Shown: positions 1 to 64,000 of the stretch, in pieces | How positions within the stretch are numbered: the stretch's first letter is position 1 | How the letters are laid out: the number at the start of each line of letters is the position of its first letter | NCBI RefSeq assembly: GCF_900156435.1 | Contig: NZ_FTPQ01000002.1 | Span: 62,001 to 126,000, forward strand | Direction of reading: 5' to 3' | Length of the DNA stretch: 64,000 nt | Origin: Microbacterium sp. RU1D | Lineage (GTDB): Bacteria > Actinomycetota > Actinomycetes > Actinomycetales > Microbacteriaceae | Translations under genes and position numbers: made by a program | The notes under the pieces: generated by a model | Databases searched by the model: none | Seen by the model: only the letters and a program-made list of their open reading frames with translations | Told to the model about the DNA's origin: nothing

Positions 1-45
1 GGGGACGGTCTTCTCGACGTCATGACAAGGGGCCGGGGCGCCGCA

Positions 46-76
46 GACGCGCCCCGCCGAACGCGCGCGGGGCGTC
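46..76 (-). terminator. Possible terminator hairpin at the end of the DUF4190 gene
   Basis: GACGC and CCCGC at the left pair with GCGGGGCGTC at 67-76, with a 2-nt bulge. The hairpin overlaps the stop codon of the minus-strand gene and has no clear T-run, so the call is tentative. Positions 1-45 show nothing recognisable. Confidence 0.3.
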
Positions 77-857
77 AGACGCCGTAGCGCGAGCCGGACG
101 CGCCGGCGCCGACCGCGACGAGGATGATGAAGCCGATGATGAGCAGCGCGCCGAGTCCCAGGCTGATGTAGCCGATGAGCAGGCCAGCGAGTCCCATTCC
201 GCGGCCGCGTTCGCCGGTCGCCTTGATCTGCTTGAGCGAGATGTGGCCGGTGACGATGCCCACGATCTGCCCGATCACGGGGATGACGAAGATGCCCACG
301 AGGGATGCCACGAGCGCGACGATCGCCAGGGGGTTGGTGCGCGCCGCGGCGCCGGCATAGCCGTAGGAGGCCGTGCCGTACGCCGAACCGCCGTAGGCCG
401 GAGCGCCGTAGGCCGGTGCACCGTACGCCGCGGCTTCGGGCGCCGGCGCGCCGTAGGCCGGGGTGCCGTAGGCGGGCGCGCCGTAGGTCGAGCTCGAGCC
501 GCCGGTGGTGTCGTAGGGCGGGGTCGCCGGTTCGCCGTAGGCGGGGGCGGGGGAGGAGGGGATGCCGGAGGGCGCCCCGCCCGCGGCCGCTGCCGCAGCG
601 GGGGCGGGATCGTCGTGGGCCGCGTCGTCGTGGGCCGGGGTGGGCGCGTCCGGGCCGCCGTACGCAGGAGAGTCGTGCGTCGAAGCGGGCGCGCCGTCGG
701 GCGACGACTCCGCCGCTGCATCCGTGTCTGCCGCCGCGTCGCGGGTGGCTGCGTCGTCGCGGGGCGCGTACGGGGATCCGGACGTCTCGGAACGAGGCGC
801 GTCGGCTCCCGTCGCCTGCTCGGGCTGGTTCGGGGCGGGGGTGCGGTCGTCGCTCAC
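75..857 (-). CDS. DUF4190 domain membrane protein with long Pro/Ala/Tyr-rich N-terminus
   Basis: This 260-residue protein has a disordered first part (residues 1 to about 165). It is rich in Ala, Pro, Asp and Thr and contains a run of YGAPAYG-like repeats from about residue 115. A compact membrane part follows, with two hydrophobic helices (about 176-205 and 222-250) separated by a basic loop (GHISLKQIKATGERGRGMG), the pattern of the DUF4190 family common in actinobacteria. The function is unknown; the cytoplasmic repeat tail may mediate protein contacts. The start is GTG at 857, with an AAAGGGAA ribosome-binding site a few bases upstream. The Tyr-rich repeats are degenerate at the DNA level. 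Confidence 0.8.
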   Translation of the reverse strand: MSDDRTPAPNQPEQATGADAPRSETSGSPYAPRDDAATRDAAADTDAAAESSPDGAPASTHDSPAYGGPDAPTPAHDDAAHDDPAPAAAAAAGGAPSGIPSSPAPAYGEPATPPYDTTGGSSSTYGAPAYGTPAYGAPAPEAAAYGAPAYGAPAYGGSAYGTASYGYAGAAARTNPLAIVALVASLVGIFVIPVIGQIVGIVTGHISLKQIKATGERGRGMGLAGLLIGYISLGLGALLIIGFIILVAVGAGASGSRYGV

Positions 858-1215
858 GGTGTTCCCTTTCGTCGTCCCGTCCAGCGTTTCAGCGGCGCTC
901 GGCCCCTGTCAAACCCCCTCACGCGCCCGACGACGGCGCCCTGTTCCGGTAGGGCGCCATCGTGCCGGCCGTCCGACCGGATGTCGAGGAGCGGCCACGG
1001 CACCGCCTCACGCCCGGCGGCACGATGCCGCGTCATGCCCGACGCGGCCGAGCACGATGCCGCGTCATGCCCGACGCGGCCGGAGGGACGGCGCCGCCTT
1101 TCGCCGGACATGACCGGCGGCACGGTGCCGGCTCACTCCCGGCACGACCGTCGCACGATGCCGCCCCACGCCCGGCTCCACCGGCGGGGCGACGATCGCG
1201 CGGGGGCGTGGTCGG
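858..1215. other. GC-rich intergenic region with degenerate tandem repeats
   Basis: No convincing gene lies between the divergent DUF4190 gene and fabG. The right half (about 1000-1190) is built from degenerate units of 32-34 bp that share CACGATGCCG and GTCATGCCCG-like cores. Confidence 0.6.
1021..1082. repeat. Two near-perfect 30-bp tandem repeat copies
   Basis: Positions 1021-1050 and 1053-1082 carry the same 30-bp sequence, beginning CACGATGCCGCGTCATG, separated by AG. Weaker relatives flank them at about 1083-1185. The array sits 135-240 bp upstream of fabG. Confidence 0.85.
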
Positions 1216-1221
1216 TAGGCT
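1216..1221 (+). promoter_or_regulatory. Predicted -10 box of fabG
   Basis: TAGGCT fits the actinobacterial TANNNT -10 pattern. Transcription from about 1228 would give a leader of about 32 nt carrying the AGGAG ribosome-binding site at 1248-1252. Confidence 0.5.
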
Positions 1222-1259
1222 GAGGCGGTTCGTTCCCCGCAAAGCCCAGGAGTTCCGTC

Positions 1260-1970
1260 ATGTCTCAGGACCGCGTCGTCGTCGTCACCGGAGGGAACCG
1301 GGGCATCGGTCGTTCCATCGCCGAGCGCTTCGTGGCGGAGGGGTGGAAGGTCGCCGTCACCGCCCGCTCGGGCGAGGGGCCCGAGGGGTCGCTGACGGTC
1401 CGCGCGGACGTCACGGATGCCGCTGCCGTCGACGCCGCCTTCTCGCAGGTCGAGGCGGAGCTCGGTCCGATCGCCGTCGTCGTAGCCAACGCCGGTGTCA
1501 CCAAGGACACCCTGCTCCTGCGCATGAGCGAGGACGACTTCGACAGTGTCGTCAACACGAACCTCGGTGGGGCCTTCCGCGTGGTCAAGCGCGCGTCGAA
1601 AGGCATGCTGAAGGCGCGCTGGGGTCGCGTCATCCTGATCTCCAGCGTCGTGGGTCTGTACGGCTCGGCCGGTCAGATCAACTACGCCGCGTCGAAGAGC
1701 GCGCTCGTCGGCTTCGCGCGCTCGCTCACCCGTGAACTGGGTGGCCGCGGCATCACGGCCAACGTCGTCGCCCCCGGCTTCATCGAGACCGACATGACCG
1801 CGGAGCTGCCCGCCGATACGCAGGCGGAGTACAAGAAGAACATCCCCGCGGGCCGCTTCGCCTCGCCCGACGAGGTCGCAGGGGTCGTCACATGGCTCGC
1901 CGGCGATGACGCGGCCTACATCTCGGGCGCGGTCATCCCCGTCGATGGCGGCCTCGGCATGGGGCACTGA
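1260..1970 (+). CDS. fabG: 3-oxoacyl-ACP reductase FabG (SDR family)
   Basis: NADPH-dependent reduction of 3-oxoacyl-ACP in fatty-acid elongation is the expected role; the enzyme is cytosolic. The 236-residue protein shows the glycine-rich cofactor motif TGGNRGIG (10-17), the NAG motif at about 77-79, and a catalytic Ser129, Tyr142, Lys146 with the correct Ser-Tyr spacing of 13. It ends in the usual SDR tail (GAVIPVDGGLGMGH). The start is chosen from the AGGAG site 7 nt upstream. It resembles the mycobacterial FabG1/MabA type, but no inhA-like gene follows. Another SDR activity cannot be excluded from sequence alone. Confidence 0.9.
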   Translation: MSQDRVVVVTGGNRGIGRSIAERFVAEGWKVAVTARSGEGPEGSLTVRADVTDAAAVDAAFSQVEAELGPIAVVVANAGVTKDTLLLRMSEDDFDSVVNTNLGGAFRVVKRASKGMLKARWGRVILISSVVGLYGSAGQINYAASKSALVGFARSLTRELGGRGITANVVAPGFIETDMTAELPADTQAEYKKNIPAGRFASPDEVAGVVTWLAGDDAAYISGAVIPVDGGLGMGH

Positions 1971-2014
1971 GCGACCTCTCCCGCTTCTCCGCACGGATCT
2001 GAGGCCGCGCCTCC

Positions 2015-2692
2015 TCATCTGATCGCGGCGACCAATCGCTCGGCGAACGCGCGCGGCTGAGAGAACTGCGGCCAATGCCCTGACCCGAGGCGCACGACCT
2101 CCGCATCGCGGACGCGCGCGAACTCGTCGGCGAAAGTGCCCCACTCGCGCAGGGCGTCGCGCAGCCCCGCATCGTCGTACCGGCCCGACAGGATCGTCAG
2201 GGGTACGTCGAAGCGGCGATCGTCGCCGAGGGTCAACGGGGAGCTCGGAACGCGGCCCGGCACATCGACCATCCCCGGCGCCGTGCGGGCGCGGGTCTCG
2301 TCGTCGAGGTCGTCGACGTCGTCGGCGTCGAAGAAGTCCCAGCCGGGGAAGCGCACCACGCCGTCGTCGACCGGGAATTCGGAGATCATCGCGCCCGGCG
2401 GCGGCACGGCGCTGTCGACGAGCACGACGCGCGCGACGCGATCGGGGCGGCGGTCGGCCGCGCCCCACACCACGTTGCCGCCGCCGGAGTGTCCCACCAG
2501 CACGACGCCGGCGGGCAGGAGGTCGATCTCTCGGACGACGGCGTCGACCCAGTCGTCGACCACGAGGTCGCCGACGGCCGGGCCGGGCAGCGTCAGGGGA
2601 TGGGGGAGGTGTCCCGCCGCTTCGAGGGCGGGGACGACGTCGTCCCACGACGACGCGTCAAGCCAGAGGCCCGGTACGAGGATGACGTTCAT
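2015..2692 (-). CDS. Alpha/beta hydrolase
   Basis: A 225-residue serine hydrolase of unknown substrate. It has the early NVILVPGLWLDASSW strand and oxyanion region, the nucleophile elbow GHSGGG with Ser69, and a late GHWPQ motif supplying the probable catalytic His. The protein is soluble with no signal peptide. An in-frame TTG at 2728 would add 12 residues, but ATG at 2692 starts exactly at the conserved strand. It also lies 6 nt after a TACGCT -10 box, so I take it as a leaderless start. It converges on fabG with a 44-bp gap. Confidence 0.8.
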   Translation of the reverse strand: MNVILVPGLWLDASSWDDVVPALEAAGHLPHPLTLPGPAVGDLVVDDWVDAVVREIDLLPAGVVLVGHSGGGNVVWGAADRRPDRVARVVLVDSAVPPPGAMISEFPVDDGVVRFPGWDFFDADDVDDLDDETRARTAPGMVDVPGRVPSSPLTLGDDRRFDVPLTILSGRYDDAGLRDALREWGTFADEFARVRDAEVVRLGSGHWPQFSQPRAFAERLVAAIR

Positions 2693-2698
2693 GTCGGA

Positions 2699-2704
2699 AG
2701 CGTA
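2699..2704 (-). promoter_or_regulatory. Leaderless -10 box of the alpha/beta hydrolase
   Basis: TACGCT on the minus strand, 6 nt before ATG 2692. Confidence 0.45.
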
Positions 2705-2784
2705 GGACGCCCCTCCGACATCGGCCAAGGTCGGCGCGTCGCGCGGGCGCTGAGGCCGCCTCGGCTACCGGCCGGTGCGACCGG

Positions 2785-3426
2785 TCAGCGGGGGAGGAGC
2801 GCGACGACCTGGGCCAGGTCGACGTCGCCCACGACGAGGTCGGCGCGCTCGCGCACGGCGGGCTTGGCGTTGAAAGCGAGACCGAGACCGGCGACCTTCA
2901 TCATCTCCAGATCGTTCGCCCCGTCGCCGATCGCGAAGGTCCGCCGCAGGGGCACGCCGTGCTCGTGGGCCCAGCGGCGCAGCGTCTCCGCCTTGGCCGT
3001 GGCATCCACGATGTCGCCGTCGACCTCGCCGGTGAGGGCGCCGTCGGCCGTGGCCAGACGATTCGCGCGCCAGACGTCGACGCCGAGGGCGGGGGCGACG
3101 GTGTCGAGCACCTCGTGGAAGCCGCCCGAGACCACCCCGACGAGGCCGCCCCGCTCGTGCACGGCGGCGACGAGCTCGCGCACGCCGGGGGTCGGCTCGA
3201 TGCGCGCGATCGCGCGCGCGAAGGCGTCGGTCGACACCCCCGCGAGCGCCTGGACGCGCGAGCGGAGGCTCGTGGCGAAGTCCACCTCTCCACGCATGGC
3301 CGCCTCGGTGGCGGCGGCGACTTCGGCCCCGCGGCCCGCCTCGTCGGCGAGGAGCTCGATGACCTCGTTGCGGATGAGGGTCGAATCGGCGTCGAGGACG
3401 ACGAGGAAGCGAGCGGTCGAAGTCAC
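2785..3426 (-). CDS. serB: Phosphoserine phosphatase SerB
   Basis: This HAD-family enzyme would hydrolyse phosphoserine in the last step of serine biosynthesis. With GTG at 3426 it is 213 residues. The phosphorylated aspartate motif is DADST (Asp12, Asp14), a SGGF motif follows in mid-protein, and the C-terminal metal-binding motif is GDGANDLEM. No ACT domain is present, so it is the short catalytic-only form. The frame extends upstream to 3477, but that extension is Arg/Pro-rich. GTG 3426 sits 7 nt after TAGGGT, consistent with a leaderless transcript. It is divergent from luxS. Confidence 0.88.
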   Translation of the reverse strand: MTSTARFLVVLDADSTLIRNEVIELLADEAGRGAEVAAATEAAMRGEVDFATSLRSRVQALAGVSTDAFARAIARIEPTPGVRELVAAVHERGGLVGVVSGGFHEVLDTVAPALGVDVWRANRLATADGALTGEVDGDIVDATAKAETLRRWAHEHGVPLRRTFAIGDGANDLEMMKVAGLGLAFNAKPAVRERADLVVGDVDLAQVVALLPR

Positions 3427-3433
3427 GCGCTCG

Positions 3434-3439
3434 ACCCTA
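3434..3439 (-). promoter_or_regulatory. Leaderless -10 box of serB
   Basis: TAGGGT on the minus strand, 7 nt before GTG 3426. Confidence 0.45.
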
Positions 3440-3571
3440 GCGCGTGGGGTTCCGCCGCGCGGGCGGCGGTCCGGCATCCGGCCTGGGAGTCCTGCATCCG
3501 GCCCCTCGGCTTAGACACGTTCGGTTGATGTCGCACGGCGTCACGATCGGGCCGGCCGCGGACCGCGGCCG

Positions 3572-3577
3572 TAGGCT
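3572..3577 (+). promoter_or_regulatory. Predicted -10 box of luxS
   Basis: TAGGCT, 35 nt before the start codon; the leader carries AAGGGA at 3601-3606. Confidence 0.5.
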
Positions 3578-3612
3578 GGAAGCTTCCGCCGCCTCCTGAG
3601 AAGGGACCTCCC

Positions 3613-4086
3613 ATGGCCGACGTCGAAAGCTTCACCCTGGATCACACCGCCGTGCTGGCGCCCTACGTCCGCCTGATCGGCACGGAGTCGGGCCCTCGCG
3701 GCGACGTCATCAGCAACTTCGACCTGCGTCTCGTGCAGCCCAACGAGCAGGAGATCCCGACCGGCGGTCTCCACACCATCGAGCACCTGCTAGCGAGCCT
3801 GGTGCGCGACCGCATCGACGGCCTCATCGACATCTCGCCCTTCGGATGCCGAACGGGCTTCCACGTCATCATGTGGGGTGAGCCCGACGTCGAGGCGCTG
3901 GTGGGCGCCATCACCGACTCCCTGCGCGCGATCGCCGAAGACGTCACCTGGGACGACGTTCCCGGCACCGACGCCTTCAGCTGCGGCAACTACCGCGACC
4001 ACAGCCTGCACAGCGCGCGCGAGTGGTCGAAGGTCGTGCTCGAGAAGGGCATCTCCCGCGACGCGTTCGCGCGCGTCGGCGTCTGA
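3613..4086 (+). CDS. luxS: S-ribosylhomocysteine lyase LuxS
   Basis: LuxS cleaves S-ribosylhomocysteine to homocysteine and DPD, the precursor of autoinducer-2, in the activated methyl cycle. The 157-residue length is normal. All active-site features are visible: the metal motif HTIEH (His54, Glu57, His58), the catalytic Cys79 in FGCRTGF, and the third metal ligand Cys126 in SCGNYR. An AAGGGA ribosome-binding site lies 6 nt before ATG. It is a single-gene unit: no nucleosidase or AI-2 uptake gene is nearby, so a purely metabolic role is as likely as signalling. Confidence 0.95.
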
Positions 4087-4160
4087 GGATCAGTCGCCGG
4101 GGTCATTCCCACCCCCGCGCGGAAGGCGGGCGCCGGAGACGCGCGTGAGCCCGGATGTCA

Positions 4161-4195
4161 GAAGGGGCGGTGACCGCGATGGTCACCGCCCCTTC
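4161..4195. terminator. Bidirectional terminator between luxS and glgC
   Basis: A perfect 15-bp stem (GAAGGGGCGGTGACC and its complement) closes a 5-nt loop GCGAT between the convergent luxS and glgC genes. It is the strongest hairpin in this part of the window. Confidence 0.85.
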
Positions 4196-4221
4196 GGCAT
4201 CCGGGATTCCGGACCCGTGGG

Positions 4222-5466
4222 TCAGGCGTGGACGTGCACGTCCTTGCCGACGACGGTGATGCCGGTCTCGGTCACGGTGAAGCCGCGCGCGAGGTCGCGC
4301 TCGCGGTCGACGCCGACGGTGGCACCCGGTTCCAGCACGACGTTCTTGTCGAGGATGGCGCGGTGGATGCGGGCGCCCGCGCCGACCTGCACGCTGTCGA
4401 AGAGCACCGAGTCGGTGATCGTCGACCCACCTCCGGCCAGTGCCCAAGGGCCGACGACGCTGCGTTCGAGGTGGGTCCCCGACAGCACCGACCCGAGCGA
4501 GACGATCGAGTCGATCGCGTTGCCGATGCGGCCGACCGAGTCGCGAACGAACTTCGCCGGCGGCGCGTTGAAGGTCTGCGAGTAGATCGGCCAGTCGGTG
4601 TTGTAGAGGTTGAAGATGGGCAGGGTCGAGATCAGGTCCATGTGCGCGTCGTAGAACGACTCGATCGTGCCCACGTCGCGCCAGTACGACTGGTCGCGCG
4701 GGGTGGACCCGGGCACGTCGTTGCGGTTGAAATCGTAGACGGCGGCCTCTCCGCGATCGACGAAGTACGGCACGATGTCGCCGCCCATGTCGTGCGCCGA
4801 GGTGGGCAGCTCGCCGTCGTGGGTGACGGCGTCCACCAGGGCATCGGCGTCGAAGATGTAGTTGCCCATCGACGCGAGCACTTCGTGCGGCGCGTCGGCG
4901 AGGCCGGTGGGGTTCTGCGGCTTCTCGAGGAATGCGCGGATCTTCGTGGGGTCGCTCGGGTCGGTGTCGATGACGCCGAACTGGTTCGCCAGCGAGATCG
5001 GCTGACGGATGCCGGCGACGGTGGCGCGCGCGTCGGACGCGATGTGGGCGTCGAGCATCTGGTTGAAGTCCATGCGATACACGTGGTCGGCGCCGATGAC
5101 GACGACGATGTCGGGCTTCTCGTCGCGGATGAGGTTCATCGACTGCAGGATCGCGTCGGCGGAGCCGGAGAACCAGCGCTTGCCGAGGCGCTGCTGAGCC
5201 GGGACGGATGCCACGTACGCGCCGAGCATGGGCGACATGCGCCACGTCTGCGAGATGTGGCGGTCGAGGCTGTGCGACTTGTACTGCGTGAGCACGACGA
5301 GCTGACGAAGCCCCGAATTGATGAGGTTCGAGATGGCGAAGTCGATGAGGCGGTACTGGCCGCCGAAGGGGACGGCGGGTTTGGCGCGATCCGCCGTCAG
5401 GGGCATGAGTCGCTTTCCCTCGCCGCCGGCGAGGATGATTCCGAAGACCTTCGGCGCTGCAGGCAT
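4222..5466 (-). CDS. glgC: Glucose-1-phosphate adenylyltransferase GlgC
   Basis: This enzyme makes ADP-glucose from glucose-1-phosphate and ATP, the committed step of bacterial glycogen synthesis. The 414-residue protein has the nucleotide-binding signature [14 protein letters not shown] near the N-terminus, the KPAVPFGG substrate motif, [12 protein letters not shown], and a C-terminal left-handed beta-helix region. It is divergent from the glucosyltransferase gene across a 76-bp shared promoter region, the same arrangement as in mycobacteria. ATG 5466 lies exactly 6 nt after TAGGGT, implying a leaderless mRNA. Confidence 0.95.
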
Positions 5467-5472
5467 GGCACC

Positions 5473-5478
5473 ACCCTA
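5473..5478 (-). promoter_or_regulatory. Leaderless -10 box of glgC
   Basis: TAGGGT on the minus strand, 6 nt before ATG 5466. Confidence 0.5.
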
Positions 5479-5529
5479 GGGGGCGGAACAGGTTGCGGGA
5501 ACACGTCGTCGGCGAGGCTCGCGCTGTAC

Positions 5530-5535
5530 TACGGT
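5530..5535 (+). promoter_or_regulatory. Leaderless -10 box of glgA
   Basis: TACGGT, 7 nt before ATG 5543; it faces away from the glgC promoter 52 bp away. Confidence 0.4.
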
Positions 5536-5542
5536 TCGTCTC

Positions 5543-6739
5543 ATGCGCGTCGACATCGTGACCAAGGAGTACCCGCCGGAGATCTACGGCGGAGCCGGAG
5601 TCCACGCCACCGAGCTCGTCAAGGCGCTGCGCGCCGAGGGCATCGAGGTGCAGGTGCGCGCGTTCGGCGCGGAGCGCGACGAGGCCGACACCACGTCGTA
5701 CGGCGTCCCCGCCGAGCTCGCCTCGGCCAACGGTGCGATCCAGACCCTCGGCGCCGACCTCGAGATCGTCACCGACGTCGCCGGCGCCGACGTGGTGCAC
5801 TCGCACACCTGGTATGCGAACTTCGCCGGGCACCTGGCATCCCTTCTGCACGGCATCCCGCACGTCGTGACCGCCCACAGCCTCGAGCCGCTGCGGCCCT
5901 GGAAGGCCGAGCAGCTCGGCGGCGGGTACGCCGTGTCGAGCTACATCGAGAAGACCGCGTACGAGGGCGCCGCGGCCGTGGTCGCGGTCAGCTCGGGAAT
6001 GCGCGACGACATCCTGCGCAGCTACCCCTCGCTCGACCCCGACAAGGTGCGGGTCATCTACAACGGCATCGACACCGAGGCGTGGCATCCGGTCTCGGAC
6101 GACGCCTTCCTCGAGTCGGTCGGCATCGACCCGTCGCGTCCGTCGGTGGTTTTCGTCGGGCGCATCACCCGGCAGAAGGGGTTGCCGTACCTGCTGCGCG
6201 CGGCGGAGCAGCTGCCGCCGGACGTGCAGCTGATCCTGTGCGCGGGCGCGCCCGACACGCCGCAGATCATGGCCGAGGTGCAGGAGCTCGTCCGCGGGCT
6301 GCAAGCCACGCGCGACGGTGTCGTGTGGATCGAGCGCCTCCTGCCGCGCGACGAGCTGTGCGCGATCCTCACCGCGGCGACGACGTTCGTCTGCCCCTCG
6401 GTGTACGAGCCCCTCGGCATCGTCAACCTCGAGGCGATGGCGTGCGGAGCCGCCGTGGTCGGCACCGCGACCGGCGGCATCCCCGAGGTCGTCGTCGACG
6501 GCGTGACCGGGCGCCTCGTGCCGATCGAGCAGGTGCAGGACGGCACCGGCACGCCCGTCGACCCCGATCGCTACGTCGACGACCTCGCCCGGGTGCTCAC
6601 GGAGGTCGTGACGGATGCCGAGACCGCCCGCACGTACGGCGAGGCGGGGCGTCAGCGCGCCGTCGAGGCGTTCAGCTGGGGCGCGATCGCGCAGGAGACC
6701 GCGGCGCTGTACGCCGAGGTGGCCGGGGTGTCGCGGTAG
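5543..6739 (+). CDS. glgA: Actinobacterial GT4 glycogen synthase / maltose-1-phosphate synthase
   Basis: A 398-residue GT-B glycosyltransferase of family GT4. It carries an N-terminal KEYPPEIYGGAGVH motif, HSHTWYAN, YNGID and the retaining-GT4 signature around PSVYEPLGIVNLEAM. It would use ADP-glucose from the divergent glgC. The mycobacterial counterpart, also paired with glgC and called glgM, makes maltose-1-phosphate for the GlgE pathway as well as elongating alpha-1,4-glucan. Length and context fit that type rather than the longer GT5 enzyme of enterobacteria. Which acceptor dominates cannot be read from sequence. Confidence 0.9.
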   Translation: MRVDIVTKEYPPEIYGGAGVHATELVKALRAEGIEVQVRAFGAERDEADTTSYGVPAELASANGAIQTLGADLEIVTDVAGADVVHSHTWYANFAGHLASLLHGIPHVVTAHSLEPLRPWKAEQLGGGYAVSSYIEKTAYEGAAAVVAVSSGMRDDILRSYPSLDPDKVRVIYNGIDTEAWHPVSDDAFLESVGIDPSRPSVVFVGRITRQKGLPYLLRAAEQLPPDVQLILCAGAPDTPQIMAEVQELVRGLQATRDGVVWIERLLPRDELCAILTAATTFVCPSVYEPLGIVNLEAMACGAAVVGTATGGIPEVVVDGVTGRLVPIEQVQDGTGTPVDPDRYVDDLARVLTEVVTDAETARTYGEAGRQRAVEAFSWGAIAQETAALYAEVAGVSR

Positions 6740-6852
6740 CTCTCCCGGTCGGCCGCGTGGTGGCCGTGTGTGCTGCGCGCCGAGGTCGCGGGGACGCGAC
6801 GGAAGCCGTGGGGGTCGGCCGTGTGGCATCCGGGTCGTGTCGTCGCGCCCGT

Positions 6853-6858
6853 TAGGCT
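6853..6858 (+). promoter_or_regulatory. Leaderless -10 box of the ABC ATPase
   Basis: TAGGCT, exactly 6 nt before ATG 6865. Confidence 0.5.
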
Positions 6859-6864
6859 GGACGC

Positions 6865-7647
6865 ATGCCTCAGGTGCTCGAGTTCTCCGACGTCGTCGTC
6901 CGCCGGAACGCGCGCGACATCGTGTCCCACCTCGACTGGACGGTGTCGGATGACGAGCGCTGGGTGGTGCTCGGCCCGAACGGCGCCGGCAAGACCACCG
7001 TGCTGCAGCTCGCCGACACGCTGCTGCACCCCACGTCGGGTGCGGTGACGATCCTCGGCGAGCGGCTCGGGCGCACCGACGTGTTCGAGCTGCGTCCGCG
7101 GATCGGGTTCGCCTCGTCGGCGATGGCGCGTCGCGTGCCGCCGGAGGAGAGCGTGCTCGACGTCGTCCTGACCGCGGCGTTCTCGGTCGTCGGGCGCTGG
7201 CGCGAGGACTACGACGACATCGACGAGCGGCGCGCGCTGCGCGTGCTCGCGGAGTGGAAGCTCGACCACCTCGCCGACCGCACCTTCGGAACGCTCAGCG
7301 ACGGCGAGCAGAAGCGCGTGCAGATCGCGCGCGCCGTCATGACCGATCCCGAGCTGCTGCTGCTCGACGAGCCCACCGCGAGCCTCGACTTGGGAGCGCG
7401 CGAGGAGCTGCTGAGCCTGTTGTCGGGCTACGCGCAGGCGCCGACGACGCCCGCGATGGTGATGGTCACCCATCACGTCGAGGAGATCCCCGTCGGGTTC
7501 ACGCACGTGCTGCTGCTGCGGGACGGCGAGGTCGTGGCATCCGGGCCCCTCGACGAGGCCCTCACGGCCGAGAACCTGTCCGCGACCTTCGGGCTCGACA
7601 TCACCCTCACGCACGAGGCGGGCCGGTACGCCGCTCGCGCGGTGTGA
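6865..7647 (+). CDS. ABC transporter ATP-binding protein, stand-alone
   Basis: This 260-residue ATPase has Walker A (GPNGAGKTT), a signature loop [14 protein letters not shown], Walker [15 protein letters not shown] and a switch His in VTHHVEEI. No permease or binding protein lies beside it, so the substrate is unknown. The layout resembles ModF/YlmA-like single-domain ATPases found alone in actinobacteria. The predicted mRNA is leaderless. The C-terminus ends shortly after the hydrolase core. Confidence 0.88.
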
Positions 7648-7733
7648 GCCTGGGCGGGGCATTTACCTGTCGTGTCGAGCACGAGGCGTTCGCGCTGATG
7701 CGCCGACGTCGTGTGGCTTCGGCTGTGGCTTGC

Positions 7734-7781
7734 GCTCCGGCTCCGGCTTCGGCTCCGGCTCCGGCTCCGGCTCCGGCCTGG
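7734..7781. repeat. Hexanucleotide array (GCTCCG)n against the rpmE2 promoter
   Basis: Seven consecutive GCTCCG units (one is GCTTCG), followed by GCCTGG, run from 7734 to 7781. They end immediately before the TAGACT -10 box at 7782, so the -35 position and spacer would lie inside the array. Confidence 0.9.
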
Positions 7782-7787
7782 TAGACT
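7782..7787 (+). promoter_or_regulatory. Predicted -10 box of rpmE2
   Basis: TAGACT directly follows the hexamer array. The leader to ATG 7865 is about 70 nt and carries AAAGGA about 8 nt before the start. Confidence 0.5.
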
Positions 7788-7864
7788 TTCCCGTTGGTGC
7801 CACCGGCGCCGCAGACTTTGACGTCCTGGCAGAATCCAGGGCACCACTTCTCAAAGGACCTCCC

Positions 7865-8116
7865 ATGCAGACTGACATCCACCCCACGTACAAGGCCGTC
7901 GTGTTCCGCGACCTCGGTTCGGGCGACACCTTCCTCACCCGTTCGACCGTCTCGAGCGACAAGACGATCGAGCTCGACGGTGTGGAGTACCCCGTCATCG
8001 ACGTGGAGATCTCGTCGGCCTCGCACCCCTTCTACACGGGCAAGCAGCGCATCATGGACTCGGCCGGTCGCGTCGAGAAGTTCAACCAGCGCTTCAAGAA
8101 CTTCGGCGGTCGTTGA
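7865..8116 (+). CDS. rpmE2: 50S ribosomal protein L31 type B
   Basis: This is a component of the large ribosomal subunit. The 83-residue protein begins with the type-B motif [16 protein letters not shown], lacks the CxxC zinc pairs of type A L31, and ends [13 protein letters not shown]. The start follows AAAGGA and a CCTCCC spacer nearly identical to that of luxS. The gene stands alone with its own terminator. In many actinobacteria type-B L31 is the zinc-independent paralogue; whether a zinc-type L31 exists elsewhere is unknown. Confidence 0.95.
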
Positions 8117-8134
8117 TCCGCAGCGGTTCCGCTT

Positions 8135-8170
8135 CGAAAGCCCCTCGTCCCTCGGGACGGGGGGCTTTCG
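8135..8170 (+). terminator. rpmE2 terminator
   Basis: CGAAAGCCCCTCGTCCC pairs with GGGACGGGGGGCTTTCG with one G-T wobble, starting 19 bp after the stop codon. Confidence 0.8.
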
Positions 8171-8411
8171 CGTTGTGCGGAAGCGGTGTCGCAGGGCGTC
8201 GTGTGGTCTCGAGGGCGGATGGGGTCGTGCAGCCTCAGGCGAGCTGATCGGCCGAGGGATGGTGTTCGCTCGAGGGATGCCGTTCGGCCCCGGGTTGGGC
8301 GGTGACCGGTTTCGGATGGAACGCTCGGGGTCGGCCGAGGCTGAGGGGTGGTTCCAACCGGCGGCCGGCGGTCGGCGTCGGGAGCCAGGTCGCAGAGCGA
8401 GGCGCGGTTGG
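8171..8411. other. Intergenic stretch without recognisable feature
   Basis: Between the rpmE2 terminator and the repeat at the end of the hydrolase remnant I see no gene, RNA or clear signal. Confidence 0.5.
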
Positions 8412-8483
8412 GCGTGGCGGCTTCCTCAGGCCCGTGTCGTGCGTACGGCGTGGCGGCTTCCTCAGGCCCGTGTCGTGCGTACG
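8412..8483. repeat. Perfect 36-bp tandem duplication at the 3' end of the hydrolase
   Basis: Two identical 36-bp units (8412-8447 and 8448-8483), beginning GCGTGGCGGCTTCCTCAGG, abut exactly. The minus-strand hydrolase frame stops inside the right unit (8462-8464), so the left unit is a non-coding copy of the gene end. Confidence 0.9.
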
Positions 8484-9286
8484 GCTCCCGGCCCGAGCTC
8501 GCCGGACCGCTCGAAGGCGCCCGGGCCGTCTCGGCGGTCCGCCCACATCCGCTGATCGCGGCGGACGTCTGCCACGAGAGCCGGGTCGATGTCGGCGATG
8601 GCCACACCCTCTCGTCCGTCGACGCGCGCGATGCGGCGCCCGAGCGGGTCGAAGACGGCCGAGCCGCCGATGAAGTCGCTCGGAGCGCCGACGAGTCCGC
8701 TGTAGACGACGTACATCCCGTTGTCGAGCGCACGCGCAGCGAGGTGGAGGTCTCGGCGACGTTTCCCGCCCGGGAAGTAGGCGCCGCTGTTCAGGTAGAC
8801 GGTGGCCCCGGCTGCCGCTGCGGCGGCGGCATGCTCGGGGAAGTTCGCGTCGTAACAGACCGAGAGTGCGAACTCGACGGCGCCTACCCGGAAGGAGAAC
8901 CCTCCCGCGCCCGGGGCGAACACGGCACGCTCCGGAGCGTGGAGGTGCTGCTTGGACTACGCGGGGCGAGGGATGGCGTCCGGGGCGAGGACGAGGTCGG
9001 TCAGGGTTCGCCGGTCGCCCTGATCGAGCGCGGTGTTCACGACGGCGATGAGACCGGTCTGCTCGACCGCGTCTTGCAGAGGGGCGAGCCAGGCGAGGTC
9101 GGCGAGGCTCGGCAGTGCGCCGGTGAAAGTGGTCTCGTCGTAGCCGGTGAGGAAGGCCTCGGGGAAGAGGACCAGGTCCGCGTCGGCCGCGGCGCTTTCG
9201 GTGACGAACAGTGCGGCGCGCGCGACGTTCTGCGCGATGGCGCCGGGGGTGGCTTCGGCCTGGACGGTGGCGATGCGGACGGTCAC
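8462..9286 (-). pseudogene. Carbon-nitrogen hydrolase (nitrilase superfamily) interrupted by an amber codon
   Basis: The frame from GTG 9286 encodes a 274-codon nitrilase-superfamily amidase. Glu43 lies in FPEAFLTGY, the catalytic Lys in SKQHLHAPE (codon 112) and the nucleophile Cys144 in CYDANFPE. Codon 110 is TAG (plus strand 8957-8959), in the same frame. Everything on both sides is intact, and the expected residue there is Tyr (A-Y-S-K), so one base (TAC to TAG) separates it from a full gene. Unless the amber is read through or is a sequencing error, the product lacks Lys and Cys and is inactive. GTG 9286 follows a CAGACT -10 box by 6 nt. Confidence 0.8.
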
Positions 9287-9292
9287 GGCGTC

Positions 9293-9298
9293 AGTCTG
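9293..9298 (-). promoter_or_regulatory. Leaderless -10 box of the interrupted hydrolase
   Basis: CAGACT on the minus strand, 6 nt before GTG 9286 and immediately adjacent to the hexamer array starting at 9301. Confidence 0.35.
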
Positions 9299-9300
9299 GC

Positions 9301-9408
9301 AGGTGCAGGTGCAGGTGCAGGTGCTGGTGCTGGTGCAGGTACTAGAGCTGGTGCACGTGGTGCTGGTGCTGGTGCTGGTGCTGGTGCTGGTGCTGGTGCT
9401 GGTGCAGG
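9301..9408. repeat. Hexanucleotide array (GGTGCT/GGTGCA)n, 18 units
   Basis: Eighteen hexamers run from 9301 to 9408. They are AGGTGC and TGGTGC variants, with a uniform block of TGCTGG units at the right. The array covers the expected -35 and spacer of the minus-strand hydrolase promoter and everything just upstream. The uniform block suggests recent slippage. Confidence 0.9.
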
Positions 9409-9579
9409 TGGCTATCGATCCGTCCCGCTGCTGCGGGTGCGCTCGCCCCGGAGAGGGGCACCGGGCCGACGGGTCTCCCGGCGGGGCGCGCCGATGGTGG
9501 AAGGGGACGACATGCGCGAGATGCGAGGACCGACGGAGCGCGCCACCGCGTACTGCTCGATGATTCGCCCGGCGTCGTT

Positions 9580-11274
9580 CTAGAACGGCGGCGGATCCGT
9601 GCCGTACCTTCCGCCGAGGGGCGACGTCCACGAGGTGTCTTCGCCGGGCGGATGGTCGATGTCCCACCGGCTTTCGTGGCGCAGACGATGGTGATGTCGG
9701 CACTTCGGATCGAGGTTGTCGTCGTCGGTGGTTCCGCCGTCGGCCCAGGCCGTGAGGTGGTCGATGTCGCACTCGCGGGCGGCGCGGCCGCACCCGGGGA
9801 AGACGCAGGTGGGCGACGTGACGCCGAGCCACCGCCGGAGCGCGGCGGGAACCCGGTACGTCGTGCGGTCGAGCACGAGCGGTGCGCCGGTCACGGGGTG
9901 GGTGAGCAGCCGGATCCACGACGTGGCTCTCCCCGCCAGGCGTCGAGCCGTGGCGAGGTCGATCGGTCCGTAGCCCTCCAGCGTCGCGGGGGCGGTGCCG
10001 TGGCCGAGCAGCGTGAGCGCCGGGATCGTGACGACGACGGTCGCCGGGGGCGCGGCGCGGAAGGTGCGCGGGGCGTCAGGCTTGGCGGAGCCGCCCGGAC
10101 CGGCGGGGAGCGCGCCGGGGGCGTGCGCAGGGCCGACGGACGTTTCGGCGGCGTGAACCTGGAGGTCGGCCGCACGCGGAGCGGAGCCGGTCGTCCCCGG
10201 AATCGGAGACGGGATCGTCGCCGTCGGGCTTTCGACCATCGTCACCAGGTCGGCGAGCGCGTCAGCGCGCAGCTGCGCGAGCGAGCGCTCCTCGTCGGGC
10301 GCGGTCCGCAGGTGCCGGGCGGCCCGATCGAGACGAGACATCACGGCGCGAGCACGATCGGCCGGGAGGAGCGCGTGCAGCGAGGCCATGCCGTCGAGTT
10401 CGGCTCTCATCCATACGCCGCGATCGTCTGCGGCCCGGCGGTGGCGGGCATCGATCGACTCCGCGTGGACGCGCTCTCGAATCGCTCGGGCAGCGACCGC
10501 GAACTTCGCCGGGGGCAGGGCCAGCGCCTGCGGACACGCGGCGTCGTCGAAGCGCTGGAAGGCATCGGAGTCGCCCGCCGGGAGGGTCGAAGCCAGTCTG
10601 GCCGCGTCGACGGCGTGCTTCTCGGAGAGGCGTCCTGCGCTGAAGGCGGCCCACAACCGCGGACAGCCGCCGATGAGCGTTCGCGCGTGCGCAGCTCGTG
10701 TGCGGACGGTCTGCTCCGATAAACGCAGGCGCACCGCGATCTCTGCGACGGCGGCTCGTTCGGCGAGATCGACGCGGTCGCGCCGCACCGCGCCGGGTGT
10801 GCGCCCCCGGGGATCATTCCAGGCGCGATCGGACGTTGGATCGGGCCCGACCCAGGGCGTCGGGTCGTAAGCGGCGTCGTCGAGGATCGCCAGGATGAGG
10901 CGGTATTCGTCGGCGGTCGCTCGCTGGCGATCGCCGATGACGTTTTCCAGATGTCCCAGCCTCGCGTCGATGTCGGAGACCACTGCCACGTCGCCGTCGT
11001 GCGGCCCCATGACGTCGTCCCACCGCCAGGCTCCGCCGCCATCGACCGCATCGGAAGCGCTCGACGCCCGCTCGGACATGCCTTCTCCAGGACCGGAGGA
11101 CACGGAGTCGAAAGATGCGGCCAGGTCACCCGTCCACCATTCGACATCGCCACTCTCGTGGTGCGCCGCCCATTCGGCTCCGCGCTCGCGTTCGTGGTCG
11201 CTCGGCCAGGGCACCCCGTCGCACTCCCGGACCACCGGCATCGGCCGGTGCTTCACGCGTGCACTTCGGGTCAT
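9580..11274 (-). CDS. DUF222 / HNH endonuclease domain protein
   Basis: A 564-residue protein of the 13E12-like DUF222-HNH family that is multicopy in many actinobacteria. The first half is the helical DUF222 region (about 90-330). An Ala/Pro-rich linker follows, then a C-terminal HNH module with zinc Cys pairs (CVFPGCGR), the catalytic IDHL and CRHHH. Its biological role is unknown; it may be part of a mobile or phage-derived family. The open frame continues to 11724, but that part is repeat DNA. ATG 11274 follows a TACCGT -10 box by 6 nt. Confidence 0.8.
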   Translation of the reverse strand: MTRSARVKHRPMPVVRECDGVPWPSDHERERGAEWAAHHESGDVEWWTGDLAASFDSVSSGPGEGMSERASSASDAVDGGGAWRWDDVMGPHDGDVAVVSDIDARLGHLENVIGDRQRATADEYRLILAILDDAAYDPTPWVGPDPTSDRAWNDPRGRTPGAVRRDRVDLAERAAVAEIAVRLRLSEQTVRTRAAHARTLIGGCPRLWAAFSAGRLSEKHAVDAARLASTLPAGDSDAFQRFDDAACPQALALPPAKFAVAARAIRERVHAESIDARHRRAADDRGVWMRAELDGMASLHALLPADRARAVMSRLDRAARHLRTAPDEERSLAQLRADALADLVTMVESPTATIPSPIPGTTGSAPRAADLQVHAAETSVGPAHAPGALPAGPGGSAKPDAPRTFRAAPPATVVVTIPALTLLGHGTAPATLEGYGPIDLATARRLAGRATSWIRLLTHPVTGAPLVLDRTTYRVPAALRRWLGVTSPTCVFPGCGRAARECDIDHLTAWADGGTTDDDNLDPKCRHHHRLRHESRWDIDHPPGEDTSWTSPLGGRYGTDPPPF

Positions 11275-11280
11275 GGCAGA

Positions 11281-11286
11281 ACGGTA
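11281..11286 (-). promoter_or_regulatory. Leaderless -10 box of the DUF222/HNH gene
   Basis: TACCGT on the minus strand, 6 nt before ATG 11274. From here to the minisatellite at 11534 I see no gene. Confidence 0.45.
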
Positions 11287-11533
11287 TCGCCGACCTCCGA
11301 CATCGCAGCGGCGGCCGGCAGGACGCCCGTCGAGGCTGACCGTGTCAGAGACGGCGCTTACCCGGCGCGTGGGCGAACAGTGGGAAGACCCCCGGATCGG
11401 ACCGCCCTCGCGTCGAGCTCTGGCGAGGCCGCCGTCGGATGCGCGACGCCACCGGAGGGGCGGCACGTGCCGGCGGCGCGCCGAACGGGACGGTGCCCAC
11501 CATGGGGGTGCAAGGGGCGGGTGCGGCGCGTGC

Positions 11534-11676
11534 GTTTCGGGGTGCGCCGCTGGGGTGCGGGGCCGGATGCGGCGCTGTACGTTTCGGGGTGCGCCGCTGG
11601 GGTGCAGAGGGCGGATGCGGCGCTGTACGTTTCGGGATGCGCCGCTGGGGTGCCGGCGCCGGATGCCGCGGACTCG
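11534..11676. repeat. Minisatellite of three 47-48 bp units
   Basis: Units start at 11534, 11581 and 11629, each opening GTTTCGGGGTGCGCCGCTGG (GTTTCGGGATG in the third). The first two are nearly identical; the third diverges at its end. The array lies between the stop of the exonuclease gene and the promoter of the HNH gene. Confidence 0.9.
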
Positions 11677-11680
11677 GCAC

Positions 11681-12415
11681 TCAGCGGATCGGCCAGGTCC
11701 CGTCGACCGGGGGAGCCGTGGCATCCAGCCGCCCGATCTGCACGAAGTACTCCGTCAGGCTCGCGGCCTGCGCGCGGGCCCATGCGATCTGACGGGTGTG
11801 CAGTTCGTCGAGGGTCTGCGGCATCCACGGGCCGAACTTCTCGGCGAGGGCCAGGGCCAGGCGACCGGCCGCCACCGCGTCGGCGCAGGCTTCATGAGCG
11901 GACTCCAGCGGAACGGCGTAGTGCTCGGCGACGACCGACAGCGTGCGCTTGCCGCGACGGTACCGGTCGTAGGTCTTGTCGACCACGAGCGGGTCGATGA
12001 CCGGCGATGGCGCGTGGATCGGGACGACGCCGTGGCGGACGGCCTCGTTCTTGAGCATCGAGAAATCGAAGGGCGCGTTGTAGGCCACGACGGGGATGCC
12101 GGCGGCGAACAGCGCCGCGAGGGCCTCGACGACCTCGGCCACCACACGCGGGGCGGGGGCTCCGTCGGCGCGGGCCCGTTCCGTCGAGATGCCGTGGATC
12201 GCCGCCGCGCCGGCCGGGATCTCGACGCCGGGGTCGGCCAGCCAGTCCCGGGCGTCGATTACGTTGCCGTCGACATCGAGCACGCCCACGTGAGCGGTGA
12301 CGATCCGATCGCGCTCGACGTCGACGCCGGTGGTCTCGAGATCGAACACGCCGATGAGGCGCGCCCACTCGGGCGTCTGGAACAGGGGGAGCGGCTCGGC
12401 CTGCCACGTGGTCAT
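11681..12415 (-). CDS. 3'-5' exonuclease of the DnaQ family
   Basis: A 244-residue DEDD-type exonuclease. Motif I is FDLETTGVD (about 23-31), motif II is NAPFDFSML in mid-protein, and motif III is the H..C-D pattern in ESAHEACADAVAAGRLA (DEDDh type). This matches stand-alone epsilon-like exonucleases used in repair or RNA trimming rather than a polymerase-fused proofreading subunit. No partner gene is adjacent. ATG 12415 follows TACCGT by 7 nt. Confidence 0.88.
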   Translation of the reverse strand: MTTWQAEPLPLFQTPEWARLIGVFDLETTGVDVERDRIVTAHVGVLDVDGNVIDARDWLADPGVEIPAGAAAIHGISTERARADGAPAPRVVAEVVEALAALFAAGIPVVAYNAPFDFSMLKNEAVRHGVVPIHAPSPVIDPLVVDKTYDRYRRGKRTLSVVAEHYAVPLESAHEACADAVAAGRLALALAEKFGPWMPQTLDELHTRQIAWARAQAASLTEYFVQIGRLDATAPPVDGTWPIR

Positions 12416-12422
12416 GCGCCCC

Positions 12423-12428
12423 ACGGTA
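12423..12428 (-). promoter_or_regulatory. Leaderless -10 box of the DnaQ-like exonuclease
   Basis: TACCGT on the minus strand, 7 nt before ATG 12415. Confidence 0.45.
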
Positions 12429-12749
12429 GAACGGGCGTCCGACATGGCCCGCCAGGCGCGCAGACGAGGGGCGCGGGGAGGAGGACGGATGCCGGTGGTG
12501 GGGTTCGCGATGAGGTGCCGGGCGAAGCGATCCGGCGAGCTGGACACCGGGGGTCGTGGCGCGGGACCGGACGGATGCCGCGCCTGGCGAACGCGAACGT
12601 CGAAGGGTGGGCATGGATCCGGATGCCGGGTCGGGGCGTCCGGAGAGCGTGCGTTCCGCGGGTCGGCGTCGAGGTGTGCGGAGGGGACACGTCCCGCGGG
12701 CCGGGCTCGTCGGACGTCTGGCCGGCCGGGCGATGTCGGGACCCCCTCG
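12429..12749. other. Divergent intergenic region without recognisable gene
   Basis: About 320 bp between two divergent predicted promoters. I see neither a coding frame with family features nor a clear operator. Confidence 0.5.
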
Positions 12750-12755
12750 TAGACT
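12750..12755 (+). promoter_or_regulatory. Leaderless -10 box of the second alpha/beta hydrolase
   Basis: TAGACT, exactly 6 nt before ATG 12762. Confidence 0.5.
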
Positions 12756-12761
12756 CGACCC

Positions 12762-13634
12762 ATGCCGAACCCGTATGCCGAGCGCCTCGCCGAGATCGCC
12801 GTGGAGCGCCGCGAGGTCGCCGTCCTCGGTGGTACGACGGCCTACTGGGTCTACGGCGACGAGGCCGCGTCGACGACGATCGTCGCGGTGCACGGGTTCC
12901 GCGGCGAGCATCACGGGCTCGACCCCGTGGTGGCGCACCTTCCCGGCATCCGGGTCATCTCGCCCGATCTGCCCGGCTTCGGCGAGACGGCGCCGCTCGC
13001 CGGACGCGCGCACGATCTCGACACGTACGCGCAATGGCTGCGGGCGTTCGTCGAGGCGGTCGCGCCGGGCGCGGTCGTGCTCGGGCACTCGTTCGGGTCG
13101 ATCGTGTCGTCGGCCGCGGTGGCGGGCGGGCTCGCGACACCCAAGCTCATCCTCGTGAACCCGATCGGCGCGCCCGCGCTCGAGGGGCCGCGCGGGATCC
13201 TCACGCGCCTCGCGGTGTTCTACTACCTCGCCGGGGCCAAGCTCCCGCGCGCGATAGGCGAGGGGCTGCTGCGCAACGGACTGATCGTGCGCGTCATGAG
13301 CAACGCCATGGCGAAGACGCGAGACCCCGAGCTGCGGCGCTTCGTGCACGAGCAGCACGACGAGTACTTCTCGCGCTTCGCCGACCGCGACGTGCTGCAT
13401 GAGGCGTTCGTGACGAGCGTCTCGCACGACGTCCGCGAGTTCGCGCCGCGCATCGCGCAGCCGACCCTGCTCATCGCCGCCGAGAAGGACGACATCACCC
13501 CGATCGAGGCCGAGCGGCACTTGGCCACGCTGTTCCCGGATGCCGAACTGGTGGAGATCCCCGAGGTCGGGCACCTCATCCATTACGAGACGCCGCAGGC
13601 TGCGGCATCCGCGATCCGGGACTTCGTGGGCTGA
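12762..13634 (+). CDS. Alpha/beta hydrolase
   Basis: A 290-residue alpha/beta-fold hydrolase with the HGFRGEHHGLDPV oxyanion region, the nucleophile motif GHSFGS, and a late VGHLIHYE motif supplying the catalytic His. The substrate is unknown. It is more similar in build to esterase/epoxide-hydrolase-like enzymes than the short hydrolase at 2015. No signal peptide or membrane segment is visible. It converges on the CGNR regulator gene with a 36-bp gap. Confidence 0.85.
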   Translation: MPNPYAERLAEIAVERREVAVLGGTTAYWVYGDEAASTTIVAVHGFRGEHHGLDPVVAHLPGIRVISPDLPGFGETAPLAGRAHDLDTYAQWLRAFVEAVAPGAVVLGHSFGSIVSSAAVAGGLATPKLILVNPIGAPALEGPRGILTRLAVFYYLAGAKLPRAIGEGLLRNGLIVRVMSNAMAKTRDPELRRFVHEQHDEYFSRFADRDVLHEAFVTSVSHDVREFAPRIAQPTLLIAAEKDDITPIEAERHLATLFPDAELVEIPEVGHLIHYETPQAAASAIRDFVG

Positions 13635-13670
13635 GGGGGGACGACCCGTCCGCGTCGACGCGCGCGAGGG

Positions 13671-14231
13671 TCAGACCGTCGTCTCCGCCTTGCGCTTCCG
13701 GTACGCGTTGACGTTCATGCGGTTGCCGCAGTTGCCGGAGTCGCAGTAGCGCTTCGAGCCGTTCTTGGAGAAGTCGACGTACACGCCGTCGCAGTCGTCG
13801 GCGTCGCAGACGCGGACGCGGGCGTACTCGTCGGCGCGGATGACGTCGACGAACGCCATCGCCGTCTCCACGAGCATGCGCTGGGCGAGGTGGTCCGACG
13901 CCTCGGAGGCGTGGATGTGCCAGTCGAACTCGTCGTGTCGCACGAGCTGGGGGAGGGCCCGTCCGTCGCGGAGCATCGCGTTGACCAGCGGCACCGCCGC
14001 GTCGCGATCGACGTTCCACAGCGCCTGAATGCGCGACCGGATGCCGCGCACGGCGGCCAGCTCGCGCTCGTCACGGGCGCGCGAACCGGTGTACGTGTGC
14101 CGCTCGGCGAAGTCGTCGAGTTCGGCCATCGTCGTGAGGCTGTCGACCCCGCTCACCTCGGTGTGGGGCAGGGTGTTGACCAGTTCGACGGTCGCGCGCA
14201 GCACCAGTTCGGTGTCACGGATGAAGACCAT
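13671..14231 (-). CDS. CGNR zinc-finger domain transcriptional regulator
   Basis: A 186-residue protein with the N-terminal ABATE-type stress-sensor region and a C-terminal CGNR zinc finger. Two Cys (VCDADDCDGV) and CDSGNCGNRMNVNAYRKRK give the name-giving motif and a basic DNA-contact tail. Such proteins are presumed DNA-binding regulators. ATG 14231 is preferred over ATG 14246 because AGGAG lies 5 nt upstream of it. It is divergent from an EamA exporter gene, the likely target. Confidence 0.82.
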   Translation of the reverse strand: MVFIRDTELVLRATVELVNTLPHTEVSGVDSLTTMAELDDFAERHTYTGSRARDERELAAVRGIRSRIQALWNVDRDAAVPLVNAMLRDGRALPQLVRHDEFDWHIHASEASDHLAQRMLVETAMAFVDVIRADEYARVRVCDADDCDGVYVDFSKNGSKRYCDSGNCGNRMNVNAYRKRKAETTV

Positions 14232-14256
14232 GTTGACTCCTGACATTCCCAGGTCG

Positions 14257-14262
14257 TACTGT
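14257..14262 (+). promoter_or_regulatory. Predicted -10 box of the EamA transporter gene
   Basis: TACTGT, about 40 nt before ATG 14303. It lies in a TGACA (14241-14245) / TGTCA (14260-14264) inverted repeat that could bind the divergent CGNR regulator. Confidence 0.35.
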
Positions 14263-14302
14263 CACGAGTGTAAACGCTCTTGACCCCTGACAGCAGGCCC
14301 GC

Positions 14303-15295
14303 ATGACCACGTCGTCCGTCACCCTTCCCCGCCCCACCCGCCACGGCTCCGGCGCCGTCACCGGGCTCCTCATCGCCGTCGCCTCGGCACTGGCGTTCTC
14401 GTCCAGCGGTCCGTTCGTGAAGCCCCTCCTCGACGGCGGGTGGTCGCTCGGGGCCGTGCTGCTCGTGCGCATGGGGGTCGCCGCTGTCCTGCTCTCGCCC
14501 GCGCTCGTCACGGCGATCCGGCGCCAGCGCGGATTCCTCCGGCGCCACGGCCTCATCATCGTGGCCTTCGGCCTGACCGCCGTCGCGGGATGCCAGCTGT
14601 TCTACTTCGCCGCGATGCAGCGGATGCCGGTGGCGGTGGCGCTGCTGATCCAGTACATCGCGCCCGTGCTCATCGTGATCGCGGTGTGGGTGCGCACGCG
14701 CCGGGCGCCGTCGACGGCCGTGCTCATCGGCTCGGTCGTCGCGATGGCCGGTCTCGTGCTCGTCGTCGATATCAGCGGAGCGCGGTTCGACCTGCTCGGC
14801 ACGCTCTTCGCCCTCTGCGCGGCGGTCTGCGCCGCGGCCTACTTCGTCATCGCCGGTCGCGCGGGTGACGACCTCCCGCCCCTCGCCCTGGCCGCCGGCG
14901 GCCTGCTCACCGGCACCCTGCTCATGGGCGTGCTCGTGGGCGTGGGCGTGCTGCCGTTCGCCGACCCGTCGATCACGGTGTCCCTGGCGGGGCTGCAGGT
15001 TCCCGGCATCCTGCCCCTGCTGTGGGTGGGCGCGGTCGCCACCACCCTCGGGTACGCCCTCGGAGTCATCGCCGTGCCGCTCATCGGCTCGCGTCTGGCC
15101 TCGTTCGTCGGGCTCAGCGAGGTGCTCTTCGCGCTCGGTTTCGCGTGGCTGCTGCTGGGGGAGACGCCCGCGCCGATCCAGTTCGTGGGCGGCGCGCTGA
15201 TCCTCGTCGGGGTGGTGCTGGTCCGACTGGATGCCGGAAGCCCGGCTGAGCCGAAGGCGGAGACGGCGAGCATCCCGGTGGTGCCGGCGCCGTAG
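14303..15295 (+). CDS. EamA family drug/metabolite transporter
   Basis: A 330-residue integral membrane protein with ten predicted hydrophobic helices in two EamA halves (about 15-150 and 160-305). The first half has the FSSSGPFVKPLLDGGWS motif and the second has AYFVIAGRAGDDLPPLALAAGG. It probably exports a metabolite or amino acid. The substrate is not readable from sequence. Its neighbours (divergent CGNR regulator, convergent Lrp-type regulator 12 bp downstream) leave open an amino-acid efflux role. Confidence 0.85.
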   Translation: MTTSSVTLPRPTRHGSGAVTGLLIAVASALAFSSSGPFVKPLLDGGWSLGAVLLVRMGVAAVLLSPALVTAIRRQRGFLRRHGLIIVAFGLTAVAGCQLFYFAAMQRMPVAVALLIQYIAPVLIVIAVWVRTRRAPSTAVLIGSVVAMAGLVLVVDISGARFDLLGTLFALCAAVCAAAYFVIAGRAGDDLPPLALAAGGLLTGTLLMGVLVGVGVLPFADPSITVSLAGLQVPGILPLLWVGAVATTLGYALGVIAVPLIGSRLASFVGLSEVLFALGFAWLLLGETPAPIQFVGGALILVGVVLVRLDAGSPAEPKAETASIPVVPAP

Positions 15296-15307
15296 GTTTC
15301 CGATCCG

Positions 15308-15781
15308 CTAGTTCTCCTCGCGCGCCAGCTGCATCAGCGGACCGACGCGGTAGCCGATGACCTCGCCCATCACGAGCGAGGTCTCGGTGCGTTCGACGCC
15401 CTCGATCGCGAGGATGCGCGCGTCGGTGTCGAAGAGGTGCTGCGTGTCGCGGCACGCCACCCGTACGAGCAGGTCGACCTGGCCGCTCAGCCCGTGCGCC
15501 TGCAGCACCTCGGGCACTTTCGCCAGCTCGTCGCGGATCGCGGGGAGCTCGGCCTGGCGCACCGTGACCTGCAGGAACGCCTCGATGGGGAATCCGAGCG
15601 CCTCGGCCGAGAGCGTGCGCTCGAACGACAGGAACACGCCTCCGCGTTCGAGGCGGCTCATGCGCGCCTGGACGGTGTTGCGCGAGAGGCCGAGCTTTTC
15701 GGCGAGCGCGACGACGGTGGCGCGCGGATCGGCGGACAGGGCGCGGAGGAGGTCGAGGTCGACCGCGTCGAGCTTGCTCAT
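15308..15781 (-). CDS. Lrp/AsnC family transcriptional regulator
   Basis: A 157-residue regulator. The N-terminal winged helix (MSKLDAVDLDLLRALSADPR, then LAEKLGLSRNTVQARMSRLE) is followed by a RAM/AsnC ligand-binding domain. ATG 15781 is the family start; it lies 8 nt after TAATGT. It is divergent from bkdA, and in actinobacteria and pseudomonads Lrp-type (BkdR) proteins control bkd operons, so it is the presumed branched-chain-amino-acid-responsive regulator of the next three genes. Confidence 0.88.
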   Translation of the reverse strand: MSKLDAVDLDLLRALSADPRATVVALAEKLGLSRNTVQARMSRLERGGVFLSFERTLSAEALGFPIEAFLQVTVRQAELPAIRDELAKVPEVLQAHGLSGQVDLLVRVACRDTQHLFDTDARILAIEGVERTETSLVMGEVIGYRVGPLMQLAREEN

Positions 15782-15789
15782 GCTGCGAA

Positions 15790-15795
15790 ACATTA
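15790..15795 (-). promoter_or_regulatory. Predicted -10 box of the Lrp-type regulator
   Basis: TAATGT on the minus strand, 8 nt before ATG 15781. Confidence 0.35.
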
Positions 15796-15827
15796 GCAGT
15801 GCCCCCACCCCGCGCAATGGGCACCTT

Positions 15828-15854
15828 GCTCAATATGACGGCGAGGTCTTGAGC
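15828..15854. promoter_or_regulatory. Candidate Lrp-type operator upstream of bkdA
   Basis: GCTCAA (15828-15833) and TTGAGC (15849-15854) form an inverted repeat with a 15-bp AT-richer centre between the regulator start and the TACGGT -10 box at 15872. Confidence 0.4.
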
Positions 15855-15871
15855 GGGGTGCATTCCGCGCG

Positions 15872-15877
15872 TACGGT
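15872..15877 (+). promoter_or_regulatory. Predicted -10 box of the bkd operon
   Basis: TACGGT, about 75 nt upstream of the bkdA start. Confidence 0.4.
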
Positions 15878-15958
15878 CGGCCACGTCGGCGCCGTTGCCG
15901 ACGCCCGGACCGCCCCGGCTCTCACGAGGAGCCGCGGGCCGCACCTGGAGGGATGACG

Positions 15959-17107
15959 ATGACGTACACCCAGACCACGCCGGATCACGGAGCCGCCGAC
16001 CGCGGATCCACCGGCACCCGCGGCGACGTGGACGACGTCTCGCGCCTGCTCGAGCCCGACGGCTCGCGCACCCCGGATGCCGAGCTCGACCCGTGGATCG
16101 CCGACCTCTCGCCGCACGAGCTGCGCGCCCTCCACCGCGACATGGTCCTCACCCGTCGCCTCGACGCCGAGGGCGTCGCTCTGCAGCGCCAGGGTCAGCT
16201 CGCCCTGTGGGCGCCGTGCCGCGGTCAGGAGGCCGTGCAGGTGGGCACCGCCCACGCCCTCGCTCCCGGCGACTTCGTCTTCCCCAGCTACCGCGAGCAC
16301 GGCGTGCTGCTCGGCCGCGGCGCGAAGCCCGCCGACTACGTGCTCGCCTGGCGCGGCGAGGAGCACTCCGCCTACGACCACACCACGATCAACGCGGCCC
16401 CGCCGCAGATCATCATCGGCGCGCAGTCGCTGCACGCGACCGGGTGGGCCATGGGCGCCCAGCGCGACGGCTCGACCGACGTCGCCGTGGCGTATTACGG
16501 CGACGGCGCCACCAGTCAGGGCGATGTCAACGAGGCGATGGTGTTCGCCTCGTCGTTCCGCGCCCCGGTGGTGTTCGTCTGCTCCAACAACCAGTGGGCG
16601 ATCAGCGAACCGGTCACCGTGCAGGCGAAGTACCCGATCGCGGGCCGGGCGCCGGGATTCGGCATCCCGAGCATGCGCGTCGACGGCAACGACGCCCTCG
16701 CGTGCGTCGCCGCGATGCGGTGGGCGCTCGACCGCGCCCGCCGCGGGGAGGGGCCCTCGTTCATCGAGGCCGTGACCTACCGCATGGGTCCGCACACCAC
16801 GAGCGACGACCCCACGCGGTACCGCGACGCCGACGAGGTCGAGGCGTGGTCGCAGCGCGACCCGATCGCCCGGCTCGAGGCATACCTGCGCGCCGAGGGC
16901 GTGCTCGACGACTCCGCCCTCGACGAGGTGGCGCGCGCCGCCGACGCCCTTGCCGCCGAGGTGCGCGCCGCGTGCATCGGCGCGACCACCCGCGCGCCCG
17001 AGACGATGTTCGACCACGTCTATGCCGAGCCCCACGCGGGTCTGGAGAGGCAGAAGGCCGCGTACGTCGACTACCTCGCGGGGTTCGAGCAGGAGGGCGC
17101 GCGATGA
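15959..17107 (+). CDS. bkdA: Branched-chain 2-oxoacid dehydrogenase E1 alpha subunit
   Basis: A 382-residue ThDP-dependent E1 alpha subunit that decarboxylates 2-oxoacids. The ThDP/Mg motif starts at GDG (about residue 181) and ends at the paired Asn of SNNQW; the phosphorylation-loop-like YRMGPHTTSDDP follows. ATG 15959 is chosen over ATG 15953 because GGAGGG directly abuts the latter and gives a 6-nt spacing to the former. E1 alpha alone cannot separate pyruvate from branched-chain substrates. The Lrp-type regulator and the downstream leucine operon favour the branched-chain enzyme. No E3 gene is present. Confidence 0.85.
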   Translation: MTYTQTTPDHGAADRGSTGTRGDVDDVSRLLEPDGSRTPDAELDPWIADLSPHELRALHRDMVLTRRLDAEGVALQRQGQLALWAPCRGQEAVQVGTAHALAPGDFVFPSYREHGVLLGRGAKPADYVLAWRGEEHSAYDHTTINAAPPQIIIGAQSLHATGWAMGAQRDGSTDVAVAYYGDGATSQGDVNEAMVFASSFRAPVVFVCSNNQWAISEPVTVQAKYPIAGRAPGFGIPSMRVDGNDALACVAAMRWALDRARRGEGPSFIEAVTYRMGPHTTSDDPTRYRDADEVEAWSQRDPIARLEAYLRAEGVLDDSALDEVARAADALAAEVRAACIGATTRAPETMFDHVYAEPHAGLERQKAAYVDYLAGFEQEGAR

Positions 17108-17187
17108 CGAGCATGACTCTCGGCTCGGCGCTCAACGCGGGCCTGTCGAAGGTGCTCGAGGCGGACGGGAAGGAGATCTCGCGATGA
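17104..17187 (+). CDS. Echo mini-ORF repeating the N-terminus of E1 beta
   Basis: A 27-residue frame begins MTSMTLGSALNAGLSK, closely matching the start of bkdB (MTALTLGSAINAGLSK). It has its own AGGAGG site and ATGA overlap with the bkdA stop, and its TGA overlaps the bkdB ATG. It ends in KEISR, whose DNA holds the AAGGAG site of bkdB. Many differences from bkdB are synonymous. It may be a remnant of a deleted second E1 beta gene or a translated coupling peptide. Confidence 0.7.
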   Translation: MTSMTLGSALNAGLSKVLEADGKEISR

Positions 17188-18185
17188 CCGCACTCACCCT
17201 GGGTTCCGCGATCAACGCGGGCCTGTCGAAGGCGCTCGAGGCGGACGAGAAGGTCCTCCTGATGGGCGAGGACATCGGTGCGCTGGGCGGCGTGTTCCGC
17301 GTCACCGACGGTCTGCAGCGGCGTTTCGGCGCGCAGCGCGTGGTCGACACGCCCCTCGCGGAGGCGGGCATCGTCGGCACCGCCGTCGGCCTCGCCCTGC
17401 GCGGCTACCGACCGGTCGTCGAGATCCAGTTCGACGGCTTCGTCTACCCGGCCTTCGACCAGATCGTCTGCCAGGTCGCCAAGCTGCACTACCGCAGCAG
17501 CGGCCGCATCCGGATGCCGCTGGTCATCCGCATCCCGTGGGCCGGGGGAGTCGGCGCGGCCGAGCACCACTCGGAATCGCCCGAGGCCTACTTCGTGCAC
17601 ACCGCGGGGCTGCGCGTGGTCGCGCCCAGCACCCCGCAGGACGCGTACGTCATGCTGCAGCAGGCCGTGGCATCCGATGACCCCGTCATCTTCTTCGAGC
17701 CCAAGCGCCTGTACCACTCCAAGGGCGAGGTGGATCTGGACGCGGACCTCGCCGACGCCCCGCCCCTGCACCTGGCCCGCGTCGCCCGCGAGGGCACCGA
17801 CGCCACGATCGTCACCTACGGCGCCCAGGTGCGCACGGCCCTCGATGCCGCGCTCGCCGCGGAGGACGAGGGGCTCTCGCTCGAGGTCGTCGACCTGCGC
17901 TCGCTCTCACCCATCGACATGAACACCGTCGCGGCATCCGTCCGCAAGACCGGGCGGGTCGTGGTGACGCACGAGGCCGCGCGGCAGGCGGGGGTCGGGG
18001 CGGAGCTCGTCGCGAGCATCACCGAGCAGTGCTTCGAATACCTCGAAGCGCCGCCCCAGCGCGTGACCGGGCACGACATCCCATACCCGCCGTCGAAGCT
18101 CGAGAAGCATCACGTGCCCGACCTCGATCGCATCCTGTACGCCGTCGACCGGGTGCTCGAGCGCGGGGAAGGGGTGCTGCGATGA
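17184..18185 (+). CDS. bkdB: Branched-chain 2-oxoacid dehydrogenase E1 beta subunit
   Basis: A 333-residue E1 beta subunit, partner of the preceding alpha subunit in the E1 heterotetramer. It has the conserved MGEDIGALGGVFRVTDGL and DTPLAEAGIVGTAVGLA motifs, PWAGGVGAAEHHSES, and the C-terminal transketolase domain with VVTHEAARQAGVGAE. Its ATG overlaps the stop of the preceding mini-ORF, with AAGGAG 8 nt upstream. Its stop overlaps the ATG of a second mini-ORF. Confidence 0.9.
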   Translation: MTALTLGSAINAGLSKALEADEKVLLMGEDIGALGGVFRVTDGLQRRFGAQRVVDTPLAEAGIVGTAVGLALRGYRPVVEIQFDGFVYPAFDQIVCQVAKLHYRSSGRIRMPLVIRIPWAGGVGAAEHHSESPEAYFVHTAGLRVVAPSTPQDAYVMLQQAVASDDPVIFFEPKRLYHSKGEVDLDADLADAPPLHLARVAREGTDATIVTYGAQVRTALDAALAAEDEGLSLEVVDLRSLSPIDMNTVAASVRKTGRVVVTHEAARQAGVGAELVASITEQCFEYLEAPPQRVTGHDIPYPPSKLEKHHVPDLDRILYAVDRVLERGEGVLR

Positions 18186-18286
18186 TCGAGGAGCACACGC
18201 CGTCGATTCACCTCGTTCGTCGGCTGACGCGTGTCGCGCGCTCGCCGCGGATCCGTTTCGTCCTCGGTGAAGGGGGCGCTCGATGA
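18182..18286 (+). CDS. Second echo mini-ORF before bkdC
   Basis: A 34-codon frame, MIEEHTPSIHLVRRL followed by an Arg-rich tail, opens on an ATGA overlap with the bkdB stop and ends in a TGA overlapping the bkdC ATG. Its first 12 nt (ATGATCGAGGAG) and the purine-rich ribosome-binding region before it repeat the corresponding positions of bkdC at 18283. Beyond MIEE there is no similarity. Translation is plausible; function is unknown. Confidence 0.5.
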   Translation: MIEEHTPSIHLVRRLTRVARSPRIRFVLGEGGAR

Positions 18287-19764
18287 TCGAGGAGTTCCTG
18301 CTGCCGGATCTCGGCGAGGGTCTCCCGGAGGCCGAGATCGTCGCGTGGCTCGTCGCCGAGGGCGACGTCGTGAGGCTCAACCAGACCATCGCCGAGGTCG
18401 AGACGGCCAAGGCGGTCGTCGAGATCCCCTCGCCCTACGCCGGAACCGTGCAGGGGCTGCACGCGGCCGCCGGCGACGTTGTCGCGGTCGGCTCGCCGCT
18501 GGTGTCGTTCGCCGTGGGCGGGGCGGAGGCGAAGGATCCGGCGCCCGAGCGCGCGGCCGGGGCCGGAGTGACGGGGGTCGGAGCCGCCGGGGCCGGGGTG
18601 ACGGGCTCTGGCGCCGCCGGGGTCGGGGCCGGGGCGCCCGGAGCCGTCGCGGCCGGAGCCACCGCCGACGAGGCCGAGCGGGCGACGCCCAACCTCGTCG
18701 GCTACGGCGCCGCGCCCTCCACCGGCAGCCGGCCGACGCGTCGCGCCCGCGGCGGCGGCTCGACCGCCACGCTCGACGCCGACACGGCCGTCCGCGAGGC
18801 CGCGCCGCACGACGTCGTGCGCACGGGACCGATCGATCTGCCGCTCGAGCGTCCGCGCTCGACGCCGCCGGTGCGCAAGCTCGCGAAAGACCTCGGGGTC
18901 GACCTCGTGCTCGTCGCGGCCGCCCACCCGGGCGAGGCCGTGACGCGCGCGCACGTCGAGGAATACGCGGCGCGGGAGCCCGCGGCATCCGTCGCCCCCT
19001 CCACCCCCGCGTCGAGGGTCCCCCCGGCTGCGTCCGCCTCCGTCGCCCGCCCGGCTCCCGGCGAGCGGGTCACCCGTACGCCCATCCGCGGCGTGCGCAA
19101 GCACACGGCGGCCGCGATGGTGCAGAGCGCGTTCACCGCTCCGCACGCGACGACCTTCCTCACGCTCGACGTCACCGCGACGACCGAGCTGCTGGCATCC
19201 CTGAAGACCGACCGCGCTCTCGACGGGCACCGGATCGGCGTGCTGGCCGTGGTCGCGAAGGCCGTGTGCCTGGCCCTCGGGCGCACGCCGGCGCTGAACG
19301 CGCGGTGGGACGAGGCCGCCGGCGAGATCATCGAGCACCACTACGTGAACCTCGGCATCGCGGCCGCGACCGACCGCGGTCTCGTCGTGCCGGTCGTGCG
19401 GGATGCCGAGCGCCTTGCACTCGTCGACCTCGCTGATGCGATCGCGGAGCTCGCCGGTACCGCCCGCGCCGGACGCACCGCGCCGGCCGACATGACGGGT
19501 GGGACGTTCTCGATCACGAACGTCGGGGTGTTCGGGGTGGATGCCGGAACCCCCATCCTCAACCCGGGAGAGGCCGGGATCCTCGCCGTCGGCGCCGTAC
19601 GGCGCACGCCGTGGGAGCACCGGGGCGAGATCGCGCTGCGCGACGTGCTGACCCTCAGCCTGTCGTTCGACCACCGCGTGGTTGACGGGGCCGAGGCGGC
19701 GCGGTTCCTGACCGACGTCGCGGGCGTGCTGCGCGAGCCCGGTCGGGCGATGCTGCTGCGCTGA
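18283..19764 (+). CDS. bkdC: Dihydrolipoamide acyltransferase E2 of the 2-oxoacid dehydrogenase complex
   Basis: A 493-residue E2 core subunit. One lipoyl domain (1-85) has the attachment Lys43 in VETAKAVVE. A Gly/Ala-rich linker contains repeats of GVTGxGAAGAG. The E1/E3-binding domain (VRKLAKDLGVDL, about 200) is followed by a second Ala/Pro linker and the catalytic domain ending in the active-site motif HRVVDG (His about 464). It transfers the acyl group from E1 to CoA. E3 must come from elsewhere in the genome. The linker is longer than in many E2 proteins. Confidence 0.92.
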   Translation: MIEEFLLPDLGEGLPEAEIVAWLVAEGDVVRLNQTIAEVETAKAVVEIPSPYAGTVQGLHAAAGDVVAVGSPLVSFAVGGAEAKDPAPERAAGAGVTGVGAAGAGVTGSGAAGVGAGAPGAVAAGATADEAERATPNLVGYGAAPSTGSRPTRRARGGGSTATLDADTAVREAAPHDVVRTGPIDLPLERPRSTPPVRKLAKDLGVDLVLVAAAHPGEAVTRAHVEEYAAREPAASVAPSTPASRVPPAASASVARPAPGERVTRTPIRGVRKHTAAAMVQSAFTAPHATTFLTLDVTATTELLASLKTDRALDGHRIGVLAVVAKAVCLALGRTPALNARWDEAAGEIIEHHYVNLGIAAATDRGLVVPVVRDAERLALVDLADAIAELAGTARAGRTAPADMTGGTFSITNVGVFGVDAGTPILNPGEAGILAVGAVRRTPWEHRGEIALRDVLTLSLSFDHRVVDGAEAARFLTDVAGVLREPGRAMLLR

Positions 19765-19783
19765 GGGACCCGGGCGGAACGAC

Positions 19784-19849
19784 CCGTCGAGTGTCCAGGA
19801 CATGCCGTCGGTGCGGGGGTGACGGCGGCGTGTCTCGGACACTCGACGG
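19784..19849. repeat. Dispersed palindromic repeat family A, copy 1
   Basis: Arms 19784-19807 and 19826-19849 pair at 21 of 24 positions around an 18-nt loop. The arm core is GTCGAGTGTCCAGGACA. Further copies lie near 30081-30195 and 61995-62056. Here it separates the convergent bkdC and tetR genes and could act as a bidirectional terminator. Confidence 0.85.
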
Positions 19850-19886
19850 ATGGGCGCGAGGGGCGGGACCGGCGCGACGCGGGCGG

Positions 19887-20714
19887 TCAGGCCGTCAAGG
19901 CGGCCAGCGCCATGCGCGTCAGCGTCGGGCGCACGCGCGACGTCGGAACGCCGCGCACGCTGTGGGGTGTCGAGTTGATGAGGCCGAAGCACGCGAGAGC
20001 GCGCACGCGCCGTTCGGCGGGGGTCTCGGCATCCGGACTCTCCGCCGCCATCGCGTCGGTCCAGACCGCGACGTAGGCGTTCTGCAGGAGGCGCACCGTG
20101 CGGCGGTCGTCGGGGGCGAGGCGGTCGAGGTCGCGGTCCTGCACGCGGATGACGTCGGCCTCGGCGAGCGCGAACGCGACGTGGAAGTCGACGAGGGCGG
20201 CGAGGGATCCGGATGCCGTGCGGGCAGGGCCGCGGGCGTCCTCGGCGACACAGCGGGTGGGGGTGGGCTCGATGGGTGTTCCCGCCGGTGTGCTCGGGCT
20301 GGGGGTCGCACTCTCCGGCGGGAGGTGCGCGGCGGCGACCGCCCGCCCGCCCGTGAGCAGGCGTTCGCTGACGTCGACGAGGATCGCGCCGAGGAGTGCC
20401 TGCTTGCTCGCGACGTGCCGGTAGACGGCGGGTCCGCTGACCCCGGCGGCCTCGCCGATGTCGCCGAGGGTGACGCCGTCGAAACCCCGCTCGGCGAACA
20501 GGCGGGCGGCGGCGGCGAGGAGTGCGGCACGGCGCTCGGCCTTCGCGCGGTCGCGGGCGGTGGTCGGGGGAGTGGCGGCCGGTGCGAGGCCCGGCCCCGA
20601 GGCGGGGGTCGATGCCGGGGCGGTGGTCGAGGGGGCGGGTTCCGTGCGCTCACGGGGCGGCGCGGGAGCATCGTCTCCGCTCGCGGCGCGAGAGGGGTCG
20701 GGAGGTCTTGTCAT
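19887..20714 (-). CDS. TetR family regulator of the leucine-degradation operon
   Basis: A regulator of about 275 residues with an unusually long Pro/Ala/Thr-rich N-terminal extension (about 50 residues). The TetR helix-turn-helix follows (ALLAAAARLFAERGFDGVTLGDIGEAAGVSGPAVYRH), then a divergent ligand domain interrupted by a Pro/Thr insert. ATG 20714 or 20720 are both possible. It is transcribed away from the carboxylase operon across a 22-bp palindrome, so it most likely represses that operon and itself in response to an acyl-CoA or branched-chain metabolite. Confidence 0.85.
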   Translation of the reverse strand: MTRPPDPSRAASGDDAPAPPRERTEPAPSTTAPASTPASGPGLAPAATPPTTARDRAKAERRAALLAAAARLFAERGFDGVTLGDIGEAAGVSGPAVYRHVASKQALLGAILVDVSERLLTGGRAVAAAHLPPESATPSPSTPAGTPIEPTPTRCVAEDARGPARTASGSLAALVDFHVAFALAEADVIRVQDRDLDRLAPDDRRTVRLLQNAYVAVWTDAMAAESPDAETPAERRVRALACFGLINSTPHSVRGVPTSRVRPTLTRMALAALTA

Positions 20715-20742
20715 CGGCATCCGCTCGGGTTAGCCTGGGGTC

Positions 20743-20764
20743 TCAGTTAGCCAACATTAACTGA
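20743..20764. promoter_or_regulatory. Candidate TetR operator
   Basis: TCAGTTA (20743-20749) and TAACTGA (20758-20764) form a perfect inverted repeat with an 8-bp centre. It is one of the few AT-rich spots, midway between the tetR and carboxylase starts; GTTAGCC also occurs as a direct repeat just to its left (20729-20735). Confidence 0.6.
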
Positions 20765-20811
20765 AATCGACGGGGCTGTCGACGATGCGGCCACCGGAAC
20801 GGAAAGCCGCC

Positions 20812-22545
20812 ATGAGCACAGCACCGGATTCGTCCGCAGGGATCGCGGACACAGCGCCTGCAACCGCAGCGCCTGCACACGCAGCCCCCACCGCCGAACA
20901 GCCCGCGGGCGCCGCGCCCGCTGCACGCCCCGCGGGCGCCGAGCCCGCGGCCCCAGCCCCCGGCCCCGACGACCTCGCCCGACGCGCGACCGCACCGACC
21001 CAGCGCGACCTCGCAGCCGCCCTCCGCGCCACCCTCGCCCGCACCGCGCGCGGGGGCTCCGACGCCGCCCGCGAGCGGCACACGGCGCGGGGCAAGCTCC
21101 TCGCCCGCGACCGCATCGATCGCCTGCTCGACGAGGGTAGCCCCTTCCTCGAGGTCGCCCCGCTCGCCGCCCACGGTCTGTACGACGGCGGCGCTCCGGC
21201 CGCGGGGGTCGTCGCCGGCATCGGTCTCGTGCACGGGCGGCACGTGATGGTCGTCGCCAACGACGCGACGGTGAAGGGAGGCGCCTATTTCCCGCTGACG
21301 GTGAAGAAGCACCTGCGCGCGCAGGAAATCGCGCTCGACAACCGCCTGCCGTGCGTCTACCTCGTCGACTCCGGGGGAGCGTTCCTGCCGATGCAGGACG
21401 AGGTGTTCCCCGACCGCGACCACTTCGGTCGCATCTTCCGCAACCAGGCGCAGTTGTCGGCGCGCGGCGTCCCGCAGATCGCCGCGGTGATGGGCTCCTG
21501 CACGGCGGGAGGCGCGTACGTCCCGGCGATGAGCGACGAGAGCGTGATCGTGCGGGGCCAGGGCACGGTGTTCCTCGGCGGGCCGCCCTTGGTGAAGGCC
21601 GCCATCGGCGAGGACGTCACCGCTGAGCAGCTCGGCGGCGGCGACCTGCACGCGCGTCGCTCGGGAGTGGTCGACCACCTCGCCGACGACGACGAGCACG
21701 CCCTCGAGATCGTGCGCGACATCGTCGCGACCCTCCCTCCGACGCCGGCGCCGGTGTGGCAGGTCGAGGAGCCCGCGGAGCCCGCGCGCGATCCGCAAGA
21801 CCTCTACGGCCTCGTCCCGGCCGACGTCGCGCAGCCCGTCGACATGCGCGCGATCATCGACACCCTCGTCGACGCCGCCTCCCTGCACGAGTTCAAGGCG
21901 CTCTACGGCGAGAGCGTCATCACGACCTTCGCGCGCCTGCACGGGCACCCGGTCGCGATCATCGCGAACGACGGCGTGCTCTTCAGCGAGTCGGCCCTGA
22001 AGGCGGCGCACTTCATCGAGCTCGCCGACCAGCGCGGCATCCCCCTGCTGTTCCTGCAGAACATCACCGGCTTCATGGTGGGGCGGGATGCCGAGGCCGG
22101 CGGCATCGCGAAGGACGGCGCCAAGATGGTCACCGCCGTCGCCACCACGCGCGTGCCCAAGCTCACCGTCCTCGTCGGTGGGTCGTACGGCGCCGGCAAC
22201 TACGCCATGTGCGGTCGCGCCTATGATCCGCGGTTCCTGTGGACCTGGCCCGCGAGCCGCATCTCGGTGATGGGCGGTGCGCAAGCGGCATCCGTCCTCT
22301 CCACCGTCCAGCGCGATCAGCGCGCCGCCCGGGGCGAGGAGTGGACGGATGCCGAGCAGCGCGCGTTCGAAGAGCCCATCCGCGCCCGCTACGAGGAGCA
22401 GGGCGACCCGTACTACGCCACCGCCCGCCTGTGGGACGACGGCGTGATCGATCCCGTCGACACGCGCACGATGCTGGGGCTCGCCCTCGACGTCGTCAGC
22501 CGCGTCCCGCTGGCCGACCGGGGCTTCGGCCTCTTCCGGATGTGA
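20812..22545 (+). CDS. accD1: Acyl-CoA carboxylase carboxyltransferase subunit (methylcrotonyl-CoA type)
   Basis: A 577-residue beta subunit. The first 55 residues are a low-complexity Ala/Pro tail, then the two crotonase-like carboxyltransferase halves. The N half has [17 protein letters not shown] and [18 protein letters not shown]; the C half has the acyl-CoA site [16 protein letters not shown]. It transfers CO2 from biotin to an acyl-CoA, most likely 3-methylcrotonyl-CoA from leucine. ATG 20812 follows GGAAAG; ATG 20785 lacks one. Its stop overlaps the next gene start (GTGA). The mycobacterial counterpart is accD1. Confidence 0.9.
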
Positions 22546-24587
22546 CTGTGAACACCCCCGCCCCCCTGTTCCGCACCGTCCTCGTCGCCAACCGCGGCGA
22601 GATCGCCCGCCGCGTGTTCCGCACGCTCCGCCGCCTCGGCATCCGTTCCGTGGCGGTGTACACCGACGCGGATGCCGGTTCCCCCCACGCCCGCGAGGCC
22701 GACCATGCCGTGCGGGTTCCGTCGTATCTCGACGTCGACGCGGTGATCGCCGCCGCCGTGTCGAGCGGAGCGGATGCCGTGCACCCCGGGTACGGCTTCC
22801 TGAGCGAGAACGCCGCCTTCGCCCGCGCGTGCGCCGTCGCCGGAGTCGTCTTCGTCGGCCCGGGCGTCGAGGCGCTGGAGGTCATGGGCGACAAGATCCG
22901 CGCGAAGGCGCACGTCGCCGGGCACGGCGTGCCCACGGTGCCGGGCTTCTCGGCCGCGGGACTCTCCGACACCGAGATCGCGGCATCCGCCGACCGCGCC
23001 GGGTACCCCCTGCTGGTGAAGCCCTCCGCCGGCGGCGGCGGGAAGGGGATGACGGTCGCCACCGGTCCCGCCGACCTGCCGGACGCACTCGCCACCGCCC
23101 GCCGCGTCGCGCGGGCCGCGTTCGGCGACGACACCCTGCTGCTCGAGCGCCTGCTCGAGCGCCCGCGGCACATCGAGGTGCAGGTGCTCGCCGACGCGCA
23201 CGGCACGACCATCTCCCTCGGCGAGCGCGAGTGCACCCTGCAGCGGCGGCATCAGAAGGTCATCGAGGAGGCGCCCTCACCCGTGGTGGATGCCGCGACG
23301 CGGGCCCTCCTCGCAGAGGCCGCCGTCGCCGCCGCCCGCAGCGTCGGCTACCTCGGCGCGGGCACGGTGGAATTCCTCGTCGCCGGCGACCGGATCGACG
23401 AGCCGTTCTTCATCGAGATGAACACGCGCCTCCAGGTCGAGCACCCCGTGACAGAGCTCGTCACCGGTGTCGACCTCGTCGAGCAGCAGCTGCGGGTCGC
23501 GGCCGGCCTGCCGCTCGAGACCGGCGAGATCCGCCTCGACGGTCATGCGATCGAGGCGCGCGTGTACGTCGAGACCCCGGCGCGCGGCTACCTCCCCGCC
23601 ACCGGGACCGTGACGGCCTGGCATCCCGGACCCGCTCGCGTCGACAGCGCCGTCGAGACCGGGAGTGTGATCAGCCCCCTGTACGACCCCATGATCGCCA
23701 AGGTCATCGCGCACGGGCCCGACCGCGACACCGCCCTTGCCCGTCTCGACGCGGCGCTCGCCGAGACGATCGTGCTCGGCGTCGACACCAACATCGCCGA
23801 CCTGCGCGCGCTGCTCGCCGAGCCGGCCGTGCGCGGCGGCGACCTCGACACGGGATTGCTCGACCGGCGGGGGACACCCGAGGCTCCGGAACCCTCGCCG
23901 GACGCGCTCGCCGCGGTGGCCGCGGCGGTGGTGGATGCCGGCGCCCCGGTGGACGCATCGGTCTGGGGCCGCGTCGGGGCGTGGCGCGCCGGGGGAGCGG
24001 CGGCTCACCAGACGGTGTCTCTGGAGGACGACGCCGGGTGCGTGCACACTGTCACGCCGGGCGAGGTCGAAGCTGTCGTGACGGGCGGCCCCGTCGAGTA
24101 CTGGGTGCACGCCGACGGCGGGGCGCATCGTCTGCGTCTCGTCTCCCGTCGGGCCGACGCGGAGCGCCGCCGTGTCGCCGTGGGCCGCGCGCGGGGAGCC
24201 GTCGATCCCGACCTCGTCGCCCCGCTGCCCGGCACCGTCGTCGCCGTGCACGCGCACGACGGCGACACCGTCGAGGCGGGCGCCCGGCTCGTCACCATCG
24301 AGGCGATGAAGATGGAGCACACGGTTGTCGCGCCCCATGCCGGGACGGTGCGGCTGCGCACGTCCGCGGGCGCCCAGGTCGCCCGCGACGCTGTCGTCGC
24401 CACGGTGACCCCCGCCGCCGAGCGCCCCGAGCCTCAGATCACTGAGCCCGTCGAAAGGACCGGTACCCCACCGGCGTCGGTGGCGCCGGCGGCTTCGGCA
24501 GGCTCAGCCACTCCCGCCGGTTCCGACCCTTCCGCCGGCATCCCGGCATCCGTCCCCACCCCTTCCCCCAAGGAGACCCACCCGTGA
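22542..24587 (+). CDS. accA1: Acyl-CoA carboxylase biotin carboxylase/BCCP subunit
   Basis: A 681-residue alpha subunit. The biotin carboxylase domain opens [16 protein letters not shown], has the ATP-grasp Gly loop SAGGGGKGM and [17 protein letters not shown] beta-barrel linker precedes the BCCP domain with the biotinylated Lys590 in EAMKME. After BCCP an extra tail of about 50 residues ([14 protein letters not shown] onward) is encoded by a family B repeat rather than by conserved sequence. It starts at GTG 22542, overlapping the previous stop; GTG 22548 is possible. It pairs with the preceding gene. Confidence 0.9.
24442..24507. repeat. Dispersed repeat family B inside the accA1 3' end
   Basis: CTGAGCCCGTCGAAAGGACC (24442-24461) and the inverted GGCTTCGGCAGGCTCAG (24491-24507) are variants of the repeat seen intergenically at 27033 and 40464. 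Here both arms are translated as the C-terminal tail of the carboxylase. Confidence 0.8.
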
Positions 24588-25762
24588 GCATCGACAGCCA
24601 GCAGGCCTTCACCGACGACGAGCGCGAACTGAGCGCGATGGTGCGCGAGTTCGCCGACGAGGTGATCGCGCCCCGCTCCTACGAGGCCGACCGTGCGCAC
24701 GCGCTTCCCCTCGACATCGTCGAGCAGATGGGCGAGCTCGGCCTGTTCGGACTGCCCTTCCCCGAGGAGATCGGCGGACAGGGCGGCGACTACGCGAGCC
24801 TCTGCGTCGCGATCGAGGGCGTCGCGCGCGTCGACCAGTCGATGGCGATCACCCTCGAGGCCGGAGTCGGCCTCGGCGCCATGCCGATCCACCGCTACGG
24901 CACCGCGGAGCAGAAGGCGGAGCACCTGCCCGACCTCGTCGCCGGTCGCGCGCTCGCCGGTTTCGGTCTGACCGAGGCCGAAGCCGGCAGCGACGCCGGC
25001 GCCACGCGCACCACGGCGCGCCGGGAGGGCGATGAGTGGGTGATCGACGGGTCGAAGCAGTTCATCACCAACTCCGGCACCGACATCACCCGGTTCGTCA
25101 CCGTCACGGCGGTGACCGGGCGCACCGACGCGGGCCGCCCCGAGATCTCGACGATCATCGTCCCCAACGGCACGCCGGGCTTCACCGTCGGGCCCGCCTA
25201 CGACAAGGTCGGCTGGAACGCCTCCGACACCCACCCGCTCACCTTCGACGGGGTGCGGGTGCCCGCCGCGAACCTGCTCGGCGAACGCGGCCACGGGTTC
25301 AAGAACTTCCTGCGCACGCTCGACGAGGGCCGTGTCGCCATCGCCGCCCTCGCCACCGGCGCCGCGGAGGGCTGCCTCGAAGCCGCCGTCGATTACGCCC
25401 GCAGTCGCACGGTCTTCGGCGAGCGCCTGTCGACGCGCCAGAGCATGCAGTTCCTCCTCGCGCGCATGCACGCGCGCGTGCACACCGCGCGCCTGGCGTG
25501 GGTGCACGCGGCGCGCCTGTGCGACGCCGGCAAGCCGTTCTCGGTGGATGCCGCGGTCGCCAAGATGACCGCCAGCGACGCCGCGATGGCCAACGCCCGC
25601 GATGCGACGCAGGTGTTCGGAGGCAACGGGTTCATCAACGAGTACCCGGTCGCGCGGCACTACCGCGACTCGAAGATCCTCGAGATCGGCGAGGGCACGA
25701 CCGAGGTGCAGCTCATGGTGATCTCGCGCGCGCTGGGACTCACCGGTACCGTTGCCGCATGA
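24584..25762 (+). CDS. Acyl-CoA dehydrogenase (isovaleryl-CoA dehydrogenase type)
   Basis: A 392-residue FAD-dependent acyl-CoA dehydrogenase. The helical N-terminal domain is followed by the FAD/substrate motif [17 protein letters not shown], then SKQFITNSG, and a C-terminal helical domain ending in the FAD motif [18 protein letters not shown] and [12 protein letters not shown]. Within this operon it fits oxidation of isovaleryl-CoA to 3-methylcrotonyl-CoA, the step before the carboxylase. It starts at GTG overlapping the carboxylase stop. The mycobacterial equivalent by position is fadE19. Confidence 0.9.
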
Positions 25763-26226
25763 TCGAGCAGCGCGGCCTGTTTCTGGAGGAGTTCGTCGTC
25801 GGCGAGAAGTACGCGCACCGTCCCGGGCGCACCGTGACCGACGCCGACAACGTGCTGTTCACCACCCTCACTATGAACCCGCAGGCGCTGCACCTGGATG
25901 CCGCGTACGCGGCGTCCCAGCCGTTCGGCCGGCCGCTGGTGAACTCGATGTGGACCCTGTCGACCCTGGTGGGGCTGTCGGTCGGCCAACTCACGCAGGG
26001 GACGCTCGTCGCGCAGCTCGGCCTCACCGACGTGAGCTTCCCGGCGCCGCTGTTCGTCGGTGACACCCTCACGGCCGAGACGGAGATCGTCTCGGTGCGG
26101 CCCTCGGCATCCCGCCCCGGTCAGGGTGTCGTCGTCATGGCGCACACGGGACGCTCGCAGAACGACGAGGTGGTCGCCACCGCGACGCGCACGGTGCTGG
26201 TGTGGGCGCAGGAGGCGGCGGCGTGA
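25759..26226 (+). CDS. MaoC-like hotdog-fold enoyl-CoA hydratase
   Basis: A 155-residue single hotdog domain. The N-terminal [30 protein letters not shown] contains the MaoC hydratase region with a candidate catalytic Asp and His. By position (carboxylase, dehydrogenase, MaoC, CitE) it matches the mycobacterial Rv2499c-type protein, which is linked to hydration of itaconyl-CoA and methylglutaconyl-CoA. No crotonase-type methylglutaconyl-CoA hydratase is present, so it probably fills that step. ATGA overlap with the preceding gene. Confidence 0.82.
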
Positions 26227-27041
26227 CGCGCGCGTTCACCCTGGGACCGGCGCTGCTGTTCGTCCCGGGAGATCGCCCCGAGCGGCTGTCGAAGGCCCTG
26301 GAACGGGCGGATGCCGCGATCCTCGACCTCGAGGACGCGGTCGCTCCGGATGCCAAGTCCTCGGCGCGCGCGGCGATGATCGCCGCCGATCCCGATCCCG
26401 ACCGCGTCGTCGTGCGGGTCAACGGTCCGCAGACGCCGGAGTTCGCGCGCGACCTCGCCGCCCTCGCGCAGACCCGCGTACGCACCGTCATGGTCGCCAA
26501 GGCCGAGGACCCGGCATCCCTCGCCGCCCTCGAGCGGTACGACGTGATCGCCCTGTGCGAGACCGCGCGCGGCGTCGTGCACGCCGAGCAGCTCGCCGCG
26601 CTGCCCCAGGTCGTCGCGCTCATGTGGGGCGCGGAGGACCTCGTCGCCAGCCTCGGCGGCATCTCCAGCCGGCGCGACGACGGCGGCTACCGCGACGTCG
26701 CCCGCCTCGCGCGTGCCCGCGTGCTGCTGGCGGCCGGGGCCTCCGGCAAGAGAGCTGTCGACGCCGTGCACGTCGACATCGCCGACGTGGAGGGGCTGTC
26801 CGTCGAGGCGCAGGATGCCGCGGCATCCGGGTTCGCGGCGACCGCGTGCATCCACCCGGGTCAGGTCGCGACGATCCGCGCAGCCTACGCCCCGAGTGCG
26901 GAGCAGGTCGCGTGGGCCCGGGGCGTGCTCGACGCCGCCGTGGGGGAGCGCGGCGTCTTCCGGTACGAGGGGCGCATGATCGACGAGCCGATCCTGCGGC
27001 ACGCGCGCGCGCTGGTCGCGCGAGCGGCGCGAGGTGGCTGA
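26223..27041 (+). CDS. CitE-like HpcH/HpaI family CoA-ester lyase
   Basis: A 272-residue TIM-barrel lyase of the CitE type without partner CitD/CitF genes. It has [22 protein letters not shown], the catalytic Glu region [10 protein letters not shown] and metal-binding [12 protein letters not shown]. The stand-alone actinobacterial members cleave 3-hydroxy-3-methylglutaryl-CoA or citramalyl-CoA, which fits the last step of this leucine operon. GTG overlaps the MaoC stop. Its own TGA is the TGA within the first CTGAGCC of a family B repeat. Confidence 0.85.
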
Positions 27042-27092
27042 GCCTGTCGACGCCAGCGGGTCACGCGCGGGGTCGCTGAGCCTGTCGAAGCC
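27033..27092. repeat. Family B repeat, two direct copies at the end of the leucine operon
   Basis: CTGAGCCTGTCGA occurs at about 27038 and again at 27075, same orientation. The first copy contributes the stop codon of the preceding gene. The remaining 80 bp to the next gene end show no other signal. Confidence 0.8.
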
Positions 27093-27169
27093 GCCGGGGG
27101 TCGTGGGAGCGCCGGCCCCTTCGCCGAGCTCAGGGATCTCGCGCTGCAGTACCGCGACCGCTGTCCCGC

Positions 27170-27757
27170 CTAGCTCGCGACGCCCGCGTACGCGAGCATC
27201 TCCCACGCGTCGCCGTCGAGGCGGAACGTCGTCGCCGAGCAGTTCGGCAGCCGCTCGCCCTCGCGGGGGAACTCCCCGTCGGTGGCGAACAGGATGACCT
27301 CGCGGATCAACGCACCGTGGGCCACAGCGATCACGTCGACATCGGCGGGGGTGGAGGCCACCACCTCGGCGATCGCGGCGAGCGCGCGCTCCCGCACGAC
27401 GGGCCAGGCTTCGGCGCCGGGCACGTCGGCGGCGTGCCACGGGCCGTAGGTGTCGGAGAAGGTCGGGGCGTCCATCCCCTCGGCGTCGCCGTAGGAGCGC
27501 TCCTGCAGACCGGGCAGGCGGCGCGAGACCGTCGTCCCGAGGGCGGCCGCGATGATGTCGGCCGTCTCGGCGGCACGCGACAGATCGCTCGAGACGATCA
27601 CCACCTCGCGGCCGGCGTACTCCGCCGCGAGGGTCTCGGCGATGCCCTGGGCCTGCACGCGTCCGGTGTCGTTCAGCGGGATGTCGGTGGAGCCCTGAAT
27701 GCGTCCGCCGAAGTTCCAGGCCGTCTCACCGTGTCGCACAAGAGTCAGGATGGTCAC
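27170..27757 (-). CDS. Histidine phosphatase family protein
   Basis: A 195-residue phosphoglycerate-mutase-like phosphatase. The catalytic motif LVRHGETAWN includes His9; the second arm is SSDLSRAAETA and the second catalytic His is in AHGALIREV. It is an acid-type phosphatase rather than a true mutase by length; the substrate is unknown. GTG 27757 lies exactly 6 nt after TAGGCT, predicting a leaderless transcript. Confidence 0.87.
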   Translation of the reverse strand: MTILTLVRHGETAWNFGGRIQGSTDIPLNDTGRVQAQGIAETLAAEYAGREVVIVSSDLSRAAETADIIAAALGTTVSRRLPGLQERSYGDAEGMDAPTFSDTYGPWHAADVPGAEAWPVVRERALAAIAEVVASTPADVDVIAVAHGALIREVILFATDGEFPREGERLPNCSATTFRLDGDAWEMLAYAGVAS

Positions 27758-27763
27758 CGTTCG

Positions 27764-27769
27764 AGCCTA
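27764..27769 (-). promoter_or_regulatory. Leaderless -10 box of the histidine phosphatase gene
   Basis: TAGGCT on the minus strand, 6 nt before GTG 27757. Confidence 0.5.
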
Positions 27770-27837
27770 ACCGGCGGCGCGCGGCGGGGCGTCCGTGAGC
27801 CCGACGCCTGGCACGTCCTCGAACGCGCGGGCCGGCT

Positions 27838-28686
27838 TCAGAGCAGGCCCGGCAGGCGCTCGGCGAACGCTTGCAGCACCTCGGTCGTGCTGCCGTCGAT
27901 CTTGACGCTCGCGCGCTGATCGGCCCGCGTCTCTCCGCGGTTGACGATGACCACCGGCAGACGCTTGCGGCGCGCCCTTTCGACGAGACGGATGCCGGAG
28001 TTCACCACGAGCGACGACCCGGCCACCACGAGCGCGTTACTGGTGTGCACCAGCTGCTCGGCCTCGCGGAACCGCTCGACCGGGATGTATTCGCCGAAGA
28101 ACACCACGTCGGGCTTGAGCGTGCCGCCGCACACCGAGCACACCGGCACGACGAAGCCGTCGGCCGAGGCGGGGGTCACGTCGCCGTCGGGACCCAGTTC
28201 GACGTTCTCGGGCAGGGTGATCCACGGGTTGTCGGCCTCGACGCGCTCCGCGAGGTCGCGGCGGTCGAACACCTGCCCGCAGTGCAGGCATCCCACCCGG
28301 CGCATGGTCCCGTGCAGTTCCACGACCCGCCCGCTGCCCGCCCGCACGTGCAGGCCGTCGACGTTCTGCGTGACGACGCCGTTGGCCACTCCGGCCGCCT
28401 CGAGCGCGGCGAGGGCGCGATGGCCCCCGTTGGGCTCGGCGGCGGCGAAGACCTTCCACCCGAGGTGGCTGCCGACCCAGTAGCGGCGCCGCGCCTCGGC
28501 GCTCGCCAAGAACTGCTGGGCGGTCATCGGGGTGCGCGTGGGCGCGCCCTTGCCGCGGTAGTCGGGGATGCCCGAGTCGGTGGAGACCCCGGCACCGGTC
28601 AGCACGGCCACCCGACGGCCGGCGAGAACCTCGACGGCGCGATCGACGGATGCCGAGAACCCGGCATCCTGCACCGTGTCGGTCAT
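27838..28686 (-). CDS. SIR2 family NAD-dependent protein deacylase
   Basis: A 282-residue sirtuin. The NAD-binding GAGVSTDSGIPDYRG (about 31-45), QNVDGLH with the catalytic His in VVELHGT, and four zinc Cys in CLHCG and CSVCGG are all present. It removes acyl groups from lysines using NAD and would regulate acyl-CoA-producing metabolism, possibly including the nearby acyl-CoA enzymes (inference). ATG 28686 has GGAGGT 4 nt upstream and TAGACT as -10. No other sirtuin is in the window. Confidence 0.92.
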   Translation of the reverse strand: MTDTVQDAGFSASVDRAVEVLAGRRVAVLTGAGVSTDSGIPDYRGKGAPTRTPMTAQQFLASAEARRRYWVGSHLGWKVFAAAEPNGGHRALAALEAAGVANGVVTQNVDGLHVRAGSGRVVELHGTMRRVGCLHCGQVFDRRDLAERVEADNPWITLPENVELGPDGDVTPASADGFVVPVCSVCGGTLKPDVVFFGEYIPVERFREAEQLVHTSNALVVAGSSLVVNSGIRLVERARRKRLPVVIVNRGETRADQRASVKIDGSTTEVLQAFAERLPGLL

Positions 28687-28705
28687 ACGCACCTCCGTCG
28701 TATCG

Positions 28706-28711
28706 AGTCTA
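28706..28711 (-). promoter_or_regulatory. Predicted -10 box of the sirtuin gene
   Basis: TAGACT on the minus strand, giving a short leader of about 13 nt with GGAGGT. Confidence 0.45.
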
Positions 28712-28861
28712 TGGCGGGGCGCCGACGCCCCGGCCCGCCCGAGGGGCGGTGAGATCGGCCACCAGCCATCGACTCCCGCTCGCGGCGGCACGACGACCAC
28801 CGACCGCGTCCACGGATCGCTTCGACCCGCGCGGCACCCGGAATCACCCGCCCGCCCCGCC

Positions 28862-28867
28862 GATACT
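28862..28867 (+). promoter_or_regulatory. Possible leaderless -10 box of the amidohydrolase gene
   Basis: GATACT, exactly 6 nt before ATG 28874. Confidence 0.35.
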
Positions 28868-28873
28868 GAGCCC

Positions 28874-30076
28874 ATGCCCCCCATCGCCCCACCCGCCATG
28901 CTCGACGTCACCAGCCTCCGCCGCGTGCGGCCCTGGGGCGGCGACCCGGTCGACATCGACATCGCCGACGGGCTCATCGCCGGCATCCGCCCCGCGGGAG
29001 ACGAGCCGATCGGCATCCGCGAATTCGACGGACGGGGGCTGCTCGCCCTCCCCGGCATCGTCAACGCGCACGCCCACGTCGACAAGTCGTGGTGGGGGCT
29101 GCCGTGGCAGTCGTACGGGGGAGAGGGGTCGGTCGAGGGCCGCATCCGCCGCGAGCGCGACGAGCGCGACGCCCTCGGCATCCCCTCGGCCGCCCGAGCC
29201 GCCCACGTGCTGCGACAGCTCGTGCTGCGCGGCACCACCGCCATCCGCACGCACGTCGACATCGACCCCGGCATCGGGCTGCGCGGGATCGAGGCGGTCG
29301 AAGAGGCCGCGGCGGCGTACGCGGGCGCCCTCGACGTGCAGATCGTGGCGTTCCCGCAGGACGGCGTCCTGCGCCGCCCCGGGGTGCTCGCCCTGCTGCG
29401 AGAGGCCGCCGGACGTGACAGCGTGCGCTGGCTCGGCGGACTCGACCCGGCATCCATCGACCGCGACCCCGTCGGCCAGATCGACGCCGTCACCGCGCTC
29501 GCGGCCGAGACCGGGGTCGGCATCGACATCCACCTGCACGACCCCGCCGAGCTCGGGGCGTTCCAGATCGAGCTGCTCGTCGAGCGCACCGCGCGGCTCG
29601 GACTGCACGGGCGGGTGAACATCGCCCACGGCTTCGCCGTCGCGCAGCTCGACCCCGCCCGCCGCCGCGAGCTCCTCGCGTCCCTGGCCGACGCCGGCAT
29701 CACCCTCACCACCGTCGCCCCGCTCGGCAGGCCCCAGCTGCCCCTCGCCGATCTCGACGCGGCCGGGGTCGCCCTCGGACTCGGCACCGACGGCATCCGC
29801 GATCTCTGGAGCCCCTACGGCACGGGCGACACCCTCGGCATCGCATGGCAGTACGCCCGCGCCGGGGGACTCGTGCGCGACGAGGATCTGCTGCGCGTCG
29901 TGCGCCTCGCCACGAGCGCCGCCGCCTGGGCCGTCGGCCGCACGGTGCACGACCTCGTCGAGGGCGCCCGCGCCGACATCGTGCTGATGGATGCCGAGAA
30001 CCCGATGGACGCCCTCGTGCGCCAGCCCGAGCGGGCCCTGGTCATCGCCGGCGGGCGGGCGCTGCACGTGGCGTAA
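28874..30076 (+). CDS. Amidohydrolase family protein (cytosine-deaminase-like)
   Basis: A 400-residue metal-dependent hydrolase. The first metal motif is NAHAHVDKSWW, then THVDID, DIHLHD, the His in NIAHGFAV and the late metal Asp in LGTDGIRDLWSP, the order seen in the CodA-like subgroup. Likely substrates are N-heterocyclic or cyclic amide compounds; which one is not readable. ATG 28898 is a possible alternative start. It is divergent from the sirtuin gene and has no neighbours in an operon. Confidence 0.82.
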   Translation: MPPIAPPAMLDVTSLRRVRPWGGDPVDIDIADGLIAGIRPAGDEPIGIREFDGRGLLALPGIVNAHAHVDKSWWGLPWQSYGGEGSVEGRIRRERDERDALGIPSAARAAHVLRQLVLRGTTAIRTHVDIDPGIGLRGIEAVEEAAAAYAGALDVQIVAFPQDGVLRRPGVLALLREAAGRDSVRWLGGLDPASIDRDPVGQIDAVTALAAETGVGIDIHLHDPAELGAFQIELLVERTARLGLHGRVNIAHGFAVAQLDPARRRELLASLADAGITLTTVAPLGRPQLPLADLDAAGVALGLGTDGIRDLWSPYGTGDTLGIAWQYARAGGLVRDEDLLRVVRLATSAAAWAVGRTVHDLVEGARADIVLMDAENPMDALVRQPERALVIAGGRALHVA

Positions 30077-30080
30077 GCAC

Positions 30081-30195
30081 CGGGTGTCTCGGACTCTCGA
30101 ACCCGGAAGGCGCGGGCCGGGCATCGGCTCCCGATCGTCGAGTGTCCAGGACACGCCGGCGACGGGCTGCCGGCGCGGCGTGTCAGGGACACCCG
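30081..30195. repeat. Dispersed palindromic repeat family A, copy 2 (multi-arm)
   Basis: GTCGAGTGTCCAGGACAC with flanks at 30136-30158 pairs with CGGCGTGTCAGGGACACCCG at 30176-30195. A third related arm, CGGGTGTCTCGGACTCTCGA, lies at 30081-30100. The region separates two plus-strand genes. Confidence 0.8.
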
Positions 30196-30235
30196 CGGAG
30201 AATGCTGCGGAGGAAGAGCGTGCGCGGGGGACTGG

Positions 30236-30241
30236 CACGAT
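30236..30241 (+). promoter_or_regulatory. Weak leaderless -10 candidate of the SpoU methyltransferase gene
   Basis: CACGAT, 6 nt before ATG 30248; weaker match than the others. Confidence 0.25.
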
Positions 30242-30247
30242 GGGACG

Positions 30248-31054
30248 ATGCCCGTCATCCCGCTCGACTCCGCCGACGACCCGCGCCTCGCCGACTACCG
30301 CGACCTCACCGACGTGTCGCTGCGCCGCGTGACCGAGCCCGCGGGCGGCCTCTACATCGCGGAATCGTCGAAGGTGCTCGACCGGGCCCTCCGCGCCGGA
30401 CACCGCCCGCGCTCCGTCCTCGTGCAGGAGAAATTCCTCGCCGACGCCCTCGCCCTGGTGGGGGAGGATGCCGAGGTCTACGTCGTGCCGGCGGAGATCG
30501 CCGAGCAGGTCACGGGGTATACCGTGCACCGCGGGCTCTTGGCCTCCATGCACCGCCCGGCGCTGGCATCCGTCGCCGAGGTCGTCCGCGACGCGCGGCT
30601 CGTCGTCGTGCTCGAGGACATCGTCGACCACACGAACATCGGCGCGGCGTTCCGGTCGGCCGCGGCTCTCGGAGCCGACGCCGTGCTCGTGACCCCGCGC
30701 TGCGCCGACCCCCTGTACCGCCGCAGCGTCCGGGTGAGCATGGGCACCGTGTTCCAGGTGCCGTGGACGCGTCTGCCCGAATGGACGGATGCCACCCCCC
30801 TTTTGCACGACGCCGGCTTCCACCTGGCTGCCCTTGCCCTGTCGGACGACGCGGTGACGCTCGACGCCTTCTCGGCCGCGGGACACGACCGTGTCGCCCT
30901 GCTGCTCGGCGCCGAGGGCGACGGCCTCAGCCGCGGTGCGCTCGCCGCGGCCGACAGCGTCGTGACGATCCCGATGGCCGGGGGAGTGGATTCGCTCAAC
31001 GTCGCCGCGGCGAGCGCGGTGGCGCTGTGGGAACTCGGGCGGGGGCGGCGCTGA
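30248..31054 (+). CDS. TrmH/SpoU family RNA 2'-O-ribose methyltransferase
   Basis: A 268-residue SPOUT methyltransferase. An N-terminal L30e-like substrate-binding part (to about 105) precedes the knotted domain with motif 1 VLEDIVDHTNIGAAFRSAAALG, motif 2 LLLGAEGDGLSRGAL and motif 3 VTIPMAGGVDSLNVAAASAVALWE. It methylates ribose in rRNA or tRNA using S-adenosylmethionine; the exact target is uncertain. It is followed by a convergent hypothetical gene. Confidence 0.9.
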   Translation: MPVIPLDSADDPRLADYRDLTDVSLRRVTEPAGGLYIAESSKVLDRALRAGHRPRSVLVQEKFLADALALVGEDAEVYVVPAEIAEQVTGYTVHRGLLASMHRPALASVAEVVRDARLVVVLEDIVDHTNIGAAFRSAAALGADAVLVTPRCADPLYRRSVRVSMGTVFQVPWTRLPEWTDATPLLHDAGFHLAALALSDDAVTLDAFSAAGHDRVALLLGAEGDGLSRGALAAADSVVTIPMAGGVDSLNVAAASAVALWELGRGRR

Positions 31055-31163
31055 CGCGCGGGATGTCCGGGAGCGCGGAGCGAGCGCGGGCTGCGTCAGG
31101 TCGCGAGTGCGCGATGCGGCCATGATCGGCGGCCCGGTGAGCGGTGACGCGTTCCGGTGCCAC

Positions 31164-31227
31164 CCCCGCGACACGGCGATCCGCACCACGCAAACCGGGC
31201 CGGTGACCCCGCGACACGGCGATCCGC
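31164..31227. repeat. Direct repeat of 21 bp, period 43
   Basis: A 21-bp sequence ending GACACGGCGATCCGC occurs at 31164-31184 and 31207-31227, each preceded by a CCGGTG-like flank, in the space between two convergent gene ends. Confidence 0.8.
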
Positions 31228-31232
31228 GCCGC

Positions 31233-31901
31233 TCACACCGACCCGATGCCTCCGCGTCGCATCGTGCGTTCCGAAAGAGCGGCGGCGCGCACGCGCGGGT
31301 CGGGATCGTCCTCGAGCGACGTGAGCAGTTCGTCCGGCAGATCGGGCGCGCCGACGAGGTACCAGCGCTCCACGACGGAGCCGTCCTCGAGGATGCGGCG
31401 GTCGCGAGCGTCGTCGCGGACGAGTCCTTCCGCGGGCGTGTCGTCCCTCTCGAGCGCGAGCTGCAGGTGCGCGGGCAGCGTGCTGCCGCCGGCCGGGGTC
31501 TCGGGCGCGGTGAAGAGCGAGACGACAACGCCGTGGCCCCTCCACTGCAGCCCGTCGATCTCGTCGACGGCGTGCCAGCGCTTGTCGTCGACCGACCACA
31601 TCGACCAATCGGGACCGTCGGAGTCGACCTTTTCCCACGCGTCGCCCGTGCCCAGGGCCCCCGCCACGGCGAGGGCCGCAGCCCGTACCTCTCGCGCGTC
31701 GCCGTCGAAGAACACCGACAGGCTCGGCGCCCAGGCCGACGACAGCACGTCCCACCCGTCGGCGCTGAAGCGTCCGCTCTCGACCTCCGGTGCCCAGCCC
31801 GCCTCGGCCAGGCCCTCGGCGAGCGCATCCGCGTCGCGCAGGAGCGCGTCGGCGTCGGCGGCGTCAAGCAGTGCCGTCACCGCGTCGGGAAGGGCAGGCA
31901 T
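31233..31901 (-). CDS. Hypothetical protein with C-terminal HEAT-like segment
   Basis: A 222-residue acidic protein that I do not recognise. It has a helical Ala/Asp-rich start (LLDAADADALLRDADALAEG), a central beta-rich part with many Trp (WSMWSVDDKRWHAVDEIDG), and an end resembling a single variant HEAT repeat (LTSLEDDPDPRVRAAALS). It has no signal peptide or membrane segment. ATG 31901 lies just after the stop of the upstream SGNH hydrolase gene, so the two are probably co-transcribed. Confidence 0.7.
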   Translation of the reverse strand: MPALPDAVTALLDAADADALLRDADALAEGLAEAGWAPEVESGRFSADGWDVLSSAWAPSLSVFFDGDAREVRAAALAVAGALGTGDAWEKVDSDGPDWSMWSVDDKRWHAVDEIDGLQWRGHGVVVSLFTAPETPAGGSTLPAHLQLALERDDTPAEGLVRDDARDRRILEDGSVVERWYLVGAPDLPDELLTSLEDDPDPRVRAAALSERTMRRGGIGSV

Positions 31902-31906
31902 CGTGA

Positions 31907-32767
31907 TCAAACCTGCGTCTCGCGTGAGCCCGCGGCATCCCGACCCGGGGCCAGGGTGACCACCGGGAGCGGATCGGGACGCTTCGGCAGGATGTGGTCG
32001 CCCGACGATTGATGCCGCAACCGCCGCAGCACCCAGGGGACGAGGTACTCACGCGCCCAGACGAGGTCTTTCTCGCGCGCAGCGCGCCACGTCGTGATCG
32101 CCTGGGTCTCGGCCTGCAGGGGCTCGAGGTCGTTGGGCACGTTGAGCGCGCGCAGCACCATGCGGGCGACCTCGTGGTGCCCGAGGGAGTTGTAATGCAG
32201 CCGGTCGTCGTCGAAGAAACGCATGTCCTGCACCTCTTTCAGCCCCCACTGGTCGGCGACGACGCAGTCGTAGCGATCGGCGATCGAGCGGATGTTCTCG
32301 TTGTAGATCGCGACCTTGCCCCGGATGCCGCGGAACACCGGCGTGAACTCGGTGTCGATCGCGGTGAAGACCACGACCGTCGCCCCGCCGCCGCGCAGGC
32401 GAGCGACGGCGTCTTCGAACTGCCGGGAGACCGCGTCGGGGTCGCTGCCGGGGCGGATGACATCGTTGCCGCCCGCCGAGATGGTGATCAGGTCGGGCTT
32501 CAGTGCCAGCGCGGGCTCGATCTGGTCGGCCACGATCTGGCCGATGAGCTTGCCGCGCACGGCGAGGTTGGCGTACGCGAAGTCATCGACCTGGGCGCCG
32601 AGCACCTCTGCGACGCGGTCGGCCCACCCGCGGTGGCCGCCGTCGGGCAGGGGGTCGCCGATGCCCTCGGTGAACGAATCGCCCAGGGCGACGAATCGGC
32701 GCCAGGGGTGCGGTCCGGGGTTGTCGGGCGAAGACGGGGTGCGGGGCGAGCGCGGATCGAGAGTCAT
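31907..32767 (-). CDS. SGNH/GDSL family hydrolase
   Basis: A 286-residue esterase-like enzyme. Block I is VALGDSFTEG with the catalytic Ser, block III is ISAGGND, and block V has Asp/His in DRLHYNSLGHHEVA. A conserved C-terminal tail (LVPWVLRRLRHQSSGD) recurs in the paralogue at 61171. There is no signal peptide, so it is probably cytosolic. ATG 32767 has GGAGG 7 nt upstream and TACCGT as -10. Confidence 0.88.
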   Translation of the reverse strand: MTLDPRSPRTPSSPDNPGPHPWRRFVALGDSFTEGIGDPLPDGGHRGWADRVAEVLGAQVDDFAYANLAVRGKLIGQIVADQIEPALALKPDLITISAGGNDVIRPGSDPDAVSRQFEDAVARLRGGGATVVVFTAIDTEFTPVFRGIRGKVAIYNENIRSIADRYDCVVADQWGLKEVQDMRFFDDDRLHYNSLGHHEVARMVLRALNVPNDLEPLQAETQAITTWRAAREKDLVWAREYLVPWVLRRLRHQSSGDHILPKRPDPLPVVTLAPGRDAAGSRETQV

Positions 32768-32784
32768 CGAAACCTCCGTAGCCC

Positions 32785-32790
32785 ACGGTA
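32785..32790 (-). promoter_or_regulatory. Predicted -10 box of the SGNH hydrolase operon
   Basis: TACCGT on the minus strand; about an 11-nt leader including GGAGG. Confidence 0.4.
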
Positions 32791-32943
32791 CCCCCGGCCT
32801 CCGACACGGCAAGGAGGGATGCCGAGGGCGTGCTGCCCGTCCGAGGAGACGTCCGGGCGGGTGAGGCGCGGTGCCGGGCGCTAGCGGGGTGCCGTTGTCT
32901 CGGCTATGGCAGCTCGCGAGCTACCCCGCCGCGGTGCCCGCAA

Positions 32944-33002
32944 AAACGCGATTCCTGCGCAGAAACGCTGCGTCCCCGCGTTTCTCGGCACGGATCGCGT
33001 TT
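32944..33002. repeat. Nested palindrome upstream of the DExH helicase gene
   Basis: Outer arms AAACGCGATTCC (32944-32955) and GGATCGCGTTT (32992-33002) enclose inner arms AGAAACGC (32961-32968) and GCGTTTCT (32978-32985). It is AT-richer than its surroundings. The rest of 32791-33061 shows only a 7-bp inverted repeat (32884-32929). Confidence 0.6.
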
Positions 33003-33061
33003 ATCGCCGGTGACGCGGGGGATCCGTCCCGAGCCCGGGCATGTCGCAGCTCGAGGTCGCC

Positions 33062-33067
33062 TATCGT
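33062..33067 (+). promoter_or_regulatory. Predicted -10 box of the DExH helicase gene
   Basis: TATCGT, about 33 nt before the start, leaving room for the GGAGG site at 33091-33095. Confidence 0.4.
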
Positions 33068-33099
33068 GGATGTTCGCGCTCGCGAGGGAAGGAGGTTCG

Positions 33100-35271
33100 A
33101 TGCTGGAAGAAGAAGCCCGCACCCCGAACCTCTCTCACGCGGATGCCACGACCCCACCCCCACGCATCGCGAGTCCTGGCCCTGTCGCGAGTCCTGGACC
33201 TGTCGCGAGTCCTGGTCCGGTCGCGAGTCCTGGCCCTGTCGCGAGTCCCGGTCCGGCCGCGAGCCCCGGGCCCGCGGCGTACACCGGCGCCGCGACCCCC
33301 GACGCGCCCCGCGACGCCGCGCGCGTGGCGTCCGCCCCCTCGGCATCCACCCCGGTCGATCCCTCCCACGCCACCGCCCCGGTCGCCGACGCACCCGCTC
33401 CGGGTGCGACGCCCGACCCGGCGTTCGACGGGCCGGTCGACGGTGCGGAACCGCACTTCGGCTCCTTCGCCGCCGAGCACCTGTCACCCTCGTTCCCGCA
33501 GCGCGCCCCGTGGGGAACCGCGCAGCGCCTTCGCGCATGGCAGGCCGAGGCGCTGGATCAGTACTTCGGCTCCGACGGGCCCGACGGCGTGGGAAAGGGG
33601 CCCCGCGACTTCCTCGCCGCGGCCACCCCCGGCGCCGGTAAGACGACGTTCGCCCTCCGCCTCGCGTCCGAGCTCATGCGCCGCCGCGTGGTCGACCGCA
33701 TCGTCGTCGTGGCCCCCACCGAGCACCTCAAGACCCAGTGGGCCGAGGCGGCCGCGCGGGTCGGCATCCGTCTCGATCCCTTCTTCTCGAACCGCCACGC
33801 CACGCCCTCCCGGCAGTACCACGGCGTCGCGGTCACCTACGCGCAGGTCGCGGTGAAGGCCGAGGTGCACCAGCGCCTGACGATGGATGCCCGGACGCTG
33901 GTCATCCTCGACGAGGTGCATCACGGCGGCGACGCGCTCAGCTGGGGCGACGCCCTGCGCGAGGCGTACAACCGTGCGACCCGGCGTCTGCTGCTGTCGG
34001 GAACGCCGTTCCGCAGCGACACCGCCCCGATCCCGTTCGTCGAGTACCACCCCAACTCCAAGGGCATCCGTCTGTCCCGCACCGACTACGCCTACGGCTA
34101 CCGCCGCGCCCTCGACGACGGCGTCGTGCGTCCGGTCTTCTTCCTCGTCTACGCCGGGCAGATGCGCTGGCGCACCAAGGCGGGCGAGGAGATGGAGGCC
34201 CAGCTCGGCCAGGACAACACCAAGGACATCACCTCTCAGGCCTGGCGCACCGCCCTCGACCCCAACGGCGACTGGATCCCCGCGGTCCTGCGCTCCGCCG
34301 ACCGTCGGCTCACCGAGGTGCGCGAGACGGTCCCGGATGCCGGCGGCCTGGTCATCGCGACCGACCAGACCGCTGCGCGCGCCTACGCCGCCATCCTCGA
34401 AGACATCAGCGGCGAGAAGGTCACCGTCGTGCTCTCCGACGAGGCCGAGGCCTCGGGCCGCATCGAGACGTTCTCGAAGGGCACGAGCCGCTGGATGGTC
34501 GCCGTGCGCATGGTGTCGGAGGGCGTCGACGTGCCGCGACTCGCGGTCGGCGTCTACGCCACGAGCGCCTCGACGCCGCTGTTCTTCGCGCAGGCCATCG
34601 GCCGCTTCGTCCGGGCCCGCCGACGCGGTGAGACCGCGAGCGTCTTCCTTCCCAACGTCCCGCAGCTGCTCGCCCTCGCCGGCGAGATGGAGGCGCAGCG
34701 CGACCACGCCCTCGACCGCGACAGCGACGCGGAAGACCAGTGGAACGCCGAAGAAGACATGATGGATGCCGCCGAGCGCGAGGACAAGGCGTCCGACGCG
34801 CTCGAGCAGGAGTTCGAATATCAGGCGCTGGGCTCGCTCGCGCATTTCGACCGCGTGCTCTTCGACGGGCAGGAGTTCGGCCAGCTCGCGGTTCCGGGAA
34901 CCATCGAGGAGGAGGAGTTCCTCGGCATCCCGGGGCTCCTCGAACCCGAGCAGGTGCACGAGGTGCTCATGTCGCGTGCCACGCGGCAGTCGCGCCATCG
35001 CTCCACCCGCGAGGCGAGCGAGAAGGAGAGCGGCGTCGAGCCGCCGTCGGTCGACGAGGGCGGGCTCCCCGGCCCCCTGCACCGCACGCTCAAGGAGCAG
35101 CGCCAGCTGCTGAACACGATGGTGGGGCTCTACGCCCGCCAGACCGGCGAGCCGCACGGTCTCGTGCACGCCGAACTCCGCCGGTTGTGCGGCGGTCCCG
35201 CCGTCTCGCACGCGACCGTCGCGCAGCTGCAGGCGCGCATCGACGTGCTGCGCCGCCGCGTGCATTCCTGA
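33100..35271 (+). CDS. DExH-box superfamily 2 helicase with repetitive N-terminal tail
   Basis: A 723-residue SF2 helicase. Residues 1-125 are a disordered tail with six copies of ASPGPV/A. Walker A is TPGAGKTT (about 180), motif II DEVHHGG (Asp about 271), and motif III SGTPFRSD. The C-terminal RecA domain has MVSEGVDVPRLAVGVYAT and QAIGRFVRARR. It ends in an acidic then helical extension. The family is similar to UvsW/XPB-like bacterial helicases found in actinobacteria, probably in DNA repair. ATG 33100 follows GGAGG by 4 nt; upstream frame extension is non-coding. Confidence 0.85.
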   Translation: MLEEEARTPNLSHADATTPPPRIASPGPVASPGPVASPGPVASPGPVASPGPAASPGPAAYTGAATPDAPRDAARVASAPSASTPVDPSHATAPVADAPAPGATPDPAFDGPVDGAEPHFGSFAAEHLSPSFPQRAPWGTAQRLRAWQAEALDQYFGSDGPDGVGKGPRDFLAAATPGAGKTTFALRLASELMRRRVVDRIVVVAPTEHLKTQWAEAAARVGIRLDPFFSNRHATPSRQYHGVAVTYAQVAVKAEVHQRLTMDARTLVILDEVHHGGDALSWGDALREAYNRATRRLLLSGTPFRSDTAPIPFVEYHPNSKGIRLSRTDYAYGYRRALDDGVVRPVFFLVYAGQMRWRTKAGEEMEAQLGQDNTKDITSQAWRTALDPNGDWIPAVLRSADRRLTEVRETVPDAGGLVIATDQTAARAYAAILEDISGEKVTVVLSDEAEASGRIETFSKGTSRWMVAVRMVSEGVDVPRLAVGVYATSASTPLFFAQAIGRFVRARRRGETASVFLPNVPQLLALAGEMEAQRDHALDRDSDAEDQWNAEEDMMDAAEREDKASDALEQEFEYQALGSLAHFDRVLFDGQEFGQLAVPGTIEEEEFLGIPGLLEPEQVHEVLMSRATRQSRHRSTREASEKESGVEPPSVDEGGLPGPLHRTLKEQRQLLNTMVGLYARQTGEPHGLVHAELRRLCGGPAVSHATVAQLQARIDVLRRRVHS
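33169..33276 (+). repeat. In-frame 18-bp tandem repeat, six copies
   Basis: Units start at 33169, 33187, 33205, 33223, 33241 and 33259, each close to GCGAGTCCTGGCCCTGTC and encoding ASPGPV or ASPGPA in the helicase N-terminal tail. The first four units use the same rare-for-this-genome AGTCCT codons, suggesting recent expansion. Confidence 0.92.
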
Positions 35272-35444
35272 CCCGGCGCGCCGGGACCGGTCCGGCACCG
35301 CCTGCGCCGCGCCCCCGCGCTCCGCGGTTTCGAGGCTCCGAAATGCTGGCACCGGGCCTGCGGCATCCGCGTCTTTCCGGGCTTCGGAGGGCCGAAATGC
35401 TGTCAGTATCGACCGACGCGCCCGGGGGAGCGGATGCCGCTCAT
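35272..35444. other. Intergenic region with an imperfect direct repeat
   Basis: GGCTCCGAAATGCTGGCA (35333 region) and GGGCCGAAATGCTGTCA (35388 region) are related direct repeats between the helicase stop and the next promoter. No gene is seen. Confidence 0.4.
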
Positions 35445-35450
35445 TACGGT
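35445..35450 (+). promoter_or_regulatory. Predicted -10 box of the ferritin-like/VIT1 gene
   Basis: TACGGT, about 24 nt before GTG 35474, with AAGGAG in the short leader. Confidence 0.45.
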
Positions 35451-35473
35451 GGGGACGACCCGAAGGAGCCCCC

Positions 35474-36553
35474 GTGACGACCTCCGCCACACCCACCGCC
35501 CGCGACCGCCGTCGCTGGGCGCGCTATCTCGTCGACGAACGCGCGGAAGCCCGCGTCTACCGCGAGCTGGCGTCCCGTCGCACCGGCGAGGAGCGCGACA
35601 TCCTGCTCGAGCTCGCCGAGGCCGAGGGGCGGCACGAGCAGCACTGGATCGACCTCCTGGGCGAGACGCCGACGCGCCTGCCGGCGCCCGGGATCGGCAC
35701 GCGCCTGCTGGCGTGGATGGCCCGCCGCTTCGGCTCGATCTTCGTGCTCGCCCTCGCGCAGAACGCCGAGGCGCGATCGCCGTACGCCGACGAGCCCTAC
35801 GCCACGGCCGCGATGGCCGCCGACGAGCGCGTGCACCACGAGGTCGTCCGCGGCCTCGCCGCGCGTGGCCGCCGACGCCTCTCCGGGACTTTCCGCGCCG
35901 CCGTGTTCGGCGCCAACGATGGCCTCGTCTCCAACCTCGCGCTCGTGATGGGCGTCGGGGCGACGGGCGTGGCACCCAGTTTCGTGCTGTTCAGCGGCAT
36001 CGCGGGCCTGCTCGCGGGCGCCCTCTCGATGGGCGCGGGCGAATTCGTCTCCGTCCGCTCGCAGCGCGAGCTGCTCGAGGCCACGGAGGAGAGCGACTTC
36101 GCCGACTCCGCCCTGCCTCACCTCGACCTGGATGCCAACGAGCTCGCCCTCGTGTACCGCACGCGCGGCATGGACTCCGACGCCGCCCTCGACAAGGCCC
36201 GCGAGGTCGTCACCGCCGCCCAGGCCGGCAGCGCGCCCGTCGCCGCGGCCCCGGGGGAGTCGTCGCACGACGTCGTCGGCAGCGCCTGGGGCGCGGCGCT
36301 GTCGAGCTTCCTGTTCTTCGCCTCGGGGGCCATCATCCCGGTGCTGCCGTGGATCCTCGGCATGAGCGGCTTCGGCGCCGTCGCTCTCGCCCTGGGCCTC
36401 GTCGGCATCGCCCTGATGGCCACCGGCGCGATGGTCGGTTTGCTCTCGGGCGCTTCGCCGCTCAAGCGCGGTCTGCGCCAGCTCGCGATCGGTTTCGGCG
36501 CCGCCGCGGTGACGTACGTGCTGGGTCTGCTGTTCGGGGTGTCAGCGGCCTGA
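35474..36553 (+). CDS. Ferritin-like domain fused to VIT1/CCC1 metal transporter (MbfA type)
   Basis: A 359-residue fusion. Residues 1-135 form a rubrerythrin/ferritin-like bundle with Glu-x-x-His pairs (ELAEAEGRHEQHW and DERVHHEVVRG). Residues 140-359 form a VIT1/CCC1 transporter with about five helices and the FGANDGLVSNLALVMGV and GALSMGAGEFVSVRSQRE motifs. By analogy with MbfA it would export iron (or manganese) after sensing or oxidising it. It starts at GTG with AAGGAG upstream. No iron regulator is adjacent. Confidence 0.87.
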   Translation: MTTSATPTARDRRRWARYLVDERAEARVYRELASRRTGEERDILLELAEAEGRHEQHWIDLLGETPTRLPAPGIGTRLLAWMARRFGSIFVLALAQNAEARSPYADEPYATAAMAADERVHHEVVRGLAARGRRRLSGTFRAAVFGANDGLVSNLALVMGVGATGVAPSFVLFSGIAGLLAGALSMGAGEFVSVRSQRELLEATEESDFADSALPHLDLDANELALVYRTRGMDSDAALDKAREVVTAAQAGSAPVAAAPGESSHDVVGSAWGAALSSFLFFASGAIIPVLPWILGMSGFGAVALALGLVGIALMATGAMVGLLSGASPLKRGLRQLAIGFGAAAVTYVLGLLFGVSAA

Positions 36554-36619
36554 TCCGCGCCGTCCGGCGTGCGACCTGGAGGTCGCCGCGCACGCCCGGC
36601 GCCGCGGCATCCGGTGATG

Positions 36620-36676
36620 AACGCTCGCTGCACCGAGGCACGCTCTCCGCGAGCGGTTCTGGGTGCAGCGGGCGTT
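36620..36676. terminator. Large inverted repeat between convergent genes
   Basis: AACGCTCGCTGCACC (36620-36634) and GGTGCAGCGGGCGTT (36662-36676) pair with one mismatch around a 27-nt loop, between the transporter and oxygenase stops. It is a probable bidirectional terminator. Confidence 0.65.
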
Positions 36677-36691
36677 TCCCGGCGCCGGGGT

Positions 36692-37738
36692 TCAGCCCCG
36701 CCCGGCCGCCGCGACCCGCGCGGCCTCGCGCACCGCGCCGACGTTCTTGCGCCCGGCGCGGGAGCCGGCGAGCTTGGCCATGATGTGCTCCCGCACGGTG
36801 ACCGGCTCGTACAGCGCGGGGGCGTCGTCCGTGACGAATCCCGGAAGCGGGGCGATTACGGCATCCGCATTGCCGTCGTGGAAGAACGCCGCCGACCGGC
36901 GTCGCTCGATGGTGCCGTCGATCACCGGGGGCTTCACCCGGTGCAGCGTCGACAGCCACTTGTCGTTGGTCAGGCGGGCGGCCACGTCCCCCAGGTTCAC
37001 CAGCAGCGCGCCCTCGGCGGGGGAGACGTCGTTCCACGACCCGTCGAGCCCGAGCACCTGCAGTCCCGCGACCCGGTCCGCCCACAGCACCGTCACGAGG
37101 CCGAAGTCGGTGTGCTCGCCCATGCCCGTCAGCTCGGCGCCCAGTTCGATCGAGCCCGGCGGCAGGGCGTAGTTGTTCATGCGCAGCACGTCGATCGAAT
37201 GATCGGTGACGTCGCCGAAGAAGTTTTCCGGCACCCGCAGGGCCACGGCGAAGATGCGGGTGAGGGTCTGCGCCACCCGGCGCGCCTCGTCGTAGTAGGT
37301 CGTGACGGCGGGTTCGAAGACGGCGGTGTCGTCGGGCCAGGTGTTCTCGGCATAGTCGTCGGCAGTCGCCGTGCTGCCCGGGTACTCGCGCCACGACGTT
37401 CCGACGTTGAACGCCTCGAAGAAGTCGTTCATGCGGGTGACCGGGTCCACTCCCAGGCTGTAGCTGAGCGACTCGCTCTTGGGCGGGCTGTACCCGCGGT
37501 TCTCGCCACCCGGGCGCACGTACTTCTTCTTCGCTTCCAGCGGCAACGCGAAGAACTCGTCCAGTCCGCGCCCGAGATCGTCGATGACCCCGTTCGGGAT
37601 GCCGTGCCCCACGATCTGCATGAAGCCCACCGTGCGACACGCGTGGTCGATCGCCGCCACGACCGCCGCGCGGGCGTCGGGAGAGCCGGGACCCACCCAC
37701 GCCGAGATGTCGATGGTGGGGACGTGGAAGCGAGCCAT
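36692..37738 (-). CDS. 2-oxoglutarate/Fe(II)-dependent dioxygenase (isopenicillin N synthase-like)
   Basis: A 348-residue non-haem iron oxygenase. The N-terminal DIOX_N region (VPTIDISAWVG, GFMQIVGHGIP) is followed by the jelly-roll core with the iron triad HTDFG (His and Asp) and LSTLHRVKPP (His), and the 2OG-binding Arg in RRRSAAFFHDGN. The substrate is unknown; no biosynthetic cluster surrounds it. Such enzymes hydroxylate or desaturate small molecules. No clear ribosome-binding site is seen for ATG 37738. Confidence 0.88.
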   Translation of the reverse strand: MARFHVPTIDISAWVGPGSPDARAAVVAAIDHACRTVGFMQIVGHGIPNGVIDDLGRGLDEFFALPLEAKKKYVRPGGENRGYSPPKSESLSYSLGVDPVTRMNDFFEAFNVGTSWREYPGSTATADDYAENTWPDDTAVFEPAVTTYYDEARRVAQTLTRIFAVALRVPENFFGDVTDHSIDVLRMNNYALPPGSIELGAELTGMGEHTDFGLVTVLWADRVAGLQVLGLDGSWNDVSPAEGALLVNLGDVAARLTNDKWLSTLHRVKPPVIDGTIERRRSAAFFHDGNADAVIAPLPGFVTDDAPALYEPVTVREHIMAKLAGSRAGRKNVGAVREAARVAAAGRG

Positions 37739-37937
37739 GCGTGATCCGATCTGCCGGGGGACGCCTCGACGCTAAGCGCGCCATGTCACACCGGTGTTTC
37801 TATGGCGTCACGGTTCGCGCGACGGGGCGAGGCCGGCGCGGCGCGGCGCAGTCCCGCCGCTGCGCGGCGCGCAGAGCCTGCGGCGGCGTGGCCCCAACCC
37901 CGCACGGGTTCACAGCCCTCCCCCTCCCGCAGACGAC

Positions 37938-37971
37938 GAAGAAGGCCCCGGACGAATCCGGGGCCTTCTTC
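37938..37971 (-). terminator. Terminator of the tRNA-Leu gene
   Basis: A perfect 15-bp stem (GAAGAAGGCCCCGGA and its complement) with loop CGAA, 7 bp beyond the tRNA 3' end on the minus strand, followed by a T-rich stretch. Confidence 0.85.
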
Positions 37972-37977
37972 GTTCTG

Positions 37978-38063
37978 TGCGCGAGGGGGGACTTGAACCC
38001 CCACGCCCGTTAAAGGGCACTAGCACCTCAAGCTAGCGCGTCTACCTATTCCGCCACCCGCGC
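37978..38063 (-). tRNA. tRNA-Leu(GAG)
   Basis: An 86-nt class II tRNA read on the minus strand. The acceptor strands GCGCGGG and CTCGCGC pair with one G-T. The anticodon stem CTAGC/GCTAG holds the loop TTGAGGT with anticodon GAG (Leu codons CUC/CUU). A long variable arm (GCCCTTTAACGGGC) is typical of tRNA-Leu, and the T arm is GGGGG-TTCAAGT-CCCCC. No CCA is encoded (CAG follows A73). Confidence 0.95.
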
Positions 38064-38223
38064 ATCTGGGTGTTTTGTCACTTTCGCAACGAGGAACGAC
38101 ATTACCACGCCCGGCGCCCCGCCTCGAACCGACGGTGACGCCCGGGCGCGTCCGAACCCGGGGCCCCCGTGGTCGGCGACCGTCGCGCGGCGACATGCGT
38201 CGGGGGAGCGCCCCGGCCGCCGG

Positions 38224-38229
38224 TACCGT
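38224..38229 (+). promoter_or_regulatory. Leaderless -10 box of the M20 peptidase gene
   Basis: TACCGT, 7 nt before ATG 38237. Confidence 0.45.
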
Positions 38230-38236
38230 AGTGCGC

Positions 38237-39538
38237 ATGCCCGAGCTCGAAACCGACGTCCCCGAGGTCGCCCGCATCGCATCCGACCTCATTCGCTTCG
38301 ACACCTCGAACTACGGCGGTGGCCGCGCGAACGGCGAGCGCGAGGCGGCCGAATACGTCGGGGCCTACCTCGAAGACCTCGGGCTCGAGACGGCGTACTA
38401 CGAACCCGTCGAGCGTCGCACGAACGTCTGCGCCCGCGTCCCCGGCCGCGACCGCGACAAGCCGGCGCTGATCCTGCACGGGCACCTCGACGTCGTGCCC
38501 GCCGTCGCCGAAGACTGGAGCGTCGACCCTTTCGCGGGCGAGATCCGCGACGGCATCCTGTGGGGCCGCGGAGCGGTCGACATGAAGGACATGGATGCCA
38601 TGATCCTCACCTCCGTCGCCGACCTGCTGCGCGCGGGGGAGCAGCCCGAGCGCGACGTGATCGTGACGTTCTTCGCCGACGAGGAGAACGGCGGCGTCGA
38701 GGGCTCCGCGCGCGTCGTGAAGGACCGCCCCGAGTGGTTCGCCGGCGCCACCGAGGCGATCAGCGAGGTGGGCGGCTACTCGATCGCCGTCGGCGACCGC
38801 CGCGCCTACCTGCTGCAGGTGGGCGAGAAGGCCCTGATCTGGATCAAGCTCGTCGCGCGCGGGCGCGCCGGACACGGCAGCGGCCTGCACGCCGACAACG
38901 CCGTGACGCGGCTCGCGGAGGCCGTGGCGGCGCTCGGCCGCACGGAGTGGCCCATCCGCCTGACCGACACCACGACGGCGCTCCTGGCGGGCTTGGCCGA
39001 CATCACGGGTGACGAAGCGGGCGATCCCGACACCCTCGCGATGCGCACGGGCGCGGCATCCAGCTTCATCCGTTCGACCCTGCGGACGACGACGAACCCC
39101 ACGGGGCTGACCGCCGGCTACAAGCACAACGTCATCCCCGACCGCGCGGAGGCGCTCATCGACGTGCGCGTGCTGCCCGGCACGGAGCAGGCGGCCCTTG
39201 CCGACATCCGCCGCATCGTCGGCGACGGCGTCGACATCGAGATCGTGCACCAGGACATCGGTCTCGAAGTGCCCTTCTCGGGCGACCTCGTCGATGCCAT
39301 GGTCGCGCAGTTGAGCCGACACGACCCCGGCGTGCCCGTCGTGCCGTACCTGATGGGCGGCGGCACCGACAACAAGGCGCTGTCGGCCCTCGGAATCTCC
39401 GGCTACGGCTTCGCACCGCTGCGACTGCCCGCCGGTCTCGACTTCACCGGGATGTTCCACGGTGTCGACGAGCGCGTCCCCGTCGACGCGCTCGAGTTCG
39501 GTCGACGTGTTCTCGCCGACCTCCTCCGGACGTACTGA
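38237..39538 (+). CDS. M20 family metallohydrolase (ArgE/DapE-like)
   Basis: A 433-residue zinc peptidase or deacylase. The first metal His and catalytic Asp are in LHGHLDVVP, the bridging Asp in [11 protein letters not shown], the catalytic Glu pair in DEENGG, and a dimerisation (lid) domain is inserted at about 190-320. The last metal His is in [11 protein letters not shown]. It hydrolyses an amide such as a dipeptide or acylated amino acid; the exact substrate is open. The uppP gene follows after 8 bp, probably co-transcribed. Confidence 0.9.
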
Positions 39539-39546
39539 AGGACCGC

Positions 39547-40395
39547 ATGCATATCTTCGAGGTCATCATCCTCGGGCTCGTCCAGGGCCTCACCGAGTTC
39601 CTCCCCATCTCCTCGAGCGCGCACCTGCGCATCGTGGGCGAGTTCCTCCCGTCGCAGACCGACCCGGGCGCGACGTTCACCGCGATCACGCAGATCGGCA
39701 CGGAGCTCGCCGTCCTGATCTACTTCCGCAAGAAGATCGGGCGCGTCATCTCGCGCTGGTTCCTCTCGCTCGGCGGCAAGGTGCCGCGCAACGACCCCGA
39801 CGCCCGCATGGGCTGGCTCGTCATCCTCGGTACGATCCCCATCGCGCTGCTCGGCGTGCTGCTGCAGAGTCTCATCCGCGACAACTTCCGGAGCCTGTGG
39901 ATCACCGCGATCGTGCTGATCGTCTTCGGCATCCTGCTGGGGCTCGCCGACCACTACGGCAAGCGCCGGCGCGACCTGGACGACCTCACCTACCCGCACG
40001 GGATCGCCTACGGTTTCGCGCAGGCTCTCGCCCTCGTGCCCGGCGTTTCGCGCTCCGGCGCGACGACCACCCTCGGCCGCGCGCTCGGCTACAAGCGCAC
40101 CGCCGCCGCCGAGTACTCGTTCCTGCTGGCCGTGCCCGCGGTCTTCGCGAGCGGCCTGTTCGAGCTGTACAAGAGCTTCGACGAGGGCACCGGCCCCTAC
40201 ACCCTCGGCGAGACGGCCATCGCGACCGTGATCGCGTTCGTGGTCGGCTACCTCGTGATCGCCTTCCTCATGCAGTACCTCAAGCGCGGCAGCTTCCTGC
40301 CGTTCGTGATCTACCGCATCGCGCTCGGCCTGTTGATCATCGTGCTCCTGCTGACCGGCGTCATCCCCGCGGTGTCGACGGTCATCACCAGCTGA
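39547..40395 (+). CDS. uppP: Undecaprenyl-diphosphatase UppP (BacA)
   Basis: A 282-residue integral membrane phosphatase that recycles undecaprenyl pyrophosphate for peptidoglycan synthesis and gives basal bacitracin tolerance. Both family signatures are present: [15 protein letters not shown] with the catalytic Glu near the N-terminus, and the phosphate-binding [11 protein letters not shown] in the middle. About eight hydrophobic helices. The length matches actinobacterial UppP. Confidence 0.95.
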
Positions 40396-40407
40396 TCCCG
40401 GATGCCG

Positions 40408-40441
40408 CGACGGCGCCGTCCCGTTCGGGGAGGCGCCGTCG
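40408..40441 (+). terminator. uppP terminator
   Basis: CGACGGCGCC (40408-40417) pairs with GGCGCCGTCG (40432-40441), with CCC/GGG extending the stem, 13 bp after the stop codon. Confidence 0.7.
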
Positions 40442-40463
40442 TCGTGTCGGGGTGCGGGCGAAG

Positions 40464-40664
40464 GGTCCCGGTGGCTTCGACAGGCTCAGCCACCTCGGTC
40501 CGCGCGCACGCGCACTCCGTCCTGACGGAGAAGAGGTCTCGGAGCCTGTCGAAGGGACCAGGGGTGTCGTCGTGTGAGGGGGTTCCGGTGGCTTCGACAG
40601 GCTCAGCAGCCTCGGTCCGCGCGCACGCGCACCCCGTCCTGACGGAGTCGGTCGAACGGACCGG
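40464..40664. repeat. Family B composite repeat, 61-bp direct copies
   Basis: GGTGGCTTCGACAGGCTCAG begins two 61-bp copies at 40470 and 40587 that match at all but a few positions. Between them lies the inverted element GGAGCCTGTCGAAGGGACC (40541-40559), and a further GGTCGAACGGACCGG follows at about 40650. They fill the gap between the convergent uppP and PAC2 genes. Confidence 0.88.
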
Positions 40665-40676
40665 ACGCGGTACCGC

Positions 40677-41543
40677 CTAACGACGCGGCGGGTCGTCGCG
40701 ACCGGGCTTGGTGGGGCCGTCGCCCCCGCGGCGCAGGTAGCGCTCGAACTCCTGGGCGATGGCATCCCCCGACGCCTCGGGCGAGTCCCAGGTGTCGCGG
40801 GTCTGCTCGAGCTGGCGGATGTAGTCGCTCATCTCCTCGTCGTCGGCTGCGGCGGCGTCGATCGACGCCTCCCACTGGCGCGACTCGGTCTCGAGATCCC
40901 CGTGCGGAACGGAGATGCCGGTGATCGCCTCGAGCTTCTCGAGCAGGGCGAGGGTGGCCTTGGGGGACGGGGTGTGACCCGCGACGTAGTGCGGGACGCT
41001 CGCCCACAGGCTCGCGGTCGGGATGCCGACCTGCTCCGCCGCGTGGCCGATGGCGCTCAGGATGCCGACGGGCCCCTCGTACAGGCTCCGCTCGAGCCCG
41101 AGCGACTGGCGCACGCCGTCGTTGTCGCTGCCGGCGAACACCGAGATCGGGCGCGTGTGCGGCACGTCGGACATCATCGAGCCCAGCGCGACGAAGCCGG
41201 TGACGTCCTCGCGCAGGGCGACGTCGATGAACTCCGCCGCGAAGGCCTGCCAGGCGCGCGCGGGTTCCACGCCCACGAGGAGCCAGATCTCCGCGTCGCC
41301 GGAGCGCTCTGTCGGGCGCAGAAGCTTCGCCTCGGGCCACGTGAGGGTGCGGCGACCCTCGGCATCCAGACCGATCTGGGGGCGCGTGTACTGGTAGTCG
41401 AAGTACAGCTCGGGATCGACCGTGTGCACGACCTCGTACTCCGCGTCGGCGCGCAGGAGCGCCGCCGCGGCGGACGCGGCTTCTCCGGCGTCGTTCCAGC
41501 CGTCGAAAGCGGCGACGATGATCCGGCGACCCAGTGCGTCCAC
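40677..41543 (-). CDS. PAC2 family protein
   Basis: A 288-residue member of the PAC2 family (proteasome-assembly-chaperone-like fold), widespread in actinobacteria and of unknown biochemical role. The characteristic IVAAFDGWNDAGEAAS start, LWASVPHYVAGHTPSPKATLALLE region and acidic C-terminal tail are visible. GTG 41543 is fixed by AGGAGG 7 nt upstream. The gene lies near trmI as in mycobacteria, although the proteasome genes themselves are missing here. Confidence 0.85.
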   Translation of the reverse strand: MDALGRRIIVAAFDGWNDAGEAASAAAALLRADAEYEVVHTVDPELYFDYQYTRPQIGLDAEGRRTLTWPEAKLLRPTERSGDAEIWLLVGVEPARAWQAFAAEFIDVALREDVTGFVALGSMMSDVPHTRPISVFAGSDNDGVRQSLGLERSLYEGPVGILSAIGHAAEQVGIPTASLWASVPHYVAGHTPSPKATLALLEKLEAITGISVPHGDLETESRQWEASIDAAAADDEEMSDYIRQLEQTRDTWDSPEASGDAIAQEFERYLRRGGDGPTKPGRDDPPRR

Positions 41544-41576
41544 GCAACCTCCTCTGCCCCGTCGGGGCTTCGTTCC

Positions 41577-41582
41577 AGGATA
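41577..41582 (-). promoter_or_regulatory. Predicted -10 box of the PAC2 gene
   Basis: TATCCT on the minus strand, about 33 nt before GTG 41543. Confidence 0.35.
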
Positions 41583-41723
41583 GGCGCACCGGTGCGGGGG
41601 CGGTCGGACCCGGCTCCCTTCGCGGGCGCGGAGGAGCGGGGGCCGTCGCACTCGGCTCTCCTCGTGGGCGCGGAGGAGACGCCCCGTCCCCGGGCAGGCG
41701 CGGGGGAGGAGCCCGCCCCTCCA

Positions 41724-41729
41724 TAAGAT
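41724..41729 (+). promoter_or_regulatory. Leaderless -10 box of the HAD-trmI operon
   Basis: TAAGAT, exactly 6 nt before ATG 41736. Confidence 0.5.
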
Positions 41730-41735
41730 GGAACG

Positions 41736-42434
41736 ATGACTTCTTCCGCCCTCGCTGCGGTCCTCTGGGACATGGACGGCACCCTGGTCGACACCGAGCC
41801 CTACTGGATGGCCGCCGAGGTGCCGCTCGTCGAGCGGTTCGGGGGCACCTGGTCGCACGAACAGGCCCTCGGGATGGTGGGTCTCGCCCTCGAGGACTCC
41901 GCGCGCCTGCTGCAGAACGCCGGCGTGCCCTGGGGCGTCGACGAGATCATCGCGCACCTGACCGACGAGGTGCTGCGCCAGCTCGCGAGCACGGGCGTGC
42001 CCTTCCGCCCGGGGGCCCGCGAGCTGCTCGCCGACCTCAAGGCGCACGGGATCAAGACCGGTCTCGTGACGATGTCGATGCGGCGCATGGCGCTCTCGAT
42101 CGCCGATCTCATCGACCTCCCCGCCTTCGACGTCGTGGTCGCCGGCGACGACGTCGAGCGCCCCAAGCCGCATCCCGACCCGTACCTGCAGGCCGCGGAG
42201 GCACTCGGCGTCGACATCCGCGACACCGTCGCGATCGAGGACAGCCCGAACGGCCTGCGCTCCGCGATCGCCAGCGGGGCGGTCTCGCTGGGCGTGCCGC
42301 TGATGGTGCCGCTCGACGGCGTCGGAGCGCACACCCTCTGGCCGAGCCTCGAGGGTCGAACCGCCGCCGATCTCCGCGCCCTCCACGGTGCGCACGCCCC
42401 GACCCGCCTCCCTGAAACGCGAGTGAACCCATGA
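41736..42434 (+). CDS. HAD family hydrolase (beta-phosphoglucomutase-like)
   Basis: A 232-residue HAD phosphatase with motif I WDMDGTLVDTE (the nucleophile Asp is the first of the DxD pair), a helical cap domain, motif II VTMS, motif III Lys in RPKPHPDPYL, and motif IV AIEDSPNG. It dephosphorylates a small phosphometabolite, probably a sugar phosphate. It overlaps trmI by ATGA, so the two are translationally coupled. Confidence 0.9.
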   Translation: MTSSALAAVLWDMDGTLVDTEPYWMAAEVPLVERFGGTWSHEQALGMVGLALEDSARLLQNAGVPWGVDEIIAHLTDEVLRQLASTGVPFRPGARELLADLKAHGIKTGLVTMSMRRMALSIADLIDLPAFDVVVAGDDVERPKPHPDPYLQAAEALGVDIRDTVAIEDSPNGLRSAIASGAVSLGVPLMVPLDGVGAHTLWPSLEGRTAADLRALHGAHAPTRLPETRVNP

Positions 42435-43462
42435 GCGAGACCCCCCATCTGAGCGGACCCTTCCGCATCGGCGATCGCGTGCAGCTGACGGGCCCCAAGG
42501 GTCGCATGCACACGATCACCCTGCGCGAGGCGGGCGAGCTGCACACCCACAACGGCGTGCTGAAGCACGCGCTCCTCGTCGGGCAGCCCGACGGCAGCGT
42601 CGTCACGAACAGCTCCGGACACGAGTACCTCGCCGTCCGCCCGCTGCTGCGGGACTTCGTCATGTCGATGCCGCGCGGAGCCGCGATCGTCTACCCCAAG
42701 GACGCCGCGCAGATCCTCGCCCAGGCCGACGTCTTCCCCGGCGCCACCGTCGTGGAGGCCGGCGTCGGCTCCGGTGCCCTGTCGCTGTGGCTGCTGCGCG
42801 CGATCGGTCCCGCCGGTCGACTGCTGTCGTTCGAGCGCCGCGAGGAGTTCGCCGACGTGGCCCGCGCCAACGTCGAGACCTTCCACGGCGAGCACCCCGC
42901 GACCTGGGAGGTCGTGGTCGGCGACCTCGTCGAGAGCCTCCCGGACGCTGTGGCTCCGGCATCCGTCGACCGCGTGGTGCTCGACATGCTCGCGCCGTGG
43001 GAGTGCATCGACGCCGTCGCCGACGCGCTCACCCCCGGCGGCGTGGTGCTCTGCTACATCGCCACCGCCACCCAGCTCAGCCGCGTGGCCGAGTACATCC
43101 GAGCGACCGGCCTGTTCACCGAACCGGATGCCAGCGAGACGATGGTCCGCGGCTGGCACGTCGAAGGTCTCGCCGTTCGCCCCGACCACCGCATGGTCGC
43201 CCACACCGGCTTCCTCATCACGGCCCGCCGCCTGGCACCGGGTGCGATCCCGCCCGAGGTCAAGCGCCGCGCGTCGAAGTCGAGCTACGGCGACGAGGAC
43301 GTGGAGCTGTGGACGCCGGGCGCGGTGGGCGATCGCGAGATCACCGACAAGAACCTGCGCAAACGCGTGCGCGAGGCGCAGAAGTCCGCCGAGGGCGTGC
43401 GGCAGTCGGTCGCGGGTGCGACCGCACGCCCGGCGGACGAGGGGAGCGCGGCGGCCGAGTAG
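42431..43462 (+). CDS. trmI: tRNA (adenine-N1)-methyltransferase TrmI
   Basis: A 343-residue S-adenosylmethionine enzyme that methylates A58 in the T-loop of tRNAs. An N-terminal small beta domain precedes the Rossmann methyltransferase with VVEAGVGSGALSLWLL (SAM site), SFERREEFADVARAN, and VVLDMLAPWECID. A basic C-terminal part ends in an Ala-rich tail. It lies in the conserved actinobacterial block leading to pafBC and tat genes. Confidence 0.93.
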   Translation: MSETPHLSGPFRIGDRVQLTGPKGRMHTITLREAGELHTHNGVLKHALLVGQPDGSVVTNSSGHEYLAVRPLLRDFVMSMPRGAAIVYPKDAAQILAQADVFPGATVVEAGVGSGALSLWLLRAIGPAGRLLSFERREEFADVARANVETFHGEHPATWEVVVGDLVESLPDAVAPASVDRVVLDMLAPWECIDAVADALTPGGVVLCYIATATQLSRVAEYIRATGLFTEPDASETMVRGWHVEGLAVRPDHRMVAHTGFLITARRLAPGAIPPEVKRRASKSSYGDEDVELWTPGAVGDREITDKNLRKRVREAQKSAEGVRQSVAGATARPADEGSAAAE

Positions 43463-43473
43463 CGCGCCCATCC

Positions 43474-43489
43474 GGGGGACGACTCCCCC
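43474..43489 (+). terminator. Short hairpin after trmI
   Basis: GGGGGA and TCCCCC with loop CGAC, 11 bp after the stop; weak without a T-run. Confidence 0.35.
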
Positions 43490-43606
43490 TCGAGGGCGAT
43501 GGCGTCGGCGTCAGGCGCGTGAGAGCCCCGACCGCCACCGGGCCGAGCTCTTCACCGTCCGACTGACCCCGCGGGTGGGGCGGCGGGTGAGAGTCGCGAG
43601 AGCACC

Positions 43607-43612
43607 TAAACT
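43607..43612 (+). promoter_or_regulatory. Leaderless -10 box of the FKBP gene
   Basis: TAAACT, exactly 6 nt before GTG 43619. Confidence 0.5.
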
Positions 43613-43618
43613 GTTCCG

Positions 43619-44566
43619 GTGCGTAGACTCCCCGCTCTCGTGGCCGTGACCGCTCTGGCCGGATTCGGCCTCGTCGGGTGCTCGGCATCCGCCGCTTCGT
43701 CGTGCCCGACCCCCACCGACGACGCCATCGCGTCTGTCGTGGAGGCGACCGGCGACCTGGGCTCGGCGCCCACCGTCACGGTGCGCTCGCCCTTCGTTCC
43801 GCAGGAGGCCGGCACCGACACCCTCATCGCGGGCGACGGGCAGCGCATCACGAGCGACAAGCAACTGGCGCTCGTCGACGTCACCGTGCTCGACGCGGCC
43901 ACGGGCGAGCAGCTCGTGGCCACGAAATACGACTCCGACCTCGCCACCGCGACGCCGCTCCCGCGCCTCACCCAGGCCGTGCCCTCGATCGCCCCGCTGC
44001 TGGACTGCGTCGCCGAGGGATCCCGCGTGGCCGTGGCCATTCCCGGTTCCGACCTCGGCGCCCAGGGCGCGCAGGCTCTCGGAGTCACCGAGGGCGACGG
44101 CGCGATCTTCGTCTTCGACGTGCGCAAGGTGTTCCTGCCCGCCGCCGACGGCGCCGACCAGTACAACGCGGACTCGGGCATGCCCTCGGTCGTCCGCGCG
44201 CCCGACGGTCAGCCCGGTATCGTCATCCCCGCCGGCGACGCCCCCACCGAGGTGCGTTCGCAGGTCATCAAGAAGGGCGACGGCGACGTGGTGACCGCCG
44301 ACTCCTCGGTCGTCATCCACGTCCAGGGCGTCGCCTGGGGGGCGAAGACGACCTTCGCCTCCACGTGGAAGAACGGCGCCCCCGGCCAGGCCACGGTGTC
44401 GGCACTGCCCCCGGCGCTCGCGTCGGCCCTCGAGGGCCAGCCGGTCGGCTCGCAGGTGCTCGTCGTCGTTCCCGCGGATCAGACCCAGCAGGACCAGCAG
44501 GCGCTCGATGCCCCGGCGGACACCGCACTCGTCTACGTCGTCGACATCCTCGGCACGGTCGGCTGA
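43619..44566 (+). CDS. FKBP-type peptidyl-prolyl isomerase lipoprotein
   Basis: A 315-residue exported lipoprotein. A short signal peptide ends in the lipobox LVGC (Cys21). Two FKBP-like regions follow: a degenerate first half, and a more complete C-terminal domain with VHVQGVAWG, an FASTWKNGAP segment and GSQVLVVVPAD. It assists folding of secreted proteins at the membrane surface. The GTG start is supported by the adjacent -10 box. Similar FKBP genes precede pafB in other Micrococcales (recalled). Confidence 0.88.
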   Translation: MRRLPALVAVTALAGFGLVGCSASAASSCPTPTDDAIASVVEATGDLGSAPTVTVRSPFVPQEAGTDTLIAGDGQRITSDKQLALVDVTVLDAATGEQLVATKYDSDLATATPLPRLTQAVPSIAPLLDCVAEGSRVAVAIPGSDLGAQGAQALGVTEGDGAIFVFDVRKVFLPAADGADQYNADSGMPSVVRAPDGQPGIVIPAGDAPTEVRSQVIKKGDGDVVTADSSVVIHVQGVAWGAKTTFASTWKNGAPGQATVSALPPALASALEGQPVGSQVLVVVPADQTQQDQQALDAPADTALVYVVDILGTVG

Positions 44567-44647
44567 ACCCGCTCCCTCCGCGCCGTTTCCGGACCGGCTC
44601 ACCGGCGCACGGGGGCCGGTCTCGGCGGTTCGGGGCCGGCCCCGGCC

Positions 44648-44653
44648 TAGGAT
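44648..44653 (+). promoter_or_regulatory. Leaderless -10 box of the pafBC operon
   Basis: TAGGAT, exactly 6 nt before GTG 44660. Confidence 0.5.
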
Positions 44654-44659
44654 GGGCGG

Positions 44660-45661
44660 GTGGCCGCCGCTTCTCGAAACGCTCCCGAGGAGCGTCTGGT
44701 GAACCTCGTCGTCGCGCTCATGGCGACCGAGCAGGGGCTGACGAAGGACACGATCCTCTCCACGGTGGCCGGCTACCGCGAGCAGCTCGAGGCCGGAGCC
44801 TCGAAGGACGCGCTCGAGAAGATGTTCGAGCGCGACAAGGAGAATCTGCGCGGCCTGGGGGTCCCGATCGAGACGATCGGCAATCGCACCGACCCCGACG
44901 ACCTGCGCGAGGCGCGCTACCGGGTGCCCACGGCGGAATACGCCCTCCCCGAGGACATCTCGTTCAGCCCCGCCGAGGTCGCGCTGCTGAACATCGCCGG
45001 TGGCGTGTGGGGGAGCGAGTCGCTCTCGGTCGACGCGCGCAGCGGTCTGCGCAAGATCCGCGCCCTCGGCATCGTCGTCGATGAGCCGATCATCGGGTAC
45101 GCCCCGCGCATCCGCGTTCGGGATGCGTCGTTCCCGACCCTGCAGCGGGCGATCGAGCAGAACCGCGTCGTGACCTTCACCTATCTGCGCCCGGGTGAGG
45201 CCCAGCCGCGCGAGCGGCGCATCCGCCCCCTCGCCCTCGTGGAGTACGAGGCGCGCTGGCACGTCTACGGGTTCGACCTCAACATGGACGCCGACCGCAC
45301 GTTCCTGCTGTCGCGGATCATCGGTGACGTGACCGTGCGCCGCGAGAGATTCGCCCCCGAGTTGCTCGTGGGTGCGGGCGAGCGCGCGGTGGCGGGACTC
45401 CGCGCCGTCGCCGACCGCCAGCGCGCCCTGCTCGAGGTGCACCCCGGGACCGAGGCGTCGCTGCGTCTCGCTCGTCGCGCCCAGGAAGCGCCGCAGGACA
45501 TTCCGCAGGGGATCGTCGTGCCCTACGTCGACCTGCACGTCTTCGCCGACGAACTGGCCTCGTACGGTCCCGAGGTGCGCGTGGTCGAGCCCGCCGATCT
45601 GCGGGCCGAGGTCATCCGCCGGCTCGAGGCGACCGTCGTGCTGCACGGGGGTGCCGCGTGA
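44660..45661 (+). CDS. pafB: WYL-domain transcriptional activator PafB
   Basis: A 333-residue protein with an N-terminal winged helix (RLVNLVVALMATEQGLTKDTI) and a central WYL domain (VVTFTYLRPGEAQPRERRIRP, ARWHVYGFDL) plus a WCX-like C-terminus. With PafC it forms the PafBC activator of the RecA-independent DNA damage response known from mycobacteria. It overlaps pafC by GTGA. Unlike in mycobacteria, no pafA ligase gene precedes it. Confidence 0.92.
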   Translation: MAAASRNAPEERLVNLVVALMATEQGLTKDTILSTVAGYREQLEAGASKDALEKMFERDKENLRGLGVPIETIGNRTDPDDLREARYRVPTAEYALPEDISFSPAEVALLNIAGGVWGSESLSVDARSGLRKIRALGIVVDEPIIGYAPRIRVRDASFPTLQRAIEQNRVVTFTYLRPGEAQPRERRIRPLALVEYEARWHVYGFDLNMDADRTFLLSRIIGDVTVRRERFAPELLVGAGERAVAGLRAVADRQRALLEVHPGTEASLRLARRAQEAPQDIPQGIVVPYVDLHVFADELASYGPEVRVVEPADLRAEVIRRLEATVVLHGGAA

Positions 45662-46632
45662 ATCCCGAGCGTCCCGTCGCCGCCCTCGACCGGGCGGCCC
45701 TGCTGCTGCAACTCGTGCCCTATTTGCTCGGCAAGGGCGAGGTGTCCGTGGCCGAGGCCGCGGCAGACTTCGACGTGACCGTCGACGAGATGCGCGCGAT
45801 GGTCGAGCGACTCACCGTGATCGGCCTGCCCGGCGAGAGCGGCTACTGGCAGTTGCCGCACGACCTGTTCGACATCGACTGGGACCTGCTCGACCGCGAC
45901 GACGTCATCGCGATCACGAACACCGTGGGCCTCGAGCGATCGCCGCGACTGACGGCGCGCGAAGCGGCGGCTCTCCTCGCCGGGCTCCAGCTCGCGCGGA
46001 GCCTGCCGGGCTTCGGCGACAGCGACCTCGTCACCGCGTTGCTCGCCAAGCTCGCCCGAGGGGCGGCCACCGCCCCGCCGCCGGTGATCGTGGCGTCCGG
46101 CCCCGTCGACGGCGTGCGCGACGTGGTCGATCGCGCGCTGCGTGCACGCGTGGCCGTGACCTTCACCTACCGAGCGCCGGGGGCCGCGCCGACCACGCGC
46201 ACCGTGGACCCGATCAAGGTGCACATCGCGAACGGTCAGTGGTATCTGCAGGGCTGGGACCATCTGCGGCAGGCCGTGCGCACCTTTCATCTCGACCGCG
46301 TGAGCGATCCGTCCCTCACCGACCTCGCGGCCGTCCACGGGGCCGATCCCGTGCCGGAGCTGTTCGCCCCCGGAGACGACGAGGTCGTCGCGCGTTTCCG
46401 CTTCCCGAAAGCGGTCGCGCCGCTCCTCGCCGACTACCTGGACCGCGCCGAGATCGAGGATGCCGACGAGGACACGGCCGTGGCATCCCTCCGCCTCGCC
46501 GATGAGCAGAGCCTGAAGCGGCTCGCCGCCCGTCGCGGGGGAGAGGTCGAACTGCTCGAGCCCCTCGGCGCCCGCCGAGCGGCCGCCGCATGGGCGGCCG
46601 CGGGTCTGGCGCAGTACACCGACGAAGGCTGA
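45658..46632 (+). CDS. pafC: WYL-domain transcriptional activator PafC
   Basis: A 324-residue partner of PafB with the same order of domains: winged helix (LVPYLLGKGEVSVAEAAADF), WYL domain (VAVTFTYRAPGAAP, NGQWYLQGWDHLRQAVRTFHLDRV) and C-terminal WCX region. It is expected to act with PafB on RNA polymerase at damage-response promoters, with WYL domains as ligand sensors. GTG overlaps the PafB stop, consistent with fixed stoichiometry. Confidence 0.92.
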   Translation: MNPERPVAALDRAALLLQLVPYLLGKGEVSVAEAAADFDVTVDEMRAMVERLTVIGLPGESGYWQLPHDLFDIDWDLLDRDDVIAITNTVGLERSPRLTAREAAALLAGLQLARSLPGFGDSDLVTALLAKLARGAATAPPPVIVASGPVDGVRDVVDRALRARVAVTFTYRAPGAAPTTRTVDPIKVHIANGQWYLQGWDHLRQAVRTFHLDRVSDPSLTDLAAVHGADPVPELFAPGDDEVVARFRFPKAVAPLLADYLDRAEIEDADEDTAVASLRLADEQSLKRLAARRGGEVELLEPLGARRAAAAWAAAGLAQYTDEG

Positions 46633-46676
46633 CCGCCGGCACCCGGCGCGCCGGGCCCACGGTCAGGTGTGCGGGT

Positions 46677-46682
46677 TAGACT
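46677..46682 (+). promoter_or_regulatory. Predicted -10 box of tatA
   Basis: TAGACT, 32 nt before ATG 46715; AGGAG lies at 46705-46709 in the leader. Confidence 0.45.
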
Positions 46683-46714
46683 GAGGTTCCGCCCGAACGA
46701 GACGAGGAGTCCTC

Positions 46715-46975
46715 ATGTTCCAGGGATTGACCGGATGGCACCTGCTAGTCGTTCTGGCTGTCATCCTGCTGCTGTTCGGTGCCGCCAAGCTCCCCGCGCT
46801 CGCGAAGAGCATGGGCCAGTCCGCTCGCGTGTTCAAGAGCGAGATGAAGGAGATGAAGCGCGACGATGAGGTCGCCGCGCAGTCCTCCGACGTGCCGCGC
46901 GCCACCGACCCGGCCACCGGCACTTCGACGACCGCAGCGCCCGACGCCCGCAGGTCGACCGACCCCACCGTCTGA
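46715..46975 (+). CDS. tatA: Twin-arginine translocase subunit TatA
   Basis: An 86-residue single-span protein. The N-terminal helix (GWHLLVVLAVILLLFGAAKLP) has the hinge and an amphipathic helix follows (ALAKSMGQSARVFKSEMKEMK), then an acidic/Thr-rich tail. It oligomerises to form the protein-conducting part of the Tat system with TatC, encoded 3 bp downstream. No tatB lies here. Confidence 0.95.
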   Translation: MFQGLTGWHLLVVLAVILLLFGAAKLPALAKSMGQSARVFKSEMKEMKRDDEVAAQSSDVPRATDPATGTSTTAAPDARRSTDPTV

Positions 46976-46978
46976 CCG

Positions 46979-47800
46979 GTGGCCACGGCAGGGCCGCCGC
47001 GGATCGACCTGCCCGAGGGGCCGCGGCGCGACAAGCGCATGTCCATCGGGGCGCATCTCGTCGAGTTGCGCAAACGCCTCATGATCGCGGCCGCGGCGCT
47101 CGTGGTCGGCATGGTGGTGGCCTTCATCATCACCGACCCGATCATTCACCTGATCACAGAACCCATCCGCGTGATCGCCGAGCGGCGCGGTGACGACTTC
47201 TCGGCGCTCAACTTCACCTCGGTGACCTCGGCGTTCGACTTGCGAATGCGCATCGCGTTCTCGATCGGCATCTTCCTGTCGGCGCCCATCTGGCTGTGGC
47301 AGCTGTGGGCGTTCATCATGCCCGGTCTCACGCGCAAGGAGATCCGCTACACCGTCGGGTTCGTGGCATCCGCCGTGCCGCTGTTCTTCGTGGGCTGCTG
47401 GGTGGGCCTGCTGATCGTGCCGCACGTGATCGAGCTCATGTGGGGCTTCACCCCCGAGGGCGGCGTCAACTTCTACAACGCGGTCGACTACTACGACTTC
47501 GTGTTCAAGCTGCTCATCGTCGTGGGCGTCTCGTTCGTGCTGCCGGTCTTCCTCGTGGCTCTGAACGTCGCCGGCGTCATGAGCGGCATGGCGATCCTCA
47601 AGGGGTGGCGCGTCGCGATCCTCATCGCGACCGTGTTCGCCGCTCTGGCCACCCCCGCGGCCGATGTCGTGAGCATGCTGATGCTCGCCGGCATCCTGGT
47701 CGTGCTCTTCTTCGCGGCCGCGGGCGTTTCGCTGCTGTTCGACCGTCGACGGGCGCGTTCCGCAGCGGCGACCGGGATGCCGTCGGGGCCCATCGCGTGA
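46979..47800 (+). CDS. tatC: Twin-arginine translocase subunit TatC
   Basis: A 273-residue six-helix membrane protein that binds twin-arginine signal peptides. The conserved N-terminal motif MSIGAHLVELRKRL, first-loop FTSVTSAFDLRMRIAFSIG and WQLWAFIMPGLTRKEIR are present. The start is GTG 46979, 3 bp after tatA; a later ATG at 47039 would remove 20 charged residues. Its stop overlaps the helY start. Confidence 0.95.
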   Translation: MATAGPPRIDLPEGPRRDKRMSIGAHLVELRKRLMIAAAALVVGMVVAFIITDPIIHLITEPIRVIAERRGDDFSALNFTSVTSAFDLRMRIAFSIGIFLSAPIWLWQLWAFIMPGLTRKEIRYTVGFVASAVPLFFVGCWVGLLIVPHVIELMWGFTPEGGVNFYNAVDYYDFVFKLLIVVGVSFVLPVFLVALNVAGVMSGMAILKGWRVAILIATVFAALATPAADVVSMLMLAGILVVLFFAAAGVSLLFDRRRARSAAATGMPSGPIA

Positions 47801-50280
47801 GTTCGCCCAGTCCCGCGGAGCGTTTCGCCCGCGCGAGCGCCCGTTCGTCGCACCCGCACACGGCCGACTTCGCCGAGATGCAGCGTTTTGAGCTCGACGA
47901 CTTCCAGATCGCCGGATGCCACGCCCTGGAGGACGGGCGGAGCGTGCTGGTGGCCGCCCCCACGGGAGCCGGCAAGACCATCGTCGGCGAGTTCGCGATC
48001 CACCTCGCGATGCTCGAACCCGGCGACAAGGCGTTCTACACCACGCCCATCAAGGCGCTGTCGAATCAGAAGTTCCACGAGCTGCAAGAGGTCTACGGCG
48101 ACGACGAGGTCGGTCTGCTCACCGGCGACACCAACATCAACGCTTCGGCGCGCATCGTCGTGATGACCACCGAGGTGCTGCGCAACATGCTGTACGCCGA
48201 CTCGCCGGCGCTGCGGGGCCTGCGGTTCGTCGTGATGGACGAGGTGCACTACCTCGCCGATCGCTTCCGCGGCGCAGTGTGGGAAGAGGTCATCATCCAC
48301 CTCCCGCCGTCGGTCAAGCTCGTGTCGCTGTCGGCGACCGTGTCGAACGCCGAGGAGTTCGGCGACTGGCTCGACACCGTCCGCGGTGACACCGAGGTGA
48401 TCGTGTCGGAGACCCGGCCGGTGCCCCTCGAACAGCACGTGCTCGTGCGCGGAGACCTTCTGCCGCTGTTCGACGATCGTGCGGGGGTGGCCACGGCGCA
48501 GGTCAACCAGGAGCTTCTGCGCATCCGCGGCGGCAACGCCGGCGGGTACGAGAACAACCGACGCGCGCAGGAGTACCGATCGGCGCGGCACGCCGGAGGA
48601 CCGCGCCACGCGCATCAGCGCCGGGGCGGGCACAAGCCCGTCCGCGCCCAGCAGGGTCCGCGCATCGAGCGCATCGACCGGCCGGAGGTCGTCGAGCTGC
48701 TGCAGCGCAATCACCTGCTGCCCGCGATCTTCTTCATCTTCAGTCGCGCCGGATGCGATGCGGCGGTGCAGCAGCTGCGTCGGGCCAACGTGCGCCTGAC
48801 CTCGGCCGAGGAACGCGTCGAGATCCGCCAGATCGTCGACGAGCTCACCTTCACCCTGAAGGACGAAGACCTCGCCGTGCTGCACTTCTGGGAGTGGCGC
48901 GACAACCTCGAGCGCGGCATGGCGGCCCACCACGCGGGACTGCTGCCGGCGTTCAAAGAGGTCGTCGAGGAGCTGTTCCGCCGCAAGCTCGTCAAGGTCG
49001 TCTTCGCCACCGAGACGCTCGCGCTGGGTATCAACATGCCCGCCCGCACCGTGGTTCTGGAGAAGCTCGAGAAGTTCAACGGCGAGGCGCGCGTCGCCAT
49101 CACCTCGGGGGAGTACACGCAGCTGACCGGCCGCGCCGGCCGCCGCGGCATCGACGTCGAGGGCCACGCGGTCGTGCAGTTCACCGAGGCCCTCGACCCG
49201 CAGTCGGTCGCGGCCCTGGCCTCACGCCGCACGTACCCGCTCAATTCGAGCTTCCGCCCGACCTACAACATGGCCGTGAACCTCATCGACCAGTTCGGTC
49301 GCGCCCGTGCGCGCGAGATCCTCGAGTCCTCGTTCGCGCAGTTCCAGGCCGATCGCTCGGTGGTGGGTCTGGCTCGTCAGGTGAAGGATGCCGAGGAGTC
49401 GCTCGGCGGCTACGAGACGGCGATGACGTGCGACCGCGGCGATTTCCGCGAGTACTCCACGATCCGCCGCGAGCTCAGCGACCTCGAGAAGATCAACCGT
49501 CGCGACGCCACCGCCCCCCGCCGTCTGCGCGACGAGCGGCAGCAGCAGATCCAGTCGCTGCGCAAGCGGATGCAGCGGCATCCCTGCCACTCGTGCCCCG
49601 ACCGCGAGGCGCACGCGCGCTGGGCGGAGCGGTACTGGAAGCTCAAGCGCTCCACCGACAAGACGCGCCAGCAGATCGATCAGCGCACCGGCACCGTCGC
49701 GCGCGTCTTCGACCGCGTCGTCGAGGTGCTGGCCGCGCTGGAGTACGTGGCGATCGAGGATGACGGGGCGACCGTGCTCACGCGCGCGGGCCGCACGATG
49801 CGTCGCATCTACGGCGAACGCGATCTTCTCGTGGCCGAGTCGCTGCGCCAGCGCCTGTGGGAGGGCCTCGACGCCCCTTCGCTCGCGGCCTTGGCGTGCT
49901 GCCTCGTATACGAGCCGCGGCGCGACGAAGCCGGCCCGGGGGAGCGTGGCCTGCCCCGCGGCGCCTTCCGCGGAGCCCTGGACGCCACGCAGACGCTGTG
50001 GCAGGAGCTCGACGACCTCGAGCGCGACCACCGCCTGCCGGGCTCGGAGAGTCCCGCGTCGGGACTGGCGCCGGCGATGCACGCCTGGGCGCGAGGCCTG
50101 CCGCTGGACAGCGTGCTGACCCTGGCCGATATGGCTGCGGGCGACTTCGTGCGCTGGGCGAAGCAGACGATCGACCTGCTCGACCAGATTTCGCTCGTCG
50201 CCGAACCGCCGCTCGCCAAGACCGCCCGATCGGCATTGGATTCCGTGCGCCGGGGCATCGTGGCGTACACGTCGGCATGA
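47797..50280 (+). CDS. helY: HelY-type superfamily 2 RNA helicase
   Basis: An 827-residue Ski2/Mtr4-like DExH helicase. Walker A is APTGAGKT (about 54-61), motif II DEVH (about 148), motif III SATVSNAEEFG, and motif VI QLTGRAGRRGID. A basic insertion rich in His and Arg lies at about 255-295 (RSARHAGGPRHAHQRRGG), then a long C-terminal region with a CHSCP element and helical bundle. The neighbour order tatA-tatC-helY is the mycobacterial one. It probably acts in RNA turnover. GTG overlaps the tatC stop. Confidence 0.92.
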   Translation: MSSPSPAERFARASARSSHPHTADFAEMQRFELDDFQIAGCHALEDGRSVLVAAPTGAGKTIVGEFAIHLAMLEPGDKAFYTTPIKALSNQKFHELQEVYGDDEVGLLTGDTNINASARIVVMTTEVLRNMLYADSPALRGLRFVVMDEVHYLADRFRGAVWEEVIIHLPPSVKLVSLSATVSNAEEFGDWLDTVRGDTEVIVSETRPVPLEQHVLVRGDLLPLFDDRAGVATAQVNQELLRIRGGNAGGYENNRRAQEYRSARHAGGPRHAHQRRGGHKPVRAQQGPRIERIDRPEVVELLQRNHLLPAIFFIFSRAGCDAAVQQLRRANVRLTSAEERVEIRQIVDELTFTLKDEDLAVLHFWEWRDNLERGMAAHHAGLLPAFKEVVEELFRRKLVKVVFATETLALGINMPARTVVLEKLEKFNGEARVAITSGEYTQLTGRAGRRGIDVEGHAVVQFTEALDPQSVAALASRRTYPLNSSFRPTYNMAVNLIDQFGRARAREILESSFAQFQADRSVVGLARQVKDAEESLGGYETAMTCDRGDFREYSTIRRELSDLEKINRRDATAPRRLRDERQQQIQSLRKRMQRHPCHSCPDREAHARWAERYWKLKRSTDKTRQQIDQRTGTVARVFDRVVEVLAALEYVAIEDDGATVLTRAGRTMRRIYGERDLLVAESLRQRLWEGLDAPSLAALACCLVYEPRRDEAGPGERGLPRGAFRGALDATQTLWQELDDLERDHRLPGSESPASGLAPAMHAWARGLPLDSVLTLADMAAGDFVRWAKQTIDLLDQISLVAEPPLAKTARSALDSVRRGIVAYTSA

Positions 50281-51845
50281 GCGCGACGACCCCACCGGCG
50301 CGACCCCTGCTGCGCCTGGCCTTCGCCGCGCCGCTCTCGGTCGTGGCGGGACTCCTGCTGGTCACCGCCTACCCGGCGCTCGCCTGGTGGCCGATGGCCT
50401 TCCCGGCCGTCGCCCTCGCGCTGCTCACGCTCATCGGCCGCCGCTTCTGGTCGGCCGTGCTGGTGGGCTTGCTCTTCGGCATCGCCTTCTTCTCGGTCAA
50501 CCTGCTCTTCACGGCGCGGTACCTCGGGCCGATCCCCTGGGCCGCGCTGTTCATGCTCGAGGCGTTGCTGACGGCGGTGTTCGCGGTGCCCCTCGCGCTG
50601 GCCTACCGATGGATGCCGCGCATCGCGCCGGGGGCGGTGGGTCGCACGCTCGTGCTCCCGGCGCTGGTCGCGGGGCTCTGGGTGCTCCGCGAGCAGATCG
50701 TCGGCTCGTGGCCCTACAGCGGCTTCCCGTGGGGACGCATCGGCGTCTCGCAGGTGAACGGACCCTTCGCCGAGGTCGCGTCGTGGGCGGGGATGTCGGG
50801 GCTGTCGTTCCTCATCGTGCTGCTGTGCGCGATGGTGATCGAGCTCGTCCGCCGTCGGCGCCTGCGGCGGGGTCTGGTGGCCGCTCCCGCCGCTGTGCTC
50901 CTGGTGGCACTGCTGGTGCTGCCGCAGTTCCCGACGACGGCGGCCGGGTCGCTCCGCGTCGGCGCGGTGCAGGGCAACGGCCCGGCCGGCTACTTCGACC
51001 AGCGTGCGCGCAACGCCGTGCTGAACGCGCAGCTGGCGGCATCCGCCCCGCTCTTCGGACAGCAGATGGACGTGCTGCTGTGGCCCGAGGGCGGCGTGGA
51101 CTCGGATCCGACCGCGAACAGCGCGACCTCCGCGGTGCTCGAGGAGCTCTCGCGGCGCGTCGATGCGCCGCTGTTGATCTCCGCGGTGACCGAGCGCGGG
51201 CCGGAGCTGTTCAATTCCGCCCTGCTGTGGACGTCCGAGGGCCAGTCCGCGACGACGTACGACAAACGGCATCCGGTGCCGTTCGGAGAGTACGTGCCCG
51301 ACCGGGCGTTCTGGGAACCCTTCGCCCCCGATCTGATCGGCCTGATCGGCCGCGAATACACGCCCGGCACGGCGACGCCGCTCATCGACCTGAACGGCGT
51401 GGGCGTGGGGCTGGCCATCTGCTTCGACGTCATCTACGACGACGTGGTGTGGGACGGCGCCGAGGCGGGAGCGCAGGTGTATATGTTCCAGACGAACAAC
51501 GCCGACTTCCGGGGGACCGACGAGAATCTGCAGCAGCTCGCTTTCGCGCAGATGCGCGCGATCGAGACGGGGCGCGCGGTCGTCAACCTCTCGACCGTCG
51601 GCACGAGCCAGGTCATCGCGCCCGACGGGTCGACGCTCGACGCCCTGCCCATCGACACAGCCGGCCACATGCTCACCGACGTGCCCCTGCGGACGGGTCT
51701 CACGCCCGCCGTCGTGCTCGGGCCCGCCGTGAAGATCGTCCTCGGATGGGGGAGCCTCGCCGGGCTGCTCGCGGTCGGGTTGCTGGTCGCGGTGCGCGCC
51801 CGCCGCACGAAGAGGACGCCGACCCCCGAGGGGGCCGGCGTCTGA
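50277..51845 (+). CDS. lnt: Apolipoprotein N-acyltransferase Lnt
   Basis: A 522-residue membrane enzyme that N-acylates the lipid-modified Cys of lipoproteins. The N-terminal half has about six to seven membrane helices; the periplasmic nitrilase-like domain carries Glu (about 270, WPEGG), Lys (about 330, YDKRHPVPFGEYVP) and Cys (about 382, ICFDVIY). A last helix and basic tail follow. ATGA overlap with helY. It stands next to rbpA, an association also seen in mycobacteria (lnt part of ppm1). Confidence 0.93.
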   Translation: MSATTPPARPLLRLAFAAPLSVVAGLLLVTAYPALAWWPMAFPAVALALLTLIGRRFWSAVLVGLLFGIAFFSVNLLFTARYLGPIPWAALFMLEALLTAVFAVPLALAYRWMPRIAPGAVGRTLVLPALVAGLWVLREQIVGSWPYSGFPWGRIGVSQVNGPFAEVASWAGMSGLSFLIVLLCAMVIELVRRRRLRRGLVAAPAAVLLVALLVLPQFPTTAAGSLRVGAVQGNGPAGYFDQRARNAVLNAQLAASAPLFGQQMDVLLWPEGGVDSDPTANSATSAVLEELSRRVDAPLLISAVTERGPELFNSALLWTSEGQSATTYDKRHPVPFGEYVPDRAFWEPFAPDLIGLIGREYTPGTATPLIDLNGVGVGLAICFDVIYDDVVWDGAEAGAQVYMFQTNNADFRGTDENLQQLAFAQMRAIETGRAVVNLSTVGTSQVIAPDGSTLDALPIDTAGHMLTDVPLRTGLTPAVVLGPAVKIVLGWGSLAGLLAVGLLVAVRARRTKRTPTPEGAGV

Positions 51846-51871
51846 ATCCTCAGGACGTCCTGTTCAGGGCG

Positions 51872-52243
51872 TCAGGCGCTCAGCTTCTCGTTGCCCGCGC
51901 CACGACGGGCGCGGACGAAGGCGAGGCGCTCTTCGAGCAATTCTTCCAGCTCGGGGAGCGTGCGACGCTCGAGCAGCATGTCCCAGTGGGTGCGGGCGGC
52001 CTTGTCGCCCGAGTGGTCGACGGTCGCAGTGCCGTCGCCGATGCGGAGCAGGGCTTCGGCGCCGCACGTGCGGCACTCCCAGGACTCCGGAACCTCGGCG
52101 TCGGCAGCGAAGGTCAGGACGGTGTCGCGTCCGCAGGTGCTGCAGTTGTAGGTGTGTTGTGCACGGTCGTGGAACACGACGCCGTCTTCGCTCTGGAGGC
52201 TCTGGGCGCCGAGTCGGATGCCGCGGAGACTGCGGTCTGCCAT
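51872..52243 (-). CDS. rbpA: RNA polymerase-binding protein RbpA
   Basis: A 123-residue actinobacterial transcription factor that binds the RNA polymerase beta prime subunit and group I sigma factors and stabilises open complexes. It has the N-terminal RGIRLGAQSLQSEDG, a core domain with two Cys pairs (CSTCG and CRTCG, potentially zinc-binding), the basic linker and the sigma-interaction helix (ELEELLEERLAFVRARRG). ATG 52243 is the family start; a longer frame upstream is not conserved-looking. Confidence 0.95.
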   Translation of the reverse strand: MADRSLRGIRLGAQSLQSEDGVVFHDRAQHTYNCSTCGRDTVLTFAADAEVPESWECRTCGAEALLRIGDGTATVDHSGDKAARTHWDMLLERRTLPELEELLEERLAFVRARRGAGNEKLSA

Positions 52244-52268
52244 TTTGTGGTCCTCTCGTCGGTCACCA

Positions 52269-52274
52269 TGTATA
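52269..52274 (-). promoter_or_regulatory. Predicted -10 box of rbpA
   Basis: TATACA on the minus strand, about 25 nt before ATG 52243. It is the most AT-rich promoter in the window, next to a CGCACCTGTGCG palindrome. Confidence 0.5.
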
Positions 52275-52336
52275 ACGCTCGCACCTGTGCGCTTTATTCG
52301 AACGGCGGGCCTCACGGAGCCTTTCACAGAGGATGC

Positions 52337-53149
52337 TCAGACAGACGGAGTTCGCCGTTCGTTCACCATCGCGAGGGCCGCATCGGCGCGGTCGGTCACG
52401 AGGCCGTCGACACCGAGATCGAGCAGTCTTTCCATGTCGTCGTCGGCGTTCACGGTCCACACGTGCACCTCGACACCGAGGGCGTGTGCATCCCGCACGA
52501 GGCCGCGCGTGACGATGCGCACCGGCCCCTGTCTCTCGGGCACCTGCAGGGCGTCGAGCCCGTCGAGGAGGGCGCGGACGCGGCCCGCCCGCCGCAGGGC
52601 GCGGGCGGCGATCAGGCGTCCCACCGTCGCCGATCCCGGGGAGGTCGCGGGTCGTTGAGTCGCCCCGGCGCTGTGCGCGGCCGCGAGCGCCTCGAGGCGA
52701 CGGTCGTCGGAGAAGCTCGTCACGAGCACGCGCTCGGCCTGCGGCGCGATCAGCCGGCCGACCCCCGCGGCGGCGGCCGCGGCCTTGACGTCCAGGTTGA
52801 ACCGCAGGTCGGGGAAGGCCTCGAGGGCTTGCGCGAGGGTGATGAGACCCCCGCGTTCGGCCATGAGCTCCTCGAGCTCGTGCAGGCGCACATCGGCGAT
52901 CCTGCGGGGGTCGTCGGCGACGCGCTGCAGGTCGTCGTCGTGGAAGAGCACGACCGTGCCGTCGGCGGTCACGTGGCAGTCCGACTCGACGTACTCCGCG
53001 CCGGCGGCGTGCGCCTCGGCGACCGCGGCGAAGGAGTTCTCGACGACGCCGTGAGAAGCCGCCTCCGCCGTGACGAGGCCGCGGTGCGCGAGAACGCGCG
53101 GGCCGTCGGGGGAGAGGTACGGATGCCGCGCGGCGGGGGATGCGTTCAT
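52337..53149 (-). CDS. Glycerophosphodiester phosphodiesterase
   Basis: A 270-residue TIM-barrel phosphodiesterase that releases glycerol-3-phosphate from deacylated phospholipids. The conserved VLAHRGLV has the first catalytic His, followed by Glu in VENSFAAVAEAHAAGAEYVESDCHVTADGTVVLFHDDDL with the second His. A C-terminal VHVWTVNADDDMERLLDLGVDGLVTDR closes the barrel. No signal peptide is seen, so it is probably cytosolic. ATG 53149 has GAAAGG 8 nt upstream; ATG 53155 is an alternative. Confidence 0.9.
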   Translation of the reverse strand: MNASPAARHPYLSPDGPRVLAHRGLVTAEAASHGVVENSFAAVAEAHAAGAEYVESDCHVTADGTVVLFHDDDLQRVADDPRRIADVRLHELEELMAERGGLITLAQALEAFPDLRFNLDVKAAAAAAGVGRLIAPQAERVLVTSFSDDRRLEALAAAHSAGATQRPATSPGSATVGRLIAARALRRAGRVRALLDGLDALQVPERQGPVRIVTRGLVRDAHALGVEVHVWTVNADDDMERLLDLGVDGLVTDRADAALAMVNERRTPSV

Positions 53150-53169
53150 GATCATCGCCTTTCGCCGCG

Positions 53170-53175
53170 AACGTA
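53170..53175 (-). promoter_or_regulatory. Predicted -10 box of the phosphodiesterase gene
   Basis: TACGTT on the minus strand, about 20 nt before the start codon. Confidence 0.35.
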
Positions 53176-53242
53176 GCACGCACCGCCGGTGCGCGCGGGG
53201 GACTCGACAGCGGCACCAAGCGGCGCAAGGACCGGGGGTCGA

Positions 53243-53248
53243 TAGTCT
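53243..53248 (+). promoter_or_regulatory. Predicted -10 box of the SDR-S9 peptidase operon
   Basis: TAGTCT, about 65 nt before GTG 53313, whose AGGAG site is at 53301-53305. Confidence 0.4.
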
Positions 53249-53312
53249 GGAGTCCTGCCGTGGCGCCCGTCGGCCGGCGGCATCCGATCCGCCCACCACC
53301 AGGAGTACTCCC

Positions 53313-54077
53313 GTGTCCCAGACCCTCCCGTCCGGCTCGCTGAGCGGCAAGACCGCCCTCGTCACCGGTTCGTCGCGCGGCATCGGTGCCGACACCGTCC
53401 GCTACTTCGCCGAGGCCGGCGCCAATGTCGTCATCAACTTCCGCAACAAGGCGCCCCGGGCCGAGAAGCTCGCCGCGCAGCTGCGCGAGCTGGGCGTCGA
53501 GGCCCTCGTGGTGGGCGCCGACCTCACCGATCCCGAGTCGGTCGCGGCGATGTTCGGCGAGGTCGAGCGCACCTTCGGCGGCCTCGACATCCTCGTGCTC
53601 AACGCCTCGGGCGGCATGGAGTCGGGCATGGCCGAGGACTACGCGCTGCTGCTCAACCGCGACGCGCAGGTGAACGTGCTCGAGACCGCGCTGCCGCTGC
53701 TGAAGGACGACGCGCGCGTGGTCTTCGTCACCAGCCACCAGGCGCACTTCATCCGCACGACCCCGACCATGCCCGAGTACGAGCCGGTCGCCCTCTCCAA
53801 GCGCGCGGGAGAAGACGCGCTGCGTGAGAAGATCCCCGCCCTCGAGGAGCGCGGGATCGGTTTCACGGTCGTCTCGGGCGACATGATCGAGGGCACGATC
53901 ACCGCGACGCTGCTCGAGCGCGCGAACCCGGGCGCGATCGCCGCCCGCCGCGACGACGCCGGCAAGCTCTACAACGTCGCCGAGTTCGCCGCCGAGGTCG
54001 CGCGCGCGGCCGTCGACCCGGTGCCCGCCGACAACACCCGCCTCGTCGGGGACACGGGTTCGTTCGGAGGCGAGTGA
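53313..54077 (+). CDS. SDR family oxidoreductase
   Basis: A 254-residue short-chain dehydrogenase. The cofactor motif is TGSSRGIG, followed by NFRNKAPRAEK (NADP preference suggested by Arg). VLNASGGME replaces the usual NNAG, and TSHQAHF stands where the catalytic Ser is expected. The usual YxxxK appears as YEPVALSK, with wider spacing, so the active site is atypical. GTG with AGGAG. It overlaps the peptidase gene. Confidence 0.82.
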   Translation: MSQTLPSGSLSGKTALVTGSSRGIGADTVRYFAEAGANVVINFRNKAPRAEKLAAQLRELGVEALVVGADLTDPESVAAMFGEVERTFGGLDILVLNASGGMESGMAEDYALLLNRDAQVNVLETALPLLKDDARVVFVTSHQAHFIRTTPTMPEYEPVALSKRAGEDALREKIPALEERGIGFTVVSGDMIEGTITATLLERANPGAIAARRDDAGKLYNVAEFAAEVARAAVDPVPADNTRLVGDTGSFGGE

Positions 54078-56050
54078 GCATGCGGCCGACCGACATCGAG
54101 ACCCTGATCGGGGTCGGTCGGCCCGCGATCTCCTCCGACGGCGCCTTCGCCGTCTTCGCGACGTCGCGCCCCGACCTGGCCGCGGACCGCGCGGTGGGAC
54201 AGCTCTGGCGGGTCGACGTCGCCGCGGGATCACCGCGCCGGCTCACCCGAGGGGTGCACGACCGTTCGCCGCGGATCTCGCCCGATGACGCCGTCGTCGC
54301 CTTCCTCCGCGGCGACGCGAAGGGGCGTGCGCAGGTCTTCGTCGTGGGCGCCTCCGGCGGCGAGCCGGTCCAGGTCACCGACCAGCCCGGGGGAGTGAGC
54401 GACCTCGCCTTCTCGCCCGACGGCCGACGCCTCGCGTTCTCGGCGCGCGTGCCGGAGCCCGGGCGCTACGGCACCGTCGAGGGGCGGGATGCCGCCGCCG
54501 AACCGCCGCGCCGCATCACCGGCATCCGGTGGCACGCGAACGGCCTCGGCTACCTCGATCGTCCCGCTCAGCTCTTCGTCGTCGACGTCCCCGACGTCGA
54601 CGCGGAGCCGTTCTACGAACCCGCCCCGGCCCTCGAGGAGCGCGAGACGCGCGTCGTGGCCCACTCCGCGACGCAGCTCACCCACGGCGACACGAGCTGG
54701 TCCGGCGTGGTCTGGACGCGCGACGGCGGCGAACTGCTCAGCGTGCCCGACGTGATCGAATCCACCCGCCGCGACCTGCGCGACCGCGTCGTGGCGATCG
54801 CCGTCGACGGGGGAGCGCAGCGCGAGGTGCTCAATCGCGCCGCGAACCTGTCGGTGTCGGCGGTCGATGTTGCGCCCGACGGCGCCGTCTTCCTCCTCGC
54901 GAACGACGTCGGCGACGCGGGCACCGACTTCGTCGCGCCGGGCGTCGCATTGTTCGCCCTCGACGGCGACGCCCCGCGCGCGCTGACCGACCCCGAGACG
55001 ATCGACCTCGGCGAGGTGGGGAGCCACCTCTCGTTCGACGGCGACGACGTGCTCGTGCAGGACCGCACGCGCGGGCGCGTTCGTCTGGTGCGCGTGAGCC
55101 GGGCGGGACAGGTGACCGAGGTGCTCGGTGGCGACCTCGAGGTGAACGGCCACGCGGTCGCGGCGGGGCGGGTAGTGGCATCCGTCGCCTCTCCCGAGTC
55201 GTTCGGCGAATTGGTGTCGGTGCAGGGGCGGGAGATGCGGGCGCTGACGGCGTTCGGCGCCGCGGCGAGGGAGCGCGGCGTCGTGGTCCCCGTCGAGCGC
55301 GAAGTGATCGGTCGCGACGGCTCCCCCGTGCACGGCTGGGTCGCGGTGCCCGAGGGCGAGGGGCCGTTCCCGGTGATCCTGCAGATCCACGGCGGCCCCT
55401 ACGCCGCCTACGGCGTGCACCTCTTCGACGAGACCCAGGTGCTCGTGGATGCCGGCTACGCCGTCCTGTACTGCAATCCGCGGGGGAGCGCCGGGTACGG
55501 CCGGGCCCACGGACGCTCGATCCGTCACCGCATGGGCACGCTCGACTTCTTCGACGTCATGGACTTCTTCGACGCCGTCGTGGCCGCCGACCCGCGGCTC
55601 GACGGGGAGCGCGCCGGCGTCATGGGCGGCTCGTACGGCGGGTACCTGACGGCGTGGATCATCGCGCACGACCACCGCTTCGCCGGGGCCGTCGTGGAGC
55701 GCGGCTTCCTCGATCCGGCATCCTTCCCCGGCTCGAGCGACATCGGCTCGTTCTTCGGGCAGGAGTACGTGGGAACCGACCCGGCGCTCGTCGCCGCGCA
55801 GAGCCCGATGGCGATGGTCGATCAGGTGCGCACGCCGACTCTCGTGCTGCACTCCGAGCTCGATTTCCGCTGCCCGCTCGAGCAGGCGACCCGGTACTAC
55901 GCGGCGCTGAAGCGCGGAGGCGTGGACGCTGAGATGCTCGTCTTCCCCGGCGAAGACCACGAGCTCACCCGCGCCGGGCGCCCGCAGCACCGCGTCCAGC
56001 GTTTCGATGCGGTGCTCGAGTGGTGGGGCCGATACCTGCCCGTGCGGTGA
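54074..56050 (+). CDS. S9 family peptidase (prolyl oligopeptidase / acylaminoacyl peptidase)
   Basis: A 658-residue serine peptidase. The N-terminal beta-propeller (about 1-390) has repeated ISPDDAVVAF-like blades. The alpha/beta hydrolase domain has the nucleophile motif GGSYGGYLTAW (Ser about 520), an Asp in LHSELDFRCPLEQ and His in FPGEDHELTRAGRP. It cleaves short peptides or acylated N-termini in the cytosol. GTG 54074 overlaps the SDR stop; ATG 54080 with GGAGG is equally possible. Confidence 0.92.
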   Translation: MSMRPTDIETLIGVGRPAISSDGAFAVFATSRPDLAADRAVGQLWRVDVAAGSPRRLTRGVHDRSPRISPDDAVVAFLRGDAKGRAQVFVVGASGGEPVQVTDQPGGVSDLAFSPDGRRLAFSARVPEPGRYGTVEGRDAAAEPPRRITGIRWHANGLGYLDRPAQLFVVDVPDVDAEPFYEPAPALEERETRVVAHSATQLTHGDTSWSGVVWTRDGGELLSVPDVIESTRRDLRDRVVAIAVDGGAQREVLNRAANLSVSAVDVAPDGAVFLLANDVGDAGTDFVAPGVALFALDGDAPRALTDPETIDLGEVGSHLSFDGDDVLVQDRTRGRVRLVRVSRAGQVTEVLGGDLEVNGHAVAAGRVVASVASPESFGELVSVQGREMRALTAFGAAARERGVVVPVEREVIGRDGSPVHGWVAVPEGEGPFPVILQIHGGPYAAYGVHLFDETQVLVDAGYAVLYCNPRGSAGYGRAHGRSIRHRMGTLDFFDVMDFFDAVVAADPRLDGERAGVMGGSYGGYLTAWIIAHDHRFAGAVVERGFLDPASFPGSSDIGSFFGQEYVGTDPALVAAQSPMAMVDQVRTPTLVLHSELDFRCPLEQATRYYAALKRGGVDAEMLVFPGEDHELTRAGRPQHRVQRFDAVLEWWGRYLPVR

Positions 56051-56060
56051 CGTGAAAGGC

Positions 56061-56087
56061 TCCGGATGCCACGACCCGGCATTCGGA
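56061..56087. terminator. Bidirectional terminator between convergent genes
   Basis: TCCGGATGCC pairs with GGCATTCGGA (one mismatch) around a 7-nt loop, followed on the plus strand by CCCTTCCTCC. Confidence 0.55.
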
Positions 56088-56106
56088 CCCTTCCTCCTCG
56101 TCGGTG

Positions 56107-56658
56107 TCAGACGGCCTTCCCGAACTGGATCGCGCGGACGATCTGGAACACGCCGAGGATGACGAGCGAGATGCCGATGAGCAGGAACAGCGTCACCGCC
56201 CCCAGCAGCGGCGAGAACAGCAGCACGATGCCGGCGAGGATGCTGACGATCGCGAAGAAGATGGTCCACGCGCGCGCCTTCGATCCGTGGCCGACGGTGG
56301 TGAGCGAGACGACGCCCTCGATGATCCACAGGATGCCGACGAGCGTGCCGATGAAGACGCCGAACCAGGCCGTGGTGGCCGACAGGTTCGCGAACGAGAA
56401 GATGCCGGCGACGATGAACAGCACGCCGAGCGCGATGTAGCCGATGCGCGTCCAGCCGGAGCGCCAGAACAGGCCGATGCCGATGTTCACGAGGCCCGCG
56501 ATGATGACGTAGACCGAGATGATGGCGACCGCGACTTCGGCGGTGCGGCCGGGCCAGATGAGGATCAGTAGACCGATCACGAGCGAGAGCGCACCGCTCA
56601 CCCCGAGGGCGGTGCGGACGGCTCCGACGGCGGGGCTGGTCGTGGACGAGGGCGACAT
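56107..56658 (-). CDS. HdeD/DUF308 family membrane protein
   Basis: A 183-residue protein with six hydrophobic helices in three similar hairpins (SLVIGLLILIWP, YIALGVLFIVAGIF, TIFFAIVSILAGIVLLFSP), the repeat architecture of DUF308/HdeD. HdeD in enterobacteria is tied to acid resistance; actinobacterial members are uncharacterised. ATG 56658 has AGAAAGG upstream and TAGGGT as a -10. Confidence 0.85.
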   Translation of the reverse strand: MSPSSTTSPAVGAVRTALGVSGALSLVIGLLILIWPGRTAEVAVAIISVYVIIAGLVNIGIGLFWRSGWTRIGYIALGVLFIVAGIFSFANLSATTAWFGVFIGTLVGILWIIEGVVSLTTVGHGSKARAWTIFFAIVSILAGIVLLFSPLLGAVTLFLLIGISLVILGVFQIVRAIQFGKAV

Positions 56659-56695
56659 GGCGAGCCTTTCTGAGTGAACGCTGGGAACAGTGCTC

Positions 56696-56701
56696 ACCCT
56701 A
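56696..56701 (-). promoter_or_regulatory. Predicted -10 box of the DUF308 gene
   Basis: TAGGGT on the minus strand, about 37 nt before ATG 56658. Confidence 0.4.
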
Positions 56702-56743
56702 GACCCGAGGGTGAAACTCCCGCGAACGCCTCGTCTCGGGCGG

Positions 56744-57673
56744 TCACGCGGGGGAGTGGTCGAGCAGGAGCGCGACCGCGAACAGCACGGGCAGGCACCC
56801 GATCGTCGAGATGAACACCACGTCGCGCGAGAGGATCTCACCCACGCCGTAGCGCTGCGCGAAGTTGAAGACGTTCTGCGCGGTGGGCAGAGCGGCGAGC
56901 ACCACGACGATGAAGATCTGTTCGTCGGGCAGGCCGAACAGCGAGGCCACCAGCAACGCGACCGCCGGCATCGCGACGAGTTTGAGCGCCGAGGCGATCA
57001 CGACGTCGAGGCGGCGTCCGGGCTCGGTGAGTACGCGCTGGCCGTACAACGACATGCCGTACGACATGAGGAGTACCGGAACGCAGGCGCCCGCGATCAG
57101 GTGGAGGGGGTCGAAGACGATCGGCGGCAGCTCGATCCCCAGCAGCGCGACGAGCACGCCGAGCGCCGACCCGATGAGCATCGGGTTCTTCGCCGTCTGC
57201 GTGAGGATGCGCCCGATGCCCCGCGAGCCCGAGGTCGCGGCATCCAGGATCCCCAGGGCGATCGGCATGAGCACGAGCAGTTGGAACAGGATGACCGGGG
57301 CCGAGTAGGCGGCGTTGCCGAGCATGTAGAGCGAGATCGGGATGCCGATGTTGTTGCTGTTCACCTGACCGGCGGACAGCGCGCCGATCACGGTCTCACC
57401 CACCGGTCGCCGCAGGAAGAGCGCCGAGATGAGCACCGAGATCGCGATGATGACGGCGGCGGTGATCATCGACACGGGCAGCAGGGCCGAGAACAGCGTC
57501 GCCACGTCGGCGGTGGCGAGCACCGTGAACAGCAGGAACGGCGACAGCACGAAGAACGTCAGGCGACTGAGCACGTGTCGCGCGTGGGGCCCCAGCAGGT
57601 CGATGCGCGCGATGACGTAGCCCACGACCACGGCCAGGCCGACGACGGCGAAACCGGTGAGGATGCCGCTCAC
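56744..57673 (-). CDS. AEC family auxin-efflux-carrier-like transporter
   Basis: A 309-residue membrane protein with about ten helices in two five-helix halves. Conserved AEC features include the polar NSNNIGIPISLYMLGN in the fourth-fifth helix region and the C-terminal AALPTAQNVFNFAQRYG. It probably exports organic acids or amino acids. GTG 57673 has no ribosome-binding site, but it overlaps the stop of a 14-codon upstream frame that starts next to a -10 box, suggesting translational coupling. Confidence 0.85.
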   Translation of the reverse strand: MSGILTGFAVVGLAVVVGYVIARIDLLGPHARHVLSRLTFFVLSPFLLFTVLATADVATLFSALLPVSMITAAVIIAISVLISALFLRRPVGETVIGALSAGQVNSNNIGIPISLYMLGNAAYSAPVILFQLLVLMPIALGILDAATSGSRGIGRILTQTAKNPMLIGSALGVLVALLGIELPPIVFDPLHLIAGACVPVLLMSYGMSLYGQRVLTEPGRRLDVVIASALKLVAMPAVALLVASLFGLPDEQIFIVVVLAALPTAQNVFNFAQRYGVGEILSRDVVFISTIGCLPVLFAVALLLDHSPA

Positions 57674-57714
57674 GCGCGAGACCCCGGACGGGGTCGGGCG
57701 GAAGAGGAAGGCAT
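57670..57714 (-). CDS. Leaderless micro-ORF coupled to the AEC transporter
   Basis: ATG 57714 lies 7 nt after TACGCT and opens a 14-residue frame (MPSSSARPRPGSRA). Its TGA overlaps the GTG start of the transporter. It is probably a coupling leader peptide, too short to judge by coding statistics. Confidence 0.4.
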   Translation of the reverse strand: MPSSSARPRPGSRA

Positions 57715-57721
57715 CGCTTCG

Positions 57722-57727
57722 AGCGTA
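57722..57727 (-). promoter_or_regulatory. Predicted -10 box of the AEC transporter transcript
   Basis: TACGCT on the minus strand, 7 nt before ATG 57714. Confidence 0.4.
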
Positions 57728-57888
57728 GTGGGAAGGCGACGCTCGTCAGGACGCGGTCGCACGCGACGACGGTTGCGTGAACGGGAGTCCACGACCGGGG
57801 GATCGGCCGCCGCCGGGAGGAGCCGGTCCTTTGCCCGACGCGTCCCGGGTCACGGCGCAAGACCCGGCGGCAGGCGGGGGAGCCGCAT

Positions 57889-57894
57889 TACGGT
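57889..57894 (+). promoter_or_regulatory. Predicted -10 box of the dienelactone hydrolase gene
   Basis: TACGGT. It could serve a leaderless start at ATG 57902 or a 42-nt leader to ATG 57944. Confidence 0.4.
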
Positions 57895-57943
57895 CGGCCT
57901 CATGGGTCCCCTCCCCGGGACCCCTCACCCGCCTGGAGCGATC

Positions 57944-58726
57944 ATGGACAGCTACGCCCCGAACCTCTCGGACCTCCTCGAGCGAGAACCGCTTCCGGCA
58001 TCCGGGATCGCCTGCGACGACGTCGACTATGAGGCCGACGGCGTCGCGTACCGCGGATACCGGGCGCGGCCCGCGGGGGCGGGACGGCACCCGGGCGTGC
58101 TCGTGGTGCACGACTGGCTCGGTGTCACCGACTACGTGCGCATGCGCTGCGACATGCTCGCCCGCCTCGGCTATTCGGCGTTCGCCGCCGACGTGTTCGG
58201 CGCCGACGTGCGACCGACTCCGCAGGGGGCCGCGGCGGTCGCCGGGCGCTTCTACCAGGATCGCGCGCTCTGGCGGAAGCGTCTCGTCGAGGCGTTCGAC
58301 CAACTCCGCACCGATGCGTCGGTGGATGCCACCCGCACGGCCGCGATCGGCTACTGCTTCGGTGGATCGTCGGTGCTCGAGCTCGCCCGCACGGGAGCCG
58401 ACGTCGACGCGGTCGTGAGCTTCCACGGGGGGCTGCTGACCGGGTCCGAGGGCGAAGCGGAGAAGATCACCGCGAAGCTCCTCGTGCTGCACGGAGCTGC
58501 TGACCCGGTCGCGCCCGATGAGGACGTGCTCGCCTTCGAGAACGACCTCCGCACGGCGCCGTCGGTGGACTGGCAGGTGATCGCGTACGCGAACGCGATG
58601 CACGCCTTCACGCTTCCGGATGCCGATGCCCCCGAGCACGGCGCGCAGTTCCAGGCGACCGCCGAGCGGCGCAGTTGGACGGCGATGAAGACGTTCCTGG
58701 CGGAGGTGTTCGCGACCCGGGCGTGA
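57944..58726 (+). CDS. Dienelactone hydrolase family protein
   Basis: A 260-residue alpha/beta hydrolase. The VLVVHDWLGVTDYVR oxyanion region and the nucleophile elbow GYCFGG with Cys are typical of the DLH family, which uses a Cys-Asp-His triad. The Asp is in LHGAADPVAP and the His in NAMHAFTLPDADAP. The substrate is unknown. ATG 57944 follows GGAGC; ATG 57902 (14 residues longer) is also possible because it is 7 nt from the -10 box. Confidence 0.85.
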   Translation: MDSYAPNLSDLLEREPLPASGIACDDVDYEADGVAYRGYRARPAGAGRHPGVLVVHDWLGVTDYVRMRCDMLARLGYSAFAADVFGADVRPTPQGAAAVAGRFYQDRALWRKRLVEAFDQLRTDASVDATRTAAIGYCFGGSSVLELARTGADVDAVVSFHGGLLTGSEGEAEKITAKLLVLHGAADPVAPDEDVLAFENDLRTAPSVDWQVIAYANAMHAFTLPDADAPEHGAQFQATAERRSWTAMKTFLAEVFATRA

Positions 58727-58878
58727 ACGCTGTTCGGACGGTGAGGGGGATCACGCTCGAGCGTCGACCCGACCCTCACGTGTGAACGCGATCTTCGCGG
58801 GCGCCGGGCCGCAACGAGCGGACACCAATGACGCGACTGGCGGAGGAGACCTCACGCTGACCGCGCTCTGCACGTGTT

Positions 58879-58901
58879 CATGAGCGCGGGGAGCGCTCAT
58901 G
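58879..58901. terminator. Hairpin, 9-bp perfect stem
   Basis: CATGAGCGC and GCGCTCATG around GGGGA; the first of two hairpins between convergent genes. Confidence 0.45.
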
Positions 58902-58918
58902 CGTGCGGAGTCGGGCGT

Positions 58919-58959
58919 TCGCCCGTCATGGGTGCGCAGCGGCAACCCGTGACGGGCGA
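58919..58959. terminator. Bidirectional terminator before the azoreductase gene end
   Basis: TCGCCCGTCA/TGACGGGCGA, extended inward by GGGT/ACCC, gives a 14-bp stem with one T-G wobble between the convergent hydrolase and azoreductase genes. Confidence 0.65.
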
Positions 58960-58976
58960 GCGGGGTCGTGCGGGCG

Positions 58977-59624
58977 TCAGGCGGCGCGGGACGCGGCGAG
59001 GGTGCGTCCCGCGGTCACGGCTGCCCGCTCGGCATCCGCCTTCAGTCCTGCCGCCGCGGCGGCGAAAGCGTCGAGTGCGGGGTTCACACCGACGAGGGTG
59101 AAGGGGCGGTGCACGACGGTGAGGTCGAGACCCCACACGTCTTCGAAGACGCGGCGGAGCCAGCCGGTCGAGTGGTCCCAGCCCTCTCGGGGGCTTCCGG
59201 GCTCGTAGTTGCCGCCGAGGACGGTGACGAGGGTGGCCGGCTTACCGCGGAGCGCGGTGCCCTGCGGATCGATGCGCGGGTCGGTGTAGGCGAGGTCGAA
59301 CCACGTCTTCACATGCTGCGAGACGCCGTAGTTGTACAGCGGAACGGTGAGGAGCAGGGCATCGGCGTCGATCAGCTCATCGGCGAGGCGCGTGCGCAGC
59401 GCGATGGCCTCGCGCTGGCCGTCGGTGTGCTGATCGGCCGGGGTGAAGCCCGAGGTCACCGCGTCGCGCCAGGCGGTGGCGGGCATCGGCTCGGCGGCCA
59501 CGTCGCGGCGGACGACCGTCGACGACGGGTGCGCAGCGAGCCATTCGGCCTCGACGAGGTCGCCGAGTTCGCGGCTGGCAGAGGTGGCGGGCAGGATGCT
59601 GGCATCGAGACGGAACAGGGTCAT
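58977..59624 (-). CDS. FMN-dependent NAD(P)H oxidoreductase (azoreductase type)
   Basis: A 215-residue flavodoxin-fold quinone/azo reductase. It has the N-terminal LFRLDASILPATSASRELGD flavin phosphate loop, PLYNYGVSQHVKTWFD (the AzoR motif region) and TVLGGNYEPGSP. It reduces quinones or electrophiles by two electrons, a detoxification role. It is divergent from an HxlR regulator across a perfect palindrome, the standard arrangement for an electrophile- or quinone-induced pair. A GGAGAAG site precedes ATG. Confidence 0.9.
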   Translation of the reverse strand: MTLFRLDASILPATSASRELGDLVEAEWLAAHPSSTVVRRDVAAEPMPATAWRDAVTSGFTPADQHTDGQREAIALRTRLADELIDADALLLTVPLYNYGVSQHVKTWFDLAYTDPRIDPQGTALRGKPATLVTVLGGNYEPGSPREGWDHSTGWLRRVFEDVWGLDLTVVHRPFTLVGVNPALDAFAAAAAGLKADAERAAVTAGRTLAASRAA

Positions 59625-59655
59625 GCGCTTCTCCGATCAGAGTGGCTATGAAAAA

Positions 59656-59668
59656 CAAAGTGACTTTG
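59656..59668. promoter_or_regulatory. Candidate HxlR operator
   Basis: CAAAGTGACTTTG is a perfect 13-bp palindrome in the AT-rich 72-bp region between the azoreductase and HxlR genes. Confidence 0.6.
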
Positions 59669-59684
59669 GGAAAGCTAGCACAAG

Positions 59685-59690
59685 TAGGAT
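59685..59690 (+). promoter_or_regulatory. Leaderless -10 box of the HxlR gene
   Basis: TAGGAT, exactly 6 nt before ATG 59697. The operator palindrome ends 17 bp upstream, at the -35 position. Confidence 0.5.
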
Positions 59691-59696
59691 GGAGTC

Positions 59697-60026
59697 ATGA
59701 CCGAAGAACACGACGCGCGACAGTGCGACGCCGCTGTCTCGCACGCGTTCTCCGTTCTCGGCAAGCGGTGGAACGGCATGATCGTCGACGTGCTCGGCCA
59801 GGGAGAGTTGTCGTTCTCGGGGCTGCGCCGAGCGGTGGGCGGCATCAGCGACGCCGTGCTGTCGGATCGCCTCACCGAACTCGCCGACACCGGCCTGGTC
59901 GATCGCCGCGTCGACGCCGGGCCGCCGGTCGCCGTGACCTACGCGTTGACCGATGCCGGATGCCGTCTGGTTCCGATCCTGGGGCAGCTCGGCGAGTGGG
60001 CGGAAGGCAACCTGACGCGGCGCTGA
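59697..60026 (+). CDS. HxlR family transcriptional regulator
   Basis: A 109-residue winged-helix protein with the family core CDAAVSHAFSVLGKRWNGMIV, LSFSGLRRAVGGISDAVLSDRLTELADTGLVDRR and the wing PPVAVTYALTDAG. Cys11 near the start is positioned like the redox or electrophile-sensing Cys of HxlR-type regulators such as YodB and QorR. It is divergent from the azoreductase gene that it most likely represses. Confidence 0.92.
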   Translation: MTEEHDARQCDAAVSHAFSVLGKRWNGMIVDVLGQGELSFSGLRRAVGGISDAVLSDRLTELADTGLVDRRVDAGPPVAVTYALTDAGCRLVPILGQLGEWAEGNLTRR

Positions 60027-60328
60027 CGGGTTCGGTGCCGCGGTTCGCGGCGTTGGCAATGGGGAGGCTCTGTCGTCGTGGGGGCTCAGTCTCTGGTGCG
60101 GCGGTGGGCGCCGTGCGTCTTCGTCGACGCTGTGATCACTCGTGATCTCGAACGGTGATGCACAGGCCGATAATGCACATTATGTCAGCTGGGGTCGGTC
60201 CCACCGTCCTCCCGGGGTGAACGCCCGCTCACGCCGTCGGGCGGAGCCGCTCGTTTCGACCGACTGCGCGGTTGTGTGCGGGGATCACCGCGGCGCGCGG
60301 CGCGAACGTGTCCCGGGCGCCGGCACGG
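60027..60328. other. Intergenic region with a small AT-rich palindrome
   Basis: About 300 bp between two convergent genes. The only structure I see is ATAATGCACATTAT at 60170-60183 (6-bp arms), lying in a locally AT-rich spot. No coding frame is convincing. Confidence 0.5.
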
Positions 60329-61132
60329 TCAGCGGATCCACTCCGACGTCTCGCCGATCACCCGCGACCCGTCGAGATCGCCCAGCGACAGGCCGGCGAA
60401 GCGCACCGCGGCCTCGGACGTCTGCCACCGGAACTTCGGCTCCGACGTCGTCGCCGCCTCCACGACGGTCTTCGCGGCATCCTCCGCCGACTGCGCCGCG
60501 GCGAACGACGCGGCCGTGCGGTTCAGGTAGGCCTGCTGCAGCTCGGCGTACGGGCCGGCCGGAGCGCGGTGCACCGAGTCGGTGAACGACGACGCCACCG
60601 CCGCGGGTTCGACGACCGCGACCTCGACGCCGAAGGGCGCGACGACCGGCGCGAGAGACTGCATCAGTCCCTCCACGGCGAACTTCGCCCCGCAGTACGC
60701 GTCGGCGAACGGCTGGCCGACCGCTCCCCCGACGCTGGTGACGGTGACGATGCGCCCGTGGCCGCGTTCGCGCATACCGGGGAGCACGAGGCGGGTGAGA
60801 CGGGCGACGGAGAGGTAGTTGGTGTCGAGCTGCGCCTGCAGGTCGTCATCCGACATCTGCTCGAGCGTGCCGACGGCGCCGCGCCCGGCGTTGTTGACGA
60901 GGATGTCGACGGGCCCGACGGCCTCGATCAGGGCCTCGGCCGCGGCGGCATCCGTCACCTCGAGGGCGCGGATGTCGAGCTCGACCCCCGCCGCGGATGC
61001 CGCGGAGCGCAGCGCATCGGCGCGCGAGGTGTCCCGCACGGTGGCGACGACCGACACCCCCATCTTCGCGAGTCCGATGGCCGTGTGCAGGCCGATGCCG
61101 CTGGAGGTGCCGGTGACGAGTGCGAGGGTCAT
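60329..61132 (-). CDS. SDR family oxidoreductase
   Basis: A 267-residue classical short-chain dehydrogenase. The cofactor motif is TGTSSGIG (8-15), NNAG is followed by GAVGTLEQM, the catalytic Ser is in VTSVGGAVG and Tyr/Lys in YCGAKFA. A C-terminal extension (SFTDSVHRAPAGPYAEL onward) resembles the ketoreductase/retinol-dehydrogenase-like group. The substrate is unknown. Confidence 0.88.
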   Translation of the reverse strand: MTLALVTGTSSGIGLHTAIGLAKMGVSVVATVRDTSRADALRSAASAAGVELDIRALEVTDAAAAEALIEAVGPVDILVNNAGRGAVGTLEQMSDDDLQAQLDTNYLSVARLTRLVLPGMRERGHGRIVTVTSVGGAVGQPFADAYCGAKFAVEGLMQSLAPVVAPFGVEVAVVEPAAVASSFTDSVHRAPAGPYAELQQAYLNRTAASFAAAQSAEDAAKTVVEAATTSEPKFRWQTSEAAVRFAGLSLGDLDGSRVIGETSEWIR

Positions 61133-61170
61133 GAAACCATCATGCTCCTCGACGCTTCCCGGTGCGGCGG

Positions 61171-61935
61171 TCAGCCGACGGGTTCGAGGGTCACCCATCC
61201 CCCGCCGAACTTCGGCTGGCGTCCGTCGCCCGACGACGTGCGGGTCAGGCGCCGACGTACCCAGGGAGCGACGTGCTCGCGGTAATAGGCGGTGCCCTTC
61301 AGCCGCTGCGTCTCGGGGATCTCGCGCAGGTGCCACCACTCCCCCGGCGCCGTGAATCCGACGGACTCGATCACACGAGCCGCGACGCGATGATGACCGC
61401 GCGCGTTCATGTGCAGTCGGTCGACCGACCAGAACTCCCCGCCCGCCAATTCTCGATCGAACCAGTTGTAGGCCGTGATCACGTCGGGCCGGGCCTCGAG
61501 GCGCCTCTCGACGGCATGAGAGAGGCGGTCCCCCCGCGCCTCGATGAGTGTGCCGAGCGGGAGGCCCGCCGACGGATTCGCGCCGGAGAGCACGATGAGC
61601 TGCACGCCCTCCTCGTCGCAGCGGCGCACGACGTGGTCGAAGAGGTCGACGATGCGGTCGATGCCGGTCCGCGGGCGCAGCATGTCGTTGCCGCCGCCGT
61701 TGAAGGACAGGTGGGTCGGTTTCAGCGCCAGCGCGGGCTCGAGCTGCTGCGCGACGATCGGCTCGATGAGCTTGCCGCGGATCGCGAGGTTCGCATATTC
61801 GATCGGCTCGCCCGCGGCATCCGCCCACCCCTGGGCGGCGAGATCAGCCCACCCCCGCACGGTGCCGTCCGGCAGTTCGTCGCCGACCCCTTCGGTGAAC
61901 GAGTCGCCGATCGCGACGTAGCGCACGGATGCCAT
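61171..61935 (-). CDS. SGNH/GDSL family hydrolase, paralogue
   Basis: A 254-residue paralogue of the enzyme at 31907. Block I is VAIGDSFTEGVGDELPDG, block III SFNGGGNDML, block V DRLHMNARGHHRVA, and it ends in the same kind of tail (APWVRRRLTRTSSGDGRQPKFGG). It has no signal peptide. ATG 61935 lies exactly 6 nt after TAGGCT. Confidence 0.9.
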   Translation of the reverse strand: MASVRYVAIGDSFTEGVGDELPDGTVRGWADLAAQGWADAAGEPIEYANLAIRGKLIEPIVAQQLEPALALKPTHLSFNGGGNDMLRPRTGIDRIVDLFDHVVRRCDEEGVQLIVLSGANPSAGLPLGTLIEARGDRLSHAVERRLEARPDVITAYNWFDRELAGGEFWSVDRLHMNARGHHRVAARVIESVGFTAPGEWWHLREIPETQRLKGTAYYREHVAPWVRRRLTRTSSGDGRQPKFGGGWVTLEPVG

Positions 61936-61941
61936 GTCCCG

Positions 61942-61947
61942 AGCCTA
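61942..61947 (-). promoter_or_regulatory. Leaderless -10 box of the second SGNH hydrolase
   Basis: TAGGCT on the minus strand, 6 nt before ATG 61935. Confidence 0.5.
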
Positions 61948-61994
61948 CGCGCGCGATCCCCGCGCCCCGGCCGACGCGCGCGCCGGCTGCGCGG

Positions 61995-62056
61995 GTCGAG
62001 TGTCCACGACACGCCGTTGCGCCGTCGCGTGATACGGCGCGTCCTGGACACTCGAC
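61995..62056. repeat. Dispersed palindromic repeat family A, copy 3
   Basis: Arms 61995-62017 and 62034-62056 pair at 21 of 23 positions around a 16-nt loop; the core is GTCGAGTGTCCA. It lies just after the MFS transporter stop on the minus strand and may be its terminator. Confidence 0.88.
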
Positions 62057-62071
62057 GGCGGAAGCGAGGGG

Positions 62072-63406
62072 TCAGGCGAGCGCCCGGCCGCGCTGCTCGC
62101 GCAGGAAGAGCGCGGCGACGACGGCGATGGCGAAGAAGGCCGCGAACACCACGAACAGCAGGGGCGCTCCCCCGACGCCGAGCAGCGGCGGTACGGCGAG
62201 GGGCGCGAGGATGGATGCGATGCGCCCGACGCCCGCCGCCCACCCGGCCCCGGTCGCCCGCAGCGCCGTCGGGTAGGTCTCGGGAGTGGCGGCGTACAGC
62301 GCACCCCAGGCCCCGAGGTTGAAGAACGACAGGGCCATGCCCGCAGCGATCACCGCGACCTCGCCCGACGCCGTGCCGAACAGCACCGCCGCGACGGCGG
62401 AGCCGGCCAGGAAGGTCGCGAGCGTCGCTCGGCGTCCCCACGCCTCGATGAGCCACGCCGCGACGGCGTAGCCGGGCAGCTGGGCGAGCGTGATCACGAG
62501 CGTGAACCCGAATGAGCGCACGAGGTCGTATCCCTGCGAGACGAGGATCGTCGGGATCCAGATGAACGCCCCATAGTACGAGAAGTTCACACAGAACCAC
62601 AGCACCCACAGGCTCACCGTGCGCGCCCGCAGGGTGGGTGCCCACAGCGCGCTCACGCGCGGCCGAGGGGCGGGAGCGGATGCCGCGCCCCCTTCCGTCG
62701 AGGCCTCCAGCGCGACGCGGCCGGCCGCGGCCTCCAGATCGCGCACGATCACGATCGCCTCCGCGTTGCGTCCGCGCGACGCGAGCCACCGCGGTGACTC
62801 GGGCAGCCCCCACCGGACGACGAGCGCGTACACCGCCGGGATCGCGCCCAGGGCGAAGGCCCACCGCCAGCCGTCGGCCGATGCCGGGACCACGAGGTAG
62901 CCGATGACCGCGGCGGCCGTCCATCCGACCGCCCAGAACGCCTCGAGGAAGACGATGAGCCGCCCCCGCATACGCGCCGGCGCGAACTCGCTGACGTAGG
63001 TCGAGGCCACGGGCAGCTCCGCCCCGAGGCCCAACCCAACGACGAAGCGCAGCACGAGCAACGCCGCCAGCCCTCCCACCAAGGCGCTCGCGCCGGTCGC
63101 CACGCCGTACACCAGCAGGGTGAGGGCGAACACGTGGCGGCGACCGAAGCGGTCGGCGAGCAGTCCGCCCAGGCTCGCGCCGATCGCCATTCCGGCGAAG
63201 CCCGCCGAGGCGATCCACGACGCCTGCGCGGGGGCCAGCTGCCACTGCACGCTGAGGGCCGCGATGACGAACGAGATGAGCCCGACGTCCATGGCATCCA
63301 GGGCCCATCCGAGGCCGGATCCGCCCAGGATCTTCGCGTGCCGCCGGGTGAACGGCAGGGCGTCGAGGCGTTCGGACACCCGGATGGTGTCGGTGCTCGT
63401 GGTCAC
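62072..63406 (-). CDS. MFS transporter (sugar/aromatic acid porter type)
   Basis: A 444-residue twelve-helix transporter. The DAMDVGLISFVIAAL in helix 1 and the loop signature LGGLLADRFGRRHVFA place it in the SV2/NiaP-like or aromatic-acid group of the MFS. The cytoplasmic linker between helices 6 and 7 is long and contains PESPRWL. The substrate is unknown. GTG overlaps the stop of the upstream luciferase-like gene, so transporter and oxidoreductase are co-expressed, suggesting uptake of that enzyme's substrate. Confidence 0.87.
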   Translation of the reverse strand: MTTSTDTIRVSERLDALPFTRRHAKILGGSGLGWALDAMDVGLISFVIAALSVQWQLAPAQASWIASAGFAGMAIGASLGGLLADRFGRRHVFALTLLVYGVATGASALVGGLAALLVLRFVVGLGLGAELPVASTYVSEFAPARMRGRLIVFLEAFWAVGWTAAAVIGYLVVPASADGWRWAFALGAIPAVYALVVRWGLPESPRWLASRGRNAEAIVIVRDLEAAAGRVALEASTEGGAASAPAPRPRVSALWAPTLRARTVSLWVLWFCVNFSYYGAFIWIPTILVSQGYDLVRSFGFTLVITLAQLPGYAVAAWLIEAWGRRATLATFLAGSAVAAVLFGTASGEVAVIAAGMALSFFNLGAWGALYAATPETYPTALRATGAGWAAGVGRIASILAPLAVPPLLGVGGAPLLFVVFAAFFAIAVVAALFLREQRGRALA

Positions 63407-64000
63407 CGGGCGACGGGAGCGTCGGCGAGCATGTCGTGCACGAGCGGCAGCACCCGCGTGCCGTAGAGCTCGATGCTGCTCAAGAGATGGTCGTGGGAGA
63501 TCGACCCGCTGGCCATCTTGAGCTGGAAGCGGCTGTTTCCGAGCGCACGCACCGTGGCGGCGATTTTCCGGGCGACCGTCTCGGGCGAGCCCACGTACAT
63601 CGACCCCTCGGGGCCGACGTCGTGCTGGAAGCGCAGACGGTTGTACTCGGGCCACCCGCGCTCTCGACCGATGGTGTTGTTCAGCTCCGCGACGCCCTCG
63701 TACGCCTCTTCCCACGCCTGCTCGTCGGTGGCCGCGATGTGCCCGGGCGAGTGCACCGAGATGGGCATCTGCGGCTTTCCGAGCTCGTCAAGCGACCGAC
63801 GGTACAGGTCGGCGTAGGGGCGGAACCGCGCCGCCGAGCCGCCGATGATCGCGAGCACCAGGCCGTAGCCGTAGCGCGCGGTGCGCACCACGGACTCCGG
63901 CGAACCCCCGACGCCCACCCATGCCTTCAGTCCGTTCTCGGTCTTGGGGTACACGTCGGCGTCCTGGAGCGCCGCGCGCGTGCGGCCCGCCCAGGTCACG
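63403..64000 (-). CDS. LLM class flavin-dependent oxidoreductase, partial
   Basis: The C-terminal part (about 198 residues) of a bacterial-luciferase-like flavin monooxygenase; the N-terminus lies beyond the right edge. Recognisable pieces are VWVGVGGSPESVVRTARYG-like WVGVGGSPESVVRTA, GLVLAIIGG, SVHSPGHIA and VGSPETVARKIAATVRALG (F420/FMN-binding C-terminal region). It overlaps the MFS gene by 4 nt. The cofactor (FMN or F420) and the substrate are undetermined. Confidence 0.85.
   Translation of the reverse strand, partial: VTWAGRTRAALQDADVYPKTENGLKAWVGVGGSPESVVRTARYGYGLVLAIIGGSAARFRPYADLYRRSLDELGKPQMPISVHSPGHIAATDEQAWEEAYEGVAELNNTIGRERGWPEYNRLRFQHDVGPEGSMYVGSPETVARKIAATVRALGNSRFQLKMASGSISHDHLLSSIELYGTRVLPLVHDMLADAPVAR

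Follow-up and report, generated by a model that had tools for sequence, protein, structure and literature searches.

The window analysed here is a stretch of 64,000 nt from Microbacterium sp. RU1D (contig NZ_FTPQ01000002.1). It carries a 2-oxoacid dehydrogenase operon encoding E1-alpha, E1-beta and E2. E1-alpha passes the cut-off of TIGR03181, a family named pyruvate dehydrogenase, and bkd as the name of the operon is plausible, short of proven. The gene at 20785-22545, downstream of the operon, has mmdA as its top NCBIfam match, below cut-off; we take its product to be an acyl-CoA carboxylase-type subunit. The operon genes are separated by gaps of 76 nt (E1-alpha/E1-beta) and 97 nt (E1-beta/E2), filled by two short open reading frames, mini-1 and mini-2, respectively. 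An ATGA stop/start overlap is present at all four borders of the resulting chain: E1-alpha, mini-1, E1-beta, mini-2, E2. Both mini-ORFs, with their coordinates, lengths and overlaps, had been listed in a preliminary description of this DNA, which proved exact on recheck. The features are as follows.

15308..15817, minus strand: Lrp/AsnC-type regulator, divergent, upstream of the operon; matches below curated cut-offs.
15953..17107, plus strand: E1-alpha (bkdA-like), 384 aa; stop overlaps the mini-1 start (ATGA); TIGR03181 above cut-off.
17075..17154, plus strand: 80-nt junction repeat, copy 1 (repeat finder); E1-alpha tail with ribosome-binding region, and mini-1 start.
17104..17187, plus strand: mini-1, linker ORF echoing the E1-beta start, 27 aa; AAGGAG just before the ATGA end.
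17155..17234, plus strand: 80-nt junction repeat, copy 2; mini-1 tail and E1-beta start; 74% identity.
17184..18185, plus strand: E1-beta (bkdB-like), 333 aa; NCBIfam matches below cut-offs.
18157..18193, plus strand: 37-nt junction repeat, copy 1 (repeat finder); E1-beta tail and mini-2 start.
18182..18286, plus strand: mini-2, linker ORF beginning ATGATCGAGGAG like E2, 34 aa; a 101-nt unit.
18258..18294, plus strand: 37-nt junction repeat, copy 2; mini-2 tail and E2 start; 76% identity.
18283..19764, plus strand: E2 (bkdC-like), 493 aa; all NCBIfam matches below cut-offs.

Each mini-ORF echoes the gene that follows it. Mini-1 is identical to E1-beta at 18 of the first 24 residues, the figure estimated earlier. 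Eleven codons differ within these 24; the 'many synonymous differences' reported for them amount to five, the other six being nonsynonymous. At the nucleotide level 55 of 68 positions are identical, followed by the AAGGAG...ATGA end. This likeness is uneven along its length, a mosaic of 19/30 nt at the beginning and 36/38 nt after that (Fisher p 0.0015), and it ends at about codon 23 with no extension into the body of a lost copy. Mini-2 was said to repeat the start and ribosome-binding region of E2, and it does so: ATGATCGAGGAG is matched at 12/12 nt, beyond which the two diverge (21/30), and the 37-nt repeat has 76% identity. The direct repeats have a spacing of exactly 80 at mini-1 and of 101 at mini-2, and both include the preceding ribosome-binding region. 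Echo scores over 30 nt are 0.63 and 0.70, against a 99th percentile of 0.60 for random gene-start pairs from the same genome; none of 26 other mini-ORFs in 1.264 Mb of this genome reaches 0.60 (top 0.53). A dispersed second copy of mini-1 or mini-2 was not found in their own genome (G000), where the sole strong second match of mini-1 is the E1-beta start. Judged from the sequence, each mini is a tandem duplicate of a stop/start junction, apparently combining the next gene's head with, less clearly, the previous gene's tail.

The same borders were read in relatives. A total of 366 Microbacterium genomes were searched with E1-alpha, and junctions were read in the fetched loci. A locus was taken as a clade row when its E1-alpha was at least 80.5% identical, and junctions of the same sequence entered once. 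This gives 35 rows, and 33 for the second border, where contig ends exclude L033 and L129; L146 (genome G315), a partial contig, lies outside the clade set. Members by name are M. testaceum NS220, TPD7010 and NBRC 12675 and M. proteolyticum CECT 8356, and the window is included. Inserts occupy the first border in 14 of the 35 rows of this M. testaceum clade and the second in 12 of 33, the remaining 21 at each border being plain overlaps. Start-to-start lengths at the first border are 80, 77, 65, 62, 56 and 53 nt. Second-border inserts consist of one 59-nt unit in ten loci, two such units in tandem in one (L038) and 101 nt in the window. A tandem double unit is also present at the first border of L005, with two 80-nt copies alike at 79 of 80 nt.

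Frame is conserved throughout. All 28 clade units have lengths of 2 mod 3, and the 27 distinct ones (53, 56, 59, 62, 65, 77, 80 or 101 nt) contain no in-frame stop; related rows make these counts non-independent trials. The second frame is stopped in 27/27 distinct units by ATGA itself, and the third is stopped in four and open in 23. In such GC-rich DNA 22.5 of the 27 are expected to be open by chance, so that openness alone was rejected as evidence; the force lies in frame length. Absence from relatives together with an unconserved frame had been named beforehand as grounds for giving up the idea of a coupled chain. The minis are often absent (21/35 and 21/33 rows), yet the frame is kept in 26/26 bkd-border inserts, which supports the proposal that ribosomes would pass through the minis in such a chain. 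Outside the clade, second-border minis occur in L151, L022, L207, L030 and L023 (two units in the last), and all are open and coupled. Among first and last links at both bkd borders, the link to E1-beta in L018 is a 1-nt overlap and the others are 4-nt overlaps. By eye, one apparent exception in the gap list (L214) resembles a frameshifted E1-alpha, and six others (L208, L062, L076, L077, L081 and L193) resemble N-terminal extensions, not inserts. This check omitted L100, L101, L098, L109, L095, L099 and some rows of other genera, which have poor start estimates.

The duplicate structure is recognizable in part of the material. Scored as head-plus-tail mosaics, 8/15 first-border and 8/13 second-border clade units outdo random junctions from the window's genome (p <= 0.015); the mosaic was undetected in 7/15 and 5/13 of these, respectively, and in all six units outside the clade. 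The duplication origin thus applies to recognizable copies, which would be younger or less worn linkers, and some linkers may have an origin other than junction duplication. Concerted evolution of a mini with its own gene was considered and, on a mixed outcome, is not put forward as a general rule: the own gene ranks first in only 4/15 first-border and 1/13 second-border units.

Linkers come and go. On a tree built from E1-alpha and E1-beta without their junction parts (39 rows), mini presence changes nine times per border, and the sister pairs L133/L135 and L139/L142 differ in it. The second mini is absent in L133 and present in its close kin L135, L008 and L005; likewise, it is absent in L142 and present in L139 and L141. 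By parsimony, the absences in L133 and L142 are losses. Exchange between direct repeats would restore a simple junction. Copies have probably been gained, doubled and lost by this route, as the double units and differing sister species suggest. These observations bear on the earlier suggestion that the minis are what is left of a second, since deleted E1-beta or E2 gene. Mini-1 does resemble the E1-beta start over some 23 codons; the exact 80-nt period with the upstream tail included, the two tandem units in L005 and the lack of a longer partial paralogue at any of the clade junctions inspected make this origin very improbable.

The encoded peptides vary widely. Pooled pN/pS is 0.61 for second-border minis (six pairs; 0.88 for codons 6-15) and 0.72 for first-border minis (three pairs), compared with 0.05 and 0.07 for the E1-beta gene (0.07 over five pairs); the pairs are related and were picked by hand. 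Taken singly, the mini pairs give values between 0.18 and 1.23; one of them lacks synonymous change. The peptide therefore appears close to free, with frame and overlaps kept, and the spread among single pairs makes some peptide constraint possible. A selected attenuation peptide, also put forward in the preliminary description, is barely credible on these grounds. Short ORFs in an operon adjoining an Lrp/AsnC-type regulator could suggest leader peptides that attenuate the operon in response to branched-chain amino acids. Against this, the minis lie inside the operon, runs of Leu, Ile or Val were not seen on inspection, the peptides are hypervariable (pooled pN/pS 0.6-0.9), and Rfam has no match in 15700-20000.

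Other junctions of the clade show a similar architecture. A coding-score gene caller was run on 1.264 Mb of the window's genome (about 37%). This sample contains 252 same-strand gaps of 20-160 nt, and 22 of them, including the two bkd minis, hold complete overlap-to-overlap linkers. A frame-shift control (random 1-2-nt deletions, 300 runs) yields a mean of 6.1 linkers (sd 2.0, maximum 12). In the outgroup G184, a genus member outside the clade (0.8 Mb), linkers occupy 3 of 161 gaps versus 4.0 expected; restriction of linkers to the clade rests on this one outgroup genome. At least one of the 22 linkers, encoding a hydrophobic peptide of 51 aa, resembles a genuine small-protein gene. Three further junctions were followed because the window's genome carries a linker at each: X1, before an amidase-type gene, with an upstream gene that has no family match; X2, in a sugar ABC ATPase-permease pair; and X4, in a prpD-prpB pair. 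For X1 and X4, loci came from 30 of 34 genomes searched; for X2, seven full-length loci of 30 (L361-L390) were used, the other 23 being weak or partial and probably paralogues. The three junctions give 67 cases, comprising 16 plain overlaps and 51 with inserts. Every one of the 51 inserts forms a complete overlap chain, four of them with two units.

With the bkd borders added, complete chains are found in 14/14 (first border), 12/12 (second border), 5/5 (X2), 19/19 (X4) and 27/27 (X1) inserts. The frame-shift control gives 7.3, 5.8, 1.0, 10.1 and 11.1, respectively; it is lenient in allowing any in-frame start of the downstream gene, and related rows are not independent. At both bkd borders, X2 and X4, 50/50 chains end exactly at the homology-expected start. 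Only 12/27 do so at X1, which is therefore weaker evidence. First and last links are stop/start overlaps of 4 or 1 nt in all 77 insert chains of the five junctions, and the gaps left by inserts range from 49 to 426 nt. In many relatives the X1 inserts have a common N-terminus, and a genuine small gene may be among them. Inserts are long at two of the other junctions, and some have inverted repeats by eye. The comparisons indicate that the same frame and overlap rule is in force at other coupled junctions of the clade.

Two explanations that dispense with such a rule or derive it from a mobile element can be weighed here. The first is pure neutral debris, in which in-frame junction duplications arise by chance and the frame is under no selection. 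Near-free peptide divergence, turnover of the minis and a third frame open in 23/27 units are what it would produce. Complete chains in 77/77 cases despite widely differing lengths, and 22 linkers in the genome sample against 6.1 under frame shift, render it quite improbable. The second is a mobile repeat resembling mycobacterial interspersed repetitive units (MIRUs), inserting at stop/start overlaps with its own linker ORF. The layout is as described for MIRUs in PMC12548453, double units occur, and the long inserts with inverted repeats at the other junctions would fit. In their own genome the bkd minis are not repeated at dispersed sites, and the recognizable ones match their own flanking genes; such an element is accordingly an unlikely source. 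Interspersed palindromes were also considered as a source of linkers through motif counts. A GTGTCC-type motif occurs 12 times versus 3.3 expected in the G000 sample and once versus 2.1 in G184, and a search for paired arms of this motif found none. Neither sample contains the AACTCCTGAAG motif that some relatives carry.

The preferred reading is that the mini-ORFs are linker cistrons derived from junction duplication, which relay termination-reinitiation and keep their frame for that purpose. We assign it a probability of about three in four. Published reporter work provides the background. In Haloferax volcanii and Escherichia coli reporters, a gap of about 20 nt nearly abolishes coupling, with an effect that varies by gene; at 38 nt, two E. 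coli pairs lost 80-90% of their coupling and a third lost all of it. For coupling, 15 nt at the 3' end of the upstream gene are enough, and overlapping pairs are enriched among subunits of heteromeric complexes (all PMC10666635). The proposed sequence of events is as follows. (i) Ribosomes probably reach E1-beta and E2 by termination-reinitiation at 4-nt overlaps. (ii) A short tandem duplication would copy three parts: the upstream tail including the ribosome-binding sequence, the ATGA overlap, and the opening codons of the downstream gene. (iii) If the reporter results hold here, an insert of at least 49 nt would uncouple E1-beta or E2 unless it has its own overlap at each end. (iv) An insert would thus be tolerated only as an open frame, its start overlapping the upstream stop and its stop overlapping the downstream start. 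The duplicated junction would supply what is needed: ribosome-binding tail, stop and start. (v) After terminating on E1-alpha, the ribosome would translate the mini-ORF from start to stop and go on to initiate E1-beta. The mini-ORFs are presumably translated, and loss of the chain would be costly. A duplicated junction with its own overlaps accounts for four features together: the architecture, the strictness of the frame, the freedom of the peptide and the patchy occurrence.

A possible though doubtful refinement is that a mini is kept as an adaptive tuner, altering the E1-alpha : E1-beta : E2 ratio, for example by a stronger E1-beta ribosome-binding site or a less folded start. It resembles engineered bicistronic design and is compatible with the relay, to which it adds a benefit. 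At both borders the predicted ribosome-binding site of the next gene sits within the mini-cistron. Where a mini precedes E1-beta, the predicted binding energy is stronger (-11.8 in 14 loci versus -9.3 kcal/mol at plain borders, p 0.012), and at both borders a mini goes with slightly weaker predicted structure around the start (p 0.04 and 0.03); the p values in this paragraph are uncorrected for multiple comparisons and ignore kinship. Before E2, however, the energies do not differ significantly (-12.5 in 12 loci versus -13.6 kcal/mol, p 0.14), and the two first-border sites compared within loci differ at p 0.08 only. Nine changes per border and 21/35 plain first borders also speak against a steady benefit.

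Relay through linker cistrons may extend beyond the bkd operon. Chances are about even that the M. testaceum clade holds a genome-wide class of linker cistrons, in which inserts are gained and lost by junction duplication or through small repeats, and every tolerated insert is nearly peptide-neutral and overlaps both neighbours. The architectural rule is real and the peptide unremarkable, and the rule seems to reach other operons of the clade; this seeming reach makes the linker reading more interesting than the remnant reading. Dependence of downstream genes on ribosome hand-over in overlapping pairs has so far been tested mostly by reporters. Natural selection seems to have repeated the experiment, with chains unbroken in 77 insert-bearing clade junctions and bkd-border peptides drifting. 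If this is true, the need for unbroken termination-reinitiation becomes testable by genome comparison, a class of short ORFs is explained, and natural mini-cistrons are usable in expression design. Should the genome-wide class be true as well, it would be an evolutionary record that selection sees ribosome hand-over, not the spacer peptide.

Related arrangements have been described, and the earlier statement that no system of this kind is known was too strong: MIRUs and engineered bicistronic designs share a similar coupling layout (PMC12548453). Among the open-access matches listed, judged by title and the start of the abstract, no description of such linkers in Microbacterium was found. MIRUs are credited to Supply et al. 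1997 in PMC12548453. They vary in copy number and are spread over many loci, 41 in one strain, according to PMC2734929. The bkd minis are like them in that their ORFs are coupled to neighbours by short overlaps and their tandem units vary (two of 80 nt in L005, two of 59 nt in L038, one or none elsewhere). They differ in being single-copy in their own genome, whereas MIRUs are scattered, and in that the recognizable minis are built from their own flanking genes. The minis are not classed as MIRUs because dispersal was checked in their own genome and is absent. Termination-reinitiation pairs likewise overlap by ATGA or TGATG, and such overlaps are over-represented where the two genes encode subunits of a heteromeric complex (PMC10666635; PMC6728339); in the bkd operon an extra, nearly peptide-neutral cistron is interposed in frame. 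Bicistronic designs and ribosome-delivering short ORFs also couple a short first cistron to a gene start (PMC12548453; PMC5995908), whereas the bkd minis are natural, lie inside an operon and derive from junction duplication. Leader genes, for which a role in boosting translation through reinitiation has been proposed, are similarly short ORFs without a stable product just before a gene; according to PMC4833913, they do not overlap annotated genes and have a distance peak at 10-11 bp. The minis, by contrast, overlap by 4 or 1 nt at both ends and lie within the operon.

Linker ORFs, short open frames that overlap both the upstream stop and the downstream start of a coupled junction, are over-represented in the 37% of the RU1D genome that was sampled, with 22 found against a mean of 6.1 expected after random 1–2-nt deletions. 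The sampled part of an outgroup genome (G184) has no such excess (3 versus 4.0 expected). Examples from the RU1D sample are:

G000:C7:214168-214245, minus strand, linker ORF
G000:C7:145703-145762, minus strand, linker ORF
G000:C7:702090-702173, plus strand, linker ORF

Tandem double linkers occur at both bkd-like borders. At the E1-alpha/E1-beta junction, locus L005 carries two 80-nt units differing by one base; at the E1-beta/E2 junction, L038 has two 59-nt units that have diverged from each other, and L023, from outside the Microbacterium testaceum clade, has a 53- and 59-nt pair that share most of their sequence and whose starts are unlike that of E2. An apparent frameshift close to the 3' end of E1-alpha in L214 is either real or an assembly error.

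Closely 3' of E2 lies an inverted repeat, CGAGTGTCC...GGACACTCG (window 19788-19845), whose GTGTCC-type core is over-represented in the RU1D sample (12 versus 3.3 expected). By eye, the linker before an amidase-type gene contains both arms of this repeat in L332 and one in RU1D.

The prpD-prpB junction holds inserts in 19 of 30 clade loci (L391-L420; gaps 67-397 nt), and all 19 form complete chains of unbroken overlaps. The L398 insert contains an inverted repeat, AACTCCTGAAG / CTTCAGGAGTT, which recurs in L403 with one mismatch; RFFRSCAH-like C-terminal peptides are common to several inserts. The pattern at this junction resembles what the entry of a small repeat element would leave behind.
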